A stretch of DNA of 64,000 nt from a bacterium (GTDB taxonomy: Bacteria > Bacteroidota > Ignavibacteria > SZUA-365), in assembly GCA_020444325.1 (NCBI GenBank), contig JAHLLD010000007.1:124001-188000 (forward strand). Direction: 5' to 3'. Below, piece after piece: positions 1-64,000 of this stretch; within the stretch, counting starts at the first letter, position 1, and every line of letters starts with the position of its first letter. A program made the position numbers and the translations under genes. A model generated the notes under the pieces. It was not told the origin of the DNA and searched no databases. It worked only from the letters and a program-made list of their open reading frames with translations.

Positions 1-1341
1 GCCACGGCATGGATCGCCATGGGCATCTTCATTGCACCGATGGTGGCGGGACGCGAAGTCCCGGGCCAGAAAAATCTCGTCAACCTCCTCTTCTGGGCGC
101 TGGTGCTGCTCGTTGGCGGCAGCCTGACGGGCGAGTACCTGGGTGTACGCGGCGACTTCGGCAGCTCATGGTTCTGGTTCGGTCACCAGGGCTGGGAATA
201 TCTCGATCTCGGACGCTTCTGGCAGATCGTGCTGGCAGTGGGACTCGGTCTCTGGCTTGTCATCATGTATCGCGGACTCAAACCTGCGCTGCAAAAGGAG
301 AACGACAAGGGTGGACTGACACACCTCCTGCTTTATGCCTCGATCGCCATTCCCGCCTTCTACGGATTCGCGTTTTTCATGACACCGGGATCGCATATCA
401 CCATGGCCGACTTCTGGCGCTGGTGGGTGATTCACCTCTGGGTGGAAGGCATGTTCGAGGTCTTCGCCGTCGTGGTGATTGGTTTCCTGATGGTCAACAT
501 GGGACTCGTCACGAAGAACTCCACCCTGCGCGCACTGTACTTCCAGCTCATCATTCTGCTGGGAAGCGGCATCATCGGCACGGGACATCATTATTACTGG
601 ATCGGCACCCCGGAGCTCTGGGTTGCACTCGGCTCGGTATTCTCCGCCATGGAGGTCATTCCCCTCACCCTTCTCGTCGTCGAGGCGTATGAGCAGTACC
701 GCTACGTCCGCGAAGGTGGCGCGCACTTCCCTTACAAATGGGCATTCATGTTCCTTGTCGCGACCGCGTTCTGGAATCTCTTCGGTGCCGGCGTGCTGGG
801 CTTCCTGATCAACCTGCCTTCGATCAACTTCTTCTCTCACGGCGGCTTCCTGACCGCGGCACACGGACACGGCGCACTCATGGGCGTGTACGGGATGCTC
901 GGCATCGCGCTGATGCTCTTCAGCATGCGGACGATCTCAAACAAGCGCAACGACAAACTGCTGCGCCTCTCGTTCTGGGGATTGAATGCCGGTCTGATGG
1001 GCATGATACTCATCACCCTGCTGCCCGTAGGATTCACGCAATTCATGCAGGGTATCGAACATGGCTACTGGTATGTGCGTACGCTCGACTTCTACTATCA
1101 ACCCTTCGTGCACACCGTGCTCTGGCTGCGCATGATTCCCGACACCGTGTTCATCGCCCTCGGCGTCATACCCCTTCTCGCGGCTGTGTACAACATGTGG
1201 CGCAATCCCCGCACGCCGCAGCAGATAAAAGGCAAAGAGGAAGTCGGCGGACTGACCTTCGAAGAAGTACTGCGTGAAGCAGCTGAACAGCCTGCGAACG
1301 GCGGCAGCGCGAGCAAGCCTCTCGCCACAACCGATGCCTGA
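1..1341 (+). CDS. norB: Nitric oxide reductase large subunit, quinol-dependent type, 3' part
   Basis: Membrane haem-copper oxidase-family enzyme that reduces 2 NO to N2O. The reading frame is open from base 1, so the start lies outside the window and about 446 residues of C-terminal sequence are present. Visible ligand motifs are HLWVEGMFEVF (near nt 433; FeB-site His and the conserved Glu residues), GTGHHYYWIG (near nt 586; two His ligands) and HGHGALMGVYG (near nt 859; haem ligands). The segment GHQGWEYLDLGRFWQ is typical of the single-subunit quinol type (qNor), which carries an N-terminal extension; that part is not visible. About ten hydrophobic segments follow each other. A NorB of the cytochrome c-dependent type is less likely. 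The last 40 residues are a soluble tail. Confidence 0.9.
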   Translation, partial: ATAWIAMGIFIAPMVAGREVPGQKNLVNLLFWALVLLVGGSLTGEYLGVRGDFGSSWFWFGHQGWEYLDLGRFWQIVLAVGLGLWLVIMYRGLKPALQKENDKGGLTHLLLYASIAIPAFYGFAFFMTPGSHITMADFWRWWVIHLWVEGMFEVFAVVVIGFLMVNMGLVTKNSTLRALYFQLIILLGSGIIGTGHHYYWIGTPELWVALGSVFSAMEVIPLTLLVVEAYEQYRYVREGGAHFPYKWAFMFLVATAFWNLFGAGVLGFLINLPSINFFSHGGFLTAAHGHGALMGVYGMLGIALMLFSMRTISNKRNDKLLRLSFWGLNAGLMGMILITLLPVGFTQFMQGIEHGYWYVRTLDFYYQPFVHTVLWLRMIPDTVFIALGVIPLLAAVYNMWRNPRTPQQIKGKEEVGGLTFEEVLREAAEQPANGGSASKPLATTDA

Positions 1342-1429
1342 TCAACCGCGACCGACCGGGACGAAACTGCGGTACTGCCGCTATCGTCCCATCAACCATC
1401 GACAGAAAGGTAAACCTCCAAGACAGCAC

Positions 1430-1456
1430 AGGCGCCTCTCACTCCGGGAGGCGTCT
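1430..1456. terminator. Hairpin between convergent norB and DUF4256 gene
   Basis: AGGCGCCTC at 1430-1438 pairs with GAGGCGTCT at 1448-1456 (nine pairs, one G-T). A short T-containing stretch follows on the plus strand. It lies between the stops of two convergent genes, so it may serve both directions. There is no long U tract. Confidence 0.4.
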
Positions 1457-1462
1457 GCGCTT

Positions 1463-2026
1463 TCATACCCGGAGACAGCCGCGGAAACCACGTGCGGCAT
1501 AATAGGATTCCGCTCCGTTGTGATAGAAAAAGACCGTATCATAACGCCGATCGCAGAACGTCGCTCCGCCTTTTTCCCGTATCCGATCCGGCGTCCGCAC
1601 CCAGCTCGATGTCTTCAAATCGAACTCCCCGAGTTGCTGCAGCTCTCTGTACTGTTCCTCGGTCAGCATCTCGATTCCGATAGCCGTGGCCACATCCATT
1701 GCGCTGTCCTTCGGCTTGTGCTGCTTCCTTGCGTTCAACGCCTCCCTGTCATAGCAAAGGCTCCGGCGTCCCTTCGGACTTTCCTTCGAACAATCGTAGA
1801 ACAGGATTTCGCCTGTCGATTTGTCCTTCCCGATGACATCCGGTTCACCTCCCGTCCGCTCCATTTCCGCAAGCACCGCGAGCTTATCCGGCTTCGAATC
1901 CAGCCGCTGCAGCACCGCACTCCACTTCAGCTTTTCGTGCCGGTGCATATGACTTTCAAAACGCTGCTTCAGTATATCGAGCAAACTCTGCTGCTCTTCT
2001 TTGCGCAGTTTCTTCTTTCCAGGCAT
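1463..2026 (-). CDS. DUF4256 domain-containing protein
   Basis: A 187-residue soluble protein with no signal peptide or membrane segment. It matches my recollection of the DUF4256 family along its whole length: a basic N-terminus, a central segment with VIGKDKSTGEILFYDCSKESPKGRRSLCYD, and a C-terminal segment with TPDRIREKGGATFCDRRYDTVFFYHNGAESYYAARGFRG. The function of the family is unknown. The gene stands alone, convergent with norB and divergent from the next gene. The shared upstream region 2027-2274 shows no motif I can name. Confidence 0.8.
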   Translation of the reverse strand: MPGKKKLRKEEQQSLLDILKQRFESHMHRHEKLKWSAVLQRLDSKPDKLAVLAEMERTGGEPDVIGKDKSTGEILFYDCSKESPKGRRSLCYDREALNARKQHKPKDSAMDVATAIGIEMLTEEQYRELQQLGEFDLKTSSWVRTPDRIREKGGATFCDRRYDTVFFYHNGAESYYAARGFRGCLRV

Positions 2027-2274
2027 TGCGGTTTCCTTTCGCGTTACGCGTTGTGATGATGTCCTTGTGGACTGTCTGTTCGTGAGGGACTCTCCAAGTT
2101 AGGGGACGCGACGGGATTCATGCAACCGCGTCCACCCCGGGGCGTAGCTTCTTGTCTTCCCGGGAACCATTCACTATTATGAGAGTACCATACCACTATA
2201 TCGGCTATGCTCTTTCGCCAGGTGGCCAGTTCCCTGAACGCTCATTTCATTTACAATCATACGGAGGCGGGATT

Positions 2275-2985
2275 ATGAAAAACGTTGGAACTGCAGTTCT
2301 TCTGATAATTCTGATTCTGGCAGCGGTGGATTGCACTGCCCAGCAGACAATCGACGTACTGCACCTGAAGAACGGATCGCGCATTCGCGGCCAGCTCATC
2401 GAAATGATACCGAATGACCACGCCACCATACGCACACAGGATGGAAGCGAGCATGTGTACAAGTTCGATGAGATCGCATCCATCCAGAAGGAACTCGCCG
2501 GGGAGCCCACCCCGATGTTCGACGGTGCGGGCGAGTTTGAGTGGGACAGGGAAAACATGGACATCATGGATATGCCCTACTCCGAACTCGGCATTAATAT
2601 CGGGACCCCGGGGGGACTCAATCTGGCGTACGGCCACTGGTTTGGAGGCATTGGATTGCGACTCTCGGGAATGATATATGGTCCATCGCTGTCAGGACTG
2701 CAGCTGAACCTCGGATTTAAACTTTCCGACACGTACCGCATGAGCCATGTACTCGCCCTTGTGGGTGGAGTATCGCATTTCGAATTGGAGGAGGAAACCT
2801 ACTATTCCTCATACTCACTGATCACTCACCGCACCCGTGTCTATGACTGGACATACCTCGGTGGTATCTGGGAAATGAACTGGTGGGGATTTTTCCTTCA
2901 GACCGGACTCGCAGTGGGATCAGGAGATTTTTCAAATCCCCAGCTCATGCTCCAGATCGGATATATGTACCGCTTCCTGGATTGA
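2275..2985 (+). CDS. Exported outer-membrane-like protein with N-terminal beta domain
   Basis: 236 residues from the ATG at 2275, chosen over the longer frame from 2152 because a GGAGG sits just upstream and a signal peptide begins here (MKNVGTAVLLIILILAAVDCTAQ). Residues about 27-75 (LHLKNGSRIRGQLIEMIPNDHATIRTQDG...FDEIASIQK) form a small repeat-like beta domain common in exported Bacteroidota proteins. The rest alternates short hydrophobic and glycine-rich strands and ends in GYMYRFLD, consistent with a small outer-membrane barrel. No enzymatic motif is visible. Function unknown. Confidence 0.65.
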   Translation: MKNVGTAVLLIILILAAVDCTAQQTIDVLHLKNGSRIRGQLIEMIPNDHATIRTQDGSEHVYKFDEIASIQKELAGEPTPMFDGAGEFEWDRENMDIMDMPYSELGINIGTPGGLNLAYGHWFGGIGLRLSGMIYGPSLSGLQLNLGFKLSDTYRMSHVLALVGGVSHFELEEETYYSSYSLITHRTRVYDWTYLGGIWEMNWWGFFLQTGLAVGSGDFSNPQLMLQIGYMYRFLD

Positions 2986-3104
2986 GGAGCTACCGCTGTC
3001 TTTCAGAAGGCTGCAACGCGGTCGCTGCGAGACGGATGTAACTTTCCCCGCAATCACGGGTTGGGAATGACGTCACGTTCCCATTCGTTCGGAGGGCTTC
3101 CTCA

Positions 3105-4592
3105 ATGCTGATTATCAAGCAACGCAGTTTCGGGGGAAGAGTGCTGGGCATTGCCGTTTCGCTTTTGGTGTTGCCGCTCCTGCTTTTTTCACAGGCCGCA
3201 GCACAGGAAGGCCGGTATACCGTGACCATCACCAGCGACAATGCCTACCGGTTTGGTTTCGGTGATGCGCACGGAGTGATTCCGGCCAAGGTCTCCGATG
3301 CAGTATTCAGCGGATCTGCGTCTGACATCTACGGAAGCACGGTATGGGATGTGCGCGAGCATGGAGGGGCTCTCCCGCCCCGGTATTCGAGTCCGAGATA
3401 TGGGCCGGAGCGCTATACGCTGGATGGGAGCTTCGACGGAAAGTACATTTATATCGCGGCCTGGAGCGACAATGGGGTCTGGCAGGGAACGATAGCCCTG
3501 CTCAAAGACAACAGGGCCAGCGTCAGCTATGCAACCGGGCCCTCCTCCGCCTGGGAGGTATACGCAACCGGGAGAAACAAGGACAGTTATCGCCGTGAGT
3601 GGCCAACCGTTTCAGAAATGAATACCGACATTGCGCTAGCCAATGCAAAGAGCGGAAGCGCACCTGGGAGCATTGGGTGGGTCAACACCAGTGGCTGCGT
3701 GGACGGTAATGGTGGATGTCGCGGCATATTGCTGCATTGCGAAGAATTCACCCAAGCGCGTTTTTCAGGCTCTCCAGGACTGCGAAAAACATTCGGTGAT
3801 GCGCAGTTCATGTGGTATCGGAATCCGGATTACCCGGATGGCAGCTGCAGCGTTGCCACCATCCCCGATTCAACGTCCGGCGAATATCTCATTTTCAGGG
3901 TTGGTCCGCTCGATTCCCTTCTCCCACCACCCCCATGCGATTCGATTGAAACACGCATCGAATGGAGCCGGGAGATTCCCTGCTGTATCGATCTGTATCT
4001 CAGCAACACAACGCTGGATTACTGGGACGCGATCCGGCTGCGTATTCTTTCCGATGAAGTGCGTTTTGATGATGTCCTGTCCCTGCCGGGATGGGCCATC
4101 GAAAGAGCACCTTCAGCCAGGGAAGTACTGCTGCATCCTCCGGATGGCACGGTCCCGGTTTGCAGCAATGAAGCCTTGATCCAGGCCTGTCTTGCTGGAG
4201 CGGAAGAACATGAGGCCCTGATGGAAATCGCCTGGCTGGCGAAGGACTTTTCGATCTGCCGTGACACTGTCTTCCTGCGTTGCGAAACGACTTCGGCTGT
4301 CGGGAGCGGGAATGCGGACGGTACTCCACAATCGTTCCGCATTGCAGGATGCCTGCCCGACCCACTCTCGGAGAACGGCAGTGTCACCTTCTTCAATGAC
4401 AGACCGCAGAATCTGCGTATGGATGTCCATGACCTGCTCGGGCGGCATCGCACAACACTCTACGAGGGACATTGCACGGCAGGCGTGCATCAGGTCGGCA
4501 TCAATGCAGCGAGACTCTCCTCGGGCGTCTACATTTTGCGTCTGACCTCCTCTTCGCAATCCGCCTCCCGCCTGCTGCGTATAGCCCGTTAA
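3105..4592 (+). CDS. Secreted protein with T9SS type A sorting domain
   Basis: 495 residues. A signal peptide spans about residues 1-34 (hydrophobic VLGIAVSLLVLPLLLFSQAAAQ). The body has no domain I recognise, though it contains several Cys pairs and beta-rich segments. The last ~85 residues look like a type A sorting domain, with LRMDVHDLLGRHRTTLYEGHCTAGVHQVGINAARLSSGVYILRLTSS followed by a short basic end. Such proteins cross the outer membrane through the type IX secretion system and are usually anchored or released. No T9SS machinery gene is in the window. The gene is monocistronic, convergent with the pyruvate dehydrogenase operon. Confidence 0.8.
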   Translation: MLIIKQRSFGGRVLGIAVSLLVLPLLLFSQAAAQEGRYTVTITSDNAYRFGFGDAHGVIPAKVSDAVFSGSASDIYGSTVWDVREHGGALPPRYSSPRYGPERYTLDGSFDGKYIYIAAWSDNGVWQGTIALLKDNRASVSYATGPSSAWEVYATGRNKDSYRREWPTVSEMNTDIALANAKSGSAPGSIGWVNTSGCVDGNGGCRGILLHCEEFTQARFSGSPGLRKTFGDAQFMWYRNPDYPDGSCSVATIPDSTSGEYLIFRVGPLDSLLPPPPCDSIETRIEWSREIPCCIDLYLSNTTLDYWDAIRLRILSDEVRFDDVLSLPGWAIERAPSAREVLLHPPDGTVPVCSNEALIQACLAGAEEHEALMEIAWLAKDFSICRDTVFLRCETTSAVGSGNADGTPQSFRIAGCLPDPLSENGSVTFFNDRPQNLRMDVHDLLGRHRTTLYEGHCTAGVHQVGINAARLSSGVYILRLTSSSQSASRLLRIAR

Positions 4593-4624
4593 AAAGCCTG
4601 CGAAACAAACTGCCTTAAACGGCA

Positions 4625-4660
4625 AACGCCCCGTTCCTTCCGAGAAGTGAACGGGGCGTT
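4625..4660. terminator. Perfect 12-bp stem hairpin between convergent genes
   Basis: AACGCCCCGTTC (4625-4636) and GAACGGGGCGTT (4649-4660) are perfect inverted arms around a 12-base loop. The hairpin lies 32 bases after the T9SS cargo gene and 43 bases beyond the stop of lpdA, so it can end both transcripts. No strong U tract on either side. Confidence 0.65.
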
Positions 4661-4703
4661 GCAGTATCAGTCCGGATGCGCGTCACAGCCGGGGCAAGGG
4701 GGC

Positions 4704-6122
4704 CTACCGTTTCGGGCGGTACATGTGCGTACTGTGACCGAAGTAGGCGTCGGCTGCTTCCATGATGGTTTCCGACAGTGTCGGATGCGGATGAATGGAA
4801 GCGGCGACATCCTTTACGCGTGCGGCCATCTCGATGGCCAGTACACCTTCGGCGATCAATTCGCCTGCTCCGGGACCGGCAATACCGACACCGAGAATGC
4901 GCTCGGTTTCGGGATCCACGATGAGCTTGGTGACGCCATCGGAGCGGTCAAGCGTCGTCGCGCGTCCCGATGCGGCCCAGGGAAAACGGGCGACTTCAAC
5001 CTTGCGCTTCTGCTCCCGTGCTTCCGTCTCGGTGATGCCCGCCCAGGCGATTTCCGGATCGGTAAACACCACGGCCGGAATCGCATAGGGTTCGAATACG
5101 CTTTTCTTTCCGGCAATGACCTCCACGGCAACGCGCGCTTCGTGCGAAGCCTTGTGCGCCAGCATGGGATCTCCGGTGATATCACCGATCGCGAAGATGT
5201 TCTGCTCGGCCGTGCGTCGCTGGGGATCGACGGTGACGAAACCGCGGTCGTTGACATCAACGCGGGTGTTTTCGATTCCGAAGCCCTGGGTATTCGGCTT
5301 GCGTCCCACGGAAATCAGCACGCGGTCGAAAATCGCATTCTGTTCACCGTCGCTGTTTTCGAAGGTCACCTTGATTCCGTTTTTCTGCTCCTTCATGCCC
5401 GTGACTTTGGTGTTGAGCATGATGGATTCGAAGCTCGCATCCAGGCGCTTTTTCAGATGATTCACCATGTCGCGATCAGCGCCGGGGAGGAGTCCGCCGG
5501 TCATTTCCACCACCGTGACACGCGAGCCCAGCGCGGCGTACACCGTGCCGAGTTCGAGTCCAATATACCCGCCGCCGATGACCAGGAATTTCCCGGGGAT
5601 ATCCGGGAAGTTCAGTGCCCCGGTGCTGTCCATCACACGATCCGTTCCTTCAGGGACGCCGGGAATCATGGCGGGACGCGAACCGGTGGCGAGAATGGCG
5701 TTCTTGAATTTCAGCTCGCTCTCACCGCCGTCATGCTCGTCGATATGAAGCGTTGTGTTATCAACGAATGTCGCGAAACCGCGGATGAAGGTGATTTTGC
5801 GGGCTTTGGAAAGCTGTCCGAGTCCACCCGTCAGCTTGCCCACCACGTTGTCCTTGAACGACCGCAGTTTGTCGATATCAATTTTCGGTTCCCCGAAGCT
5901 GATACCCCATGCTTCCGCCTCTTTCGCCTCGTTGATAAGCTTGGCGACATGCAGCAGTGCTTTGGAGGGAATGCAGCCCCGGTAGAGGCAGACGCCGCCG
6001 GGGTTTTCTTCCGTATCGATGAGCGTGACCTCCATTCCCAGGTCGGCCGCGTAGAATGCCGCGGCATATCCACCGGGTCCTCCCCCGATGACCACAAGGT
6101 CCGTGTTTTTTGTATCAGACAT
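4704..6122 (-). CDS. lpdA: Dihydrolipoyl dehydrogenase (E3)
   Basis: Flavoprotein of 472 residues that reoxidises dihydrolipoamide with NAD+ in the pyruvate dehydrogenase complex. Visible: FAD-binding [10 protein letters not shown] near the N-terminus; the redox disulfide CLYRGC within [16 protein letters not shown] (family members more often have CLNVGC); NAD-binding [10 protein letters not shown]; the second FAD motif [11 protein letters not shown]; and the C-terminal catalytic HPHPTLSE (His-Glu pair). The length is normal. It is the last gene of aceE-aceF-lpdA, 30 bases after aceF, so it most likely serves this complex, although E3 can be shared with other lipoyl enzymes. Confidence 0.96.
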
Positions 6123-6152
6123 GTATGTGCTCCGTGATTCTTTGCTTCAACA

Positions 6153-7565
6153 TCAACCTTCCAGCGCCATGAGCAGCGGCTCTTCCATGGCTTCCGCAAT
6201 CCAGCGGAGGAAGCGTGCCGCATCGGCGCCGTCGATGATGCGATGATCGTAGGTCAGGGAAAGGGGAAGCATCATGCGGGGTTTGAATTCACCATCCGTC
6301 CACACCGGCTCGATGCTGCCGCGGGACATCCCGAGGATGGCCACTTCCGGTGCATTGATAATCGGGGTGAAGGACGTGCCGCCGATGCCGCCGAGATTTG
6401 TGATGGTGAAGGACGCACCCTGCATTTCATCAGGCTTGATTTTCTTCTCGCGCGCCTTCGTCGCCAGCTCCTGCAGCTCACTGGAAATTTCGAGGATGTT
6501 CTTCTTGTCGACATCCCTGAGTACAGGCACCAGCAGTCCCCGCTCTGTATCCACCGCCACACCGAGATGATAGTACTTCTTGTAGATGATGCGGTTCTGT
6601 TCCATGTCGATGCTGGCGTTGAACTGCGGGAATTTCTTCAGCGCAGCCGCAGCTATTTTAAGTGCGATCGCAGTGACGGTGAGCTTCGTGCCCGCCTTTT
6701 CAGCGCGCTTCGACCAGCTCTTGCGCAATTCTTCGAGATGCGTCACATCGGCGCGATCGTGCTGCGTGACGACGGGAATGGACCAGCTGATTTCCATCTG
6801 TTCGGCCGTACGGCGGCGCACCTTGCTCATTTCCTCGACCTCGGTTTCACCGAAGGCGGAGAAGTCGGGCAGTGAGGGACGAGAGACGCTGGCGCTCTGC
6901 GAAGTGGAAGCACGCTGGATGATGGACTTCGTATGCTTCTTCACATCGTCGTCGGTGATGCGTCCACCGGGACCGCTGCCACGCACCTGCGTGATGTCCA
7001 CTCCCAGCTCTCGCGCGAGCATGCGCACGGACGGAGCCGCAGGAACCGGTGTGCCATCTGAAGGACCCGGGGCCGGACTGATCGGAGCCGAGGAAGATGC
7101 ATCGCCGCTTTCCTGCGCCGGAGCTGACTTCGAAGCAGGCGCAGACTTCGCGGCATCATCGGACTTGTCGGAAGGCGTGGCCTTTTCCTCAGCCTCTTCA
7201 GAGGTTTCCGAGGATGCACCACCGTCCTCATCCTTTCCATCTTTTCCCATCTTTCCATCTTTCTTATCCGCCTCAGCTTTCGCATCCTCCTGATCATCAG
7301 CGCCCTTTGAATCAGCGCCGCCGTTTCCGGATTCTTCGATGATCATGATGGTCTTGCCGACCTCGGCCTGTCCGCCCTCCTCCACCTTTATTTCTTTCAC
7401 TGTGCCGGCCGCGGTAGAAGGTACGTCGAACGACGCCTTGTCCGTTTCCAGCTCCAGCAGCGGCTGATCCACCTCGACAGTATCGCCGACGGAGACCAGC
7501 ACCTTGACAACATCTCCCGAGCTGATATTTTCACCGAGTTCGGGCAGTTTGACTTCAGTAGCCAT
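6153..7565 (-). CDS. aceF: Dihydrolipoamide acetyltransferase (E2 of pyruvate dehydrogenase)
   Basis: 470 residues. There is a single N-terminal lipoyl domain with the lipoylated Lys in ETDKASFDVPS. A long acidic and Ala/Ser-rich flexible linker follows (about residues 85-180), then a peripheral subunit-binding domain (VRMLARELGVDITQVRGSGPGGRITDDDVKKH) and a C-terminal acetyltransferase domain with the catalytic DHRIIDGADAARFL motif. E. coli AceF has three lipoyl domains; one is common elsewhere. It transfers acetyl groups from E1 to CoA. It lies 54 bases after aceE in the same operon. Confidence 0.96.
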   Translation of the reverse strand: MATEVKLPELGENISSGDVVKVLVSVGDTVEVDQPLLELETDKASFDVPSTAAGTVKEIKVEEGGQAEVGKTIMIIEESGNGGADSKGADDQEDAKAEADKKDGKMGKDGKDEDGGASSETSEEAEEKATPSDKSDDAAKSAPASKSAPAQESGDASSSAPISPAPGPSDGTPVPAAPSVRMLARELGVDITQVRGSGPGGRITDDDVKKHTKSIIQRASTSQSASVSRPSLPDFSAFGETEVEEMSKVRRRTAEQMEISWSIPVVTQHDRADVTHLEELRKSWSKRAEKAGTKLTVTAIALKIAAAALKKFPQFNASIDMEQNRIIYKKYYHLGVAVDTERGLLVPVLRDVDKKNILEISSELQELATKAREKKIKPDEMQGASFTITNLGGIGGTSFTPIINAPEVAILGMSRGSIEPVWTDGEFKPRMMLPLSLTYDHRIIDGADAARFLRWIAEAMEEPLLMALEG

Positions 7566-7573
7566 GAAATTCC

Positions 7574-7636
7574 TCAGTTATGAAATCATCGTATTCAGTT
7601 CAGAAATCATCAGGTTCTGTTATGAAACCATCGGGT
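7574..7636. repeat. Three imperfect 21-bp tandem units spanning the aceE stop
   Basis: Units at 7574-7594, 7595-7615 and 7616-7636 share the pattern TCAGTTATGAAATCATCGTAT with a few changes each. The unit at 7616-7636 carries the last aceE codons and its stop; the other two fill the aceE-aceF gap. This looks like tandem duplication of the gene end. Confidence 0.7.
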
Positions 7637-10298
7637 TCGCTTTTTCCGGATCGATGTCGAGGTCTTTCATCGCATTCGCGACGACCTTCCCATCGAGCAT
7701 CTCCTTCTTCTGCAGGTGCGAAAGCGCCGCAAGCGTGATGAAGCGGGCATCGACCTCGAAAAAGTCGCGCAACTGCGAGCGTCCCTCCGAACGGCCGAAG
7801 CCATCGGTACCGAGGGAAATGAGTCCACCCGGCGTCCAGCGGCAGATCGTATCCGGCAGTGCCTTCACGTAATCTGTTGCGGCCACGATGGCGCCTTCGA
7901 CACCCTCGAGCATCTGCGAGACATACGGCACGCGCGGCGTTTCCGTGGGATGCATGCGATTCCAGCGTTCGACCTCGAGTCCGTCATTATGCAGCTGCTT
8001 GTAGCTCGTGGCACTCCACACATTCGTGGCGACGCCGTAATCCTCTTCCAGAATCTTCTTCGCCTTGAGAGCCTCATTCATGATGGTGCCGTTGGCGAGG
8101 ATGTCAGCCGTCAGCTTCGCATCCTTCATCTCGCTCTTGCTGAGCATGTACAGTCCCTTGAGAATGCCTTCCTTGATATGGTCACCTTCCGGCATCGGGA
8201 GCTGCACGTAATTCTCGTTTTCCACGGTGATGTAGTAGAAGACATTTTCCTGCTCCTCGTACATGCGGCGGAGTCCATCACGCAGAATCACGGCGATCTC
8301 GTAGGCGAAGCTCGGATCGTAGGTCACGAGGTTGGGCACGGGATATGCGAGCAGGTGGCTGTTGCCATCCTGGTGCTGCAGTCCTTCACCCGCGAGCGTC
8401 GTGCGTCCCGCCGTTCCCCCGATCATGAAGCCGCGGGCCTGCATGTCGCCGGCGGCCCAGACCAGGTCACCGATGCGCTGGAAACCGAACATGGAATAGA
8501 AAATGAAGAAGGGAATCATCGGGATGCCGTGTGTGGCGTAGGACGTTCCCGCCGCGATAAAGCTCGACATCGAGCCCGCTTCGGTGATGCCTTCCTCGAG
8601 AATCTGTCCGTTGACCGCTTCCTTGTAGTACAGCAGCGAGGCGGAATCCACCGGGTCATACAGCTGTCCCACATGCGAGTAAATACCCACCTGCCGGAAC
8701 AGCGCTTCCATACCGAAGGTGCGCGCCTCATCGGGTACGATGGGCACGATGTACTTGCCGAGCTCCTTGTCCTTCAGCAGCTTGGTCAGCATGCGCACGA
8801 AGGCCATGGTGGTGGACACTTCGCGGTCGTCGGTGCCTTCGTAGAATTCCTGGAAGAGGGATTCGTCCGGCGTTTTCAGCTTCGGCACGTTGGTATTGCG
8901 CTGTGGCACGTAGCCGCCGAGGGCTTCACGCCGCTCGCGCAGATACTGCATTTCCTTGCTGTCTTCTTCAGGACGATAGAACGGCGCCTCGGAAACGTCC
9001 TCATCCGAAACCGGGATATTGAAGCGCGTGCGGAATTCCTTGAGTTCCTCTTCGTTGAGCTTCTTCTGCTGATGGGTGATGTTCTTTCCCTCACCGGCTT
9101 CACCGAGTCCGTATCCCTTGATGGTACGCGCAATAATGACGGTCGGAGCATCCTCGCTGTGTACGGCGGCCTTGAAGGCTGCATAGAGTTTCTCGGGATC
9201 ATGTCCCCCGAGGCGCAGACGGCGCAGACGGTCGTCGCTGTACTGTTCGACGAGATCGAGAATCCGTTCATCTGTGCCAAAGAAATTCTTGCGGATATAG
9301 TCGCCGGATTCGATGGAGTATTTCTGGCGTTCGCCGTCGGTGACCTCGCCCATGCGGCGGACAAGCACACCGTCGGTATCCTTTTCGAGCAGGGGATCCC
9401 AGTCGCTGCCCCAGATGACCTTGATGACATTCCACCCGGCGCCGCGGAAATTGGTTTCCAGCTCCTGGATAATATTGCCATTGCCGCGCACGGGTCCGTC
9501 GAGTCGCTGCAGGTTGGCGTTGATGACGAAGATGAGATTGTTGAGCTTCGCCCGGGCGGCGAGGGAAATCGCACCCAGTGCTTCCGGCTCGTCGGTCTCA
9601 CCGTCGCCCAGGAAGGCCCAGACCTTGTTGTTGTTGTCCGGCTTCAGTCCGCGATCCTCGAGATAGCGGTTGAAGCGCGCCTGGTAGATGGCCATGATGG
9701 GACCGAGTCCCATCGACACCGTGGGGAATTCCCAGAAGCCCGGCATCAGCCAGGGATGCGGGTACGAGGAGAGTCCCCCGCCCTCGGCCAGCTCACGGCG
9801 GAAATTCTGCAGTTGCTCTTCCGAGAGTCTCCCTTCGAGATACGCGCGGGCATACATGCCGGGCGCCGCGTGTCCCTGGAAATAGATCTGGTCCCCGCTG
9901 AAGCCATCTTCGCCGCGTCCCTTGAAAAAGTGGTTGAAAGCGACTTCATAAATCGTCGCCGCCGAAGCGTACGTGGAAATATGTCCACCGATCCCCGCCT
10001 CCTTGCGATTGGCGCGCACGACCATGGCCATGGCGTTCCACCGGATGAGGCTTTTAATGCGGCGCTCCAGCGTGCGGCTGCCGGGATACGGCGGCTGCTC
10101 GGAGGCGTGAATGGTATTGATGTATGGCGTATTGGCCGAAAACGGCATGCGCACGCCCTTTCTGAAGGCGTACAGTTGTAAATCTTTCAGCAGACGCTGG
10201 ACACGCTCGGTGCCACCGGAGGCCAGCACGTATTCCAACGACGCGAGCCATTCCTCGGTTTCAATCGTTTCCAGCTCTTTGCGTTCCTGCTCAGTCAT
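7620..10298 (-). CDS. aceE: Pyruvate dehydrogenase E1, homodimeric type
   Basis: 892 residues, the length of the homodimeric AceE family (E. coli 887). Decarboxylates pyruvate with thiamine diphosphate and acetylates the lipoyl group of AceF. The ThDP-binding motif is seen as FLGDGETDEPEALGAISLA..., ending in the conserved Asn of FVINANLQ. Further family signatures are KGYGLGEAGEGKNITHQQKK and TAGRTTLAGEGLQHQDGNSHL. The start ATG at 10298 is followed by the typical acidic N-terminus. First gene of aceE-aceF-lpdA. Homodimeric E1 is less usual than alpha/beta E1 in Bacteroidota relatives. Confidence 0.97.
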   Translation of the reverse strand: MTEQERKELETIETEEWLASLEYVLASGGTERVQRLLKDLQLYAFRKGVRMPFSANTPYINTIHASEQPPYPGSRTLERRIKSLIRWNAMAMVVRANRKEAGIGGHISTYASAATIYEVAFNHFFKGRGEDGFSGDQIYFQGHAAPGMYARAYLEGRLSEEQLQNFRRELAEGGGLSSYPHPWLMPGFWEFPTVSMGLGPIMAIYQARFNRYLEDRGLKPDNNNKVWAFLGDGETDEPEALGAISLAARAKLNNLIFVINANLQRLDGPVRGNGNIIQELETNFRGAGWNVIKVIWGSDWDPLLEKDTDGVLVRRMGEVTDGERQKYSIESGDYIRKNFFGTDERILDLVEQYSDDRLRRLRLGGHDPEKLYAAFKAAVHSEDAPTVIIARTIKGYGLGEAGEGKNITHQQKKLNEEELKEFRTRFNIPVSDEDVSEAPFYRPEEDSKEMQYLRERREALGGYVPQRNTNVPKLKTPDESLFQEFYEGTDDREVSTTMAFVRMLTKLLKDKELGKYIVPIVPDEARTFGMEALFRQVGIYSHVGQLYDPVDSASLLYYKEAVNGQILEEGITEAGSMSSFIAAGTSYATHGIPMIPFFIFYSMFGFQRIGDLVWAAGDMQARGFMIGGTAGRTTLAGEGLQHQDGNSHLLAYPVPNLVTYDPSFAYEIAVILRDGLRRMYEEQENVFYYITVENENYVQLPMPEGDHIKEGILKGLYMLSKSEMKDAKLTADILANGTIMNEALKAKKILEEDYGVATNVWSATSYKQLHNDGLEVERWNRMHPTETPRVPYVSQMLEGVEGAIVAATDYVKALPDTICRWTPGGLISLGTDGFGRSEGRSQLRDFFEVDARFITLAALSHLQKKEMLDGKVVANAMKDLDIDPEKANPMVS

Positions 10299-10391
10299 GA
10301 TATTCCTTGCGATGTGCGTTTTTTACAAATAACCGCTATCACAGGGAAAACACGAAAAATGAGGAGGGAGTTCAATTCTGAATACCCCATA

Positions 10392-10420
10392 TTGACATTG
10401 ATACCCTATTCCATTATTAT
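10392..10420 (+). promoter_or_regulatory. Sigma70-like promoter facing a decayed gene
   Basis: TTGACA at 10392-10397 and TATTAT at 10415-10420 with a 17-base spacer in AT-rich sequence. On the plus strand it points towards the T9SS-tail remnant, away from aceE. Based on consensus match only. Confidence 0.4.
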
Positions 10421-10455
10421 GGACTCAGTTATCCGAAACAGCCCGCATTGGATGA

Positions 10456-10632
10456 ATCCCGGCAACACTCTTTGACCTTCTCGGTCGCAGAATCCGGGAA
10501 CTCCACTTGAGCGGAAATGGAACGCTGCTTCGAGGGGAAATGGCACTGGGAACGCTGACTCCCGGAATGTACATGCTCATGGTGCGCACAGCCGATGGCG
10601 TGCGAACCGGAAAGGTGGTCGTAGCACGATGA
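10456..10632 (+). pseudogene. Remnant of a T9SS sorting-domain C-terminus
   Basis: The frame reads ...ATLFDLLGRRIRELHLSGN, then GEMALGTLTPGMYMLMVRT and a basic end at a TGA (10630-10632). This is the second half of a type A sorting domain without its protein. A stop in frame at 10453-10455 closes it upstream. An 18-codon frame from an ATG at 10419 (ending NPGNTL and a stop) runs directly into it with a one-base phase shift, as expected for a gene reduced by deletion and frameshift. Confidence 0.65.
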
Positions 10633-10690
10633 AATCACTGCTGACAGACATGTTATCCGCACGCCCCACGTGACAGATGTCAATTCCAAC

Positions 10691-10714
10691 CGGGCCGGGC
10701 TTATACCCGGCCCG
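10691..10714. terminator. GC-rich hairpin downstream of the minus-strand T9SS gene
   Basis: CGGGCCGGG (10691-10699) and CCCGGCCCG (10706-10714) are perfect arms around a six-base loop. It is 26 bases past the stop of the minus-strand T9SS cargo frame and 58 bases past the plus-strand remnant. Confidence 0.6.
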
Positions 10715-10740
10715 ATTTGTCCATTATGCGCAGGAGTTTA

Positions 10741-12819
10741 CTATTTGGTCAGAATCATTGTCCGAGTAACTACCTGCCCACCCGCGTAAAGTTTCAGAAG
10801 ATATGTTCCTGCAGGCAGGCTATTGGCATTGAATGCGAGTTCATGCTGTCCCGCCGAGAACTCTCCCTGCGTTACGACTGCGACCTCTTGTCCCATGACA
10901 TTGTAGACCGCCAAGCGGATCTGTGTCATTTTCGGCAGATAGAAGGGAACCAGAGTCTGTCCGGTAAACGGATTGGGATGATTCTGGCCAAGCTCAATAC
11001 CGACCGGCTGGGGGAAGTCCCGATCTACACCAGCCGATGCTTTCGGAATGTACTGTCCTTCAAGCCAGACCTTCGCTGTTGAGGTTGTTGCATTTCCCGG
11101 GAGCGATCCATCTATGCCCAGAGAAATATACACGGTCTCATTCGCGAATGCTGAGAGATTTCGGGACCAGTCATTCCAGATAGCTGTATCGACGGGGAAG
11201 CTGCGAAGTGGGAGTGCAAACTGCTGCAGGATTGCATCGTCTGATGCACGACGAAGTTCCACAGCTATCGCAACGCCATTGGGCATGGCATTCGGATTCG
11301 AGCTATAAAGCATGCTCTTATACTTGAATCGATCCCCATTGTTGATCGTGAACGTTTCCGTACGAAGTAATTCTGAGGCGCTCACATCGACTCCCAGCAC
11401 AAGCGTGTCGGATTGCTCATACCATTCAATTACATCTTCTACACTGTTCCCGTGCAAGACACGGAGATTCGTGACACCAAGTATGGAGATATCGCCACCA
11501 ATAGCTAATCGCAAGTCACGGACCATCCTCATATCCGGAACACATGTTTTGGTGAGCTGCGCGTTCGTCGCCCGCAATGCATGCATAAAGGGACCAGTCT
11601 GGAACGGCGCACTATACACCTCCCTCAGTTCTCCTCCTGGCGAATAACTGACGAGATTTGGGAATGATTCTCCATTCATAAGTTGATCATTTGCACTGTA
11701 ACTACACTCAAAAGATCCTACTCTGATACCACCACCCCAGTCTTGATGATATGCCACCCGAAGACCAGCTCCTATATCACCTCCTCCGCAGACCACCGAA
11801 CTTGAGTGCGCATCAACGGATGGAGATATTGGTCCATTATATCGTGTAAATTGATAATACGGGAGATGGTACACCGTTGTGTTCCAACTACCGGATGTAT
11901 AATCGTACGTCCTAACATTTACCCAACGATCAGAGTATAATATTGATGGCACCTTGCATTCATATGCAATCACAGGTTTATGGTCCGCGTTATGTGTAAT
12001 AGATGGAGCGTATATTGCTTTTTCATTAGCCATTGTCACATCAGGAAGATCAATCTGTCCTAAGTAAAAGGCAACAGGGTTGCAGCTGGGGATATTCAAT
12101 TTCGCAGATTTTATTACATCCCCTTCTCGCCAAGCGGCAGTGTAATAGAGAAATGATGACCGGTTGTCAATCGATGGGTACTTTGGTGGATCAATAGCAT
12201 TATATGCAATTGTCCCAGTATCTCGTGTATCAGTATTACCAAAGTAATCCCATATCAATTCATAGTTAATCCTACTTTGATTATCCCACAGAACCAACAC
12301 CAAGTCACCCTCCGGTACGCCATATGGGTCTGAACACATCTTCCCGGCAGCTACAACCGGGGTAGTGCTTGCACAATTGCTTCTAAAGGGATGCATTAAA
12401 CCGTAATGCCCCCAGTCCCCTTGATATTTTCTTGCCAGCGCTACTTCACCATCTTGCATATATGTTACATAAACACTGCTGTCTGTTACGAATATAGATG
12501 GATTCGATGCTCCATGCGAATAATTGCTAACCAACTCTTCCGGTTCCCAAATATTGCCATCTTCTGATCGTACATACCATATTTCGCCCGCGCTTTGGTA
12601 AACAGCATGATAAGTACTATCATCGTCGTAGGCTATTTTTCGTTGATTGGCATTTCTCGTCGGTTCTGCCTCCTCATCAGACAGCATGTGCGCCTTGAAC
12701 ACTGCGGTAAGGTCTGCCTGTGGGACGTTCCCCTTGTACTCAAGGTTGTAGTCACGTGAAGAAGATCCCCCTGTTGTCACATCAGTATATTCTATGCTCC
12801 CTGCTGGAGACACTTCCAT
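10741..12819 (-). CDS. C-terminal part of a frameshifted T9SS cargo protein
   Basis: A 692-codon frame with no signal peptide. It opens inside the preceding frame and looks like the continuation of the gene at 12792-14201. Several segments resemble sialidase/BNR-like propeller strands (for example EIWYVRSEDGNIWEPEELVS). The end is a complete type A sorting domain: GQNHPNPFTGQTLVPFYLPK, LAVYNVMGQEVAVVTQGEFSAGQHEL and LPAGTYLLKLYAGGQ. Base composition between about 11.3 and 12.7 kb is clearly richer in A+T than the neighbouring housekeeping genes, suggesting transfer or relaxed selection. Whether this half is translated separately is unknown. Confidence 0.65.
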   Translation of the reverse strand: MEVSPAGSIEYTDVTTGGSSSRDYNLEYKGNVPQADLTAVFKAHMLSDEEAEPTRNANQRKIAYDDDSTYHAVYQSAGEIWYVRSEDGNIWEPEELVSNYSHGASNPSIFVTDSSVYVTYMQDGEVALARKYQGDWGHYGLMHPFRSNCASTTPVVAAGKMCSDPYGVPEGDLVLVLWDNQSRINYELIWDYFGNTDTRDTGTIAYNAIDPPKYPSIDNRSSFLYYTAAWREGDVIKSAKLNIPSCNPVAFYLGQIDLPDVTMANEKAIYAPSITHNADHKPVIAYECKVPSILYSDRWVNVRTYDYTSGSWNTTVYHLPYYQFTRYNGPISPSVDAHSSSVVCGGGDIGAGLRVAYHQDWGGGIRVGSFECSYSANDQLMNGESFPNLVSYSPGGELREVYSAPFQTGPFMHALRATNAQLTKTCVPDMRMVRDLRLAIGGDISILGVTNLRVLHGNSVEDVIEWYEQSDTLVLGVDVSASELLRTETFTINNGDRFKYKSMLYSSNPNAMPNGVAIAVELRRASDDAILQQFALPLRSFPVDTAIWNDWSRNLSAFANETVYISLGIDGSLPGNATTSTAKVWLEGQYIPKASAGVDRDFPQPVGIELGQNHPNPFTGQTLVPFYLPKMTQIRLAVYNVMGQEVAVVTQGEFSAGQHELAFNANSLPAGTYLLKLYAGGQVVTRTMILTK

Positions 12820-14201
12820 TCCCCTCCGAGGCTGATCTGGTCCATGTGGATCAGATCCCCTTCATCAAGCGGTAGACCATCCTTGCGCGTGTACGTATCC
12901 GAACCCGCATCGTAGTCATAGTACTTCCAGTATCTTGTTGCATAGTAAGGTGCTTCATTACGGTTCACATCCTTGAACACACCCCACGACTGACTGTCGT
13001 TCCATGGCTCATACGGGGATGTTTGCTCGGTAAAACCATCCCGGATGTACTGGGCAATCGGTGGTTCGGTTGAGGCGAGATTCTGGTCAACACGCCAGGG
13101 ATCCTTGAAGTCGAACGAAAGCCCGCTGTACGCAGATGTGATTTCCCGCTTGACAAGGTTTCCGGCCTTTGTGGCTGTATCGGCTTCGGCAGTGTAGTCA
13201 TCTACCCTTCCATCCCAAATGCCAGTGAACTCCCTTACACGATATTTTGATTCGGTCTCGTTCCAATGTTTGAATTTGTGTCGACCGGTGAGACTCTGAT
13301 GTTCGAATTTGGCGAAAAACGTCTCCGTGAGATGATCCTTCCATTGCCACCAAGACCTAGTAGCTGGGGGCGTTTCGAACGCTGGAAGTTGCGCGTAATC
13401 AGCTCTAAAGCCTGTGGTATCGTACGCATTCTCATCGCCGCGTACAATACTCTCAGGGAGCACATCCCAGTCCCTTATCCCGTCAACGACGTTTGTGATG
13501 GTCACACCGGCAATGAGTTCCGGATCCGGAGGAGTGTAATACACTTCCAGAAGCACGTCCATCGGCTTGATATACCACACTCGATCTGTGAAGGACTGGA
13601 AGGGGCCTAGTAGAAGTGTAAAGAATCCCTGATCTGCATCTACTGCGGCCTGAACTGCATCTCGAAGTGGAGCATTTGCGTAAGTTTCATCCTGAGATGC
13701 ATAGAAATACTTGCCGTCTGTGTCACTGAGATCATTGTTTACGCGTTGGGATCCCGCCAGATGGACTTCTGGAATCTGTGGCTGTCGTTGCAGGGTTACA
13801 TCATAGAATATGTCATCGCTGGCAGATGAAGGCAATTCATAGTCCGCGTGATAGAGAAGGACCGCCATCTCCTCATCCTGATAATTCCTATAGAGGATTG
13901 TAAGGCGAACACTATCAACATATGCTCCCGAATCGAGCGATGCAGGCAGGATCCACTGAATAGCCATTACATCGAGATAGCGATCACTCCCGGATTCCCA
14001 GTCCCCAACACGAAAGGATCCGTCCCATCGCGGTGTAGGGTCCGTTATCGGATTCCATGATGCTGGTGGCCCGACATTATACTTGCCGCGAATCGAACGG
14101 GTGTAATCAGAGCCCTGGATGAAGGTAAGTTGCTGCGCCAGCGTCGTCACGGGGATCAGGCATAGCAGTCCCGCAACGACCGCGAGAATCAGTCGCTTCA
14201 T
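12792..14201 (-). CDS. N-terminal part of a frameshifted T9SS cargo protein
   Basis: 469 codons beginning with a clear signal peptide (MKRLILAVVAGLLCLIPVTTLAQ) behind a strong AGGAGG. It ends at a TAG 28 bases inside the next frame. One extra base in the G run near 12825 would read HMDQISLGG straight into the EVSPAGSIEYTD of the downstream frame. Alone it has a secretion signal but no sorting domain; the downstream frame has the reverse. The two halves therefore look like one gene of roughly 1,150 codons broken by one frameshift. The body is not recognised. Confidence 0.65.
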   Translation of the reverse strand: MKRLILAVVAGLLCLIPVTTLAQQLTFIQGSDYTRSIRGKYNVGPPASWNPITDPTPRWDGSFRVGDWESGSDRYLDVMAIQWILPASLDSGAYVDSVRLTILYRNYQDEEMAVLLYHADYELPSSASDDIFYDVTLQRQPQIPEVHLAGSQRVNNDLSDTDGKYFYASQDETYANAPLRDAVQAAVDADQGFFTLLLGPFQSFTDRVWYIKPMDVLLEVYYTPPDPELIAGVTITNVVDGIRDWDVLPESIVRGDENAYDTTGFRADYAQLPAFETPPATRSWWQWKDHLTETFFAKFEHQSLTGRHKFKHWNETESKYRVREFTGIWDGRVDDYTAEADTATKAGNLVKREITSAYSGLSFDFKDPWRVDQNLASTEPPIAQYIRDGFTEQTSPYEPWNDSQSWGVFKDVNRNEAPYYATRYWKYYDYDAGSDTYTRKDGLPLDEGDLIHMDQISLGGEWKCLQQGA

Positions 14202-14353
14202 TGAAACCTCCTGTAAACAGGTTGTTGGGATAATTGAACTATCTCCAGTCCCCGGGCTCGGAAACCAGAGTGTAAATATCTATACGATCCTGCTCAACGC
14301 ATACCTTTGACGATAACCACTTCTGTACCTTCCGTGAGTACTCCTACGACCCA
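14128..14353. repeat. Direct repeat copy A: gene-boundary segment
   Basis: This segment spans the last codons of the propeller gene, the intergenic region with its AGGAGG, and the signal-peptide codons of the next gene. It recurs, diverged, at 15717-15951 in the same orientation. Confidence 0.75.
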
Positions 14354-15346
14354 TGCCTCGTCCCCGTGCATTGTGCAGCCCTTGAAATAGGCGGTTTCAA
14401 GACCTGGCAGATTTTGGAATGATTTCCACGTTTCCTGATTGTAGTGCAGTATTGTTGAGGCAGCCCCGACAACAAGTATATCCCATCGGCTGTTCGCTGC
14501 CATGTCTCTTCCGTATCCGCTTTTATGTTCCAGTTCCCAATCCATAGTCTTCTGCCAACTCTTCCCATCGAAATGGAATGCGTGCGGTCCATCCGTGTAA
14601 ATATCATCCAGATGGCTGAACCAGAGGGCCTGCACGCCGTGGGGCAGGCTGTCCTGCGAGAAGAACTCTACTTTTTCTCCGACAACCGTGTAAAATGCGG
14701 TCGGGCCAGCATCCCCGGGACCCGTCGCCGCCACCAGCACCGTATCGCCGTTTCCGTGCATCGCCGTGATATCCTGGTCGATGTCACTCTTCAACAAATT
14801 CCAGTAATTCCCGTTGTAGTGGATCATCTGGCCTTTCATCCCAGCTGCGTAGATGTTTCTGGGACCAGTACCCCAGCACGTACGCATTCCGCCTGCATCT
14901 CTCAGCACAGAGAGTAGTCTTGAATCTGTCTCATATTCATGTCCATCCCAGTGAATGAACACGGTGCCCTGCAGAAACCAAATATCATCTGGTGAAGTCC
15001 CAAATATGGTATGGAGTTCGTGCACGCTCGGTTCCGTTGCTGACCCCATAGGATCCTCCCACACCTTTTCCAGTTTCCACTCTTTGCCATCCCACCGGCA
15101 GGCGTTGTAGTTCTCTCCTTTGTGCTGTATCCAGCCCACCGCCCACACGCAGGTGTCGTTGATGTAGCACACGTCCCATAGATGGCCTTTTGTGTTTTCG
15201 GGATCGATGATCGTGTGTTCCCAGGTCCAGTCCTGCGAAGATGGGCCTTCAACTTTTGCCGGAGGCGGTTCGGTGGTGGAATCGGTGCAGGTGTTGCCGA
15301 GAAGTAATACAAGCAGAAGTGGCAAGAGGAATTTTGAGAACTTCAT
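14294..15346 (-). CDS. Exported beta-propeller-like protein
   Basis: 350 residues from the ATG at 15346, where a GGAG and a hydrophobic leader begin (MKFSKFLLPLLLVLLLGNTC); the longer frame from 15487 lacks both. Cys20 might be lipidated, but GNTC is a poor lipobox. The body repeats the pattern 'DIW/DIY-(A/F)xG-x-(I/V)xHxxGxxW' (FGTSPDDIWFLQGTVFIHWDGHEYE; GTGPRNIYAAGMKGQMIHYNGNYW), which is typical of propeller repeats in exported proteins. No sorting domain. Its last codons and the following boundary are duplicated at 15.7-16.0 kb. Confidence 0.65.
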   Translation of the reverse strand: MKFSKFLLPLLLVLLLGNTCTDSTTEPPPAKVEGPSSQDWTWEHTIIDPENTKGHLWDVCYINDTCVWAVGWIQHKGENYNACRWDGKEWKLEKVWEDPMGSATEPSVHELHTIFGTSPDDIWFLQGTVFIHWDGHEYETDSRLLSVLRDAGGMRTCWGTGPRNIYAAGMKGQMIHYNGNYWNLLKSDIDQDITAMHGNGDTVLVAATGPGDAGPTAFYTVVGEKVEFFSQDSLPHGVQALWFSHLDDIYTDGPHAFHFDGKSWQKTMDWELEHKSGYGRDMAANSRWDILVVGAASTILHYNQETWKSFQNLPGLETAYFKGCTMHGDEAWVVGVLTEGTEVVIVKGMR

Positions 15347-15664
15347 GAAAACTCCAACGCAATGGGCGAACAATTCTGAAACCATGTAGAAAGACGAGCT
15401 TGACCGACAGAGTGGAGAATTGAGGTCCCAATACTGAGGTATCCTCGACTCAGTGTCGGAGGGTTGAGCAGCACGTTGCAATCGCACTCGACTCGATCAG
15501 TTTCGATGAAAATCTCCAGCACGAAAGCGATCCAGGTCGCTCATGTACAGGTTTACACCGAAGCCATATCTCCTCATCTGACTTTCATACCCTATATACC
15601 TCCGGAATGCCTCTGGTGGACAAAAATAATCCAAGAAAATGAAACAATTTCATAAAGTAGTGTA
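15347..15664. other. Stretch without a recognisable gene
   Basis: About 320 bases upstream of the propeller gene. Short frames here have no codon pattern or motif that I can support. It probably holds the promoter of the propeller gene and sequence left by the rearrangement described at 15665-16020. Confidence 0.4.
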
Positions 15665-15790
15665 TTACAGTCCATGAGGATCCAATGCAAATACAACACT
15701 CCATGTCCGAAAAGTCAGTTGCTGCGCCAGCGTTGTCGCGGGGATCAGGCAGAGCAGTCCCACAACGACTGCGAGAATCAGTCGCTTCAT
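15665..15790 (-). pseudogene. Signal-peptide stub duplicated from the T9SS cargo gene
   Basis: A 41-codon frame starting MKRLILAVVVGLLCLIPATTL, nearly identical to the leader of the gene at 12792-14201 and behind the same AGGAGG. After about 27 codons the match ends, and the frame stops at 15665-15667. Only the leader of a paralogue remains. Confidence 0.75.
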
Positions 15791-15951
15791 TGAAACCTCC
15801 TGTAAACAGGTTATTTGGGATAAATGAACTATCCCCAGTCCCCGGGCCCGGAAATCAGGGTTTCTATATGCTTCCTATTTTGCTGACCGCGTACCTTTGA
15901 CGATAACCACTTCCGTACCTTCCGTGAGTACTCCTACAACCCATGCTTCTT
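15717..15951. repeat. Direct repeat copy B: gene-boundary segment
   Basis: Diverged copy of 14128-14353. Well-conserved blocks are the signal-peptide codons, the AGGAGG region with CCTGTAAACAGG, the CAGTCCCCGGGC block and the last codons of the propeller gene. The order and orientation are the same. Confidence 0.75.
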
Positions 15952-16020
15952 CCCAAGGTGAAGATCTTATTTTAAAGGTGACTTGTGATCCGTCTGATCT
16001 AATAGAAGTGTGACTGGCAA
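15875..16020 (-). pseudogene. 3' remnant of a second propeller gene
   Basis: An open frame without a start ends in EEAWVVGVLTEGTEVVIVKG plus a few residues, stopping at 15875-15877. This is almost the C-terminus of the gene at 14294-15346. It begins directly behind the stop of queC. The 5' part of the paralogue is missing, so this is a deletion remnant. Confidence 0.7.
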
Positions 16021-16023
16021 GGC

Positions 16024-16749
16024 TCAAAGCGCCAGCAGGTCTTCGTCCGGGTAGCGTTCGTAGGGGATGGGATCTTCGCTGTCGGCGCGGCGGAAGCCGC
16101 GGAGGCGAAGGACGCAGGATTCACAGACGCCGCAGGCGCGGTCTTCGTTCTTGTAACAGCTCCAACTCAGCTGCAAAGGTGCGCCGAGGGCGAGTCCCTC
16201 ACGAATGATTTCATCCTTGGAAAGATGAATCAACGGGGTACGGATGCGCAGGGGACGCTCGTACTTCGTGCCTGTCTCGATCACGCGCTGATAGGCCTGG
16301 TAAAAACTCTCCCTGCAGTCGGGATAGCCCGAACTGTCCTCTTCCACCGCCCCGACGAACAGCGCTTCGGCTCCCAGCACCTCGGCCCAGCTCACGGCAA
16401 TGCTCAGCATGTTGGCGTTGCGAAAGGGCACGTAGGTGTTCGGGATGCCGTGGGATTCCTTTTCCGCATCGCGCACTTCCATGCCGGTGTCGGTCAGACT
16501 CGAGCCGCCGATGCGCGCCAGGTGCTCGATGGAAATCACCAGGCGCCGCTCCTCCGGCACGCCGTAATGCTCGGCAATATCTTCGAACGCGCGCAGCTCA
16601 CGAGCCTGCGTGCGCTGCCCGTAGTTCACGTGCAGCAGCGCCAGTTCGAATTCACGCGCCGCCATGGCCACGGTCACGCAGCTGTCCATTCCCCCCGAAG
16701 CCAGCACGATGGCGAGCGGTCTGTCAGGCTGTTCGCTCATCCCTCGCAC
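16024..16749 (-). CDS. queC: 7-cyano-7-deazaguanine (preQ0) synthase
   Basis: 241 residues. An ATP-dependent enzyme that converts 7-carboxy-7-deazaguanine to preQ0 with ammonia. The PP-loop ATP motif is LASGGMDSC near residue 17. The C-terminal zinc site is in SCYKNEDRACGVCESCVLR (four Cys). YVPFRNANMLSIA is a further family signature. A start at the fourth codon (16740) is equally possible. It directly follows queF with a one-base gap. Together with queE upstream it supplies the queuosine pathway; no queD is present in the window. Confidence 0.95.
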   Translation of the reverse strand: MRGMSEQPDRPLAIVLASGGMDSCVTVAMAAREFELALLHVNYGQRTQARELRAFEDIAEHYGVPEERRLVISIEHLARIGGSSLTDTGMEVRDAEKESHGIPNTYVPFRNANMLSIAVSWAEVLGAEALFVGAVEEDSSGYPDCRESFYQAYQRVIETGTKYERPLRIRTPLIHLSKDEIIREGLALGAPLQLSWSCYKNEDRACGVCESCVLRLRGFRRADSEDPIPYERYPDEDLLAL

Positions 16750-16750
16750 C

Positions 16751-17113
16751 TCATTCCACGTTCCCGATCCAGCCCGGCTTGTAGTATTCGGTTTCCACCA
16801 GCGAACTGATGCCGCCGCGCGTGTTGAACTCGCCGGAGACCTTCATGTAGCGGGGCTTGCAAACTTCCACGAGGTCGTCGAGAATTTCATTGACGGAAGC
16901 CTCGAAGTAAATCCCCTTGTTGCGAAACTCGAGGTAATAGTACTTGAGCGACTTCAGCTCGATGCACAACTCGTCGGGAATGTAGTACAGCGTGATCGTC
17001 GCAAAATCCGGCAGTCCCGTCACGGGACACACCGAAGTAAACTCCGGATTCACATGCGTGATTTCATAGTCCCTGTTCGGGTACTTGTTCGGAAAGGTAT
17101 CGATGTCAACCAT
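16751..17113 (-). CDS. queF: NADPH-dependent preQ0 reductase, short type
   Basis: 120 residues, the length of unimodular QueF. It reduces the nitrile of preQ0 to the amine of preQ1. The catalytic Cys lies in EFTSVCPVTGLPDFATI and forms a thioimide with the substrate. The NADPH-site signature ELKSLKYYYLEFRN follows, and FEASVNEILDDLVEVCKP is characteristic. It lies one base upstream of queC, so the two are almost certainly co-transcribed. The 173 bases separating it from queE hold dispersed repeats. Confidence 0.95.
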   Translation of the reverse strand: MVDIDTFPNKYPNRDYEITHVNPEFTSVCPVTGLPDFATITLYYIPDELCIELKSLKYYYLEFRNKGIYFEASVNEILDDLVEVCKPRYMKVSGEFNTRGGISSLVETEYYKPGWIGNVE

Positions 17114-17117
17114 AGGT

Positions 17118-17210
17118 CAGATGTCAGATGTCAGATGTCAGATTGCAGATTGCAGATTTCAGATTTCAGAATCTTGATGGAAAGATAGAAAAATGGAATG
17201 ATGGAAACAT
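17118..17210. repeat. Intergenic CAGATT-type and GGAAA-type dispersed repeats
   Basis: 17118-17170 is a run of seven- to eight-base units of the type TCAGATG, TGCAGAT and TTCAGAT. 17176-17210 is a GATGGAAAGAT-type stretch. Related runs occur at 25676-25722, 47640-47670 and 47810-47851 (first type) and at 37993-38075 and 40310-40335 (second type). Confidence 0.6.
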
Positions 17211-17221
17211 CAGCCTGAAGT

Positions 17222-17266
17222 CCGGCTTGCCCCGGCGTAGTTCGAGCGCAGCGAGAACGAAGCCGG
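17222..17266. repeat. Hairpin in the queE-queF gap
   Basis: CCGGCTT (17222-17228) and AAGCCGG (17260-17266) pair around a GC-rich interior containing GTTC...GAAC. It lies downstream of queE on the minus strand and may be a REP-like element. Confidence 0.4.
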
Positions 17267-17286
17267 GTGTTCCCATTGATGGGACT

Positions 17287-17943
17287 CTATACACCCCGGG
17301 TGTCGGGATGCCAGATGTACTTGTGCAGCTGAAGCTGTAGGCGTGCGGGGAGGTGGTCTGCGAGCATCCATTCCACAAGCTTCTGATAGTCGACGTCCTC
17401 AAACGCGGGGGAGATGAGGATTTCCCCGCAGCGATCGGCAAGGGATTCGCGTGTGATGAAGTCGCGGGTCCATTCATAATCCTCGCGATCCTTCACGACG
17501 AATTTCACTTCGTCCGTCGGCTTGAGATAGTCCAGGTTTTCGCGCCGATTCTTTTTCATCATGCCGGAGCCGGGACATTTCACATCCATGATCACCGTCA
17601 CGCGCGGGTCCACGCGGCTGATATCCACATGTCCCCCGGTTTCCACGGCTACGTCGAAGCCCTGCTCACAGAGTTCGGTCATGAAGGCGAAGCTGTCTTC
17701 CTGTTCCAACGGCTCTCCGCCGGTCAGTTCCACGAAGCCGCAGCGGAAGGAGGCGACGCGTGAGAGGATTGCGCCGGTATCCATCATTTCCCCGCCTTCG
17801 CGGTGGTCGAGGGCATAGGGTGTATCGCACCAGCTGCAGCGGAGTCCACATCCCTGCAGGCGTATAAAAACGCAGGGCAGCCCTGCTCGGCTGCCCTCGC
17901 CTTGAATGCTGTAAAAAATCTCGGAGACTTTCAGCTTCGGCAT
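17287..17943 (-). CDS. queE: 7-carboxy-7-deazaguanine synthase (radical SAM)
   Basis: 218 residues. A radical SAM enzyme that contracts 6-carboxytetrahydropterin to 7-carboxy-7-deazaguanine. The [4Fe-4S] motif is C-GLR-C-SW-C (CxxxCxxC) in LQGCGLRCSWCDTPYALDH. The N-terminus VSEIFYSIQGEGSRAGLPCVFIRLQ is the family signature, and FVELTGGEPLEQ binds SAM. Ten bases downstream of bioY on the same strand. Confidence 0.95.
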   Translation of the reverse strand: MPKLKVSEIFYSIQGEGSRAGLPCVFIRLQGCGLRCSWCDTPYALDHREGGEMMDTGAILSRVASFRCGFVELTGGEPLEQEDSFAFMTELCEQGFDVAVETGGHVDISRVDPRVTVIMDVKCPGSGMMKKNRRENLDYLKPTDEVKFVVKDREDYEWTRDFITRESLADRCGEILISPAFEDVDYQKLVEWMLADHLPARLQLQLHKYIWHPDTRGV

Positions 17944-17952
17944 GCGCGAAAA

Positions 17953-18543
17953 TTATTTCGTGAAACGGCGTCCCACTTCGGCATAGATGCCCGCGGCGGC
18001 CGCGATTTTGACTGCATCCCACACCTGCAGCGACACAAAACCTGCCGCAATGCTGGCATTCCAGTCATTGATGAGAACGTAATTGAGCTGCGTAATTCCC
18101 ATGGCGAAAATCACCACCATACCCAGAATCATGGCGAACAGGGCGGCGATATACCGGGGCAGGCGGCTGAGAAGCTTCGTTTCGTGCAGCAGGGCGCCGG
18201 TAACGAAGGCTGCGAAAGGGAAGGCGATCAGGTAACCGCCGGTGGGACCCAGAAGATAGGGGAAACCTCCGGCAAAACCGGCGAACACCGGCATTCCGGT
18301 CGCGCCCATGGCCAGGTAGCTCATCTGCGCCGCTGCGCCCTTGCGGGGGCCCAGCATGGCGCCGGAAAGCAGCACGAAGAAGGTCTGCAACGTAAACGGC
18401 ACCGGAATTGTCGGCAGCACGATCTGTGCGCCAAGCGCCGTCAGCAGGGCGAATCCGCCGATCCACACGGTTGTGGAAAGCGAGCGGCTCTCTGAAACAC
18501 TGAAAATACGGTCTACTGTTGTCGTCGTGTACATGAAATCCAT
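17953..18543 (-). CDS. bioY: Biotin transporter, BioY family
   Basis: 196 residues with about six membrane segments. BioY is the substrate-binding S-component of energy-coupling-factor biotin transporters. Signatures are PTIPVPFTLQTFFVLLSGAMLGPRKG and GPTGGYLIAFPFAAFVTGAL, close to the family consensus. A start at Met4 (18534) is possible. No ECF ATPase or EcfT gene is nearby, so it works alone or with components encoded elsewhere. First gene of the bioY-queE-queF-queC stretch. I see no biotin operator or riboswitch upstream. Confidence 0.93.
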   Translation of the reverse strand: MDFMYTTTTVDRIFSVSESRSLSTTVWIGGFALLTALGAQIVLPTIPVPFTLQTFFVLLSGAMLGPRKGAAAQMSYLAMGATGMPVFAGFAGGFPYLLGPTGGYLIAFPFAAFVTGALLHETKLLSRLPRYIAALFAMILGMVVIFAMGITQLNYVLINDWNASIAAGFVSLQVWDAVKIAAAAGIYAEVGRRFTK

Positions 18544-18699
18544 CCTATGAAAGGACTGCAGAAAATATGTCCCTGAAAATTAGCGTTTTTCCACTTTGAA
18601 CGCAATGCGATCGGCGTATCTATCGCGGTATTGTTCCGAAGCAAACTTTTTTATCCCGGATAGTTCCTTTTCATCGTAAATCACGTATTTTGTGCGCAA

Positions 18700-19155
18700 A
18701 TGTACTATTACACCCGTTCGATAGAGATCGGGGCCGATCTGGAAACAGTATTCGCGTTTCACAGCGACCCGGCAAACCTGCTGCGTATCACACCGCGATA
18801 TCTGCGCATCAGCATAGACCGTCATGACACACCCGCAGAAGGAGCAGAGGTCTTTCTTCGTGTTCGCCCCTTCCTGCTCCTGCCTGCGCAACACTGGCAG
18901 ATGCGTTTTGACATCTACGAGCCTCCCCGGCGTCTCGGTGATGTGATGGTGAAAGGACCTTTTTCCGCCTGGAAGCAGGTGCGGGAATTCATCCCCCTGA
19001 GCAATGGGAACTGCCTGCTGAATGATTCCGTCGAGTATGACCTCCCGTATGGTACACTCGGGCACCTTGTCAACAAACTCGTTGTCACCCGCCTTATCCG
19101 GGGCATGTTCGCCTCACGGCAGAAGCGCACGAAGCGTCTTCTGGAACACCCCTGA
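18700..19155 (+). CDS. SRPBCC (START-like) family protein
   Basis: 151 residues with the layout of a SRPBCC ligand-binding domain. The N-terminal strand YYYTRSIEIGADLETVFAFHSDPANLLRITP is followed by beta strands and a C-terminal helix ending in VTRLIRGMFASRQKRTKRLL. Members bind hydrophobic ligands or act as cyclase-like proteins; the ligand cannot be told from sequence. Divergent from bioY and upstream of lepA with a 110-base gap. Confidence 0.85.
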   Translation: MYYYTRSIEIGADLETVFAFHSDPANLLRITPRYLRISIDRHDTPAEGAEVFLRVRPFLLLPAQHWQMRFDIYEPPRRLGDVMVKGPFSAWKQVREFIPLSNGNCLLNDSVEYDLPYGTLGHLVNKLVVTRLIRGMFASRQKRTKRLLEHP

Positions 19156-19265
19156 TCCCCATCCTCAGCCTCCCCCTTCGTAAATGGGTACGGATAGCTG
19201 TCTTTCACAGCAGGATTCAATACGTTATATTGATTTGCTCTACGTATGTGTGAACATTGAGACTT

Positions 19266-21065
<1,800 letters not shown>

Positions 21066-21175
21066 GGTAAAAGTCCCGCCCTCCCGCAACCGGCACATGC
21101 TGTCGTCCGTATGCGTATCTCGTTCGCATCTCTATTGAGTATCAAGACATTTCACATCCCCGCAGGCGGAGTAAC

Positions 21176-22033
21176 ATGAAAAAGAGCATCAAGGAAACGC
21201 TGAAATCGCTGGGCTTCGCCCTGGTCGCCGTGATTTTCCTCAACAGCTTCGTCCTGGCCTCCTTCCAGGTTCCGACCGGATCCATGGAAAACACCGTGAT
21301 GGCCGGCGACTTCCTGTTCGTCAACAAGTTCATCTACGGGGGCACCACGCCGCCGACCATTCCCCTGCTGGGCATTATTTTCGGAACGGAAATTGAACTT
21401 CCCTTCGTCCGCACCCCCGGTTTCAGCGAACCGGAGAAGGGCGATGTCATCGTTTTCATCTTTCCCGGAGAACGCGATCGCGTTGAGCCGCGGCAGGGCT
21501 TCCAGTACTATCTCAAGCGCTGCGTCGCCACGGCACACGACACCATTCGCGTCATCGACAAGGTGCTGTACATCAACGGGAAGAAATTCCCGCATCATGA
21601 CGGCATCCACTTCATGTTTGAACCCATGAGCAAGGACGTGGCCGATCCCGGTATCTTCCCGCCGGGCAAGCCCTGGAATCGTGATCAGTACGGTCCCCTC
21701 GTCGTCCCGGGCGAAGGCGATGTCATCCCGCTCTCCCTTGAGAATATCCAGGAATGGGTAACCTTCATTCGTCGTGAAGGACACGAGGTGAGCATCGAAG
21801 GCGAACAGATCATGATCGATGGGAAGGCAGCTTCGAGCTATACCGTCGAACGCGACTACGTGTTCGGTATGGGCGACAATCGTGATGACTCACTCGACAG
21901 CCGCTGGTGGGGCTTTATCCCCGCAGAACATGTCGTGGGCACCCCGATGATGGTATACTGGTCGATGGATCCGACGATTCACAACTTCTTCAAGAAAATC
22001 CGCTTCAGCCGCATGTTCACCCTGATCAACTGA
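21176..22033 (+). CDS. lepB: Signal peptidase I, copy 1
   Basis: 285 residues with one N-terminal membrane segment (LGFALVAVIFLNSFVLASF). The catalytic Ser is in VPTGSMENTV and the catalytic Lys in YYLKRCVATAHD. Box E is MGDNRDDSLDSRWWGFIP. Between the boxes is a long insertion typical of this lineage. The protein cleaves signal peptides at the outer face of the inner membrane. It ends 20 bases before a second, related lepB. Confidence 0.94.
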   Translation: MKKSIKETLKSLGFALVAVIFLNSFVLASFQVPTGSMENTVMAGDFLFVNKFIYGGTTPPTIPLLGIIFGTEIELPFVRTPGFSEPEKGDVIVFIFPGERDRVEPRQGFQYYLKRCVATAHDTIRVIDKVLYINGKKFPHHDGIHFMFEPMSKDVADPGIFPPGKPWNRDQYGPLVVPGEGDVIPLSLENIQEWVTFIRREGHEVSIEGEQIMIDGKAASSYTVERDYVFGMGDNRDDSLDSRWWGFIPAEHVVGTPMMVYWSMDPTIHNFFKKIRFSRMFTLIN

Positions 22034-22053
22034 GATGGCCGAAATCAACTGAG

Positions 22054-23046
22054 ATGACAGAGGAGACACCGCAACAGACAGAACAAAAGGGAGAACTTCC
22101 GCAGAACGCAAATGCGCCAACCAGCAATGCGCAAAACGCAGATGCGCAAAACGCAGATGCGCAAAACGGGGATGCGCAGAGTGCGAGTACTGGCGGACTC
22201 TTCCGCGAGTACTGGCGAGTCGTGCTGTATGCACTGTTCATCGCCATTTTCCTCAAAGTGTTTTTCATCGAAGCGTTTGGTATTCCGACGCCTTCAATGA
22301 ACAACACGCTGCTGGTCGGGGATTTCCTTTTCGTCAACAAATTCTGCTACGGCGTCCGCACCCCACGAGCCGTGCCACTTACCGGCATCCGCCTTCCTCA
22401 CGCCAAATTCCTCCCCGGCTACACTTCCCCCTCCCGCGGCGATGTGGTCGTGTTTGAATATCCCGGCGATCGCGAAACCGTGGAACAGCCGAATGTGCTC
22501 AATTACGTCAAACGTCTGATAGCCGTCGCCGGCGATACCGTTGAAATCGCCGGCAAGCGTGTGTTCGTGAACGGACGACGGCAGGCTGATCCCGAAAATG
22601 CCGTGTTTTCCTCGCGTGTTCTCGGGCGCGGGGATTTCGATGTGGATATCTATCCCAAGGGGTCGGGATACAACAGGGACTGGTGGGGTCCGATGGTCGT
22701 GCCATATGAAGGAATGGAAATCGAGCTTACGCTGGAGAACATTGATTCATGGCGGCTGTTCATCGAGCGGGAAGGACACAACGTGCGCTTTACCGCAACG
22801 GGCGAGGTGCAGGTGGACGGCAGTGAGAGCAACCTCTACACCGTTGAAAACGACTACTATTTCATGCTTGGCGATCATCGCGACAACAGCGAAGACAGCC
22901 GCTACTGGGGCTTCGTCCCTGAGCAGAACATCATCGGAAAGGCCATGCTGATCTACTGGTCGTGGGATTCCCGCATCGGACTGACGAGTCCCATCGACCT
23001 GTTCTCCTCGATTCGCTGGGGACGGTTTTTCAGCATCGTACATTAG
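22054..23046 (+). CDS. lepB: Signal peptidase I, copy 2
   Basis: 330 residues from the ATG at 22054; the frame is open further upstream but overlaps copy 1. A low-complexity N-terminus is encoded by four 15-bp tandem units (22126-22185; residues of the type NAQNADAQ). After it comes a membrane segment, then IPTPSMNNTLL (Ser), YVKRLIAVAGD (Lys) and LGDHRDNSEDSRYWGFVPE. The start region repeats the end of copy 1: ATCAACTGAGATG occurs at 22025-22037 and at 22044-22056, the second providing the start codon. Probably a tandem gene duplication with later divergence. Confidence 0.92.
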   Translation: MTEETPQQTEQKGELPQNANAPTSNAQNADAQNADAQNGDAQSASTGGLFREYWRVVLYALFIAIFLKVFFIEAFGIPTPSMNNTLLVGDFLFVNKFCYGVRTPRAVPLTGIRLPHAKFLPGYTSPSRGDVVVFEYPGDRETVEQPNVLNYVKRLIAVAGDTVEIAGKRVFVNGRRQADPENAVFSSRVLGRGDFDVDIYPKGSGYNRDWWGPMVVPYEGMEIELTLENIDSWRLFIEREGHNVRFTATGEVQVDGSESNLYTVENDYYFMLGDHRDNSEDSRYWGFVPEQNIIGKAMLIYWSWDSRIGLTSPIDLFSSIRWGRFFSIVH

Positions 23047-23049
23047 TCC

Positions 23050-24174
23050 ATGCCCGGACTCTACATTCATATCCCCTTCTGTGACAAGAAGTGCATTTAC
23101 TGCGACTTCTACTCCATCGAATCCTTCCGCCAGTACGACGACTTCCTCTCCGCCCTGCACCGGGAAATCGCCATGCGCGCTGATGTCCTTCCCGAGGATA
23201 TTGTCTTTCACAGCATCTTCTTCGGTGGCGGCACACCCTCCCTTCTCAGCGACATGCAACTCGGCGGCATCCTCGATGCGCTGCGTTCGCGTTTCCGTTT
23301 CGAGTCCGATGCCGAAGTCACCGTCGAATGCAATCCCGGCACGGTGGACGTCGACAAACTTCGTGGTTATCGCAGTGCGGGCGTCAACCGCCTGAGCTTC
23401 GGTGTGCAGAGCTTTCACGCCGACGATCTGCAATTCCTCAGCCGCATCCATGATGCCGGCGAGGCAGAGGCCGCCATCCATGCCGCACATGAAGCGGGAA
23501 TGGAGAACGTCAATCTTGATCTCATGTTTTCGTTGCCGGGACAGACACCCGAGCGCTGGCTATACAATCTCGAACGCGCCCGCACGCTGGGCACGACGCA
23601 CCTGAGCTGCTACTCTCTCACCGTGGAGCAGGGCACACCGCTCGCGCGTATGGTGCGCCTCGGAACCGTCGCCATGCCGCCCGAGGAGAGCGACGCCGCA
23701 CTGTTCGATCTCACGATGGACACGCTCGCAGAGTGGGATTTCCAGCAATACGAAGTGTCCAATTACGCGCGTCCCGGTTACACCTGCCGGCACAACCTGA
23801 CCTACTGGCGGCATGAAGACTACCTCGGCTTTGGTCCCTCCGCCCACAGCACCTGGCTCGGTCGCCGCTGGTGGAATCTCAGCAGCGTGCAGAGCTATGT
23901 CGAATCCCTCACTCGCGGTGCACTGCCCGAAGCCGGCGGCGAGACGCTCGACGCCGACACCCTCCGCCACGAGTACATCTACCTGCGCCTCCGCAGCGAA
24001 GGCATACACCTCCCCAGCTACACCCGCCTCTTCGGCGGCAACCTGCTCGAAGAACGCTCCGCCTACATCGGCACCTGCCTGAAGTCCGGGTTGCTTCAGC
24101 GCTCCGGCGACCGCCTTCACCTCTCCCGCAAGGGCATCCTCGTCTGCGACGAAATCTGCGCGGAATTGATGTAA
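23050..24174 (+). CDS. hemW: HemW-type radical SAM haem chaperone
   Basis: 374 residues, shorter than the coproporphyrinogen oxidase HemN and matching HemW. The [4Fe-4S] motif is CDKKCIYC near the N-terminus (YIHIPFCDKKCIYCDFYS). FFGGGTPSLL, LSFGVQSF and DLMFSLPGQT are typical HemN/HemW signatures. HemW binds and hands over haem. It starts three bases after lepB copy 2, so it is co-transcribed. Annotation as HemN is common but less likely here. Confidence 0.9.
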   Translation: MPGLYIHIPFCDKKCIYCDFYSIESFRQYDDFLSALHREIAMRADVLPEDIVFHSIFFGGGTPSLLSDMQLGGILDALRSRFRFESDAEVTVECNPGTVDVDKLRGYRSAGVNRLSFGVQSFHADDLQFLSRIHDAGEAEAAIHAAHEAGMENVNLDLMFSLPGQTPERWLYNLERARTLGTTHLSCYSLTVEQGTPLARMVRLGTVAMPPEESDAALFDLTMDTLAEWDFQQYEVSNYARPGYTCRHNLTYWRHEDYLGFGPSAHSTWLGRRWWNLSSVQSYVESLTRGALPEAGGETLDADTLRHEYIYLRLRSEGIHLPSYTRLFGGNLLEERSAYIGTCLKSGLLQRSGDRLHLSRKGILVCDEICAELM

Positions 24175-24220
24175 CGTCACACCGCGCACAGCTGCCATGC
24201 GGCAAAACGCATGCACATAT

Positions 24221-24257
24221 GTAATATATATTTGACATTATGTCATATATATATTAC
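24221..24257. promoter_or_regulatory. 37-bp near-perfect palindrome overlapping a promoter
   Basis: The left half, GTAATATATATTTGACAT, is the reverse complement of the right half except at one position; the centre is 24239. The core TGACATTATGTCA (24233-24245) is perfect. TTGACA at 24232-24237 can serve as a -35 with TACATT at 24255-24260 as a -10 (17-base spacer). It precedes the membrane protein/XRE regulator pair and is a good candidate operator for that regulator. Confidence 0.6.
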
Positions 24258-24291
24258 ATTCAGTGCAGCACAAACTCTGAGGAAAGTAGAA

Positions 24292-24867
24292 ATGGAAACT
24301 TCGACGATATGGACAACAGTGACAACATTCATAACAGTGGCCTGCATAGCAGGAGCGCTGTATTTCGTATATGCGATGCGGCTGCGCGGCATGCGCCCCG
24401 GGGAAATCGACGAGAACGGAGAGCGCACGCGACTGCCACTCACGGTATTTCAGGTTCGTGCTGCATGGGGATTGGGTATCGGTACCGTAGCGCTGCTCGC
24501 GATACTGCGGATATTCCTGGACCGCGGAGCGGAGAATTATTATCTACAGGACGATATGCGCAACACGGTGTATCTGATCGCAATGTGCGCGGCTGCGGCG
24601 TATCTCACGGTGCATGTTGTGACGGCATTGAGGAACAGGGGACGGGTAAAGGACGAGCGCGATATCGCTGTGCTGCACTGGGCGCCGACAGTGCAGGTCC
24701 TCGGGATGACCCTCACACTGGCGTTCTGGGCGATAGGACTAACGGAGACCTACTGGGCGAGCGGTCAGGTCCCCATCGCATATCCGATTCTCATTTTTCT
24801 GTCGACGCTTATTGTCGGGGGACTATTTCAGGCCGCAGGCGTGCTGATCGGGTACTGGAGATTCTGA
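24292..24867 (+). CDS. Four-segment membrane protein paired with an XRE regulator
   Basis: 191 residues from the ATG at 24292, preceded by GAGGAAAG. Hydrophobic segments lie at about residues 8-29, 55-75, 90-112 and 125-187 (the last possibly two). No motif I recognise. The gene order, a small multi-spanning membrane protein followed at once by a Cro/CI-type regulator with a palindrome in front, is common for autoregulated two-gene units of unknown physiological role. The regulator starts one base after the stop of this gene. Confidence 0.7.
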   Translation: METSTIWTTVTTFITVACIAGALYFVYAMRLRGMRPGEIDENGERTRLPLTVFQVRAAWGLGIGTVALLAILRIFLDRGAENYYLQDDMRNTVYLIAMCAAAAYLTVHVVTALRNRGRVKDERDIAVLHWAPTVQVLGMTLTLAFWAIGLTETYWASGQVPIAYPILIFLSTLIVGGLFQAAGVLIGYWRF

Positions 24868-24868
24868 C

Positions 24869-25087
24869 ATGGCAGAAGAGCACATCGGCAACTGCATCCG
24901 GCGTCTGCGTTTCGAGCAGGGGGAAATGACACAGCAGCAACTGGCCGACGCTGCCGGCTGCACGCGGCAGACCATCATCCTTCTCGAGCAGCAGCGCTAT
25001 GCGCCTTCCCTCACACTGGCATTTCGCATCGCGCGTGTTTTCGGGAAAGATGTTGAGGAGGTGTTCACTTTCGAGGGAACTGCCTGA
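24869..25087 (+). CDS. Cro/CI (XRE) family HTH regulator
   Basis: 72 residues, essentially only the helix-turn-helix domain. Seen are NCIRRLRFEQGEMTQQQLADAAGCTRQTI as helices 1-3 and LLEQQRYAPSLTLAFRIARVFGKDVEEVFTFE as helices 4-5. The shape is that of the YozG/YgzD-like short XRE proteins that accompany membrane protein genes. Likely dimeric and likely to bind the palindrome at 24221-24257; both points are inference. Confidence 0.88.
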   Translation: MAEEHIGNCIRRLRFEQGEMTQQQLADAAGCTRQTIILLEQQRYAPSLTLAFRIARVFGKDVEEVFTFEGTA

Positions 25088-25112
25088 TCATCCGCAGCTT
25101 GGTGACGTACGG

Positions 25113-25556
25113 TCACTCGATCCCGAGTTTCTCGCGGATCTGATGCCAAGCCCATACGTAGCGGGTGAAGCGGTCCTTGTCGCGATCGCCGAAGGAGGAA
25201 ATACGCGTGGTGTCCATGTTCTGCTCGAGGTCACGCAGTTTGACACGCATAGAAGGCTCATGCTCCATCACCCGGTGGATGTAGGCTTCCCACTCCTCCC
25301 CATCGCGCTTGGTCAGGTGATCGACGATGATGAGGACTTCTTCGGGAAAACCCTCCTTGCGGAGATCTTCAATCGTGCGCGGACTGTCTTCAATCACGTC
25401 GTGCAGAAAACCAGCCGTCATTTCGAAGTCATCATGCGACCCGAGTCCCACCTTCAATGGATGCAGAATGTACGGCGCGCCGTACTTGTCCTTCTGTCCC
25501 GCATGTGCCTTCACCGCCAGCGCAATCGCGGCTTCAATCATCTGTGTGTTGGTCAT
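25113..25556 (-). CDS. HD-domain hydrolase, small alarmone hydrolase-like
   Basis: 147 residues covering just an HD domain of the RelA/SpoT-N-terminal or MESH1 type. Metal and substrate motifs: AHAGQKDKYGAPYILHPLKV, AGFLHDVIEDS (the HD pair) and RVKLRDLEQNMDTTRI. Related proteins hydrolyse (p)ppGpp or similar nucleotides, but the substrate cannot be settled here. Converges with the XRE regulator with 25 bases between stops. Confidence 0.8.
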   Translation of the reverse strand: MTNTQMIEAAIALAVKAHAGQKDKYGAPYILHPLKVGLGSHDDFEMTAGFLHDVIEDSPRTIEDLRKEGFPEEVLIIVDHLTKRDGEEWEAYIHRVMEHEPSMRVKLRDLEQNMDTTRISSFGDRDKDRFTRYVWAWHQIREKLGIE

Positions 25557-25593
25557 CGATCTATAGCTCCTTCCTTTTCCTGAATCACTTTGT

Positions 25594-25722
25594 CAGGGAT
25601 TGCTTCCGTCGTGAGTAAAAAATCGCTCTGTCACAGGCTGCGGGAAGCAATCCCTGCTCCAAATGTACCTTCTGTCTGCAATCTGCAATTTGAAATCTGA
25701 AATCTGTCATCTGCAATCTACA
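25594..25722. repeat. Inverted repeat and CTGCAAT-type dispersed repeat
   Basis: CAGGGATTGCTTCC (25594-25607) and GGAAGCAATCCCTG (25643-25656) are perfect 14-bp arms around 35 bases. The right arm is followed by a run of ATCTGCAATCTGCAATTTG-type units up to 25722. The right arm plus run recurs at 47799-47851. Confidence 0.65.
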
Positions 25723-28300
25723 CCACCTGCGAGGCGCCGGAGGGTTCACGTATGAGTTCGACCAGGTGTCCCGCACCGGCAAAGCTTTCTTCGTGACTGA
25801 TGATGAAGAGCTGGTCGAACCACGGATCGCTGTCGCCGGTGAGCTGTTCGAGATGCTGGATGACGTCAGCGAGATGACGGCGGGTTTCGCGGTCGAGATG
25901 CGTTGTCGGTTCATCGAGGAAGCCGACGCGGCATTGCGCGTACCATTTGATGAGTGCCAGCTTGACGGCGAGGGAGACGCCCATGAGTTGTCCACCCGAG
26001 AGTTCGCGTCCCCGCACCCGTCCCGCCTCCCCGCGCAGCTCGACGGCGTACGATTGCGCATCCCACACCAGCGTCATCCCCTGCTCGGGCGCGATGCGCT
26101 GGTACAGATCCGCGGCGAAGGCAGACAGTGCCGTCACGATGCTGGCGCCCACGTGACGTGCGAGTTCACGCACGACGGCATTATGCACATTCTGCATAAA
26201 ATCCGCCTCAGTGCTGCTCCGGGATGCTGATTTCAGAAGCTTTTCATATTCCTTACGATCTTTGCCAAGTACTCTGACTGCTTCCTCCTGCGTGCTGACT
26301 CGCGTCTTCCATTCCGCCAGCAGTCCGGAAGCCTTTCTTTCCAGAGCCAGCGCAACCTCCCATTGCGCTTTCGTCTCCAGGTAATCCTTTTCCGTAAAGG
26401 CTTTCTCCTGCTTCGTCAGTTCTTTCTCAGCTGCGGTCAGCGTCGCGTCTGTCTCCTTCTCAGCCTCCTGTGCCGCCTCGCATTGCTTCGTCCGTTCCCC
26501 GACGGCACTCGCGAGATTCTGCAGCGAGAGAAATCGCGTATGCGCTTCCCGGTTGCTCTCCAGCTGCTTTTCAAGTGCTGCGATATCTTCATCCAACGTT
26601 GTAAAGCCCAGCAGCGACTCCTGCAGCTTCCCTGATTGCAAGTTCCAGTCCTCTTCAAGCGCTTTCAGCTCGCGGGCTACACTCAGGATTTCCTTTTCCA
26701 GTGCGGTGCGGGATTTCTGCAGCGCCTCAATCTCGGCTTTCCTGTCATCCAGTCTGCTACGGGCAGACTTCCCCTGCTCCCGCTTCGTGCCAAGCGCTTC
26801 GGTGGCGCGGCTTGCCTCTCGACGTGCGCTTTCCTCCTCCTGGTTCGCGCGCTTCCGCAATTCCGCAAACGGTGATCTGGCGCCTTCGCCCCCCTGCGTC
26901 TCAAGATACTTTCCGAAAAACTGCTCTGAGGTTGATTCCAGTTCGGCGAAGAAATTGAGCTTCACATCAGAATTCCGCTGATACTCCTGAAGCTGTGTGA
27001 AGGAATTATGCAGTTTCTGCATATTTTCACCGAGGTTTTCCAGCGTCTGCTGCGCGCCGTGCATTTCGTCGACGAAGGAACGGGCTTCCGCCGTCGCCGC
27101 GACGCGATCTTCGAGACGGACTTTCTCCTTCTCGATCGCCCTGTACTCTTCAAGCAGTGTCTCGATTTCCTTTTCGAGTGGGGCGCAATCCGCTTCTGTT
27201 TTTTCCAGCTTCTCGGCGGTTTCCTTCAACTGCGCCTCGGCATATTCGCGCCTCGACTGCAGGCGGATTTTTCCTTCATCGAATTTCTTCTGCAGTGCGT
27301 TGAGGGTATCTTGCGCGACATCGCGTCGCTTGGCGGACGCCCGCAATACGGATAGCTCACGATCTGCGGCGATGAACGCGTCATACCCGGGACGCACGGA
27401 TTCAAGTTCTTCCGCAGCCTCGCGTGCCTCCTGCAGAAGCGCCTCGGCGTTTTTCAGCGCGCTGGACTGCGACTTGCGCCTGTCCTTGAGCAGCTGCACT
27501 TCGTGGCGCTGTTTCGCGAGTGCCTCGCGCTGCGCAGTGAGCTTCTCCAGTTTCTCCTGCAGCGCCTTTTCCTCCACTGCCGCAGCCTCGGCGTCGTTTT
27601 GCACGGATGCAAGTTGCTCTACGAATTCCCCAAGCAGCTTTTCAGCCTCCACCTGCTTTTCGACGACTCCAGCTCGTTCCTCGACACGTATCCCGAGCGT
27701 ATCAGCCTCATCCCGCTGCGCACGTACCAGCGCCCAGAACTGTTTCTCGAAATGCTGGAAATCCTCAATGCCCAGAATCTTTTCGAAGAGCGTCCGACGC
27801 TCTTTCTCCTGCTGCGTGAAGGGATCGTCGAAGGCACCCTGTTCGGTACCGACGATATTGCGGAATAGCTCATCGTCGTCAATGCGTGATGCGCCGATGA
27901 TGTGCTCACGCATATCCTCCTGGAAATCCTCCTTCCTCCCGGCACTGGAAGAAATCTCGGTCCCTTTTGCATCAAAAAGCCTGCGCTCATAAGAGAGCTT
28001 CTCCCGGCCGCCCTGGCGACGGCTTCCGATATTGCAGAGAACGCGGAAATCCCTCCCGCGTGCCTGTACATCCACTTCGATGCTGCCCTCTTTTTCCCCG
28101 TTACGCAGCAGACCTGCGTACGCCTTTCCGTCCATCAGCTTTTTCGGCCAGGCGCCGAAGAGTGCGAGTCCCACCGCCTCGATAATGGTGGATTTCCCTG
28201 TACCATTCGCCCCGGCAATGACGTTGATGCCACGGATGAATTGCAGCTCCGCGTCGATGTAGGATTTGATGTTCTGTAAACGAACAGCGGTGATAATCAT
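25718..28300 (-). CDS. sbcC: SbcC/Rad50-like ATPase
   Basis: 860 residues. SMC-like ATPase subunit of the SbcCD DNA end-processing nuclease. The N-terminus has Walker A in VIAGANGTGKSTIIEAVGLALFG. A long coiled coil fills about residues 180-700. The C-terminus has the signature LSGGQLMGVSLAVKLAL and Walker B VGFLDEPTTHLD. I see no CxxC zinc-hook motif in the middle of the coil; the region around YLETQGGEGARSPFAELRKR may be the turn. It overlaps sbcD by four bases (ATGA), so translation is coupled. Two TTATGCA palindromes lie in its coding sequence. Confidence 0.9.
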   Translation of the reverse strand: MIITAVRLQNIKSYIDAELQFIRGINVIAGANGTGKSTIIEAVGLALFGAWPKKLMDGKAYAGLLRNGEKEGSIEVDVQARGRDFRVLCNIGSRRQGGREKLSYERRLFDAKGTEISSSAGRKEDFQEDMREHIIGASRIDDDELFRNIVGTEQGAFDDPFTQQEKERRTLFEKILGIEDFQHFEKQFWALVRAQRDEADTLGIRVEERAGVVEKQVEAEKLLGEFVEQLASVQNDAEAAAVEEKALQEKLEKLTAQREALAKQRHEVQLLKDRRKSQSSALKNAEALLQEAREAAEELESVRPGYDAFIAADRELSVLRASAKRRDVAQDTLNALQKKFDEGKIRLQSRREYAEAQLKETAEKLEKTEADCAPLEKEIETLLEEYRAIEKEKVRLEDRVAATAEARSFVDEMHGAQQTLENLGENMQKLHNSFTQLQEYQRNSDVKLNFFAELESTSEQFFGKYLETQGGEGARSPFAELRKRANQEEESARREASRATEALGTKREQGKSARSRLDDRKAEIEALQKSRTALEKEILSVARELKALEEDWNLQSGKLQESLLGFTTLDEDIAALEKQLESNREAHTRFLSLQNLASAVGERTKQCEAAQEAEKETDATLTAAEKELTKQEKAFTEKDYLETKAQWEVALALERKASGLLAEWKTRVSTQEEAVRVLGKDRKEYEKLLKSASRSSTEADFMQNVHNAVVRELARHVGASIVTALSAFAADLYQRIAPEQGMTLVWDAQSYAVELRGEAGRVRGRELSGGQLMGVSLAVKLALIKWYAQCRVGFLDEPTTHLDRETRRHLADVIQHLEQLTGDSDPWFDQLFIISHEESFAGAGHLVELIREPSGASQVV
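26181..26199. repeat. TTATGCAnnnnnTGCATAA palindrome, copy 1
   Basis: TTATGCACATTCTGCATAA inside sbcC, read as FMQNVHN on the coding strand. One of six copies in the window. Confidence 0.65.
27006..27024. repeat. TTATGCAnnnnnTGCATAA palindrome, copy 2
   Basis: TTATGCAGTTTCTGCATAT inside sbcC, read as NMQKLHN on the coding strand. Same phase as copy 1. Confidence 0.65.
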
Positions 28301-29751
28301 TCCTTACTCCCTTCCGCTTCGTCCGTTTCTTCTCTCTCCCTTGAATCAGCCGTATCGCCGGTATCGTCGGCACCCGTGGTGGAAACCTCCTCCTCATATT
28401 CGACGAAAGGCAGCAGCTGGGACTGGAGGGATTTCAGCGCCTCGGGACGCGGCTTCGCGGGTCCCCCCTGCAGCTGCGTTTTCATGTCGATCAGCACGGC
28501 GGCGAGAGCATCCTCGCGTCCCACCGCGATACCCTGATCGCGGAGCAACGTGGACGCAACAGCGCGTGCGCGATCGGTCAGCAGTTCAAGATCCCCGGCA
28601 TCCGCAAGCAATGTGCCCACATCACTGCTGCCGAGCAGGTCACGGTCCATCACCTCCACATGCATCGCAGAGAACTCCTCCGCCAACATTGCGGCGATGC
28701 CGCTGCGCGGGATACGCGAACGCGAAAGTGCCAGCGTGCCCTGCAGGCGGGCTATGAGAATGGGATGTTGCTCACGAAGGGAAGCATTAACTTCCTCTTC
28801 GGCAACGCGGCGCACGGCGTCGATAACTCTTGCGGGCGTGTCGCAGCCGCTGATGTCCACACGCAGCGTATGTGCGGGACGCTTCCGGGTCGGCACATGC
28901 CGCACCCTAAGGTGGTATCCCAACCTCTGCAGTCGGACTTCCGAGATGTCATCAGCCATTGCAGCGTCACTTTTGCCCGGGCCTTCCCCTGTGTCGGCAA
29001 CTGTCACATCGTAAAAGCCGCGCAGTTCCGGCGGCAGACGATAATCGAGACTGTTCACGAATTCGAGCGAACCCGGGTTATACACCCAGCCATCCATTTC
29101 CCCATCGATGCCCGTGCGTGTGTGCCGGTGTCCCAGCGCGAGATAGCCGATGCGCTCCTGCAGTGCGGCGATGTCGTCGTAGGCAACGCAGCCATATTCC
29201 AGGGTTTCCTCGCCGGGCTGTACCATGACATGGGATAGCACGATGGGGAATGCGTCCTCAGGAAGCTGCTCCGCCGCCTGCCGGTGATACTCTTCCGCGT
29301 GGTGCCCGAGAAAACCGAGTCCTGCAATCACCACATCCTTCACCGGACGCAGCAGCGAGCCTCCCTTTTCCTCACTGTAGTCGCGAAGTGTCAGGGTCCC
29401 ATTTTCAATGTCGGGACGCAGCAGGTGCAAGTAGGATTCCCCGGCGAGAATGTCCAGCGCACATGCGGGCTCCGTGCGCTTGCGCCTGTCGTGATTTCCT
29501 TCTATCGCGTAGACGGGAATACCCGTTTCGCGAAGGGGACGCAGAGCCGTCATTGCACGGCGAATGCTTTCAGCGGAAGGATCCTGCTCATCGAACAGGT
29601 CGCCGGCAATCAGCAGCGCCTGCACCTGCTCACCGATGGCGTATTCAACAACGCCTGCGAGCACGCGGAAATAATCCGCATAGCGTTCCTCGCTCTCGTG
29701 CTGATGCTTGCCGAGATGAACATCTGCGATATGGAGAAACCGAAACTGCAT
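28297..29751 (-). CDS. sbcD: SbcD/Mre11-like nuclease subunit
   Basis: 484 residues. Metallophosphoesterase subunit that cuts DNA ends together with SbcC. The five phosphoesterase motifs are visible: HIADVHLGK, IAGDLFDE, EGNHD, VLSHVMV and ALGHRHTR. The C-terminal part (about residues 300-484) is long, with an acidic end (EREETDEAEGSKE). E. coli SbcD has about 400 residues, so this is an extended version. First gene of sbcD-sbcC; 51 bases separate its start from the neighbouring minus-strand gene. Confidence 0.92.
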   Translation of the reverse strand: MQFRFLHIADVHLGKHQHESEERYADYFRVLAGVVEYAIGEQVQALLIAGDLFDEQDPSAESIRRAMTALRPLRETGIPVYAIEGNHDRRKRTEPACALDILAGESYLHLLRPDIENGTLTLRDYSEEKGGSLLRPVKDVVIAGLGFLGHHAEEYHRQAAEQLPEDAFPIVLSHVMVQPGEETLEYGCVAYDDIAALQERIGYLALGHRHTRTGIDGEMDGWVYNPGSLEFVNSLDYRLPPELRGFYDVTVADTGEGPGKSDAAMADDISEVRLQRLGYHLRVRHVPTRKRPAHTLRVDISGCDTPARVIDAVRRVAEEEVNASLREQHPILIARLQGTLALSRSRIPRSGIAAMLAEEFSAMHVEVMDRDLLGSSDVGTLLADAGDLELLTDRARAVASTLLRDQGIAVGREDALAAVLIDMKTQLQGGPAKPRPEALKSLQSQLLPFVEYEEEVSTTGADDTGDTADSREREETDEAEGSKE

Positions 29752-29802
29752 ATCCCTTGAAGGCTGGTGAAAATGGTCGTGGGTATCTCTACATGGAATC
29801 GG

Positions 29803-31524
29803 CTATCGAACCATGAACGGCCTTGTGACGCTGCTGATGGCATCACGCAGCTCGAGGAAATAGCTTCCCGGAAGCAGCGTCGAAATATCGAGCGAAAGCT
29901 GTGTGCCGAACACGTCTGTGCGCTGAAGCATTGTGCGTCCCAGCACATCGCGGATGCGCAGGGTTCGCGGACCGGTGCTTCCCTCCATGCGCAGCGAGAG
30001 TGTGTTCAACGCCGGCTGCGGCCAGAGAGCAGAGATGCGCAATGCGGCGGCGGAACGCGTAGGGGAGACGCCTGTCGCATCCTTCCAGACGAAGTCTGCA
30101 TAGCGCGGCAGATGATCCGATGCTGTTCTGGTATCGTCAGGACGCAGACCGAGCTGCTGCAGCTGCGTCGCTCCCATGTCGCCGGTACTGATGACCATGT
30201 CCGCGGTCACATGCATGGCACTGCCGGTGTAGAGCACGTAATCGAGAATGGACGGCGCGTAGCTGCTGCCGTCATCATCCCAGGTATGCGCCAGGCGGGA
30301 ATGCGGCCTGCGGGAAATGCACTGCGTCCAGTTTCCACCGTCCCAATCCGGTTTCCAGTCCTCCCCGTAGCGCGCATTGTCTGCGATATCCCCGGTCAGC
30401 AGCGTCTCCAGCTGCCGACGGTCGCCGACGAGATTCAGATCGCCGACAAGCACAATGGGTGTGCCTTCGTCAAGAGCGACTTCTCCTCCGGGGGACATGG
30501 CATCCCGCAGGAAACGGATGACGCCATCGGCCTCCTGCTGCCGCTGCTCGTTCGCACTGCAGCAGCGGAAATGGCAATTGAGGAGCAGCAGCTTCTTCCC
30601 TTCGGGTGAAGCGAGCAGGTAGGCGGATTCGCGATAATTGTTCTGCAGAATCCAGCTGTCCTCGATATCATAGTGCGTGATGAGCACATTGCCCTGGTCA
30701 AGTTTCAACGTGCGCCAGCTGCGCATTGCCGGCGGATCGAGGACAGAGCGGACGGTGAGCAGCACCTGTCCCGCCGTGGCATCGAAGCATTCCTGGAAAC
30801 ACATGATATCCGGCTGCACCGCTTGAAGCACACGCGTGAACGCAGTTTTCCGCTGATCGTCGATGAGACCATCCTGCAGCGTATTCCATGTGAGCAGGCG
30901 CAGCGCGCCAGCCGCTTTTGTTCCGATCAGCAGTTCTTCAGGTGCGGGGAGCTTTTCGCTGTCAAAGCCGTATTCCACGCCACCCACATCCGGCAGCCGG
31001 TCACCCCCGGCTTCGACCACAGCCAGCGCAACGCGTATGCTGTCGGAGGGGAAAAGCATTGAGCCCGCGATGCGGGCATTCCGTCGCAGGGCAATTTCAA
31101 AGCGGGTGGATGAGTATGTGGGAGCAGGATAGAGTCCGATATCTTCATGCGCGATCGAACGCGTCTGTGAACCCAGCCGCACCGTACCCGAGCGTCCGGC
31201 AAAGTTCCAGCTAAGCTCCGCCCCGAGTCCCTGCACCTGTTGTCCCGTGGACGCATCATGATCGGTATCCATATACAGTCGCAGTGTATTGTCTTCCTGC
31301 AGAACAACTTCAGCCGTGGTCTCGAAACTGAGAAAGAGAAACTCGTCATCATGCGTAATCTGCAGCTGCCTGAAATCCACTCCCGACGTCCCGCCATCTC
31401 CGGTCGCATCCGTGTGAAGAACCGGGAAGGAAGCCCAGTCCTCAAACTGTCCATCAACCAGCAGGGTCTGCGCTGTGAGCAGTGATGGAACGAAAAGAAG
31501 GATGACAATGACAGCGTAGCGCAT
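29803..31524 (-). CDS. Secreted endonuclease/exonuclease/phosphatase-family protein with T9SS signal
   Basis: 573 residues from the ATG at 31524, where a signal peptide starts (MRYAVIVILLFVPSLLTAQ); the longer frame from 31626 lacks one. Residues about 20-200 form a beta domain with TLRLYMDTDHDASTG. The EEP-type catalytic domain follows, with LLTWNTLQDG, DIMCFQECFD, LLLLNCHFRC, IVLVGDLNL and a C-terminal DHLPRYADF (Asp-His). The last ~75 residues are a sorting domain (LRIRDVLGRTMLQRTDVFG, LLPGSYFLELRD). Likely a surface or secreted phosphodiesterase; the substrate (DNA, phosphoester, lipid) is not decided by sequence. Confidence 0.85.
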   Translation of the reverse strand: MRYAVIVILLFVPSLLTAQTLLVDGQFEDWASFPVLHTDATGDGGTSGVDFRQLQITHDDEFLFLSFETTAEVVLQEDNTLRLYMDTDHDASTGQQVQGLGAELSWNFAGRSGTVRLGSQTRSIAHEDIGLYPAPTYSSTRFEIALRRNARIAGSMLFPSDSIRVALAVVEAGGDRLPDVGGVEYGFDSEKLPAPEELLIGTKAAGALRLLTWNTLQDGLIDDQRKTAFTRVLQAVQPDIMCFQECFDATAGQVLLTVRSVLDPPAMRSWRTLKLDQGNVLITHYDIEDSWILQNNYRESAYLLASPEGKKLLLLNCHFRCCSANEQRQQEADGVIRFLRDAMSPGGEVALDEGTPIVLVGDLNLVGDRRQLETLLTGDIADNARYGEDWKPDWDGGNWTQCISRRPHSRLAHTWDDDGSSYAPSILDYVLYTGSAMHVTADMVISTGDMGATQLQQLGLRPDDTRTASDHLPRYADFVWKDATGVSPTRSAAALRISALWPQPALNTLSLRMEGSTGPRTLRIRDVLGRTMLQRTDVFGTQLSLDISTLLPGSYFLELRDAISSVTRPFMVR

Positions 31525-31668
31525 GATATTCCCGGTGTTGAGACAGATTTTAAAGTAGCAATTTTTGCACAAATGTCCGGGAAAGCAGTGGCATTGAAGG
31601 AGTCCGTTTCCTGCAGAAAAATTCACAATGCTGAACCGTGCCGGGATTTATCACATCTTATGTGAGAC

Positions 31669-32211
31669 ATGACAGGAATCAGGCACATAACGCGCATACT
31701 TGCTTTCCTCCTGCTGCTGGCCGGCACTGCCGCCGCGCAGACAAGCCACACCGCGGACCTTCCGGATGTGGATGCGGAAAGTGCGCGCGCCCCGGCACCT
31801 GCATTCGTCGTCGCCTCGCTTGATGACAGCACGTCATACCTGGCAAACGAGAGTTTTTCGGGACAAATCGTGCTGCTGGATTTCTGGGCCACCTGGTGTC
31901 CCCCCTGTGTCGAAGCCCTGCCCGCGCTTGAGAAGATTTACAAAGAATATCATGCGAAGGGTTTCGAAATACTCAGCCTGTCCTTCGATTCCAGTGACGA
32001 ACGCATCCGCCGTTTCCGCACGAAGCACTTCGCCATGCCGTGGGAGCACGGACGACTTGCCGGCGGCTTCGGCGACGTCGTTTCCCTCAGCTTCGGTCTC
32101 CAGAACATCCCCCACTACGTCCTCATCGACCGTGACGGCAGCATCATCACCGAAGCGGACGAACTCCCGCCCGAAGAGCTGCGGGAGATACTCTCTGCTG
32201 CACTCGACTGA
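31669..32211 (+). CDS. TlpA-like periplasmic thioredoxin-fold protein
   Basis: 180 residues. A signal peptide covers residues 1-24 (ILAFLLLLAGTAAAQ). The redox motif WCPPC occurs in LLDFWATWCPPCVEALPALEK. The cis-Pro loop is NIPHYVLIDRDG. Such proteins reduce or oxidise cysteines in the periplasm, for example during cytochrome c maturation. Divergent from the EEP gene. The stop is followed at once by a 17-bp palindrome (32217-32233). Confidence 0.9.
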   Translation: MTGIRHITRILAFLLLLAGTAAAQTSHTADLPDVDAESARAPAPAFVVASLDDSTSYLANESFSGQIVLLDFWATWCPPCVEALPALEKIYKEYHAKGFEILSLSFDSSDERIRRFRTKHFAMPWEHGRLAGGFGDVVSLSFGLQNIPHYVLIDRDGSIITEADELPPEELREILSAALD

Positions 32212-32216
32212 AACTT

Positions 32217-32345
32217 GGCGCAGATTCTGCGCCGAATGGAAGCGGAACGCAAATTCTCGCTGAGTATGCGCAGATTTTCGCAGGGAAGTTTTTATCATCG
32301 CACCGGCGATAATCTGCGAAATATCGGCGACACTCTGCGTTTCTC
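32217..32345. repeat. Leader with CGCAGATTCTGCG-type palindromic motifs
   Basis: GGCGCAGATTCTGCGCC at 32217-32233 is a perfect palindrome. Related pieces follow: GCGCAGATTTTCGCA near 32270, TAATCTGCGAAAT near 32310 and CTCTGCG near 32333. They fill the leader before the gene at 32416. Confidence 0.5.
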
Positions 32346-32415
32346 TTTCTTGCCTCCTACCTCTCCGCCTAATATCTTACACCAAGGTCTTTTTTCATCC
32401 TTCCGGGAGGAGGCA

Positions 32416-34356
32416 ATGCATCAACTCCGTTCATTACTGATTCTGCTGCTTGCTGCTGCATTCACGATTCCGGTTCATGCGCAGGATGCGCAGCGGCCGA
32501 AGAAACTGCTTGTACAGGGTACCGTTGTGGGATATGACGGCAAGCCCGTGCCGGTGGCGCATGCACATTTTGAGCGCATCCCGGAGGCAGGCGTCAAGTT
32601 CCATCTTTACGAAGTGCGAACGACGGCGAAGGGAAGCTATATGATGAAGCTGCCGCCCGGGAAGTACAATGTCATGTTCACCGGGGTAAATCATCAGAGG
32701 ACAACACCTCGTGAGGTGCTTGTACAAGATGGACAGCAGAATACGCTGCATGCGCGACTTCCCCTTTCCCCGTTTGTGCCTGTAGCAGATATGGACTCTG
32801 TCCATCTCTGCTACGACGATGATTGGAGCGGCAGGGACATCGATACCCTGATGGAAAAGACAGGAGAGGGACAATTCTCCATGCGCGTTCGCGTGCGAAA
32901 CCTTATGGGCCATTTTTGCTACCATGTGGCAAACACCATGCCCGACCGGCGTGTAAATGGAACGCAGCAGGATTACTATGATTACGATGGCGATGGCGAT
33001 TACATGAGCTGCATCGGCCTCGGCTCGTACGGCACCGAAACGGATACCACACTGACCATTCACTTCGATGCCAGGCTTCTTCCCTATCCGACACCGGAAT
33101 TCCCGATGGCATACCAGGACAGCGTGTGGGGGCCCATGCTTGAAACACCACGCGCAAAACTGATTGCCGAGCTTGAAGCAATTGATGCGGAAAAACGCTC
33201 AAGGTCATTTTTTCCATTGCCGAAAAAGTCAATCACTGAACTCCCTGACAGCGCGATATACTCCCAGCATGATACTGTCATTCTGTTTCGGGGCGACTCG
33301 ATACACCTTTCCGATACCACCTACGTGTGGGAAATTCGTGAGGGGATGCAGCGGCTGGCAGATCTCGAGCAATCCTTCAGTGATAAAATTGCCACCGCAT
33401 CAAGCGTGGATAAACCCGGGATCTATCTCCGCTACCTCCATGCGCTACGCGCCTCGTCGATTCGCAGACTTTCTGAGACTGGACGCAAGCTCGCGGAGGA
33501 AGCTCTGGAAAGCATTCCTCCAGACTCGGACCTATGGGAGCTCAGTTCGTCCTACACCCTGAGCCGCTATATCCTTAAGGACTCTCTGCACTATTTGCTC
33601 CGCATGGCTCGAGAGCACCCCAGCGATGAAATCGCCTACAACGTATTCGAGAATTTGCTCAGCAACCTTCGCTCAGAAATTCGATGGAAAGAAAAGAATC
33701 AACAGTCACCCGGCGCCTTGCCAGCCCTTCGTGACTCTATAGAAACTGCGGCGTATGCGAGGATTCCTGATGACAGGTATCATGGGAGGCTCGTGTTCGC
33801 TGCACATGGGAACAGGGCAATGAACGCGTACATGATAGAACATTTGAAGGCAAACCTTGAGAAGGAAACAGCGTTTCTGAAGTACCTGCCTGAGGACGCA
33901 CTCGCCGGTGAAACCATGCCGGCCTTTCAGTTTGAGTCCTTAACTGATGAAGAAATTCCTTTTTCAAGTGCAGTACTGGCTGGGAGTCCCTACATCCTCA
34001 TCATGTGGAGCGTCGAGAGCTGCGGACTCACAAGCTTACTGTCGATATATGACGATCTCTTTCGTCGCTACCATGATCAGGGATTGGAAATCGTAAACAT
34101 CATAAGCAGCAAGAGCAAAGCAAAGGCAGAGTTTTTCCTCGACGTACTGAATGAATACGAATACGCGCAGCAATGGTATAACTGCCATCACAGTACGGGC
34201 TCTGCATTCCCGATGGAGAAGTGGCTGGTACACCCCCTGACGCCTATGGTCCTCCTGGTGGATGAACTGGGTAGAATCGTCGCATCCGGAGAGCATATCA
34301 GCGGATCTGCCGCCCTCGTCACCGTCCCGAAATTCTTTGAAGATCGGTCGAAATAG
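32416..34356 (+). CDS. Exported protein with carboxypeptidase-regulatory-like and thioredoxin-like domains
   Basis: 646 residues from the ATG at 32416, which has GGGAGGAGG in front and a signal peptide (LLILLLAAAFTIPVHAQ). Residues about 30-110 look like a carboxypeptidase-regulatory-like beta sandwich (VQGTVVGYDGKPVPVAHAHFERIPEAG...GSYMMKLPPGKYNVMFTG). A helical middle follows. The last ~150 residues resemble an AhpC/TlpA thioredoxin fold (GETMPAFQFESLTDEEIPFSSAVLAGSPYILIMW) in which the CxxC is replaced by SVESCGLTS, with one Cys only. Redox activity of the usual kind is therefore unlikely. Function unknown. Confidence 0.7.
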   Translation: MHQLRSLLILLLAAAFTIPVHAQDAQRPKKLLVQGTVVGYDGKPVPVAHAHFERIPEAGVKFHLYEVRTTAKGSYMMKLPPGKYNVMFTGVNHQRTTPREVLVQDGQQNTLHARLPLSPFVPVADMDSVHLCYDDDWSGRDIDTLMEKTGEGQFSMRVRVRNLMGHFCYHVANTMPDRRVNGTQQDYYDYDGDGDYMSCIGLGSYGTETDTTLTIHFDARLLPYPTPEFPMAYQDSVWGPMLETPRAKLIAELEAIDAEKRSRSFFPLPKKSITELPDSAIYSQHDTVILFRGDSIHLSDTTYVWEIREGMQRLADLEQSFSDKIATASSVDKPGIYLRYLHALRASSIRRLSETGRKLAEEALESIPPDSDLWELSSSYTLSRYILKDSLHYLLRMAREHPSDEIAYNVFENLLSNLRSEIRWKEKNQQSPGALPALRDSIETAAYARIPDDRYHGRLVFAAHGNRAMNAYMIEHLKANLEKETAFLKYLPEDALAGETMPAFQFESLTDEEIPFSSAVLAGSPYILIMWSVESCGLTSLLSIYDDLFRRYHDQGLEIVNIISSKSKAKAEFFLDVLNEYEYAQQWYNCHHSTGSAFPMEKWLVHPLTPMVLLVDELGRIVASGEHISGSAALVTVPKFFEDRSK

Positions 34357-34487
34357 ACAAATTTCATTGACGGCCTGACCGCTGAAATCCACTCGGGACA
34401 ATAGCCAAGGGTTGCCTTTCCCCCTCCCCTGAACTCCCGGGGCGCTTCCGCTGTTATCTCTGTATCACACAATTTTGAGGTTGATAC

Positions 34488-34820
34488 ATGGACAAACAGG
34501 ATTTCGAGGTCACCGTACGGGAGACCTGGGAAGGAATAGAGAAGGCGATCGATCAGCTGGCGCTCGATGGCGTGGAGACGTATCCGGAGAACGGCGGGAT
34601 GCAGCTGATGTTCGATGACGGCAGTTTCATCACCCTGCATCGCGATGATGAGCTGATGCAGATCAATCTGTTGCGCGGGGAATACCGTATGCCGTTTTAT
34701 TGGGATACCGTGGAAGAGCACTGGTACGCGCGCGCCGACGAACGGCACCTGCTCACGGTACTCAATGAAGTGCTCACTGAAAAGCTCTCCCAAAACGTCG
34801 TCCTGCCTGATCTCGTATGA
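34488..34820 (+). CDS. cyaY: Frataxin-like protein CyaY
   Basis: 110 residues, the usual size of CyaY. The frataxin fold is seen as an acidic N-terminal helix (FEVTVRETWEGIEKAIDQL), strands with MQLMFDDGSFITLHRDDELMQINLL, then MPFYWDTVEEHWYARADERHLLTVLNEVL. CyaY binds iron and tunes Fe-S cluster assembly. Its stop overlaps the next start (ATGA), so it is coupled to the flavin reductase-like gene. Confidence 0.75.
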   Translation: MDKQDFEVTVRETWEGIEKAIDQLALDGVETYPENGGMQLMFDDGSFITLHRDDELMQINLLRGEYRMPFYWDTVEEHWYARADERHLLTVLNEVLTEKLSQNVVLPDLV

Positions 34821-35386
34821 ACACGCCCGCAGACGCATATCCCGGGTCGATGTTCTCTTTGACCAACCATGAAATCTGGGTGCTGACCGCACATGCAGAG
34901 GGACGCGATGCGGGACAGGTGGCCACGTGGATCATGCCGGCCACGCTTGTGCCGGACAAACCGCGCATAACTGCCGTCCTTTCCCCGCAGAATTACACGC
35001 ATGGAATCATCACCGAGACCGGACGCTTCATGCTGCATCTTCTGGCCGAGGATCAGCACGCGCTGCTTCCGCACTTCGGGTTGAAAAGCGGACATGATAC
35101 CGACAAGTTTGCGGACCTCGACTTCCGGCGCAGTGCAAGCGGTCTGCCCATTCTCAACGGCTGCTGCGGCTGGGCTGAATGCCGCGTTGCCACCTCGCTC
35201 GACATCGGTGATCGCATCATCTATGTTGCGGATATCCTCGAGCAGGAAGTGCGTCCGGGCATGACGCCCCTGCGCAAACAGCAGGCGTTCGCCGCACAGC
35301 CGGCGGATATCCGCCAACGGCTCGAGGAAAAGCATCGGCTCGATGGTGAGCGTGACAGAAAATTCCTCACGGTATTTGGCGGGTAA
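34817..35386 (+). CDS. Flavin reductase-like (FMN-binding split barrel) protein
   Basis: 189 residues with the layout of a flavin reductase domain: MFSLTNHEIWVLTAHAEGRDAGQVATWIMPATLVPDKPRITAVLSPQNYTHGII at the N-terminus and a terminal helical tail. Such proteins bind FMN and reduce flavin with NAD(P)H or serve other flavin tasks. It overlaps cyaY by four bases and lies directly against crtW, with no gap after its stop. Confidence 0.75.
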   Translation: MNTPADAYPGSMFSLTNHEIWVLTAHAEGRDAGQVATWIMPATLVPDKPRITAVLSPQNYTHGIITETGRFMLHLLAEDQHALLPHFGLKSGHDTDKFADLDFRRSASGLPILNGCCGWAECRVATSLDIGDRIIYVADILEQEVRPGMTPLRKQQAFAAQPADIRQRLEEKHRLDGERDRKFLTVFGG

Positions 35387-36121
35387 GTGATGCATGACAG
35401 TCAACGCGCATATCGCTGGCGCGGCGTCTTCATTGCCGCGATTATCCTGCTCAGCTGGTGCAGCGCAATTGTGTATGCCCTGTCAGCAGACCTCAGCAGC
35501 ATGCTCTGGCTCGCCTTTCCTCTCGTGCCGCTCATTACGTTTCTGTATACCGGACTATTCATCACCGCCCATGATGCCATGCACGGCACGGTGGCTCCTG
35601 CACATCCGGCGCTCAATGCCGGGATCGGACGCCTGGCGACAGCGCTCTACGCACTCTTTTCCTTCTCAATGCTGAGGAGAAAACATGCCGAGCATCATGC
35701 CCATCCCGCAAGCGCGGACGATCCGGATTTCCATGACGGACGCCATCCTTCACTCCTTCGCTGGTATGTTCACTTTTTCTTCACCTATGTGACGTGGAAA
35801 CAGCTGCTCGGTATGGCGCTGCTGTACAACGCCCTCAAGTATCTCGCTGGCGTCCCGGACCTCAATCTGCTGCTGTTCTGGGTCCTCCCAGCCCTTCTGA
35901 GCACATTCCAGCTGTTTTACTTCGGTACCTATCTCCCGCACCGGGAAGGCGACGAACCGTACCGCGAACCCCACCGCGCGCGCAGCAATGCCTATGGCGT
36001 CACACTTTCCTTCCTCACCTGCTACCATTTCGGGTATCACGAAGAACACCACATCCATCCCGGCATCCCCTGGTGGCGGCTTCCGGGATATCGCAGGCAA
36101 TTAGTCCAGCCTAACTATTGA
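35387..36121 (+). CDS. crtW: CrtW-type beta-carotene ketolase
   Basis: 244 residues. Membrane di-iron desaturase-family enzyme that adds keto groups to beta-carotene rings. Histidine boxes: HDAMHG, RRKHAEHHAHP and CYHFGYHEEHHIHP. FLYTGLFITAHDAMHGTV and FGTYLPHR are CrtW signatures, as is the end PWWRLPGYRR. About four membrane segments. No other carotenoid gene is in the window. A plain fatty acid desaturase is the alternative but fits less well. Confidence 0.85.
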   Translation: MMHDSQRAYRWRGVFIAAIILLSWCSAIVYALSADLSSMLWLAFPLVPLITFLYTGLFITAHDAMHGTVAPAHPALNAGIGRLATALYALFSFSMLRRKHAEHHAHPASADDPDFHDGRHPSLLRWYVHFFFTYVTWKQLLGMALLYNALKYLAGVPDLNLLLFWVLPALLSTFQLFYFGTYLPHREGDEPYREPHRARSNAYGVTLSFLTCYHFGYHEEHHIHPGIPWWRLPGYRRQLVQPNY

Positions 36122-36130
36122 ATTAGGCTT
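36108..36130 (+). terminator. Hairpin overlapping the crtW stop
   Basis: AGCCTAA (36108-36114) and TTAGGCT (36123-36129) pair around eight bases; an AT-rich stretch follows. A modest seven-pair stem. Confidence 0.35.
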
Positions 36131-36285
36131 ACTTAATACTGTATTCACCCCCTTTTTCCCCTTGTTCAGTCATTTTTTCGCCATTTCTCATTCATGGTAC
36201 TCGTTTCTTCCCTCCTGATTTTTCATTCTTCCTGATAGAATCCCTACCTTAGTCATTATCCCATTCATTAATTCTGGAGTTTCAT

Positions 36286-36729
36286 TTGGCTACTGCAAAG
36301 AGCGGCGACACTGTTCATGTTCATTACACCGGTTCCCTGAGTGACGGCACGGTATTTGATTCCTCCCGCGAGCGCGATCCCCTTTCCTTCACTATCGGTG
36401 CTGGACAGGTGATTCCCGGCTTCAACAATGCGGTTGAGGGAATGAATGTCGGCGATACCGCGAAAGTGGACATCCCTGCAGCAGATGCATATGGCGACTA
36501 CCGCGACGACTTTGTGATCAACGTCAAGCCGACGGACATCCCGAAGGAGATCACCCCGGAAGTGGGTATGGATCTGCAGCTGCATCAGCAGGACGGCGGC
36601 GCAGTTCCCGTCAAGGTGACCGCGATCACCGAGGAAGCCATCACACTCGATGCAAATCATCCCCTCGCAGGTAAGGACCTGACTTTTGAGATCGAACTCA
36701 TGGAAATCAGCGAGGGCGAGCAGGCCTGA
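36286..36729 (+). CDS. SlyD-type FKBP peptidyl-prolyl isomerase
   Basis: 147 residues with a TTG start at 36286, supported by CTGGAG just upstream and by the family N-terminus AKSGDTVHVHYTGSLSDGTVFDSS. The FKBP part is split by the insert-in-flap domain (about residues 70-125), as in SlyD: GMNVGDTAKVDIPAADAYGDY...PVKVTAITEEAITLDANHPLAGKDLTFEIELMEI. The His-rich nickel-binding tail of E. coli SlyD is absent. Cytoplasmic folding helper. Followed by a terminator-like hairpin. Confidence 0.92.
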   Translation: MATAKSGDTVHVHYTGSLSDGTVFDSSRERDPLSFTIGAGQVIPGFNNAVEGMNVGDTAKVDIPAADAYGDYRDDFVINVKPTDIPKEITPEVGMDLQLHQQDGGAVPVKVTAITEEAITLDANHPLAGKDLTFEIELMEISEGEQA

Positions 36730-36755
36730 TCAAGGATGCTCATACGAAATTTCAA

Positions 36756-36783
36756 GAACAGGCGGTCACATGGCCGCCTGTTC
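36756..36783 (+). terminator. Terminator-like hairpin after the SlyD-type gene
   Basis: GAACAGGCGG (36756-36765) and CCGCCTGTTC (36774-36783) are perfect ten-pair arms with an eight-base loop, 27 bases after the stop. Confidence 0.65.
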
Positions 36784-36939
36784 GCGTTTATGCGCACGCA
36801 TCATGCGAGAAAGCTGCGTATGGCTGCATGCGGTCATGGCCTTTCCCCTTGTCCTTCATCCTGACGGGGACCATTTTGCGTCCCTGAATCCCGGCCGGGG
36901 AGTGCCGGGACACAACACATCACAATAGGGAGAATTGCC

Positions 36940-37860
36940 ATGAAGCATCATGCGCAGGCTGTACCCACACGCGGTACGCAATATTTACGTCTCGCACAGT
37001 CCATCACCATCCTTCTCGTCGCCGGCACACTGCTCTGCTCCTGTGGGGAAAGCAGCAATGAAGCGCCGACGCTGCCCTCATCCTATCTCGCGATGCGGAA
37101 AAGCGATCTCGTGCATGCGCCGTACCACCGCAGCAACCCGTTCGATTCGGTCGGCATCCAGCACAACATGCTGGTTCATCATTTCATATCGTCTACCGTA
37201 CCCTGGGACACGCTCGAGATGTCGCATATGCTGGGACGCTGTCAGAGCAGCGCGGCAGAGTGGGGAAACAAAATGCTGGGCTATTCCCGTGAGCAGAGCC
37301 TGGGTCTCGTGCAGTCCGCCTTCGCCCTCGGCATCGACAGCACGGCACGCCTGCGTCTCGCGGCATACGACAGTCCCCTGGCCACCTCGCGTGAACGCCA
37401 TTACCTCCGCCGCATAGGAGAAATCTTCTGCGAGCAGACGCGCTTCGAAGAAACACAGCGCCAGCTCGACAACCTCGAGCGCGAAATCCTCGCCGAGCAA
37501 TGGCCTGAGGGAAATGAAACCGAGGTGCTGGCGCGCATGGCCATCAGCATTGCGCGGCACAGCTATGCGTACTGGAAGCGCATGATGGTTGAAGTGAGCG
37601 GACTGCCTTCAGACGAAGGCGCATTGCGCAAAACCGCGACGGACGTCATCATCAGGACAAACTCAAAAGTGCAGATCATCAGTGCGGCAGATGTCATTGC
37701 CGGCACCTCGGCAGCCGAGGCCGTATCGGGAGCAGGCCTTCTCACGCAGATCAAGGTGGGACTCATTTCCGCCGGCGCAGTCTCCGGCGCCGTGGCCGTG
37801 ATTGTATACTTCGATGACATCGTAAGCTTTCTCAACGGCATCATGCCGTGGAACTGGTGA
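36940..37860 (+). CDS. Hypothetical lipoprotein
   Basis: 306 residues, with GGGAG upstream of the ATG. Signal peptide with lipobox LLCSC (Cys at about residue 35: ILLVAGTLLCSCGESS). The body is mostly helical. The C-terminal part has Ala/Gly-rich hydrophobic stretches (AGTSAAEAVSGAGLLTQIKVGLISAGAVSGAVAVIVYF) that could insert in a membrane. No known domain recognised. Confidence 0.65.
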   Translation: MKHHAQAVPTRGTQYLRLAQSITILLVAGTLLCSCGESSNEAPTLPSSYLAMRKSDLVHAPYHRSNPFDSVGIQHNMLVHHFISSTVPWDTLEMSHMLGRCQSSAAEWGNKMLGYSREQSLGLVQSAFALGIDSTARLRLAAYDSPLATSRERHYLRRIGEIFCEQTRFEETQRQLDNLEREILAEQWPEGNETEVLARMAISIARHSYAYWKRMMVEVSGLPSDEGALRKTATDVIIRTNSKVQIISAADVIAGTSAAEAVSGAGLLTQIKVGLISAGAVSGAVAVIVYFDDIVSFLNGIMPWNW

Positions 37861-37868
37861 GTACCGAA

Positions 37869-37943
37869 ATGCGACGCCTGCTCATGTACATCGCCATCCT
37901 CCTGCTCGCCATGCTCTCGGTCTTCCAACTCGCGTGGATGTAG
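37869..37943 (+). CDS. Possible 24-residue membrane peptide
   Basis: Starts eight bases after the lipoprotein stop and encodes a short peptide that is almost entirely one hydrophobic segment (MRRLLMYIAILLLAMLSVF...). Positive N-terminus, then a membrane span. Position and character suggest a small co-transcribed membrane protein, but it may be chance. Confidence 0.35.
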   Translation: MRRLLMYIAILLLAMLSVFQLAWM

Positions 37944-38010
37944 TCCCCTCCGGGAGGTCTGGATAGCGAAAGCAGCCTGCTGCCTGGCTGACTATGGAAA
38001 AATGGAAGAA

Positions 38011-38054
38011 TTGAAAGATGGAAATATGTCCTCAAGGATGTTTCCATCTTTCAA
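38011..38054. repeat. 14-bp inverted repeat of the GATGGAAA type
   Basis: TTGAAAGATGGAAA (38011-38024) and TTTCCATCTTTCAA (38041-38054) are perfect arms. Similar GGAAA-type tracts flank it and recur at 17176-17210 and 40310-40335. Confidence 0.6.
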
Positions 38055-38078
38055 TCATTCCATCATTCCATCCTGAAT

Positions 38079-38167
38079 CGTCCCCACGCTCCTTGTCACG
38101 CCGTAGTCCTGAAGGGACGAAGGCGGATGCGTGGGGACGCAGATCTCTGAATGCTCCGCGTTCATTC
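38079..38167. repeat. REP-like palindromes left of the RAYT gene
   Basis: CGTCCCCACGC (38079-38089) pairs with GCGTGGGGACG (38129-38139). The loop holds a nested stem, CGCC...GTCC...GGAC...GGCG. A GAATGC-TCC-GCGTTC element follows near 38150-38165. The same arms with short loops occur right of the gene. Confidence 0.75.
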
Positions 38168-38197
38168 CATTCTGCAATAGCAACCAGAGTTTATTCC

Positions 38198-38734
38198 ATG
38201 ACCATATCACGCTACCATTTTTTCAAACTTAATCAACCACATTTCCTGACATGTACTGTCTCCGAATGGCAACCGATTTTTGCGTATCCTGAATACAGGG
38301 ATATCGTTCTCAACAGCCTTTCCTTTCTGACCAGCACGCGGGATCTTACCCTCCATGCCTACGTCATCATGGAGAATCACCTGCACATCATTGCCAGCGG
38401 ACACGATATTGAGAAACAAATCTCACGATTTCGATCCTATACGGCGCGCAGTATACTTGATCTTCTTGAGGCTAGCCGCAGAAGCAAAATACTTGACCTT
38501 TGCAAAGGAAAGGGATTAGCACTGCGTCGTGACAGAACGCATGCACTCTGGGAAAGCGGCTCATATCCGGAACTGATTCGCAACATGACAATGATGGAAC
38601 AGAAAATTAACTACATACACAATAATCCGCTTAGACGCGGTTACGTAGATGATCCCACACATTGGCGATATTCATCTGCCAGAAGCTACTCTGGATATGC
38701 AGGGGAATTGGATGTGGAAATTCTGGGCTTGTGA
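38198..38734 (+). CDS. REP-associated tyrosine transposase (RAYT, Y1-type HUH)
   Basis: 178 residues from the ATG at 38198. Single-strand transposase-like domain of the IS200/IS605 superfamily. The HUH motif is NHLHIIAS, preceded by LHAYVIMENHL. The nucleophile Tyr is expected in INYIHNNPLRRGYVD, and the RAYT hallmark DPTHWRYSSARSY follows. Related proteins cut and rejoin REP palindromes. The gene is flanked on both sides by such palindromes (38079-38167 and 38740-38866). It appears intact. Confidence 0.9.
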   Translation: MTISRYHFFKLNQPHFLTCTVSEWQPIFAYPEYRDIVLNSLSFLTSTRDLTLHAYVIMENHLHIIASGHDIEKQISRFRSYTARSILDLLEASRRSKILDLCKGKGLALRRDRTHALWESGSYPELIRNMTMMEQKINYIHNNPLRRGYVDDPTHWRYSSARSYSGYAGELDVEILGL

Positions 38735-38739
38735 TCGAA

Positions 38740-38866
38740 TGAACGCAGAGCGTTCAAGGCTTACGTCCCCACGCAGAGCGTGGGGACGATGAGCGAATGC
38801 GTGGGGACGATGAGCTGCGCGACGCGCAAACACTTGCGCGAAGCGCAAAGAACGCCCCGAAGGGGC
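38740..38866. repeat. Array of REP-like palindromes right of the RAYT gene
   Basis: Five perfect palindromes with three-base loops, plus one half-element. TGAACGC/AGA at 38740-38756; CGTCCCCACGC/AGA at 38764-38788; lone half GCGTGGGGACG at 38799-38809; TGCGC/GAC at 38816-38828; TTGCGC/GAA at 38834-38848; GCCCC/GAA at 38854-38866 (arm/loop given, second arm is the reverse complement). Confidence 0.8.
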
Positions 38867-38923
38867 TCAAACTTCCCTTAGTGACTTCGAGTCTCCGTGC
38901 CTTGGTGCCCCCAAGATTCAAAG

Positions 38924-39397
38924 TCAGCTCAGATCCGCGAAGTCCGCTTCGATCAGTGCTGCCAGGTCCCCGGGTGCGATGAGGATCTGCGCCCCATGCG
39001 CGCCGGCGCTGACGTGGATGCTCTCGAAGAGCTGCGCGGTCTCGTCGATCCACGTGGCGAATTGCTTTTTCATTCCGATCGGGGAACAGCCACCGCGGAT
39101 GTAGCCGGTGAGCGGCAGCAGCTCTTTCGCGCGTATCATTTCCACTTTCTTGTTGCCGCTGACGGAAGCGGCTTTCTTCAGGTCGAGTTCGAATGGACCC
39201 GGGATGCAGAACACCACGATGCCCGTCTTATCCCCCCGCGCCACCAGCGTCTTGAACACTTTCTCATGCTCCGCACCGATCTTGTCGGCGACGGAGATCG
39301 CATCGATTTCCCCGTCCGAACTGTCGTAGGTGATCTGTTCGTGAGGAATATTACGTGCTTCGAGTATGCGGGTGGCGTTGGTTTTGGTCGTGCTCAC
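38924..39397 (-). CDS. ybaK: YbaK/EbsC-type Cys-tRNA(Pro) deacylase
   Basis: 157 residues, the usual size. Trans-editing enzyme that removes Cys mischarged on tRNA(Pro). Signatures: TNATRILEARNIPHEQITYD, a substrate Lys in KVFKTLVARGD, and LPLTGYIRGGCSPIGMKK. Convergent with the palindrome array of the RAYT region; divergent from the next gene. Confidence 0.92.
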   Translation of the reverse strand: MSTTKTNATRILEARNIPHEQITYDSSDGEIDAISVADKIGAEHEKVFKTLVARGDKTGIVVFCIPGPFELDLKKAASVSGNKKVEMIRAKELLPLTGYIRGGCSPIGMKKQFATWIDETAQLFESIHVSAGAHGAQILIAPGDLAALIEADFADLS

Positions 39398-39511
39398 GTT
39401 TCCTCGGATGCTGATGGACTGCCGCGAGGGAATAACAGGGTACCGCTTCCGTCCCTTGCGGCGAGGACACAGATTACGTATTCTGCCTCCAATATAATAG
39501 GAGTTTTCGGT

Positions 39512-40219
39512 ATGAAAAGCATACCCGGGTGGATTGGGACAGTCCTGTTAATGACTATGACAATGTCGGCACAGCAACCGGACGGTAAAACACAGCAACC
39601 GGTCGGTGAGGCACAGTCCCCAGAATACGCTGGACAGCTCCCGGTCCGGGCGGTGCTGCAGCAGTACGTCTCTCCGGCGCAGCCTGAGCAGGACAATCTG
39701 CGTGCACTGAAGTGGCAGCCGGGGGATATGCCCACGATTGCCACGCAGGTCGGACTCGGCGTTGCCGGTTTCGTGGTCGCCGAAGCTGTAACCGTGCCGT
39801 TCGCACTCATGGGTACACATTTCAACCTCGTGGATCACAACACCGAGAACAGGGTCATTGCGTTCGCCATGATCACAGGGATCAGCGGAGCTCTCGGTCT
39901 GACGCAGGGAGTCATCTGGGGCGGGGATATATTTGAAGGAAACGGCAATGGGTGGTGGACGCTGCTCGGCTCAGCCGCAGGAATCACACTCGGTATGATG
40001 ACGGCCACGGGAATGGACTCGGACGAAGGCTGGGCAGTCGGAGCGGGGATGGCCCTGACCGGCCCCATCCTTGCCTACCATCTCAGCGCTGAGCCGGTGT
40101 ATGTAGGAACTGCATATTCCCCGTCACCTCCCCTGCAGCAATCCGCCTGCGCCTTACAGCCAACGGGCATGCACGACAACATCCCCCTCCTGCAGCTCAG
40201 CATCCCCCTCGGGGAGTAA
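39512..40219 (+). CDS. Hypothetical exported protein
   Basis: 235 residues from the ATG at 39512, with TAGGAG upstream and a signal peptide (MKSIPGWIGTVLLMTMTMSAQ). After a Gln/Pro-rich stretch (QQPDGKTQQPVGEAQSPEY) come three or four hydrophobic, Gly-rich segments and a Pro/Ser-rich tail. No domain recognised. The longer frame from 38897 overlaps ybaK and is not used. Confidence 0.6.
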   Translation: MKSIPGWIGTVLLMTMTMSAQQPDGKTQQPVGEAQSPEYAGQLPVRAVLQQYVSPAQPEQDNLRALKWQPGDMPTIATQVGLGVAGFVVAEAVTVPFALMGTHFNLVDHNTENRVIAFAMITGISGALGLTQGVIWGGDIFEGNGNGWWTLLGSAAGITLGMMTATGMDSDEGWAVGAGMALTGPILAYHLSAEPVYVGTAYSPSPPLQQSACALQPTGMHDNIPLLQLSIPLGE

Positions 40220-40224
40220 CGAAT

Positions 40225-40272
40225 GAACGCAGAGCGTTCTCCAGAGGCGTCCCCACGCAGAGCGTGGGGACG
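40225..40272. repeat. REP-like palindrome pair, same order as beside the RAYT gene
   Basis: GAACGC/AGA palindrome at 40225-40239 and CGTCCCCACGC/AGA palindrome at 40248-40272, directly after the stop at 40219. Order and orientation match 38740-38788. Confidence 0.8.
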
Positions 40273-40358
40273 ATGAAGATTCAGACATGAGACTGATTGC
40301 GATGTTTCGATTTTCCATTTTTCCATCTTTCCATGCTGCGAACACGGTATAAAAAACA

Positions 40359-40428
40359 GGCCCCGCCAGGGGCGGGGCCAAATACGATCCCCGCGAAGCG
40401 GGGAGCAACAACGATCCGTCGAAGACGG
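40359..40428. repeat. Three tandem palindromes downstream of pckA
   Basis: GGCCCCGCC arms at 40359-40379, CCCCGC/GAA at 40389-40403 and CCGTC/GAA at 40416-40428. The last lies 12 bases past the pckA stop on the minus strand and may act as a terminator. Confidence 0.7.
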
Positions 40429-40439
40429 GTCAATAACTT

Positions 40440-42302
40440 CTACCTCCACCGCCATACACCGGGTTTGCGGGGACGCTTGACCGGTTCTTCGCGCTGGACG
40501 ATGACGCGGGGTTCGGAAGCCGTAACCGGACCTCCAGAGGGCATGGGAGCAGATGCGGTCGGAGCAGCACTGCGCCGGGTGGTGTCGCCCATGGCGCGGA
40601 AGCTGCGCTCGGCAGCGGCGATGAGCTCGGGACGGAGTCCTTCTTTCGCGATTTCCTCGAGGAAGGCGCGGCGGCCGCGGATCAGATCCTTGATGTAATA
40701 GTCGATCTGTTCCTGGCTGTAGAGGTGATGGACGTCCCATTCCTCCATGCGCTTGCCGTCGGCTTCGACGATGCTCTCGGTACCGAGGATGCCCTTTTCC
40801 CATTTGTTGGTGCCGCGGAGATCACCACGCTGAATGGCGGCCATCAGATCGAGAGGCACACGCTCAGCCTTGCGAACCATCCGCTTACGCATCGTACCGT
40901 GATCATCGGTCTCCTCTATGATCTCGCCCATGCCGCCCGTGTTGTAGAGACGGAACTGCACCTGGCCGGGATATTTGTTGACCAGCTTCATGATGATATC
41001 GTAGAAGCGGTTCACCTTGCGTCCGCGGCTGCCGATGATAAAATCATCAGTACCCACGATGCGCACCGAGTCACCGGCCTTTTCCGGGTTGGCGGCAAAG
41101 CTCAGTGTGGATTCGCCGAACAAGTACGCCAGCACGCCCTGCTCGGGAGTGAGCTTCTGTGCAAAGGGCATGATGGTGTTGCGCCTTGTGATGAAGGCAA
41201 ACCAGAGGTAATCATTCTCTTCCAGACTGGGGAGGTTGATCGAGGGCGCCGCGATGGAGATCAGCTTGTTCTCGCGCTCGATGAACAACTTGTCCATGCG
41301 CACCACGGCACGGCCGTTCCCGCAAAGACTCTCGTCGAGGAAATCGATATTCCCCTTCGAATCGACCATGATGTTTTCCAGCAGCGCGCTCTTGTGCGTC
41401 AGAGCGTAATGCATGGCTTCCTGGTCGGATTTCCGCACGTCGGTTTTCACATAGAAGTTGTGCTCCGACCCGTAGGCGGAACCGTCGTCCTTGAGGAAAC
41501 AGATGTCATCCTGCGATGCGTATGTCATTTCCCCGCGCTTGGGATCCATCTCGAGCTGGTGACAGCTCCAGGTGGATTTTCCCGTTGCCGTCATACCGAA
41601 GAGGATGACGCCGTGACGCTTCAGGGTATTTTCCTTCGCGTCGCGTGCGACTACCACCTTACTGCCGGCGTGCAGTCCGAGCATGCCCTTCTCATCCGCC
41701 ATCCACATGGCCTGGCGCAGGAAGCCCTTCTTGTCCTCGCCCAGGTAGTCACTGCCGAGGCAGATGTTGAGATTGAACTCGGGCATGGTGAGGATTTGCT
41801 GGCGACTCTGATGCTCCTCGGGGATGTGAATCATGGTGACGGCGGGACCCGGACGTCCGCTGGGCTCGTCGAGCAGGTTGCCCCACATGTAAGCGAGACG
41901 CGCATTGCGCCAGTCGCCAACACTCAGGTACAACGTACAGACAGGGTTGTAGTCAGGATTGTTTCCCATCTGCCGCGTAAGCTTGATAAACGGCAGCGTG
42001 GTCATCCAGTTGAGTACCTTCTCCAGCTCATCCGGCGCGTTTTTTACCACTTTTTCCTGGTAGGGAAGAAGTTTGGGAAGGCGCACGAGTTCGGAACCGA
42101 GGTACACGGTTTTTGCGGCGAGACGCGAACTCTGCACCGAACGCCAGACATGTGAGCCGTACTGGGTTTTCTGCGCGAACTCCTTGACGCGCGGCTCCAG
42201 CCACTTCAGGTTGACTTCCCGGATGTTCGGTCCGTCAAGCTTCGTGACGAGCTGCTCGTAGAACTTCTTGTATACGTCGTTGTTGTAAATGTCTTTCGCC
42301 AT
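40440..42302 (-). CDS. pckA: Divergent ATP-dependent phosphoenolpyruvate carboxykinase
   Basis: 620 residues from the ATG at 42302, which has GGAAGG upstream and lies four bases after the preceding stop; a start at 42329 would overlap that gene. Expected reaction: oxaloacetate + ATP to PEP + CO2 + ADP. The P-loop is GMTATGKST (residues 236-244), where E. coli has GLSGTGKTT. The metal motif is SQDDICFL, and HKSALLENIMVDSKGNIDF matches the PckA core. FGESTLSFAANPEKAG and FRLYNTGGMGE continue it. About 60 residues of Pro/Arg-rich tail are extra. Probably co-transcribed with the aminotransferase fusion upstream. Confidence 0.8.
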   Translation of the reverse strand: MAKDIYNNDVYKKFYEQLVTKLDGPNIREVNLKWLEPRVKEFAQKTQYGSHVWRSVQSSRLAAKTVYLGSELVRLPKLLPYQEKVVKNAPDELEKVLNWMTTLPFIKLTRQMGNNPDYNPVCTLYLSVGDWRNARLAYMWGNLLDEPSGRPGPAVTMIHIPEEHQSRQQILTMPEFNLNICLGSDYLGEDKKGFLRQAMWMADEKGMLGLHAGSKVVVARDAKENTLKRHGVILFGMTATGKSTWSCHQLEMDPKRGEMTYASQDDICFLKDDGSAYGSEHNFYVKTDVRKSDQEAMHYALTHKSALLENIMVDSKGNIDFLDESLCGNGRAVVRMDKLFIERENKLISIAAPSINLPSLEENDYLWFAFITRRNTIMPFAQKLTPEQGVLAYLFGESTLSFAANPEKAGDSVRIVGTDDFIIGSRGRKVNRFYDIIMKLVNKYPGQVQFRLYNTGGMGEIIEETDDHGTMRKRMVRKAERVPLDLMAAIQRGDLRGTNKWEKGILGTESIVEADGKRMEEWDVHHLYSQEQIDYYIKDLIRGRRAFLEEIAKEGLRPELIAAAERSFRAMGDTTRRSAAPTASAPMPSGGPVTASEPRVIVQREEPVKRPRKPGVWRWR

Positions 42303-42306
42303 GGGA

Positions 42307-44661
42307 TTACCTTCCGTTACCGCTGACATGAGTCAAAACGTGCTGCACCATATCGGTTACCGTTGATGCCCCGGCGTTGAGCTGGTAGACGTCGGCCGAC
42401 TGGAAGAGCTTCTTGAAAAAGCGCTTCTGCAGTTCGATGCGTTCGTCAGTCTTGACCAGCAGATGGGGATTGTAGAACGGATGCTGTGTGCCGCCCGACG
42501 AAGTACCCGCGGGATAGCCCATCTCCACGGTGTGCAGGGCGTCGTCAATGTCCATGCGTTCGACGGCGGAGGATACCGGGTCGTTGCGCAGGATGAAGAC
42601 GTGGCGGATATCGATGCGTTTGACGTGCCGCGCCATTCCGCCGAGCCAGTACGGATCGAGCATGGCGTGCGACTTCTTTGCGCAGTCGTAACTGTACGGG
42701 GCGCCGCTGTTGAGGGGACAGCTTTCGTTGAGGCGATGCTGCTCGTTGCGGCAGTCTTCCACCTTCGTGATGACGTTCTCGCATTTGCTCTTGTCGAACA
42801 GCTTTGCGAGGGATTCATGTGCCCGCACGGCATTAGTTGGGATGTACATCTTTCGCTCGGGGTTGTCGGCAGCGGCGTATCCACCACCATAGCGCAGGAA
42901 GATGTAATCGTAACTGTGCAGGGCCACGGCTTCGTCTTCCTGGAAGACGCGCCAGAACAGGTCGGTTTTCTTCGTGCCTGAAGGACCGATGAACATCACG
43001 CCTTCGCCGTTGATGTCCATGGTCAGGGCACGTACCGCGTGGATGTCGAAGACACGCTCGGCAACGTCGGTCACGAGTCCCAGCGCCAGCGAACGCAGCG
43101 AGCCGTAATGATCCGAATTGAACAGCACGCCGGTCTTGGTGTCGGAATTGTAGAATGCATGCGGCTCTCGACCGGGCGCACCGTCGACCGCGTAGATCAC
43201 GCCATGTGGTTCGATGTCCGCTTCCAGCTGTGCGGGATACCAGTTCTCTACCCAGAAGTCGTAGAGGTGTCCGACATTGGTACGCAGCTGCACGATCATG
43301 CCGTTGATGTTGGCATTCCACTCGAAGTAGTTGCTGTAGCCAAGCTGCGCTTCCGCTTCGGCCACCATGGCATCGCGCATGCCGACCTTTACATCCCAGT
43401 CCACCGGCACGTAATGTTTGTGCACCGTCTCGGTGTTGGTCAGCTTGATGAGCTTGCGCTTCGGCGCCGGCTTGAGTTTGGCCAGCGCGCCTGCGAGACG
43501 CTCCATGCCTTCCTGCAGGTTGGCCATGGAAGTTGCGTAGCTGATGCGGATGAAATCGTCCGTCCCGAATGCGTCACCCGGCACGATGGCCACGTTCGCA
43601 TGCTTCAGCAGGAAGTAGGCCATGCCGTAGCTGTTGCGAATGGGAACGCCGTCGTATTCCATCTTATAGTAAGCGGACATGTTCGGGAAGGCGTAGAATG
43701 CGCCGCGGGGCATGGGACAGCTGACGCGGGGCATGGACTGCAGCTTGTACACCACGAAGTTGCGTCGCTTCTCGAACTCGGCGGCCATCTTCGAGATTTC
43801 ATACTGCGGTCCTTTATACGCCTCGAGCGCGGCTCGCTGCGAGATGGAACTCGGGTTGGATGTGGCGTGGCTCTGCACTTTGGCCATGGCCGAGATAATC
43901 TCGGGGGAAGCCGCGGCCCAGCCAATACGCCAGCCCGTCATCGAGTACGCCTTGGACACGCCATCGATGGTGATCGTCCGCTTGCGCACTTCCTCGTTCA
44001 GCGACGCGAAGCGGGTGAACTTCAGGCTGTCATATATCAGCTTGCCGTAAATCTCGTCGGCAATGCAGATGAGATCCTCTTCCACAATGACTTCGGCCAG
44101 CGCTTCGAGTTCTTCACGCGTGTAGCCGCTGCCGGTGGGATTGGAAGGATTGTTCAGGAACACCGCCTTGGTCGACGCATTGACCGTATCGCGCAGCTGC
44201 TCGGGTGTCAGGCGGAAGCCGTCTTCCTCGCGGGTCTGCACGATCACGGGACGACCGTTCGCCAGCTTCACCATTTCCGGGTACGACACCCAGTAGGGAG
44301 CGGGAATGATCACTTCGTCGCCATCGTTGACGATGGCCATCATCGCGTTGTAAATGGAATGCTTCGCGCCGTTGGAGACCATGATCTCCGTGGCCGGGTC
44401 ATACGAGAGCTGATACTCTTCCTCGAGATGCCGCGCAATGGCCTTGCGCAGCGGGAGGATGCCCTCGTTGGCCGTGTACTTGGTAAAGTTCTCGTCGATC
44501 GCCTTTTTGCCGGCCTCCTTGATGTGCGCGGGTGTCCCGAAATCGGGCTCACCCACACTGAGGTCGATGACATCGACCCCCTGCTCCTTGAGCGCCTTGG
44601 CCTTGGCGGCGACTTTCAGCGTCGGCGAAGAACCTATAAGGTGAATTCTGTCTGCCGTCAC
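42307..44661 (-). CDS. Aspartate aminotransferase fused to a PEPCK/HprK-like P-loop domain
   Basis: 784 residues. Residues 1-395 form a complete class I PLP aminotransferase: DLSVGEPDFGTP, the PLP Lys at 237 in TIDGVSKAYSMTGWRIGW, NNPSNPTGSGY, and the substrate Arg in DFIRISYATSMANLQEG. This resembles bacterial aspartate aminotransferase. Residues about 400-784 are a second module with a Walker A-like GPSGTKKTD (559-567), embedded as in HPr kinase or PEP carboxykinase. Its exact family is uncertain. The next gene is a full PEPCK-like enzyme, so the pair could link aspartate, oxaloacetate and PEP; this is inference. I see no stop or frameshift at the junction. Confidence 0.8.
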   Translation of the reverse strand: MTADRIHLIGSSPTLKVAAKAKALKEQGVDVIDLSVGEPDFGTPAHIKEAGKKAIDENFTKYTANEGILPLRKAIARHLEEEYQLSYDPATEIMVSNGAKHSIYNAMMAIVNDGDEVIIPAPYWVSYPEMVKLANGRPVIVQTREEDGFRLTPEQLRDTVNASTKAVFLNNPSNPTGSGYTREELEALAEVIVEEDLICIADEIYGKLIYDSLKFTRFASLNEEVRKRTITIDGVSKAYSMTGWRIGWAAASPEIISAMAKVQSHATSNPSSISQRAALEAYKGPQYEISKMAAEFEKRRNFVVYKLQSMPRVSCPMPRGAFYAFPNMSAYYKMEYDGVPIRNSYGMAYFLLKHANVAIVPGDAFGTDDFIRISYATSMANLQEGMERLAGALAKLKPAPKRKLIKLTNTETVHKHYVPVDWDVKVGMRDAMVAEAEAQLGYSNYFEWNANINGMIVQLRTNVGHLYDFWVENWYPAQLEADIEPHGVIYAVDGAPGREPHAFYNSDTKTGVLFNSDHYGSLRSLALGLVTDVAERVFDIHAVRALTMDINGEGVMFIGPSGTKKTDLFWRVFQEDEAVALHSYDYIFLRYGGGYAAADNPERKMYIPTNAVRAHESLAKLFDKSKCENVITKVEDCRNEQHRLNESCPLNSGAPYSYDCAKKSHAMLDPYWLGGMARHVKRIDIRHVFILRNDPVSSAVERMDIDDALHTVEMGYPAGTSSGGTQHPFYNPHLLVKTDERIELQKRFFKKLFQSADVYQLNAGASTVTDMVQHVLTHVSGNGR

Positions 44662-44765
44662 GTTATTACCTCAATGATGGTCGTTTACTGATTGCATCCA
44701 CACCGCGCGATACTGAATTGGCAGCGGTGAAGGACCGGGGAAACGGGCTGCGCATGAAGGGACCT

Positions 44766-46154
44766 TTAGTCCTCTTCCCCTGCCAGCTTATCCTTGAGGA
44801 ATTTCGCGAGGTCAACGCCGGTGAGTGTCTTGACGACATCCGGGACCTGCGAAATGACATCGGCGATCTGTCCGGTAAGCTGCGTGGTGCCCAGCTTGCC
44901 GTCCGCTCCGCCGAGCAGCGTGATTTTGTCGATGCGCGAAAGCGGCTCGGCCACGTTCTTCGTGAGCTCGGGCAGCACGTCGAGAACCATCTGGTACATC
45001 GCGGCCTGGTTGTACTGTCCGTACGCCTTCGCCTTTTCGATCATCGCATCGGCCTCGGACTGTCCGAGCATCTTGATGCGTGCGGCTTCGACTTCGTTTT
45101 CCTTCGCGCGGGCCTGCATCTTGGCCTCGGATTCTTTCACCACACGAATGCCCTCGGCTTCCGCTTCGGAAATGATCTGCACCTTGCGGGCCTCGGCCGG
45201 CTTGATGATGTTCGCTTCGAGTTCCTTTTCCTTGCGCTTGATCTCTTCGGCCTGGACTTTCGCCTGCTCCTGCGTTTCGATCAGCTTGACCTTGTATTCC
45301 TCCTGCTTGACGTCCTGCTCGAGACGGTAACGCTCGAGTTCGTAAGAGGAGTCTGCCTGCGCGCGAACCTTGTTGACTTCGATCTGCGACTTGGCTTTGA
45401 GCTCTTCATTCTTCCAGTTGCGTCCGGCAACCTCGGCAGCGGCAGTAAGCTTGGCGACTTCCGCTTCCTTGTTTGCCTGTGCAGCGAAGATGGCGGCGTC
45501 ACGATCATACTCGGCCTGCTTCACAACAGCGTCGCGCTTCGCGGCCGCAATGCGCGGTTTGGACAGTGCTTCGAGATAGCCCTGCGTGTCATTGATATCC
45601 TTGAGCGCGAAGGAAATCATGGACAGACCCATGCTTCCCAGATCACGCACGACAGCGTTGTAAACACGGTTCGCAAATTCGGCGCGGTCGGAATACAGTT
45701 CCGTCACCGTCATGCCGCCGATGGCTTCGCGCACTTTGCCTTCGAGTACAGTCTGCGCAACTTCGTGCACGGCACTGGTGCCGCCACCCATGAAGTTCTG
45801 CGTGGCGAGGAAAATGGCGTATTCATTTGAGTCAATTTTCACCTGTGCGGAGGACTCGCTCAGGATGGGAATACCGTCCTTCGACAGCACTTCCGGCGTC
45901 TTGATGGTAACGGTGACGACCTCAATGGGCAGGGTGTCGGCCTGTTCGGTGAAAGGATTGACAAAAGAACCGCCGCCGATACGGAATTTGTATCCGATCT
46001 CCTGCGTCGCGCCATCTGGCGTGGTGATCTGGCTCTTGCGGCCGCTGACCACGAGCACTTCATTGGGGCCGGCCTTGCGGTACTGCCGCGTCATCCAGAA
46101 GATGAAAGCAGCGATCAAGACAACGAGGACGGCAATGATGATCCAAGTAAGCAT
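44766..46154 (-). CDS. Flotillin-like SPFH-domain protein
   Basis: 462 residues. An N-terminal membrane segment (LTWIIIAVLVVLIAAFIFWM) is followed by the SPFH domain (residues about 30-210) and a long Ala/Glu/Lys-rich coiled coil with EAEAEGIRVVKESEAKMQARAKENEVEAARIK. The C-terminal part carries Gly-rich and hydrophobic residues. Flotillins organise membrane microdomains. It lies 104 bases upstream of the aminotransferase fusion on the same strand and is divergent from the M48 protease gene. No NfeD partner is adjacent. Confidence 0.92.
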   Translation of the reverse strand: MLTWIIIAVLVVLIAAFIFWMTRQYRKAGPNEVLVVSGRKSQITTPDGATQEIGYKFRIGGGSFVNPFTEQADTLPIEVVTVTIKTPEVLSKDGIPILSESSAQVKIDSNEYAIFLATQNFMGGGTSAVHEVAQTVLEGKVREAIGGMTVTELYSDRAEFANRVYNAVVRDLGSMGLSMISFALKDINDTQGYLEALSKPRIAAAKRDAVVKQAEYDRDAAIFAAQANKEAEVAKLTAAAEVAGRNWKNEELKAKSQIEVNKVRAQADSSYELERYRLEQDVKQEEYKVKLIETQEQAKVQAEEIKRKEKELEANIIKPAEARKVQIISEAEAEGIRVVKESEAKMQARAKENEVEAARIKMLGQSEADAMIEKAKAYGQYNQAAMYQMVLDVLPELTKNVAEPLSRIDKITLLGGADGKLGTTQLTGQIADVISQVPDVVKTLTGVDLAKFLKDKLAGEED

Positions 46155-46341
46155 TTAAGCCTCCAAAACACTTGGGGAAAGTATCGATTCGATATTGTAA
46201 GAATCCGTGATGGACAGTGAACGTTCGGGCCCTTTCGCTTGCGTTAGGCAGGATGCACGCGAGCATCTCGACAATAAATACAAACTTACTTATCCTTTTT
46301 TTAAGGCACAAATGCTCCTTTCCCTGTCGTATATTGGGATC

Positions 46342-47631
46342 ATGAACATTTACGCCGTCATTATTCTCGTTACCCTGCTGCTCACGACCGCGCTGGAAGT
46401 GTGGGCCGACCTTCTCAACCTTCGCGCACTCTCGCCCGAGCTGCCTGACGAGTTCAAGGACGTCTATGATGAAAAGGAGTATGCACGTTCGCAGGAATAC
46501 ACCCGCGTGCGGACGAGATTCGGATTTATCTCCGGCGGATTTGACCTGCTGATAATGCTGCTCTTCTGGTTTTCAGGGGGATTCAACTGGCTGGATGTGC
46601 AGCTCCGCACACTGGAACTGGGACCGATATGGACGGGACTTCTTTACATCGGGAGCCTGAGCGCGGGTATGGGAATCCTGACACTCCCGTTTTCCGTGTA
46701 TTCCACCTTCGTTATCGAGGAGCGCTTCGGCTTCAACCGCACCAGCGTTAAAACCTTCATTCTCGACATGCTCAAAGGTGCTCTGCTGGGGGTGCTCATC
46801 GGGGGACCCGTGCTGGCGCTCGTGCTCTGGCTCTTCCTTACGGCCGGCACCATCGCGTGGCTGTACGCATGGCTCGCGGTCACTGCGTTCATGATTGTCA
46901 TGCAGTACATCGCTCCCACCTGGATCATGCCGCTGTTCAACCGTTTTACCCCGCTTGAAGAGGGTCCGCTGCGCGATGAAATTCTCCGCTATGCCGACTC
47001 TGTCCAATTCCCTTTGAAAGGGATTTTCGTGATGGACGGTTCAAAACGCTCGTCCCGTTCGAACGCGTTCTTCACGGGATTCGGAAAGAACAAGCGCATC
47101 GTGCTCTTCGACACGCTGATAGAAAAGCATGATGTGGAAGAACTGACATCCGTACTCGCACATGAGATCGGGCACTACAGGAAAAAACATATCATCGTCG
47201 GACTGCTGCTCAGCGTGATCGAGACCGGGGTCATGTTTTTCCTGCTGTCGCTGTTCATATCGCAGGCCGCTCTCGCGCACGCGTTTTTCATGGCGCATGT
47301 ATCGGTGTATGCGGGACTCGTGTTCTTCGGCATGCTCTACTCACCTGTGTCCTTCCTGCTGTCCATTGGGATGAATGCCCTTTCGCGTAAGCATGAGTTC
47401 GAAGCAGACCGCTATGCCGTGCTCACTTATCGGAAGCCTGACGCCATGGCATCAGCGCTCAAAACACTTTCCGTCACGAATCTCAGCAACGTCACACCGC
47501 ACCCGGTGTACGTCTTCCTCCACTACTCCCATCCCCCCATGATCGAACGCCTCCGCCACATCGTACGCGTCGCTGCTGAGAAAATCCCCCACCGCTCCAA
47601 ACTCCGCATCGGCGTGAAAGATCTGCTGTAG
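46342..47631 (+). CDS. M48 family (Ste24-like) membrane metalloprotease
   Basis: 429 residues from the ATG at 46342, which gives the usual N-terminus MNIYAVIILVTLLLTTALEVWADLLN; starts at 46312 or 46207 are less likely. Zinc motif HEIGH in LTSVLAHEIGHYRKKH, with the third ligand Glu in SRKHEFEADRYAV. About seven membrane segments. Ste24-like enzymes cleave membrane proteins and peptides at the cytoplasmic face or within the bilayer. Followed by the repeat cluster at 47640-47851. Confidence 0.92.
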   Translation: MNIYAVIILVTLLLTTALEVWADLLNLRALSPELPDEFKDVYDEKEYARSQEYTRVRTRFGFISGGFDLLIMLLFWFSGGFNWLDVQLRTLELGPIWTGLLYIGSLSAGMGILTLPFSVYSTFVIEERFGFNRTSVKTFILDMLKGALLGVLIGGPVLALVLWLFLTAGTIAWLYAWLAVTAFMIVMQYIAPTWIMPLFNRFTPLEEGPLRDEILRYADSVQFPLKGIFVMDGSKRSSRSNAFFTGFGKNKRIVLFDTLIEKHDVEELTSVLAHEIGHYRKKHIIVGLLLSVIETGVMFFLLSLFISQAALAHAFFMAHVSVYAGLVFFGMLYSPVSFLLSIGMNALSRKHEFEADRYAVLTYRKPDAMASALKTLSVTNLSNVTPHPVYVFLHYSHPPMIERLRHIVRVAAEKIPHRSKLRIGVKDLL

Positions 47632-47639
47632 AGAAGCCA

Positions 47640-47670
47640 GATTTCAGATTACAGATTGCAGATTCCAAAT
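47640..47670. repeat. CAGATTTCAGATT-type dispersed repeat
   Basis: Short run of AGATTTC, AGATTAC and AGATTGC units directly after the M48 gene. Same family as 17118-17170. Confidence 0.55.
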
Positions 47671-47679
47671 TGAACTCAT

Positions 47680-47791
47680 CGTCCCCACGCTCTGCGTGGG
47701 GACGGGACTTCCGAACGCTCCGCGTTCATTCTTCCCAACAAATCGCCGCAGAGCGGCGGTTGTATACGTCCCCACGCGGAGCGTGGGGACG
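47680..47791. repeat. Four REP-like palindromes with three-base loops
   Basis: CGTCCCCACGC arms with loop TCT at 47680-47704; GAACGC/TCC at 47713-47727; CGCCGC/AGA at 47744-47758; CGTCCCCACGC/GGA at 47767-47791. The first two are in reverse order and orientation relative to 38740-38788. Confidence 0.8.
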
Positions 47792-47798
47792 ATGAACA

Positions 47799-47851
47799 GG
47801 AAGCAATCCCTGATTAAATCTGCAATCTGCAATTTGAAATTTGAAATCTGT
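47799..47851. repeat. GGAAGCAATCCCTG plus CTGCAAT run, copy 2
   Basis: GGAAGCAATCCCTG and the following ATCTGCAATCTGCAATTTG run repeat the segment at 25643-25712. Confidence 0.65.
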
Positions 47852-47866
47852 CCTCTGGATTCGCGC

Positions 47867-48793
47867 CTATTCGGCGCGATAAAATATGCCGCGTGGGGCG
47901 CGTTGCTGTTGGATGAGTCCGTCGGCGAGAAGGACGTCGAGGTATTTGCCTGCGTCGAGGGGATGGAGTCCAAGAGCGGAGGAAAGATCATCGAGCGTGC
48001 AGGGACGCACGCGGATGGTGTCAAGAATACGGTCGCGAATGTCTTCGCTGAAGGATGCGAGGTGACGGCGGAGAACGGGTTTCCCGATGACTTCCACGCC
48101 TTCGCCCAGCATGTGTGCGATGGCCTCGAGATTCTCGCGGGGCATGGGGTCGATCCAGTCCACCGCTCCCGGACGATCAAGTGCATTGAGCTGAACACGC
48201 GTGGTGCGCAGGCGGGGCAGCAGTTCGCTGAAGAGCGCGAGTTCCTCGGGCGTATCATTGAGTCCGGGAATCAGAAAAATTTCCAGCCAGACCTCTCCGT
48301 GGAATTCCCGGCAGAATATTTCCAGTCCCTCAATCAGCTGTCCACTCGTGAGCGATGATTGAGGACGATTGATTTTACGGAACACGTCATCAGATACCGC
48401 ATCGAGCGACGGGACGACGCGGTCTACCGGCATCAGCTCCGCGCGCACCTCCGGCAGATGCAGCAGGGTGCTGTTCGTAAGCATGACCACGGGGTACTGC
48501 GGGAATTCCCTTTTCAGAAACGCGATGATATCTCCCACACCGCTGTGCAGCGTCGGCTCCCCGGAACCGGAGAAGGTGACGGCGTCGAGATCGGGTGCGG
48601 ACGAAAGAAACGCGCGCAGCTGATCGATCACTTCCTGCGTGGGCACGTACTCTTTGCGTTCCACGGTCAGGGTATCTGTTTTCCCGCATTCACAGTACAG
48701 ACAATTGAGCGTGCAGGCTTTCTGCGGGGTCAGGTCGATGCCGAGTGAGGTACCGAGACGACGGGAGGGGACGGGTCCGAAAAGATGGCGCAT
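47867..48793 (-). CDS. Radical SAM protein with winged-helix C-terminus
   Basis: 308 residues from the ATG at 48793, giving the family N-terminus MRHLFGPVPSRRLGTSLGID; 48829 would add 12 residues. The cluster motif is CTLNCLYC. VTFSGSGEPTLH binds SAM, and LEIFLIPGLNDTPEEL is typical of this YfkB-like or Moa/Nif-like group. The last ~70 residues look like a small winged helix (IRVRPCTLDDLSSALGLHPLDAGKYLDVLLADGLI). The substrate is unknown. Downstream of rsgA and the methyltransferase on the same strand. Confidence 0.88.
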   Translation of the reverse strand: MRHLFGPVPSRRLGTSLGIDLTPQKACTLNCLYCECGKTDTLTVERKEYVPTQEVIDQLRAFLSSAPDLDAVTFSGSGEPTLHSGVGDIIAFLKREFPQYPVVMLTNSTLLHLPEVRAELMPVDRVVPSLDAVSDDVFRKINRPQSSLTSGQLIEGLEIFCREFHGEVWLEIFLIPGLNDTPEELALFSELLPRLRTTRVQLNALDRPGAVDWIDPMPRENLEAIAHMLGEGVEVIGKPVLRRHLASFSEDIRDRILDTIRVRPCTLDDLSSALGLHPLDAGKYLDVLLADGLIQQQRAPRGIFYRAE

Positions 48794-48841
48794 GCTGGGG
48801 ACGTAGTGACGTTCGTGGCTGGTAATCATGTCGCTGGAAAC

Positions 48842-49287
48842 TTATGCAGAATGTGCATAGAGCGCAATGAACAAGGGCGAGGTCATGCCCGGTCAGGAAG
48901 CGATGCGCTGAATATGCGTTGCGTATGCGACATCGGACGGAGCGGAGGAATTGAGATTATGCGGAAACTGCATAATGCGAAAGGCGGGTTCATCGGCGAG
49001 AACTTTCTCGAAGAACGGGAGTCCGGGAGTGTAACAGAAACGTCCCCCGGGACGCAGATTATGCAGAATCTGCATAAAATGTTGAGCGAAACGCGATTCC
49101 AGTCCTGTCTGATGACGGTGATGAAACAGGAAATGCAGGCTGAAGGATTGATGCGCGACTACGGTGCCCCACTGGGCGGCATCAAGCGGCGCCTGCATCC
49201 AGTCCAAGCGCAGAAATCCCTCCGCTCGCGGTGCAAGCCGGTCGACACCGAGTCCCGCCACACCCGCATTATGCAGAAAGTGCATAA
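48842..49287. repeat. Four TTATGCAnnnnnTGCATAA palindromes (copies 3-6)
   Basis: Copies at 48842-48860 (intergenic), 48957-48975, 49059-49077 and 49269-49287 (in the methyltransferase gene). The centre sequences are GAATG, GAAAC, GAATC and GAAAG. The third, TTATGCAGAATCTGCATAA, is a perfect palindrome. Coding copies read IMQFPHN, FMQILHN and LMHFLHN. Confidence 0.7.
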
Positions 49288-49867
49288 GCCTTCCTTCACT
49301 ACCACAGCCGAGGTCGAGCACGGGTTGCTGCAGCTGCTCCACCTCGAGCGCAAGCAACGTGAGCTGCAGTTCGGCCGAATACTCATCGCATGGTACGCTG
49401 CGGAGAAAACTCTCCGCGGGCTGTCCACCATCATCAGTGGGACACACCGCAGCAAAGAAACGCAGCAGCCGTTCGTGATGCGCGTCGATAACATGACGCA
49501 TGGCCTTGCGCAGGGCATCCCTCGATGCAGCATCCCTCAACGCATGCGCACTGCGTGTAACCAGCGCATCGTAGAGCGACGCCAGCAATGTATCGCTCCC
49601 TCCCGGAAGCGCGAGATACTGATTACGTTCCCACGTATACACGCGGGTGGCGTCGGCCATTTCATCGATCAGCTGCCGGCGCTTGTCCTCGTCCGCGAGA
49701 AGGACCAGCATTTCATTCCGGTGCGTGAACACGAAGTCGACGAAGTCTTCATCCACACCACGGAACAGGTGGTTGTCGTACAGGAAATCGCCGAGGTCGA
49801 ACTGCTCCCTGTCCGCATACCGTTCGGCGATAAAAAACTTCAGCTGTTCATGTACGCTTGGGGCCAC
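48893..49867 (-). CDS. Class I SAM-dependent methyltransferase-like protein
   Basis: 324 residues. Residues 1-175 are helical and not recognised. The second half holds a methyltransferase fold: motif I VLDLGCGSEGRLMHFL, acidic loop LGVDRLAP, motif near VVAHQSFSLHFLFHH, and LRPGGRFCYTPGLPFFEKVL. Substrate unknown. The start overlaps the end of rsgA by 20 bases, so translation may be coupled. Three copies of the TTATGCA palindrome are built into the coding sequence. Confidence 0.75.
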   Translation of the reverse strand: MAPSVHEQLKFFIAERYADREQFDLGDFLYDNHLFRGVDEDFVDFVFTHRNEMLVLLADEDKRRQLIDEMADATRVYTWERNQYLALPGGSDTLLASLYDALVTRSAHALRDAASRDALRKAMRHVIDAHHERLLRFFAAVCPTDDGGQPAESFLRSVPCDEYSAELQLTLLALEVEQLQQPVLDLGCGSEGRLMHFLHNAGVAGLGVDRLAPRAEGFLRLDWMQAPLDAAQWGTVVAHQSFSLHFLFHHRHQTGLESRFAQHFMQILHNLRPGGRFCYTPGLPFFEKVLADEPAFRIMQFPHNLNSSAPSDVAYATHIQRIAS

Positions 49868-50924
49868 CGGGTTTACCCTTCAAGATGGACTTCACCATTT
49901 TCCCGAACTCCTTGTCCCGCTTGCGTCGTTCGACATACGAGCGCTGATAGTGCGCAGCTTCACGCTGCATTTTCTGATAGTTTTCAAAGTGTCCTTCATC
50001 GAGCACACCCTCTTCGAGTGCGGCGAGCACGGCACAGCCCTTTTCGTGCTGATGCGTGCAATCCGAAAAACGGCACTGCTCGATCAACTCCTCGATATCG
50101 GCGAAGGTGGCGCTCATACCGGCATCGGCGCCGAAATTGCCCAGTTCACGCATGCCCGGTGTGTCGATGAGCAGGGCACCGTCGGGCATGGGAAGCAGCT
50201 GCCGGCGCGTGGTCGTATGCCGTCCGCGATGGTCCGCATCGCGCACTTCCTTGGTCGCAAAAACCTGCTCACCCAGCAGCGTGTTGAGCAGTGTGGTCTT
50301 CCCGACGCCGGACGAGCCCAGGAGACAGACAGTGCTTCCGGGAAGCAGCTCCGTGCGGATGACTTCGAGTCCTTCCCCCGTCACCGCACTATAGGCGATG
50401 CATGACACTTTCCCGGCTGTTTCGCGCATGCCCTCGAGCATCGCCGCGCGTTCATCCTCATCCACGAGATCAGCTTTGCCGAGAATGATGACAGGACGAA
50501 TCCCGCCCTCCCGTATCATCACCAGGTAACGCTCGAGGCGATTGAGGTTGAAATCGCGATCAGCCGCCTGCAGCACGAAGGCAGTATCGATATTGGCCCC
50601 GAGCAACTGGAATTCCACATTGCGTCCCGGATCCTTGCGCCGCAACACCGTGCGGCGAGGGAGCAGGTGATGTATCAAGGCGAAGGTATCGTCATTGAGA
50701 AGCTGTGCGGCAACCCAGTCGCCCACGGTGGGGATTGCAAGGCTGTCTTCAGCCGTAAACAGCAATCGTCCCGTCGGTTCTGCGGTGACGGGTCCCTTTT
50801 CCGTCAACAGTTCGAAATTATTCCTGTTGACCACTGCGACGCGGGCCGGGACGAAACCGGACACACCGAGTTCGGCGAACGCCTCTGCAGCGTACGATTC
50901 GTATCCGATTTCCTTAAGTGTCAT
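49848..50924 (-). CDS. rsgA: Ribosome small subunit-dependent GTPase A
   Basis: 358 residues from the ATG at 50924 (MTLKEIGYESYAAEAFAELG). A TTG at 51029 opens a longer frame without support. Circularly permuted GTPase that matures the 30S subunit: an OB-like N-terminal domain, G4 ILGKADLVD before G1 LLGSSGVGKTTLLNTLLG, and G3 IDTPGMREL. The C-terminal zinc knuckle is CRFSDCTHQHEKGCAV. The Arg/Lys-rich end matches other RsgA proteins. Confidence 0.95.
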   Translation of the reverse strand: MTLKEIGYESYAAEAFAELGVSGFVPARVAVVNRNNFELLTEKGPVTAEPTGRLLFTAEDSLAIPTVGDWVAAQLLNDDTFALIHHLLPRRTVLRRKDPGRNVEFQLLGANIDTAFVLQAADRDFNLNRLERYLVMIREGGIRPVIILGKADLVDEDERAAMLEGMRETAGKVSCIAYSAVTGEGLEVIRTELLPGSTVCLLGSSGVGKTTLLNTLLGEQVFATKEVRDADHRGRHTTTRRQLLPMPDGALLIDTPGMRELGNFGADAGMSATFADIEELIEQCRFSDCTHQHEKGCAVLAALEEGVLDEGHFENYQKMQREAAHYQRSYVERRKRDKEFGKMVKSILKGKPGGPKRT

Positions 50925-51118
50925 GCTATCTTCCCACTGAATACTGTCAGGTATATGTAAAAATAATAAAAGTACTGTCCTCCACGCAGGGAATTTTTTC
51001 CTGCCTTGCCGGAGAACCGCGCAGGACAACGAGATGCGGCCGGGAATTGCGAATTGGCACTGTTTTTCCCTACTTTACCCGCATTCAACAGCGCCGTACA
51101 ACCTCGGACAATCCCCGC

Positions 51119-52234
51119 ATGGCAGAGTCCAGCTCACGCTCCACCGGTTTCATTGCATTTGTGATCATTTTCCTTGCAGTGATGGTTACAACCATCAGTC
51201 TGCAGGAAGCGGTGGTCAAACGCTCGCTGGCAACGATGTTCCCGAATTACGAAGTTTTTGCGGATGTTCTGCCGGCGGAGTGGATTATCATGAGCCGGGA
51301 TCTCTCATCGGGCGAGAGTTTCAACAGGCAGAAACAGCAGCTGCGCGAATTGTTCTATGCCATCCGGCACAACGAACTGTCGACGCAGGACCGCACGACG
51401 AATATCCTGATCGGAAAGAAAAAGCTGCATGATCACATCCTCAACACCGGGCAGACACTGTATTTCGTCAATCCCTACTACGCGTTCATGCCGCTGCATA
51501 TTTTCTTTGCGCTGATTGTTGCCTTCCTGGTCTCCATGTTTCTGCCGAAAGGGAGCAGCCTGGCCTGGGTGCGCGCCAAGGTGGTTCGGGAATTCGAGCG
51601 TGTCGGCTCACTGCTTGAAAAACAGTTCGACGCACATGATGTGGACTTCGCCGCCATTCTCGGTGTGGACCGGGACAAGCGCGAACATATGCTTCGTTTC
51701 ACCACGCTGCCGCAGGTGGTCATAAATGAAGTGGAAGACTATATGTCCATCAGCCGGTATATGAAGGGCGAGAGCAGCAACCCACTTATTCCAATAAAAT
51801 TCTATTTCCGCTACCGAATTTCCGCCTCGTACGGCAACCTGATTCAGGGACTCGTATCCGGTGGTGCGGCCATCCTGATTTTCGTCATCGGTCTTCGGGG
51901 ACTCAAACTCATTCCGCAGGAAGAACCCTCGCTCATTCTCATGGCACTGTCCATCGAGTTCATCCTGCTGATCGTACTCATGGTGACATTCGCGGGGTCA
52001 GCGCAGGAGGAGCGGCTCGACCGCGTGGTGAAGGAACTGGAAGCCGAGCAGCGCGATGCCATCAAGCATCAGACCGACACCCTGCACGAGGTGCTGGGCG
52101 GCAACCGTCACGGCGGCGGCGGCGGCGGAGGTGGCGGCACATCCGACAGCATTGCGGATTATGAAGAGCAGCGCCTGCTCGACGAGGTGCTCAGCCTCAT
52201 GATCAAGGAAGCGCAGCGGAAGCGGGAATCATAA
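51119..52234 (+). CDS. Membrane protein coupled to a large ATPase gene
   Basis: 371 residues from the ATG at 51119. Four likely membrane segments: residues about 9-30 (GFIAFVIIFLAVMVTTISL), 120-142 (LHIFFALIVAFLVSMFL), 245-262 (GGAAILIFVIGLRGL) and 275-293 (IEFILLIVLMVTFAG). Soluble parts sit between segments 1-2 and 2-3. A coiled C-terminus contains a run of nine glycines encoded near 52112-52140. No known domain recognised. The next gene starts with the base after its stop. Confidence 0.65.
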   Translation: MAESSSRSTGFIAFVIIFLAVMVTTISLQEAVVKRSLATMFPNYEVFADVLPAEWIIMSRDLSSGESFNRQKQQLRELFYAIRHNELSTQDRTTNILIGKKKLHDHILNTGQTLYFVNPYYAFMPLHIFFALIVAFLVSMFLPKGSSLAWVRAKVVREFERVGSLLEKQFDAHDVDFAAILGVDRDKREHMLRFTTLPQVVINEVEDYMSISRYMKGESSNPLIPIKFYFRYRISASYGNLIQGLVSGGAAILIFVIGLRGLKLIPQEEPSLILMALSIEFILLIVLMVTFAGSAQEERLDRVVKELEAEQRDAIKHQTDTLHEVLGGNRHGGGGGGGGGTSDSIADYEEQRLLDEVLSLMIKEAQRKRES

Positions 52235-54277
52235 GTGGACAGTGAACAGGTATACATCGAGCGTCCCGACGTCGAACAGCGATTCGACGATATCCTCGCA
52301 CGCAGCAGGGAAAACGGGTTGGAAGTCATCTGGCTGTTTGGAGAAACGGGACAGGGCAAAACGCGTTTTCTGCAGCACTATCTCAATCACGTGCGCGAGC
52401 ACACGCTGGTTTCCTACGCGCAATGCAGCTCTCCGCTCGGGAGCCAATCGACCAATGTTCTCAAGCCGCATCAGCCGCTGAAGGATATCTTCGAAGACCT
52501 TCTCGCCAACCAGGCCAACACGCGGCGCAAGCTCAACCTGGTCAAGAACATTTCCCTCACCGTTCTCGCCATCATTCCCATCGTGGGAGAATTGGCCTAC
52601 GGCGTGAAGGAAATCCGACGCGATCTTAACGAATTCAAGAACGGCACGCGGGAAGTGGATTTCTCCAATTTCGTGCGTGAGTATTTCAACGACCTGAAGG
52701 CGATCGCAGAAGAATCTCCCGTACTGCTGGTGATCGATGACGTGCAGTGGGTGGACGCCCCGACCATCGAAGCACTGAACCGTTTCTTTTCTGAAAAAGA
52801 GTACCGGGGCGCAAGGATCACGCTCGTGCTCAGTGCCCGCCGCGACGAACTGGAGTCGTCGCCCGAACTGCTATCCCTCTATACGAAATTCTCGCAGGCG
52901 GAGTATGTCTCCGAGGTCACCGTCCCGCCTTTCAGTCCCGAACAGATGCAGGATTTCTATCACGCGCATTTCCCGCGCTGTCCACGGCAGCCCGACCTCC
53001 TTCAGTGGCTGGAACAGAAAACCGGCGGCAACCCCTTTTTCCTGCAGTCCTACATCCAACACCTTCTCGTGGAGAACGTCCTCGACGACCGCGGGGTGGT
53101 GACGGGTGACCTGCAGTCGTATCGCGGACTCCCGGCCGAGATTCGCCTGGTCACCAACTGGCTGATGAAGTCGCTTAAGGAACACGATCTGAATCTCGTG
53201 CTGACGGCGTCGGTGCTGGGGTACCAGTTCTCGCTACATGAGCTCATGCACCTGACGCAGCGTCCTTCCCTTGAGCTGATCCGTGTGCTGCGCCGCGTGC
53301 GCACCCTGCATGGCATTGTCGAGCCCGTCGGTTTCCGCCTGGTGAACGGGAAGGAATCCACCGTGTATCGTTTCACACAGCATGCCATCCACACCGCACT
53401 GTACAACGAACTGACGGCGGAAGAGAAAGAGGCGCTGCATCGCATGACAGCACATTACCTCAACGATCTCCGGCTGTCGCGCGGGGACGACCCGGATGTG
53501 CAGAATTCCATCGCGTCGGCACTGATGCTGCATTCCCGACTGGGACGTGAGCCGGAGCTCGAGTATCAGTCCATTCTCATGAAGGCGCAGAACACCGCGG
53601 AAGATCTCGACGAGGAGGAAGTGCTCAACCAGCTGCGCTCGCTTTCACCGGCGATCGGCATTCCATTCGAAGAAATCATGCAGACCTATCGCCAGGCGAT
53701 GCAGCTTGCACCTCTGCGGACGAAGTTCGCGCATCGCGAGCAGGTCTCGCTAGGGGGACTCGGGGAAGAGCGTGAGGGCGACGGACTCGGTGATTTCATG
53801 GTCCGCGTGCTGAGCATGATACAGCGCGGCAATACGGCCGAAGCCAACGTCGTTCTGGAAATGCAGCTCACCCGCGCCGAGAGGAAAGGGCAATCGGTGC
53901 ATCCCCTCGTACACCTGCTGTACGCGCTTACCTCCCAGATGCTCGGACGAGGTGCCGATCTTTCGGTACGCGCCCTGCACACTGCGGCGATGAGCACAGC
54001 GCATCCCACCTACGCCGCATTTGCGCGTGTGGGACTCGCCATGTTCGAGGCGAAAGACGACATTTCCGTTCTGGAGGCATTAAAGGAAGCGTCCCAGTAT
54101 GCGGGACGCCACAGCAGAATAATTCACACCATCGTCGCGTGGATCATCAACACACGCTTCAGTGGCCGCGAAGAATTCGCGGACATCCTCTCCCAGCGGA
54201 ACCTTCCCTCCACCATGCCTGAATCCCTGCAGCAGCATTATCCCCGCACCGCTTCGGTCATACGCAGGGAAGGCTGA
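52235..54277 (+). CDS. AAA/STAND-like ATPase with helical C-terminus
   Basis: 680 residues with a GTG start at 52235 immediately behind the TAA of the membrane gene. Walker A GETGQGKT at residues 36-43, Walker B LLVIDDVQWVDAPT near nt 52722-52765, then LVLSARRDELE and LEQKTGGNPFFLQSYIQHLL. This order is typical of the AAA_16/COG3899-type ATPase domain found in MalT-like regulators and some sensors. The C-terminal ~350 residues are helical, with no DNA-binding, kinase or protease domain visible. Its partner is likely the membrane protein upstream. A signalling or defence role is possible but not shown. Confidence 0.75.
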   Translation: MDSEQVYIERPDVEQRFDDILARSRENGLEVIWLFGETGQGKTRFLQHYLNHVREHTLVSYAQCSSPLGSQSTNVLKPHQPLKDIFEDLLANQANTRRKLNLVKNISLTVLAIIPIVGELAYGVKEIRRDLNEFKNGTREVDFSNFVREYFNDLKAIAEESPVLLVIDDVQWVDAPTIEALNRFFSEKEYRGARITLVLSARRDELESSPELLSLYTKFSQAEYVSEVTVPPFSPEQMQDFYHAHFPRCPRQPDLLQWLEQKTGGNPFFLQSYIQHLLVENVLDDRGVVTGDLQSYRGLPAEIRLVTNWLMKSLKEHDLNLVLTASVLGYQFSLHELMHLTQRPSLELIRVLRRVRTLHGIVEPVGFRLVNGKESTVYRFTQHAIHTALYNELTAEEKEALHRMTAHYLNDLRLSRGDDPDVQNSIASALMLHSRLGREPELEYQSILMKAQNTAEDLDEEEVLNQLRSLSPAIGIPFEEIMQTYRQAMQLAPLRTKFAHREQVSLGGLGEEREGDGLGDFMVRVLSMIQRGNTAEANVVLEMQLTRAERKGQSVHPLVHLLYALTSQMLGRGADLSVRALHTAAMSTAHPTYAAFARVGLAMFEAKDDISVLEALKEASQYAGRHSRIIHTIVAWIINTRFSGREEFADILSQRNLPSTMPESLQQHYPRTASVIRREG

Positions 54278-54694
54278 TCAGGCCATCAGCTCTGTTCCGG
54301 TAAAAAAGTAATTCACTTCAAATGACGCCGTATCGACGGCATCGGATCCGTGGACGACATTGCGTTCGATGCTGGTCGCCATATCCCTGCGAATCGTACC
54401 GGGATCGGCCTTCTCCGGATTGGTCGCACCCATGAGCGAGCGCCAGCGCTTGATGGCATCCACTCCTTCCAGCGTCATCAGCACGACGGGACCCGAGGTC
54501 ATGAATTCCATCAGGGAACCGAAAAACGGTTTGTCGCGATGGACGTAATAAAAGCCCTCCGCTTTCGTCTGCGTCATATGCTCCATACGCATTCCAACGA
54601 TGCGCAGTCCTTCCTGCTCGATCCGTTTGACAACTTCTCCCACGAGTCCGGCTGCGACACCGTCGGGCTTCACAATTGCAAGCGTTCTCTGCAT
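54278..54694 (-). CDS. ndk: Nucleoside diphosphate kinase
   Basis: 138 residues. Transfers the terminal phosphate between nucleoside di- and triphosphates. The catalytic His is in ERNVVHGSDAVDTASFEVNYFF. The N-terminus MQRTLAIVKPDGVAAGLVGEVVKRIE is standard. Its stop abuts the stop of the ATPase gene, so the two stops form TGATCA with no spacer. Confidence 0.96.
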   Translation of the reverse strand: MQRTLAIVKPDGVAAGLVGEVVKRIEQEGLRIVGMRMEHMTQTKAEGFYYVHRDKPFFGSLMEFMTSGPVVLMTLEGVDAIKRWRSLMGATNPEKADPGTIRRDMATSIERNVVHGSDAVDTASFEVNYFFTGTELMA

Positions 54695-54735
54695 ACGTTC
54701 CTCATCTGAAAATATGTAATGATGATAACCGTCCG

Positions 54736-55251
54736 TTATTTGCGTGCGCCATGGAGAAAGCCGCGGTACAGCATGGCGTTTTGAATGGAAATGAAGGCGT
54801 CGCTGTCTACGCCATCGACCAGCTTCTGAAATTCACGCAGGCGGCTGCGCTTGATCATCGATGTGATGATGGCCATACCGCCTGTTCCACCCTCACCGGG
54901 AATGATGGTGACACCGAAAAGATTCTGACGGAGCACATCGGCAATCTGGTCCGTCCTGTGTTTCGAGATCACGTATATCTGGTGGAAACCGATGGCGAGT
55001 TTCTGTTCGAGCAGAATGCCGAACAGCGTGCCCGTTGCGAATCCGCCGGCGTACCCGGCGATATTCCAGGGATTGTCGAGATGCGCGAACACTTCCTTGA
55101 TCGCGATAACCCAGATCAGGGACTCGAACACCCCGATAATCGGCGCAAGGACCTTCTTCCCCTGCACGGTAAACAGGGTACGAAGTGTGCCGAGCGATAC
55201 GTCACAAATGCGCAGTCCGAAAATGACGAGTGCGTTGATGAGCAGTTCCAT
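54736..55251 (-). CDS. UPF0316/DUF2179-type membrane protein
   Basis: 171 residues. Three N-terminal membrane segments (ELLINALVIFGLRICDVSLGTLRTLF; VLAPIIGVFESLIWVIAIKEVF; NIAGYAGGFATGTLFGILLEQKL) precede a soluble DUF2179-like domain (residues about 90-170: QIYVISKHRTDQIADVLRQNLFGVTIIPGEGGTGG). Family function unknown. Upstream of ndk on the same strand with a 41-base gap. Confidence 0.85.
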   Translation of the reverse strand: MELLINALVIFGLRICDVSLGTLRTLFTVQGKKVLAPIIGVFESLIWVIAIKEVFAHLDNPWNIAGYAGGFATGTLFGILLEQKLAIGFHQIYVISKHRTDQIADVLRQNLFGVTIIPGEGGTGGMAIITSMIKRSRLREFQKLVDGVDSDAFISIQNAMLYRGFLHGARK

Positions 55252-55431
55252 GAGTGCCGTGCTTTACAGGTTGCACAAAACTACAGTCTGCAAATTACAC
55301 AACGTCTCTCAGAGCACAAACACAGGGACAGACCTTCTCGCCGCCTTTTCGGTCGGAACGATTTTCCGTGGCTCTCCGTTTTTCCTGCATACGAAATGAA
55401 GCAATTGAACAACGAAATAGAGGAGGAATCC

Positions 55432-56169
55432 ATGTCCGCCAATCGCAGAGATTTCATGAAAACCGGAGCTGCGGCGCTCGGCGCCACACTGCTCACCCCG
55501 TATGCCGGGTTCTCTTCACCCATTGAGCGCAACGGTGCCCCGCTCTTTTCGCTCGCCACGGATGCATCCGGCGACTACATCCTTCCGATGCTTCCATATG
55601 CCTACAACGCACTGGAGCCGTATATCGACGAGCAGACCATGCGCCTTCATCACGACATTCACCACAACGGCTACGTGAAGGGCCTGAACAGCACACTCCG
55701 CGCAATGAAGGCCGCACGTGAAAGCGGCGACTACGATCTGATTGATCGCCTCGCGCAGAAGGCGGCATTTCATGGTTCAGGACACATCCTGCATACGATT
55801 TTCTGGCTAAACATGATCAGCGCCGACAAAAGCGGTCAGCCCTCGGGGATGCTCAAAACACAGCTCGAAAAAGATTTCGGCGGCGTTGCCCCGTTCATCA
55901 AACAATTCACCACCACCGCGAAAAAAGTTGAGGGCTCAGGCTGGGGCATCCTGGCCTGGGAACCGCTCGGACGACGCCTGATTGTTCTGCAGGCCGAAAA
56001 GCATCAGAACCTCACGCAGTGGGGAGCCATCCCTCTGCTCGTCATCGATGTATGGGAGCACGCCTATTACCTCAAATACCAGAACAAGCGCGGCGACTAC
56101 GTTGACAACTTCATGAAAATCGTCAACTGGGAAAACGTCGCCCAGCGCCTCGAACGCGCAATGGGTTGA
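55432..56169 (+). CDS. Mn/Fe superoxide dismutase with a Tat signal
   Basis: 245 residues, with AGGAGG upstream of the ATG at 55432. The N-terminus has a twin-arginine signal: NRRDFMKTGAAALGATLL. The dismutase part starts near residue 45 (YILPMLPYAYNALEPYIDEQTMRLHHDIHHNGYVKGLN). Metal ligands: His in MRLHHDIHHN, His in GHILHTIFWLN, and the Asp and His of VIDVWEHAYYLKYQNKR. The protein is thus a periplasmic or exported superoxide dismutase, folded before export. Mn versus Fe preference is not decided. A hairpin tandem array follows. Confidence 0.92.
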   Translation: MSANRRDFMKTGAAALGATLLTPYAGFSSPIERNGAPLFSLATDASGDYILPMLPYAYNALEPYIDEQTMRLHHDIHHNGYVKGLNSTLRAMKAARESGDYDLIDRLAQKAAFHGSGHILHTIFWLNMISADKSGQPSGMLKTQLEKDFGGVAPFIKQFTTTAKKVEGSGWGILAWEPLGRRLIVLQAEKHQNLTQWGAIPLLVIDVWEHAYYLKYQNKRGDYVDNFMKIVNWENVAQRLERAMG

Positions 56170-56187
56170 TGCTTCGCGTCGTTTTTT

Positions 56188-56411
56188 CCGCTGACGCGGA
56201 GTTCTTGCCCCATTGGGGCGTTCTTTGCGCTGACGCGCAGGTGTTTGCGCTGACGCGCAGGCGTTTGCGCTTACGCGCAGGCGTTTGCGCTGGCGCGTAG
56301 GTGTTTGCGCTTACGCGCAGGTGTTTGCGCTGGCGCGCAGGTGTTTGCGCTGACGCGCAGGTGTTTGCTGAATACGGCCCGCGCAGCGGGACAACTACTG
56401 CGCGAAGCGCA
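56188..56411. repeat. 20-bp hairpin tandem array and related palindromes
   Basis: Seven full 20-bp units (56221-56360) plus a partial eighth. The common form is GTGTTTGCGCTGACGCGCAG, in which TGCGC and GCGCA can pair around four bases. They are flanked by GCCCC/ATT (56207-56219), CCCGC/GCA (56378-56390) and TGCGC/GAA (56399-56411) palindromes. There are no unique spacers, so it is not a CRISPR array. It fills the gap between the convergent sod and symporter genes. Confidence 0.8.
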
Positions 56412-56444
56412 AAGAACGCTCCTCGACAGCGGAGTAAAAACTTC

Positions 56445-57932
56445 TCACCGGGGGGTGAAGACTTTTTCGGTACTGGAGACGATCATGGTGGCAGTGGCGT
56501 CGGAGGTGACGTTGGTGATGGTGCGGCACATATCGAGGATGCGATCGACACCGAGGATGAGGGCGATGCCGGTTTCCGGGATACCGACGGAGCGCAGCAC
56601 GATGATGAGCATGATGATGCCGACGCCGGGCACCGGGGCGGTGCCGATGGAAGCCAGGGTAGCGGTAAGCACAACGGTAAGCTGCTGGGTGAGGGAAAGG
56701 TCCATGCCGAATACCTGGGCGATGAATACCGCGGCCACGCCCTGGTAAAGTGCCGTGCCGTCCATGTTGATGGTCGCGCCAAGAGGCAGAACGAAGCTGG
56801 TGACGGATTTGGGCGCGCCGACGTTTTCACAGCACTCCATGGTCACGGGCAGCGTCGCGGCCGAACTGCTGGTGGTGAACGCCACGAGCTGGGCGGGACG
56901 CAGTTCACGCAGGAAGCGTCCGAGCGGGACATCACGCGCAAGCAGCTTCAGCAGCAGCGGGTACACGATGAAGGTCTGCACCGCCAGTCCGCCGACCACC
57001 GCCACGATATACCAGAGCAGTGTCTGCAGGATGCCGAATCCGAATTCCGCGATAGTCGCCGCAATGAGCGCAAACACGGCATACGGGGCGATGAGCATGA
57101 CGAAATCAACCATTTTAATCATGGCATCGCTGATGGCATCGAAGAAGCCGATGACACGCTCCGCCTTTTCCCTGTCGATAAAGAGCAGAGTAATGCCCAG
57201 CAGCAGGGCGAAAAAAATGATCTGAAGCATCTCCGCGCTGGCGAGTGCATGCACGACATTTTTAGGGACGAGTTTAACGATGTAGTCCAGCAGGTCTACC
57301 GAAATATTCTGTTCAATCTTGGTGACCGCGTCCTCCTGATAGGCAGCCATGAGGCGGTCACGGGCCATACTGTCCATTTGCGCCCCGGGACGAAGGACAT
57401 TCCCGAACGCGAGTCCGATACTGATGGCGAGCGCCGTGGTGACCAGGTAGTACGCGATGGTCTTCCCGCCAATGCGCGCCATTTTTGTAACGTCATGCAG
57501 GCTGGAAACGCCCACGAGCAGTGAGGCGAATACGAGGGGGATGGCGATCATCATGAGCAGGCGAATGAAAATGTCTCCAAGCGGCTTGATGACCGTGGCG
57601 ATGGTCTGCTCCTTGCGCATGGACAGCACCTTCTCGTATACACGGACACGCTCCCCTTTCCTTACGATGACATCGACATCACCTTTCTTCTTCATCTGGT
57701 GAAAAAGGTGCAGAATTTCCGCCTGGTCCCCTGCTGCAAGCCGGTGTTCGGTTCCCCCCTGCGAAAGCGTGCATTCATCCCAGTCCTGCATTTCCACTTC
57801 ACGAGGTGCGCCATCCGACGTGAATTCGAGGATCAGAAGATGCTGGTTCACGGCAAATATCAGACCGAACACGGCCCCGAGAATCAGTCCCAGGAGAATC
57901 TGAATATGCAATGGGAGTTTGGGAATGCGCAT
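56445..57932 (-). CDS. Dicarboxylate/amino acid:cation symporter (DAACS family)
   Basis: 495 residues from the ATG at 57932 (MRIPKLPLHIQILLGLILGAVFGLIFA). Eight membrane helices and two re-entrant loops. The first Ser-rich loop is FTTSSSAATLPVTMECCENVG; PLGATINMDGTALYQGVAAVFIAQVFG and GTAPVPGVGIIMLIIVLRSVGIP follow, as in GltP/DctA. Between helices 1 and 2 there is an extra soluble stretch of about 60-65 residues (near 35-100: DWDECTLSQGGTEHRLAAGDQ). It probably takes up glutamate, aspartate or C4-dicarboxylates with Na+ or H+. Confidence 0.92.
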   Translation of the reverse strand: MRIPKLPLHIQILLGLILGAVFGLIFAVNQHLLILEFTSDGAPREVEMQDWDECTLSQGGTEHRLAAGDQAEILHLFHQMKKKGDVDVIVRKGERVRVYEKVLSMRKEQTIATVIKPLGDIFIRLLMMIAIPLVFASLLVGVSSLHDVTKMARIGGKTIAYYLVTTALAISIGLAFGNVLRPGAQMDSMARDRLMAAYQEDAVTKIEQNISVDLLDYIVKLVPKNVVHALASAEMLQIIFFALLLGITLLFIDREKAERVIGFFDAISDAMIKMVDFVMLIAPYAVFALIAATIAEFGFGILQTLLWYIVAVVGGLAVQTFIVYPLLLKLLARDVPLGRFLRELRPAQLVAFTTSSSAATLPVTMECCENVGAPKSVTSFVLPLGATINMDGTALYQGVAAVFIAQVFGMDLSLTQQLTVVLTATLASIGTAPVPGVGIIMLIIVLRSVGIPETGIALILGVDRILDMCRTITNVTSDATATMIVSSTEKVFTPR

Positions 57933-57997
57933 GCGCCTCTGGAAACTGTGATCGCGTATCCAGAAGATAGAAGAAAGTGGTGGGAAGAGAAAGCGTG

Positions 57998-59059
57998 CTA
58001 CAACGGTTTCCGCCGCGCGCCCCATGTGCCCGGAACGGCGTCGAAGCGACCCGCGCATCGCGTGCCGCAGCTGCTGCACTGTCCCTGTTGATCCAGACCC
58101 CAGTGCGTGAGCGCATAGCGGTCGCGTCCAATCAGCACTTCACCGCATGCCTGACAGTAGGTCTTTCCCCCTTCCGGATCATAGACATTGCCCGTGTACA
58201 CATGCTGCAGTCCGTTGCGCTTCCCATGCGCACGTGCGCGGTGCAGGGTATCGACAGGGGTGGAAGCGACGTCGCGCATCTTCCAGTCCGGGTGAAAGGC
58301 GGTAAAATGCAGGGGCACGGCGGGACCGAGTTCCCGGGCGATCCACTGCGTCATGGCATCGAGCTCGGCATCGCTGTCGTTCTCCCCGGGGATGAGCAGC
58401 GTGGTGATTTCCAGCCAGACATCCGTCTCGAGTGCGATATAGCGCAGCGTGTCGAGTACGGGTTCGAGGCGCGCACTGCAAAGTGAATGGTAGAAAGAAT
58501 CGGAAAAGCCCTTCAGATCCACATTCGCTGCATGCATATGCTGATAGAATTCCTGCCGCGGCACATCGCAGACATATCCCGCCGTCACCGCCACCGAATA
58601 CACATCCCGCTCGGCACAGGCGATGGCGGTGTCAATGGCATACTCATGAAATATCACCGGATCGTTGTAGGTATAGGCGACGCTGCGGCAGCCTTCACGC
58701 TGTGCAGACGCAGCAATAGCCTCAGGCGTGGCCTGGTCGGCGAGACGCGACATCTGGCGGGATTTGCTGATATCCCAGTTCTGGCAGAAACGGCAGGTGA
58801 GGTTGCAGCCCGCCGTCCCGAACGAAAGGACCGCACTGCCCGGGTAGAAATGGTTCAGAGGCTTCTTCTCGATCGGATCGACGCAGAAACCGCTCGATCG
58901 TCCCCAGGTGGTGAGGACGATCGAAGCATTCTCGTTCATGCGCACGTAGCACAGACCGCGCTGTCCTTCACGCAGCACACAGGCGCGTGGACAAAGGTCG
59001 CATTGAATGCGACCATCGTCCGTCGCGTGCCAGTATTTCGTCGGTGTATTCGCTGTCAG
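57998..59059 (-). CDS. amrS: AmmeMemoRadiSam-system radical SAM enzyme
   Basis: 353 residues if translation starts at the CTG at 59059; the first standard start codon, GTG at 58978, would give 326 residues but would cut off the conserved N-terminus KYWHATDDGRIQCDLCPRAC. That CTG overlaps the upstream TGA as CTGA, like a coupled ATGA. Cluster motif CNLTCRFC in GTAGCNLTCRFCQNWDISK. Family signatures: AYTYNDPVIFHEY, NVDLKGFSDSFY and HFTAFHPDWKM. The C-terminal zinc-like Cys set CQACG...CSSCG is also seen. Reaction of the family is unknown. The system partners AmmeMO and MEMO1 are not in the window. Confidence 0.85.
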   Translation of the reverse strand: MTANTPTKYWHATDDGRIQCDLCPRACVLREGQRGLCYVRMNENASIVLTTWGRSSGFCVDPIEKKPLNHFYPGSAVLSFGTAGCNLTCRFCQNWDISKSRQMSRLADQATPEAIAASAQREGCRSVAYTYNDPVIFHEYAIDTAIACAERDVYSVAVTAGYVCDVPRQEFYQHMHAANVDLKGFSDSFYHSLCSARLEPVLDTLRYIALETDVWLEITTLLIPGENDSDAELDAMTQWIARELGPAVPLHFTAFHPDWKMRDVASTPVDTLHRARAHGKRNGLQHVYTGNVYDPEGGKTYCQACGEVLIGRDRYALTHWGLDQQGQCSSCGTRCAGRFDAVPGTWGARRKPL

Positions 59060-59913
59060 TCCTCTTCGTAAGACATTACCATACTGGCATCGAGCAAACC
59101 GTCGGCGACGATATCCTGTCCGCCATGCGCCGACTCGCCGCCCATGTCACCCTTGAGGGTAAAATTCAGCGGCCATAGTGATTCGACGTATGTCAGGACG
59201 GTACCCTTGAGCTTCAGGTTCATATCCATCATGCCTGCGTTCGCGCTGATATCGACAACGATATCAAAGGTGGCGGTTTCCCCGAGGTCGGCCTCGCCAA
59301 CTTCCCGCAACAGGAGATAGGCAGACCGAATCTCCGCACCCTTGCGGACAACATTGGTACCCAGAGCCTGAAGAAAACTGTCATCGAGATTGGCGGTGTC
59401 ACCGACAGACATCGTTCTGCCGTCAAGCATGCGCACAAATCCGCTCGCCCGCTCCGGAAGCACTTCATCAAGGATGAACGAGCTTTCCTCATCCGTCACC
59501 TCGCTGCCATCCTTCAAACTCAGCAGCCAGGGATTGTCTTTGCCGTTCTCCATATCCGGATTCGCTTCCACGATGAACACCTTGTCCGCATCATCGAGCT
59601 TCACGTTTTTGGGTTTACGCCGCATCATGCTCTGTTCATAATCATATCCTTCCGTCAGGACGAGCTCCGCTTTGTTGAAACGGTGCGCACCTTCCTCCAG
59701 TATGGTGAACTGACTTTTCACCCTGGTCTCTTTTGACATGGTCATTCCCTCCGTGCTGCCGCCGACAGAGAAAATGATATCCGCTTTGAAATCCTTCTGT
59801 GTTGAGATTTTCATCCCTTCCGGGAAAGAGGCTCTGCTGAAACTCACCGTCTGTGCGGACAGCAGACCGCTGCTGAAAAGCAACATGAGGGCGAACATGG
59901 AAACACGATGCAT
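59056..59913 (-). CDS. Exported protein of unknown function
   Basis: 285 residues from the ATG at 59913, which has GGAG upstream and a signal peptide (MFALMLLFSSGLLSAQ). The longer frame from 60009 lacks one. The mature part is beta-rich and soluble, with repeated ADL/ADI-type strands (FKADIIFSVGG, TFDIVVDISANAG, LNFTLKGDMGGES). No recognised domain. Coupled to amrS by a four-base overlap; a shared role is not evident. Confidence 0.6.
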   Translation of the reverse strand: MHRVSMFALMLLFSSGLLSAQTVSFSRASFPEGMKISTQKDFKADIIFSVGGSTEGMTMSKETRVKSQFTILEEGAHRFNKAELVLTEGYDYEQSMMRRKPKNVKLDDADKVFIVEANPDMENGKDNPWLLSLKDGSEVTDEESSFILDEVLPERASGFVRMLDGRTMSVGDTANLDDSFLQALGTNVVRKGAEIRSAYLLLREVGEADLGETATFDIVVDISANAGMMDMNLKLKGTVLTYVESLWPLNFTLKGDMGGESAHGGQDIVADGLLDASMVMSYEED

Positions 59914-60077
59914 GGGAACTCCGGGAAGATTGATGGAAAGTGAAAAGATAGGTATTGGACAGAACTGCTTCAATGAAGAAATGCGCAGCAGTCTGAATTG
60001 GACTCTCACGGAGCCACTTCCTATATTTTACAGATCACTCCCGCACAGGGTCAATCATTCGTCTGATGAGGAGTCCC

Positions 60078-61586
60078 ATGAAGCAATACAATCTTCGGGT
60101 CAGCGCGCTGATCATCTTTTCCCTCGCATTTTCCGGCAGCGCCATGGCACAGTGGACGCAACTGGTTTCAGGGACGAGCAAGCCGCTGCATGGCGTCTTC
60201 TCTGTTTCCGCCTCCATGACTGTTGCATGTGGTGACGATGGACTGGTGCTCGGCACCACCAACGGAGGTATGAGCTTCAGCTCAGCCACAGCTTCCACGA
60301 CGGAAAATCTCAACAAGATCTTCGTCAGCGGCGTTGCGCTGCCCACTATTACGGTAGTCGGTGACAACGGGGTGATTCGCTCCTCAACAAATCTGGGCGC
60401 GACCTGGAATTCGCATACTGCGGGCACCACGGAAAACCTCAACGATCTGTTCGTGCATGATCCGACGAACGGCACCACACTCACAATCGTCGGCGACAAC
60501 GGGGTCATTCTGTTCAGCAACAACAGCGGAGCGAATTACGGTCTCAAACTGGCGCCAACCAATGATCCGCTCAACGGTGTCTTTTTCCGGGATCTCCTCA
60601 ACGGCATTATCGTGGGCAACAGCGGTGTCATCCTGCGCACCACCAACGGGGGCGCGGCCTGGAGCACCATCACATCCGGCGTAAACACCAATCTCAATCA
60701 TGTGTTCTTTACCACCATGAATGATGGCTGGATCGTCGGTGATGGCGGACTGATCATGAACACAACCGACGGTGGACTCAACTGGAGTTCAGTCACGAGT
60801 CCGGTAAACACGGACCTGGCACGACTTTCCTTCTCCGATATGAACAACGGCACAGCCGTTGGTGCGGGAGGCGTCATCATCCGTACGACGGATGGCGGTG
60901 TTACCTGGGCACAGCAGAACAGCGGGGTAACGACGGATCTTCATTCCGTGTTTTTCATCGATGCGAACAATGGGATGGCTGTCGGTGAAGGCGGACTCAT
61001 CCTGCGGACAACCAATGGTGGCACCCCCGTAGAGCTGCAATCCTTTTCCGCGAGCCGGATTGCGCGGGGATCAGCACATCTGCAATGGACCACAGCCACT
61101 GAGACGGATAACTACGGATTTGAAGTGCAGCGCAACATTGGCGCCTCCTGGGAAGTACGCGGCTTCGTCAACGGAGCGGGGAGCAGTACACAGCGCCAGG
61201 ATTACTCCTTTGTCGACACCGATCTCCCCTCTACCCGCATCGCATACAGACTGAAGCAGGTAGACATGGACGGCAGTGCTTCCTATTCACCGGTGATCGA
61301 GCTCAGCAGCGTCTCCTCTTCCGCACTGCAATTTTCACTCGATGCATGGCCTCAGCCCACGACCAACATCGGCACCCTGCAGCTGCGTCTCGGTGAAAGC
61401 GGACACGCGCGCGTTCGCATTTATGACACCAACGGGCGCATCGTCAACGAACTGCATGACGGCTACCTGTCCGCCGGAACCCATGTCCTGCGCTGGGACG
61501 CGACGCGTCTCCCTGCTGGAGCGTATCTCGCGGTTCTGGAATCGAACGGTCACCGCACACAGAAAACTCTCATTCTGCAGAAATAA
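60078..61586 (+). CDS. Secreted Ycf48-like propeller protein with T9SS sorting domain
   Basis: 502 residues from the ATG at 60078, supported by GAGGAG; an ATG at 60066 lies before it. Signal peptide at residues 1-25 (ALIIFSLAFSGSAMAQ). Seven repeats of about 40-45 residues with VVGDNGVIRSSTNLGATW and VGDGGLIMNTTDGGLNW form a Ycf48/BNR-like beta-propeller (residues about 30-310). A domain with FGFEVQR-like text (DNYGFEVQRNIGASWEVRGFVNGAGSS) follows, then the type A sorting domain (ARVRIYDTNGRIVNELHDG, LPAGAYLAVLESNG). Likely surface-exposed. Confidence 0.85.
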   Translation: MKQYNLRVSALIIFSLAFSGSAMAQWTQLVSGTSKPLHGVFSVSASMTVACGDDGLVLGTTNGGMSFSSATASTTENLNKIFVSGVALPTITVVGDNGVIRSSTNLGATWNSHTAGTTENLNDLFVHDPTNGTTLTIVGDNGVILFSNNSGANYGLKLAPTNDPLNGVFFRDLLNGIIVGNSGVILRTTNGGAAWSTITSGVNTNLNHVFFTTMNDGWIVGDGGLIMNTTDGGLNWSSVTSPVNTDLARLSFSDMNNGTAVGAGGVIIRTTDGGVTWAQQNSGVTTDLHSVFFIDANNGMAVGEGGLILRTTNGGTPVELQSFSASRIARGSAHLQWTTATETDNYGFEVQRNIGASWEVRGFVNGAGSSTQRQDYSFVDTDLPSTRIAYRLKQVDMDGSASYSPVIELSSVSSSALQFSLDAWPQPTTNIGTLQLRLGESGHARVRIYDTNGRIVNELHDGYLSAGTHVLRWDATRLPAGAYLAVLESNGHRTQKTLILQK

Positions 61587-61597
61587 ACAGACGTACA

Positions 61598-61921
61598 ATG
61601 GCCGGAGAAACGGGAAAACCACAATCACCCCTGTCCCTGCAGCGCAAGTATCTCATGCAGGCCGTCGTGGTAATCATCGTTACCGGATTGACCATCTATA
61701 TCCTTTCACAGTTGCTGCCGTTCGCCATCGAAGGGAGATATTTCCACAGTTCTGAAATTTATTTCCTCGCAACGATCGCCAACCTGGTGTTCTTCCACAC
61801 CCTTGCGTATCATATTATTGAAGAAACACCGCGCCGTGTGCTTCTCGGCACAGCACTCACAACGCTCATCACCTCTCTGATGATGTATGGCGTCTACTAT
61901 GTTTACAGTCTCACTCTGTGA
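61598..61921 (+). CDS. Small membrane protein
   Basis: 107 residues with three hydrophobic segments: about 20-43 (MQAVVVIIVTGLTIYILSQLLPF), 53-72 (IYFLATIANLVFFHTLAYHI) and 82-104 (LLGTALTTLITSLMMYGVYYVYSL). It begins 11 bases after the T9SS gene. No family recognised. Confidence 0.6.
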   Translation: MAGETGKPQSPLSLQRKYLMQAVVVIIVTGLTIYILSQLLPFAIEGRYFHSSEIYFLATIANLVFFHTLAYHIIEETPRRVLLGTALTTLITSLMMYGVYYVYSLTL

Positions 61922-61980
61922 CGCCCTGTGGCCTCCAGCGTGAGTCCCGTTTTTTTTAAACCAATCAACTGGGAGTTTAC

Positions 61981-62301
61981 ATGACGATTACAACCACACC
62001 CGGCATCGAGGGCAAGACCATTCAGGAATACAAGGGCATCGTCACCGGCGAAGCCATCCTCGGAGCCAATATTTTCAAGGACATCTTCGCAGGTATCCGT
62101 GATATCGTCGGTGGAAGGTCCGCGACCTATGAAAACGAGCTGCGCAATGCGAAGGATATCGCCCTGCGGGAAATGCAGGAACGCGCAGCATCTATGGGCG
62201 CAAATGCCATCGTCGGCGTCGATCTCGACTATGAAAATCTTGGCGCAAACGGCGGTATGCTCATGGTTACCGCCAGTGGCACTGCAGTGGTCGTAGGCTA
62301 A
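61981..62301 (+). CDS. ybjQ: YbjQ/UPF0145 family protein
   Basis: 106 residues, the family size. [66 protein letters not shown] and [31 protein letters not shown] follow the YbjQ pattern. Structure-known members are small oligomers, proposed to bind metal; role unclear. GGGAG lies directly upstream of the start. Confidence 0.92.
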
Positions 62302-62374
62302 TCGGGAAACGGATACAGAGAGTTCGCCCGGGATTCCGTATCTTGCGAATGAACTGCACTCGAATACCGCTGTT

Positions 62375-64000
62375 TTGCAATCCTTTCTAGAGAACATTTC
62401 CAACCGGATCCTCGACCTGCGCGTCGGGCTTGAGCGCTATTTCCATCGCTTCCGAGGCACCGAGCATACCTTCATGGTCATTGTCGCGGTGATCATCGGA
62501 CTGCTGGGTGGACTCGGCGCCGTCGCCATACAATGGCTGATCAAACTCTGCCAGAAACTTTTCTGGGGTGAGTGGGCGCTTACGCTGGATTTCCTGAACA
62601 CGGTCCCGATTTTCTGGAAAATTGCGATCCCTGTTATCGGAAGTGCGATCGTAGGTGCCGTGGTGTACTACTTCTCGAAGGAAGCAAAAGGACACGGAGT
62701 GCCGGAAGTGATGGAAGCCATTGCGCTCCAGGACGGCAAGATTCGTCCCCGCGTGGTCATCGCGAAACTCTTCGCTTCTTCCGTCTACATCGGGGCAGGG
62801 GGATCTGTCGGACGCGAGGGACCGGTGATTCAGATCGGGTCATCCATCGGTTCTGCACTCGGACAATTGCTGCGCGTCAATCCACGGAGGACCAAGACCT
62901 TTGTCGCCTGCGGAGCGGCATCCGGCATCGCTGCTGCGTTCAACGCACCGGTGGCCGGCGCACTGTTCAGCGTCGAAATCATTCTCGGAGATTTTGGTGT
63001 CGCACAGTTCAGTCCCATTGTGATCTCCTCCGTGATCGCAACCGTCGTCTCACGACATTTTCTCGGTGATTTCCCGGCATTTGAGGTACCCGCGTATCAC
63101 CTGGTGAGTCCGTTCGAACTTCTCCCCTATGCCGTCCTCGGCATTCTGTCAGGTATCGTTGCTCTGCTCTTCACAAAAACGCTCTACCGACTCGAAGATT
63201 TCTTCGACGACCTCAAGCTGAATGGCATTTTGAAAACCATGATCGGTGGGTTGATCATCGGAGGTATGGGCGTCTTCGTGCCGCATATCTACGGTGTGGG
63301 ATACGATACCATGAATGCTGCCCTGCTCGGACACCTTTCCTGGGTCACCATGCTGCTGCTGATTTTCGCGAAGATATTCGCCACCAGCGTCAGTCTGGGT
63401 TCGGGCGGATCAGGCGGTGTGTTTGCTCCATCGCTCTTCCTCGGGACCATGACGGGTGGATTTTTCGGGGCACTCGTCCATATGCTCATGCCCCAGTATT
63501 CCGCCTCCTCCGGGGCATACTCGCTCGTGGGAATGGGCGCTGTGGTCGCCGGCGCGACTCACGCACCCATCACCGCTATCCTGATCATTTTTGAAATGAC
63601 TAATGATTACAAAATCATCCTGCCCCTGATGATCGCTTCGATCATCGCGACCGTCTTCACCACGAAGATGTCACGTGAGTCAATCTACACGCTTAAATTG
63701 CTGCGCAAGGGTATCGATCTTTTCGCGGGGCGAGATGTGAACCTTTTGCGTCATCACCGTGTGCGAGATGTGCTCCGCCGCGATGAGAACATTATCCTCA
63801 ACAGCACTTCTCTTCCCGCACTGCTGCAGACCATGCTCGATGGGAAGCATGAAGAGTATTTCGTCGTAGATCAGAACGACAGTTTGCAGGGCGTGATCAC
63901 CCTGCAACAGGCAAAGGAGTTCATAGCAGACAGGGATATCCCACCTGAACTCGTGATCGCATCGGATCTCATGCGCACGAACGTCGAGTGCCTGCAGCCT
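62375..64000 (+). CDS. ClC-type chloride channel/antiporter with CBS region, 5' part
   Basis: 542 codons to the window edge; the frame remains open. The frame has no ATG before residue 34, so the TTG at 62375 is taken as start (MQSFLENISNRILDLRVGLERYF); an ATG at 62474 would cut the first helix. ClC motifs: GHGVPEVMEAI (GSGIP equivalent), GAGGSVGREGPVIQ with the gating Glu, LGSGGSGGVFAPSLFLG, and VVAGATHAPITAILIIFEMT. After the last helix (about residue 430) a soluble part begins with CBS-like HHRVRDVLRR...YFVVDQNDSLQGVITLQQAK. Transporter or channel type is not decided. Confidence 0.92.
   Translation, partial: MQSFLENISNRILDLRVGLERYFHRFRGTEHTFMVIVAVIIGLLGGLGAVAIQWLIKLCQKLFWGEWALTLDFLNTVPIFWKIAIPVIGSAIVGAVVYYFSKEAKGHGVPEVMEAIALQDGKIRPRVVIAKLFASSVYIGAGGSVGREGPVIQIGSSIGSALGQLLRVNPRRTKTFVACGAASGIAAAFNAPVAGALFSVEIILGDFGVAQFSPIVISSVIATVVSRHFLGDFPAFEVPAYHLVSPFELLPYAVLGILSGIVALLFTKTLYRLEDFFDDLKLNGILKTMIGGLIIGGMGVFVPHIYGVGYDTMNAALLGHLSWVTMLLLIFAKIFATSVSLGSGGSGGVFAPSLFLGTMTGGFFGALVHMLMPQYSASSGAYSLVGMGAVVAGATHAPITAILIIFEMTNDYKIILPLMIASIIATVFTTKMSRESIYTLKLLRKGIDLFAGRDVNLLRHHRVRDVLRRDENIILNSTSLPALLQTMLDGKHEEYFVVDQNDSLQGVITLQQAKEFIADRDIPPELVIASDLMRTNVECLQP

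Follow-up and report, generated by a model that had tools for sequence, protein, structure and literature searches.

A RAYT gene and its probable cognate repeat of paired hairpins with unlike stems and matching tips

At 38198-38734 lies a RAYT gene, encoding a transposase of the domesticated type; the gene stands between the two halves of a four-hairpin unit, and the transposase probably spreads a repeat composed of hairpin pairs with unlike stems and matching tips. (The window, here and below, is the whole 64,000-nucleotide stretch that was analysed, C7:124001-188000 of the source genome, G000.) The REP of this system is a module of two hairpins, an outer one (O, with arms of ~11 bp) and an inner one (I, with arms of ~6 bp), separated by 6-10 nt, and the gene lies between two such modules in inverted orientation. 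In sequence comparisons, the tips of O and I (the loop and ~3 closing base pairs) change jointly from one RAYT to another. That the RAYT and this REPIN-like repeat are an enzyme and its cognate, with the tip as the feature that is read, is the likely reading, the joint change of tips being what suggests the latter.

The RAYT gene and its four-hairpin unit

The preliminary description of this DNA took the gene to be intact and the locus to be a RAYT system, and both statements hold. The 178-residue ORF scores 95.7 bits against NCBIfam NF047646 (REP_Tyr_transpos; cut-off 80) and the arm of its cognate REP recurs at 94 sites; a search of Pfam with the protein gives no match. The HxH motif and the catalytic Tyr in YxxxNP that mark Y1 HUH transposases are both present, and among 14 homologs H63, Y139 and N143-P144 are invariant and H61 nearly so. 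An AlphaFold model built from the 14 homologs (pLDDT 74) has as its best Foldseek match in the PDB the E. coli TnpAREP-REP complex (4er8, E 1.7e-5), followed by ISDra2 and IS608. The gene is present once in the 4.65-Mb genome (25 contigs), and this low copy number combined with cognate REPs on both sides, recurring genome-wide, is characteristic of a RAYT. A second Y1 transposase, at C4:175149, is unrelated. A search of plasmids yields only distant RAYTs (at most 40% identity).

Placed by sequence motifs, and not by the authors' HMM, the protein fits TnpAY1 subclass 2.6, equivalent to Bertels group 5, as presented in the main text of PMC6006769: it has 178 residues (the median is 179), NHLH (for NH[LIV]H) and YIHNNP (for YIH[QN]NP), and the modules listed carry no GT[AG]G foot. 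The WQ motif of the subclass is WE in this RAYT and WQ in the majority of the family.

Palindromes flank the gene on both sides where they had been described (Table 1): the long-loop pair with its nested stem on the left, five perfect palindromes and a half-site on the right, and the two leading elements again, in the same order, near 40.2 kb. The 9-nt spacing between O and I upstream of the gene, and their position, are as in other RAYT loci, and the I' palindrome extends to TGAACGC-AGA-GCGTTCA (38740-38756). The transposase of IS200/IS605 elements likewise lies between its end hairpins. The complete unit at 47680-47791, which is beyond what the preliminary description had covered, folds as single-stranded DNA with -54.2 kcal/mol (z -11.6).

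Table 1. Positions in the window of the RAYT gene, its hairpins and nearby palindromes
Feature	Position	Strand	Remarks
Upstream outer hairpin (O)	38079-38139		arms CGTCCCCACGC/GCGTGGGGACG; a 39-nt structured loop replaces the 3-nt loop
Upstream inner hairpin (I)	38149-38163		GAATGC-TCC-GCGTTC, one mismatch, then ATT
RAYT (TnpAREP-like Y1 HUH transposase)	38198-38734	+	178 aa; ENHLH and YIHNNP motifs
Downstream inner hairpin (I')	38741-38755		GAACGC-AGA-GCGTTC, preceded by AAT; repeated in units
Downstream outer hairpin (O')	38764-38788		CGTCCCCACGC-AGA-GCGTGGGGACG, then ATG
Lone half-site GCGTGGGGACG after O'	38799-38809		like tandem half-sites in other units
TGCGC-GAC-GCGCA	38816-38828		short hairpin right of the RAYT
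TTGCGC-GAA-GCGCAA	38834-38848		short hairpin right of the RAYT
GCCCC-GAA-GGGGC	38854-38866		short hairpin right of the RAYT
Second I'-O' module, without RAYT	40225-40272		GAACGC-AGA-GCGTTC, then CGTCCCCACGC-AGA-GCGTGGGGACG
Three hairpins 3' of minus-strand ORF 40440-42329	40359-40428	-	outside the RAYT set
Gene-less complete O-I-I'-O' unit	47680-47791		CAT...ATG brackets; I 47713-47727, I' 47744-47758

The CGTCCCCACGC arm occurs at 94 exact sites in the genome, as against 7 for a reversed control (a few single sites being due to chance or coding sequence). It is thus a classic repeated REP arm, and the initial view that the palindromes here are unlike classic REP families fails for the main element. 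Most of these sites fall within a unit of ~112 bp, O-I-I'-O', with O arms of 11 bp and I arms of 6 bp. Its left half reads CAT-CGTCCCCACGC-TCT-GCGTGGGGACG, 8 nt, GAACGC-TCT-GCGTTC-ATT; after ~10 nt, the right half reads AAT-CGCCGC-AGA-GCGGCG, 8 nt, CGTCCCCACGC-AGA-GCGTGGGGACG-ATG. When the 14 complete units in the fetched stretches are aligned (110-112 bp overall), the hairpin columns are nearly invariant and the spacers are constant in length and variable in sequence. The observation that differing arms belong to one system is confirmed by these 14 units, in which GAACGC, CGCCGC and CGTCCCCACGC occur together in fixed order. In one unit (L044) both arms of both inner stems are altered with pairing kept. 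All but one of 37 inner hairpins lie at most 120 bp from an O site, and none is found in a 400-kb REP-free sample of the genome or in 400 kb of the relative G004. REP loci are clustered, with 15 gaps between neighbours of less than 30 kb against 4.5 expected, and lone O hairpins lacking I are also present (L037, L052). Two inverted REPs with a spacer, dispersed in copies, constitute a REPIN, and the 14 complete units have this form; the 112-bp unit has the two ends of the RAYT element but not its gene and would thus be a non-autonomous copy. An Rfam search returns only matches below threshold, one kind to long inverted repeats and the other to a terminator, and a search of the running text of papers with the arm sequence finds no REP paper among those listed.

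Several further repeats lie in or near the REP units. Outer hairpins that have a structured insert of ~40 nt (CGCCGTAGTCC...GGCGG type) for a loop are found at 38079-38139, with the same layout at G000:C16:97901-97961, and at L171:1183-1250; in the relative G003 the outer arms at the orthologous site are the same and enclose another insert, a pattern that would fit the nesting of hairpin elements within REP loops. Beside the RAYT, 37993-38072 is a long imperfect inverted repeat of short ATGGAAA/TTTCCAT-type repeats; dozens of similar stretches exist in G000 and G003, and REP units often adjoin these or degenerate repeats of ATCTGCA type. At G000:C5:155975-163300 (L042), a tract of ~1 kb is repeated four to five times within 10 kb at 97-99% identity, its copies interspersed with REP units.

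The hairpins with GAC and GAA loops (38816-38866 and 40388-40428) do not belong to the RAYT set, with which those right of the gene had at first been wrongly grouped: their loops are different, elsewhere they show no association with REP units, and GCGCGAAGCGC/GCGCGACGCGC are equally common in the RAYT-free G004. Those at 38816-38866 probably belong to the 3' region of the tRNA-editing-domain gene on the minus strand (38924-39397; 38854-38866 is terminator-like in a scan of that strand); 40359-40379, the last of three hairpins, has a TTTTTT tail and is an intrinsic terminator, and both groups (38816-38866 and 40359-40428) are read as 3' ends of minus-strand genes.

The two-hairpin module and its tips beside homologous RAYTs

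Similar hairpins flank fifteen homologs of the RAYT (42-59% identity), which come from Deltaproteobacteria, Planctomycetes, Poribacteria, a Cyanobacteria MAG, Bacteroidetes and Methylococcaceae. Of 395 phylum-level genomes, 85 gave a match; with the addition of further loci, 86 RAYT loci were examined. Most of the genomes are MAGs. Within 330 bp of these RAYTs, 56 kb of DNA contain 96 outer hairpins and 58 O-I modules, as against 5 and 4, respectively, in 62 kb of control DNA taken 700-1400 bp away. A perfect O-I module is found by strict search, which accepts only perfect stems, in 35 of the 86 loci, and about half of the loci gave none. The order is O-I upstream and I-O downstream of the RAYT, O-I spacing is mostly 6-10 nt, and the sequence takes the form 5'-CTCGTTCCCA...-loop TCY-..., 6-10 nt, then a short hairpin with the same tip. 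The foot of O is CT in most lineages and CAT in that of the window. The constancy of layout originally noted at a single locus is accordingly seen as a two-hairpin module beside homologous RAYTs in several phyla.

Covariation of the tips was assessed in 25 loci made non-redundant by clustering at 60% identity, the null being generated by shuffling the I sets among loci. Identity between O and I at positions -1, -2, -3, -4 and -5 is.66,.75,.79,.54 and.28, compared with.61,.54,.36,.45 and.25 after shuffling: agreement is strong at -2 and -3, marginal at -1 (where C is found nearly everywhere) and at -4, and at background at -5. The 3-bp tip is identical in 0.54 of O/I pairs as against 0.15 when shuffled, and none of 2000 shuffles reaches 0.54 (the shuffle ignores relatedness, against which the missing signal at -5 and the recurrence of joint switches serve as safeguards). 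The first two loop bases also agree between O and I. Automatic tip calls are noisy, exact agreement being found in 25 of 35 loci, and at some loci O and I differ at the closing pair (AAGG/AAGC; L109, L116).

Setting a tree of the RAYT against the REP sets of its relatives, as had been proposed at the outset, bears out joint switching of tips on a tree that is quick and has many weakly supported branches: GGC (L074/L080) and AGC (L085) arise inside a CGC group, and there are an ACC clade (L113, L114, L119, L181, L192) and GGC and AGC groups.

Repeats across each genome match the tip of that genome's own RAYT. Hairpins with CGTTCCCACGC number 76 in G420, 13 in G411 and 12 in G406, whose RAYTs have the ACGC tip and that O arm, and 0 in seven other genomes; in five of the seven the arms or tips are plainly different, and in the other two (G408, G415) the arms near the RAYT are all truncated ones, CCCACGC. 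In G418, where CGTTCCCACGC is absent, CCCAA[GC]C hairpins with a 4-nt loop number 75 and, among the matches listed, are all AAGC, like the flanks of its RAYT; they are mostly AACC in G072, which has an AACC RAYT, mostly AAGC in G308, and all AAGC among the matches listed in G065 and G174. None is found in G000 and five other genomes.

Mechanism and competing readings

The enzyme would read the tip, not shape alone or the whole sequence, because the tip changes as a set across relatives of many phyla. The hairpin tip may be the main point at which the RAYT binds folded single-stranded DNA, different distal stems being tolerated, and its cut may fall close to a dinucleotide conserved at the foot of O (CT in most lineages, CA(T) here); action on single-stranded hairpins and cutting at such a dinucleotide are suggested by analogy with TnpAREP and IS608 (PMC8266576). 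Units would then be copied or moved into intergenic DNA, and a RAYT whose preference for a tip changed would found another lineage of REPs. The loop and closing pairs are the candidate specificity element because O and I tips covary, the base of O (CTCGTTCC) being more widely conserved. A more far-reaching proposal is a tip code, in which the loop and ~three closing base pairs are recognized, the distal stem is ignored, two hairpins are needed at each end, and switches of tip found lineages across phyla; we hold it tentatively, at slightly under an even chance.

The main rival to tip-reading is copying between O and I, which could also yield shared tips. The system would then be an ordinary REPIN in which O alone is recognized by its whole sequence and foot, I being a passenger whose tip is shared through duplication or gene conversion. 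O is indeed the most repeated element, it exists singly without I (L037, L052), and its foot-proximal part, CTCGTTCC, is common to many RAYTs. A duplicated hairpin, however, would not show a match that fades at about -4 and has reached background by -5; within one unit the inner hairpins have two different arms (GAACGC, CGCCGC) and a common tip, paired changes maintain the inner stems (L044), and I lies at a fixed distance from O in distant RAYTs. This makes the ordinary REPIN unlikely. It is quite improbable that the hairpins act mainly as RNA (as terminators or mRNA 3' ends) or as sites for gyrase or another protein, with the RAYT incidental. Terminator-like hairpins do exist in this stretch, and REPs of other bacteria have such secondary roles (PMC2817692, PMC3733652), but across phyla homologous RAYTs have the module to either side of them, which DNA 700-1400 bp away does not, and repeats genome-wide carry the tip of their own RAYT.

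That any arm-NNN-arm hairpin is a substrate, as shape-only targeting would have it, is scarcely credible: arms do vary within one array and intergenic 3-nt-loop palindromes do exceed the shuffled level, but a like excess is seen in the RAYT-free G004 and for 4- and 5-nt loops, non-tip hairpins have no association with units, and tips and loops are RAYT-specific. The statistics cover 785 kb of G000 stretches, including 400 kb selected to lie apart from REP sites. Among the 3-nt-loop palindromes of the window, 20 have arms of at least 7 (5.1 expected) and 5 have arms of at least 9 (0.35 expected); palindromes with 4-7-nt loops are close to expectation. With arms of at least 5, the 3-nt-loop count is 107 against 77.5, and those of 5-6 bp are individually unremarkable. 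Intergenic 3-nt-loop palindromes with arms of at least 6 occur at 9.8 per 10 kb in the REP-free G000 sample (n=31) and 6.2 per 10 kb in G004 (n=21), an approximately threefold and twofold excess over shuffles, respectively. Comparison with the RAYT-free relative, which the preliminary description had set as a test of its proposal, cuts two ways. Generic palindromes are about as common there, so shape-only targeting, under which the arm would be irrelevant and generic palindromes enriched only with a RAYT, is disfavoured; the specific unit is absent from it and so is not refuted by this comparison. The suggestion that shape matters more than sequence is also at odds with the outer arm being a repeated sequence and with the tendency of one RAYT's hairpins to share a tip.

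Another palindrome of the same genome, TATGCAG-NNN-CTGCATA (loops mostly AAA, TTT, AAT or ATT), occurs 185 times in G000 and once in G002 (control 0), and 0 times in ten other genomes of the family. In the window it lies at 27007-27023 and 49060-49076, with degenerate copies at 26182, 48843 and 49270. Copies are often paired or tripled 32-33 bp apart, sometimes apparently within genes, and are unlinked to the RAYT units; none is found in 20 kb around the second Y1 transposase at C4:175149.

Known systems and the genus

The GTAG REPINs and BIMEs of E. coli, Pseudomonas and Stenotrophomonas resemble the present system in being intergenic inverted palindrome pairs with a low-copy RAYT flanked by cognates. 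Unlike them, it has no GTAG foot and has two hairpins per end, with unlike stems and a shared tip; its units are present in modest numbers, as against hundreds of Pseudomonas REPINs. With IS200/IS605 elements (IS608, ISDra2) it shares the fold, HUH/Tyr chemistry, a gene between subterminal hairpins and, in those elements, a loop base contacted by the transposase, but they have one hairpin per end where there are two here. IS200/IS605 elements are not known to be accompanied by dispersed repeats without the gene such as those seen here.

The closest described relatives are the flanks of subclass 2.6 (mainly Bacteroidetes), which the main text of Quentin et al. 2018 (PMC6006769) characterizes, by manual inspection only, as 'atypical secondary structures' lacking GT[AG]G, with copies elsewhere in the genome. 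No two-hairpin module and no covariation of tips are described in that main text; relative to it, and to the text of PMC3733652, the module appears new. The group 3 REPtrons of S. maltophilia and Marinomonas also have perfect short palindromes. PMC8266576 reports that loop bases are essential for their TnpAREP (by SELEX and mutation) and irrelevant for that of E. coli, and that cleavage is at CT, and also at CA in Marinomonas. These REPtrons differ in belonging to another subclass and having a single hairpin per REP, with GTAG, and the parts of that paper covered here describe no closing-pair covariation between two hairpins.

The CGTC-tagged REPs of Di Nocera 2013 (PMC3733652, main text) likewise start with CGTC and are found in several phyla. 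Membership of that super-family was considered and rejected: CGTC is paired here, in an 11-bp stem with a 3-nt loop, and RAYT-associated, and theirs is described there as an unpaired tag, with 8-9 bp stems, 4-5-nt loops and no RAYT. The TIRYTs of the same text, with 'double palindromic' TIRs, similarly place a tyrosine transposase gene between inverted repeats that sometimes comprise two palindromes; by their description there they are mostly of subclass 2.1, and their GGGGWSAS motif is absent here by inspection.

The system bears on how RAYTs without a GTAG foot recognize their repeats, and illustrates how hairpins of unlike stem can be part of a single mobile system. The natural series of tips (ACGC, GGC, AAGC, AACC; loops of 3 and 4 nt), to each of which a separate RAYT belongs, amounts to a set of ready-made cognate pairs, and the module offers a way to find subclass 2.6 REPs automatically.

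Within the genus, there are 14 REP hairpins in G002, whose RAYT is 43% identical, and its four-hairpin unit follows the same plan. At least five REP hairpins persist in G003 (an 87% complete assembly in which no RAYT was found) and G004 (complete, no RAYT) has 0; other genera have 0-1. At the orthologous sites of G003 and G004 the RAYT is absent, but other rearrangements are present. Ancestry in the genus is not simple vertical descent, because the RAYTs of two species (L088 and 38198-38734) are 43% identical and the neighbouring tRNA-editing-domain gene is ~79% identical in DNA; divergence of this order in sequence suggests that the RAYT evolves rapidly or was acquired independently close to the same locus.
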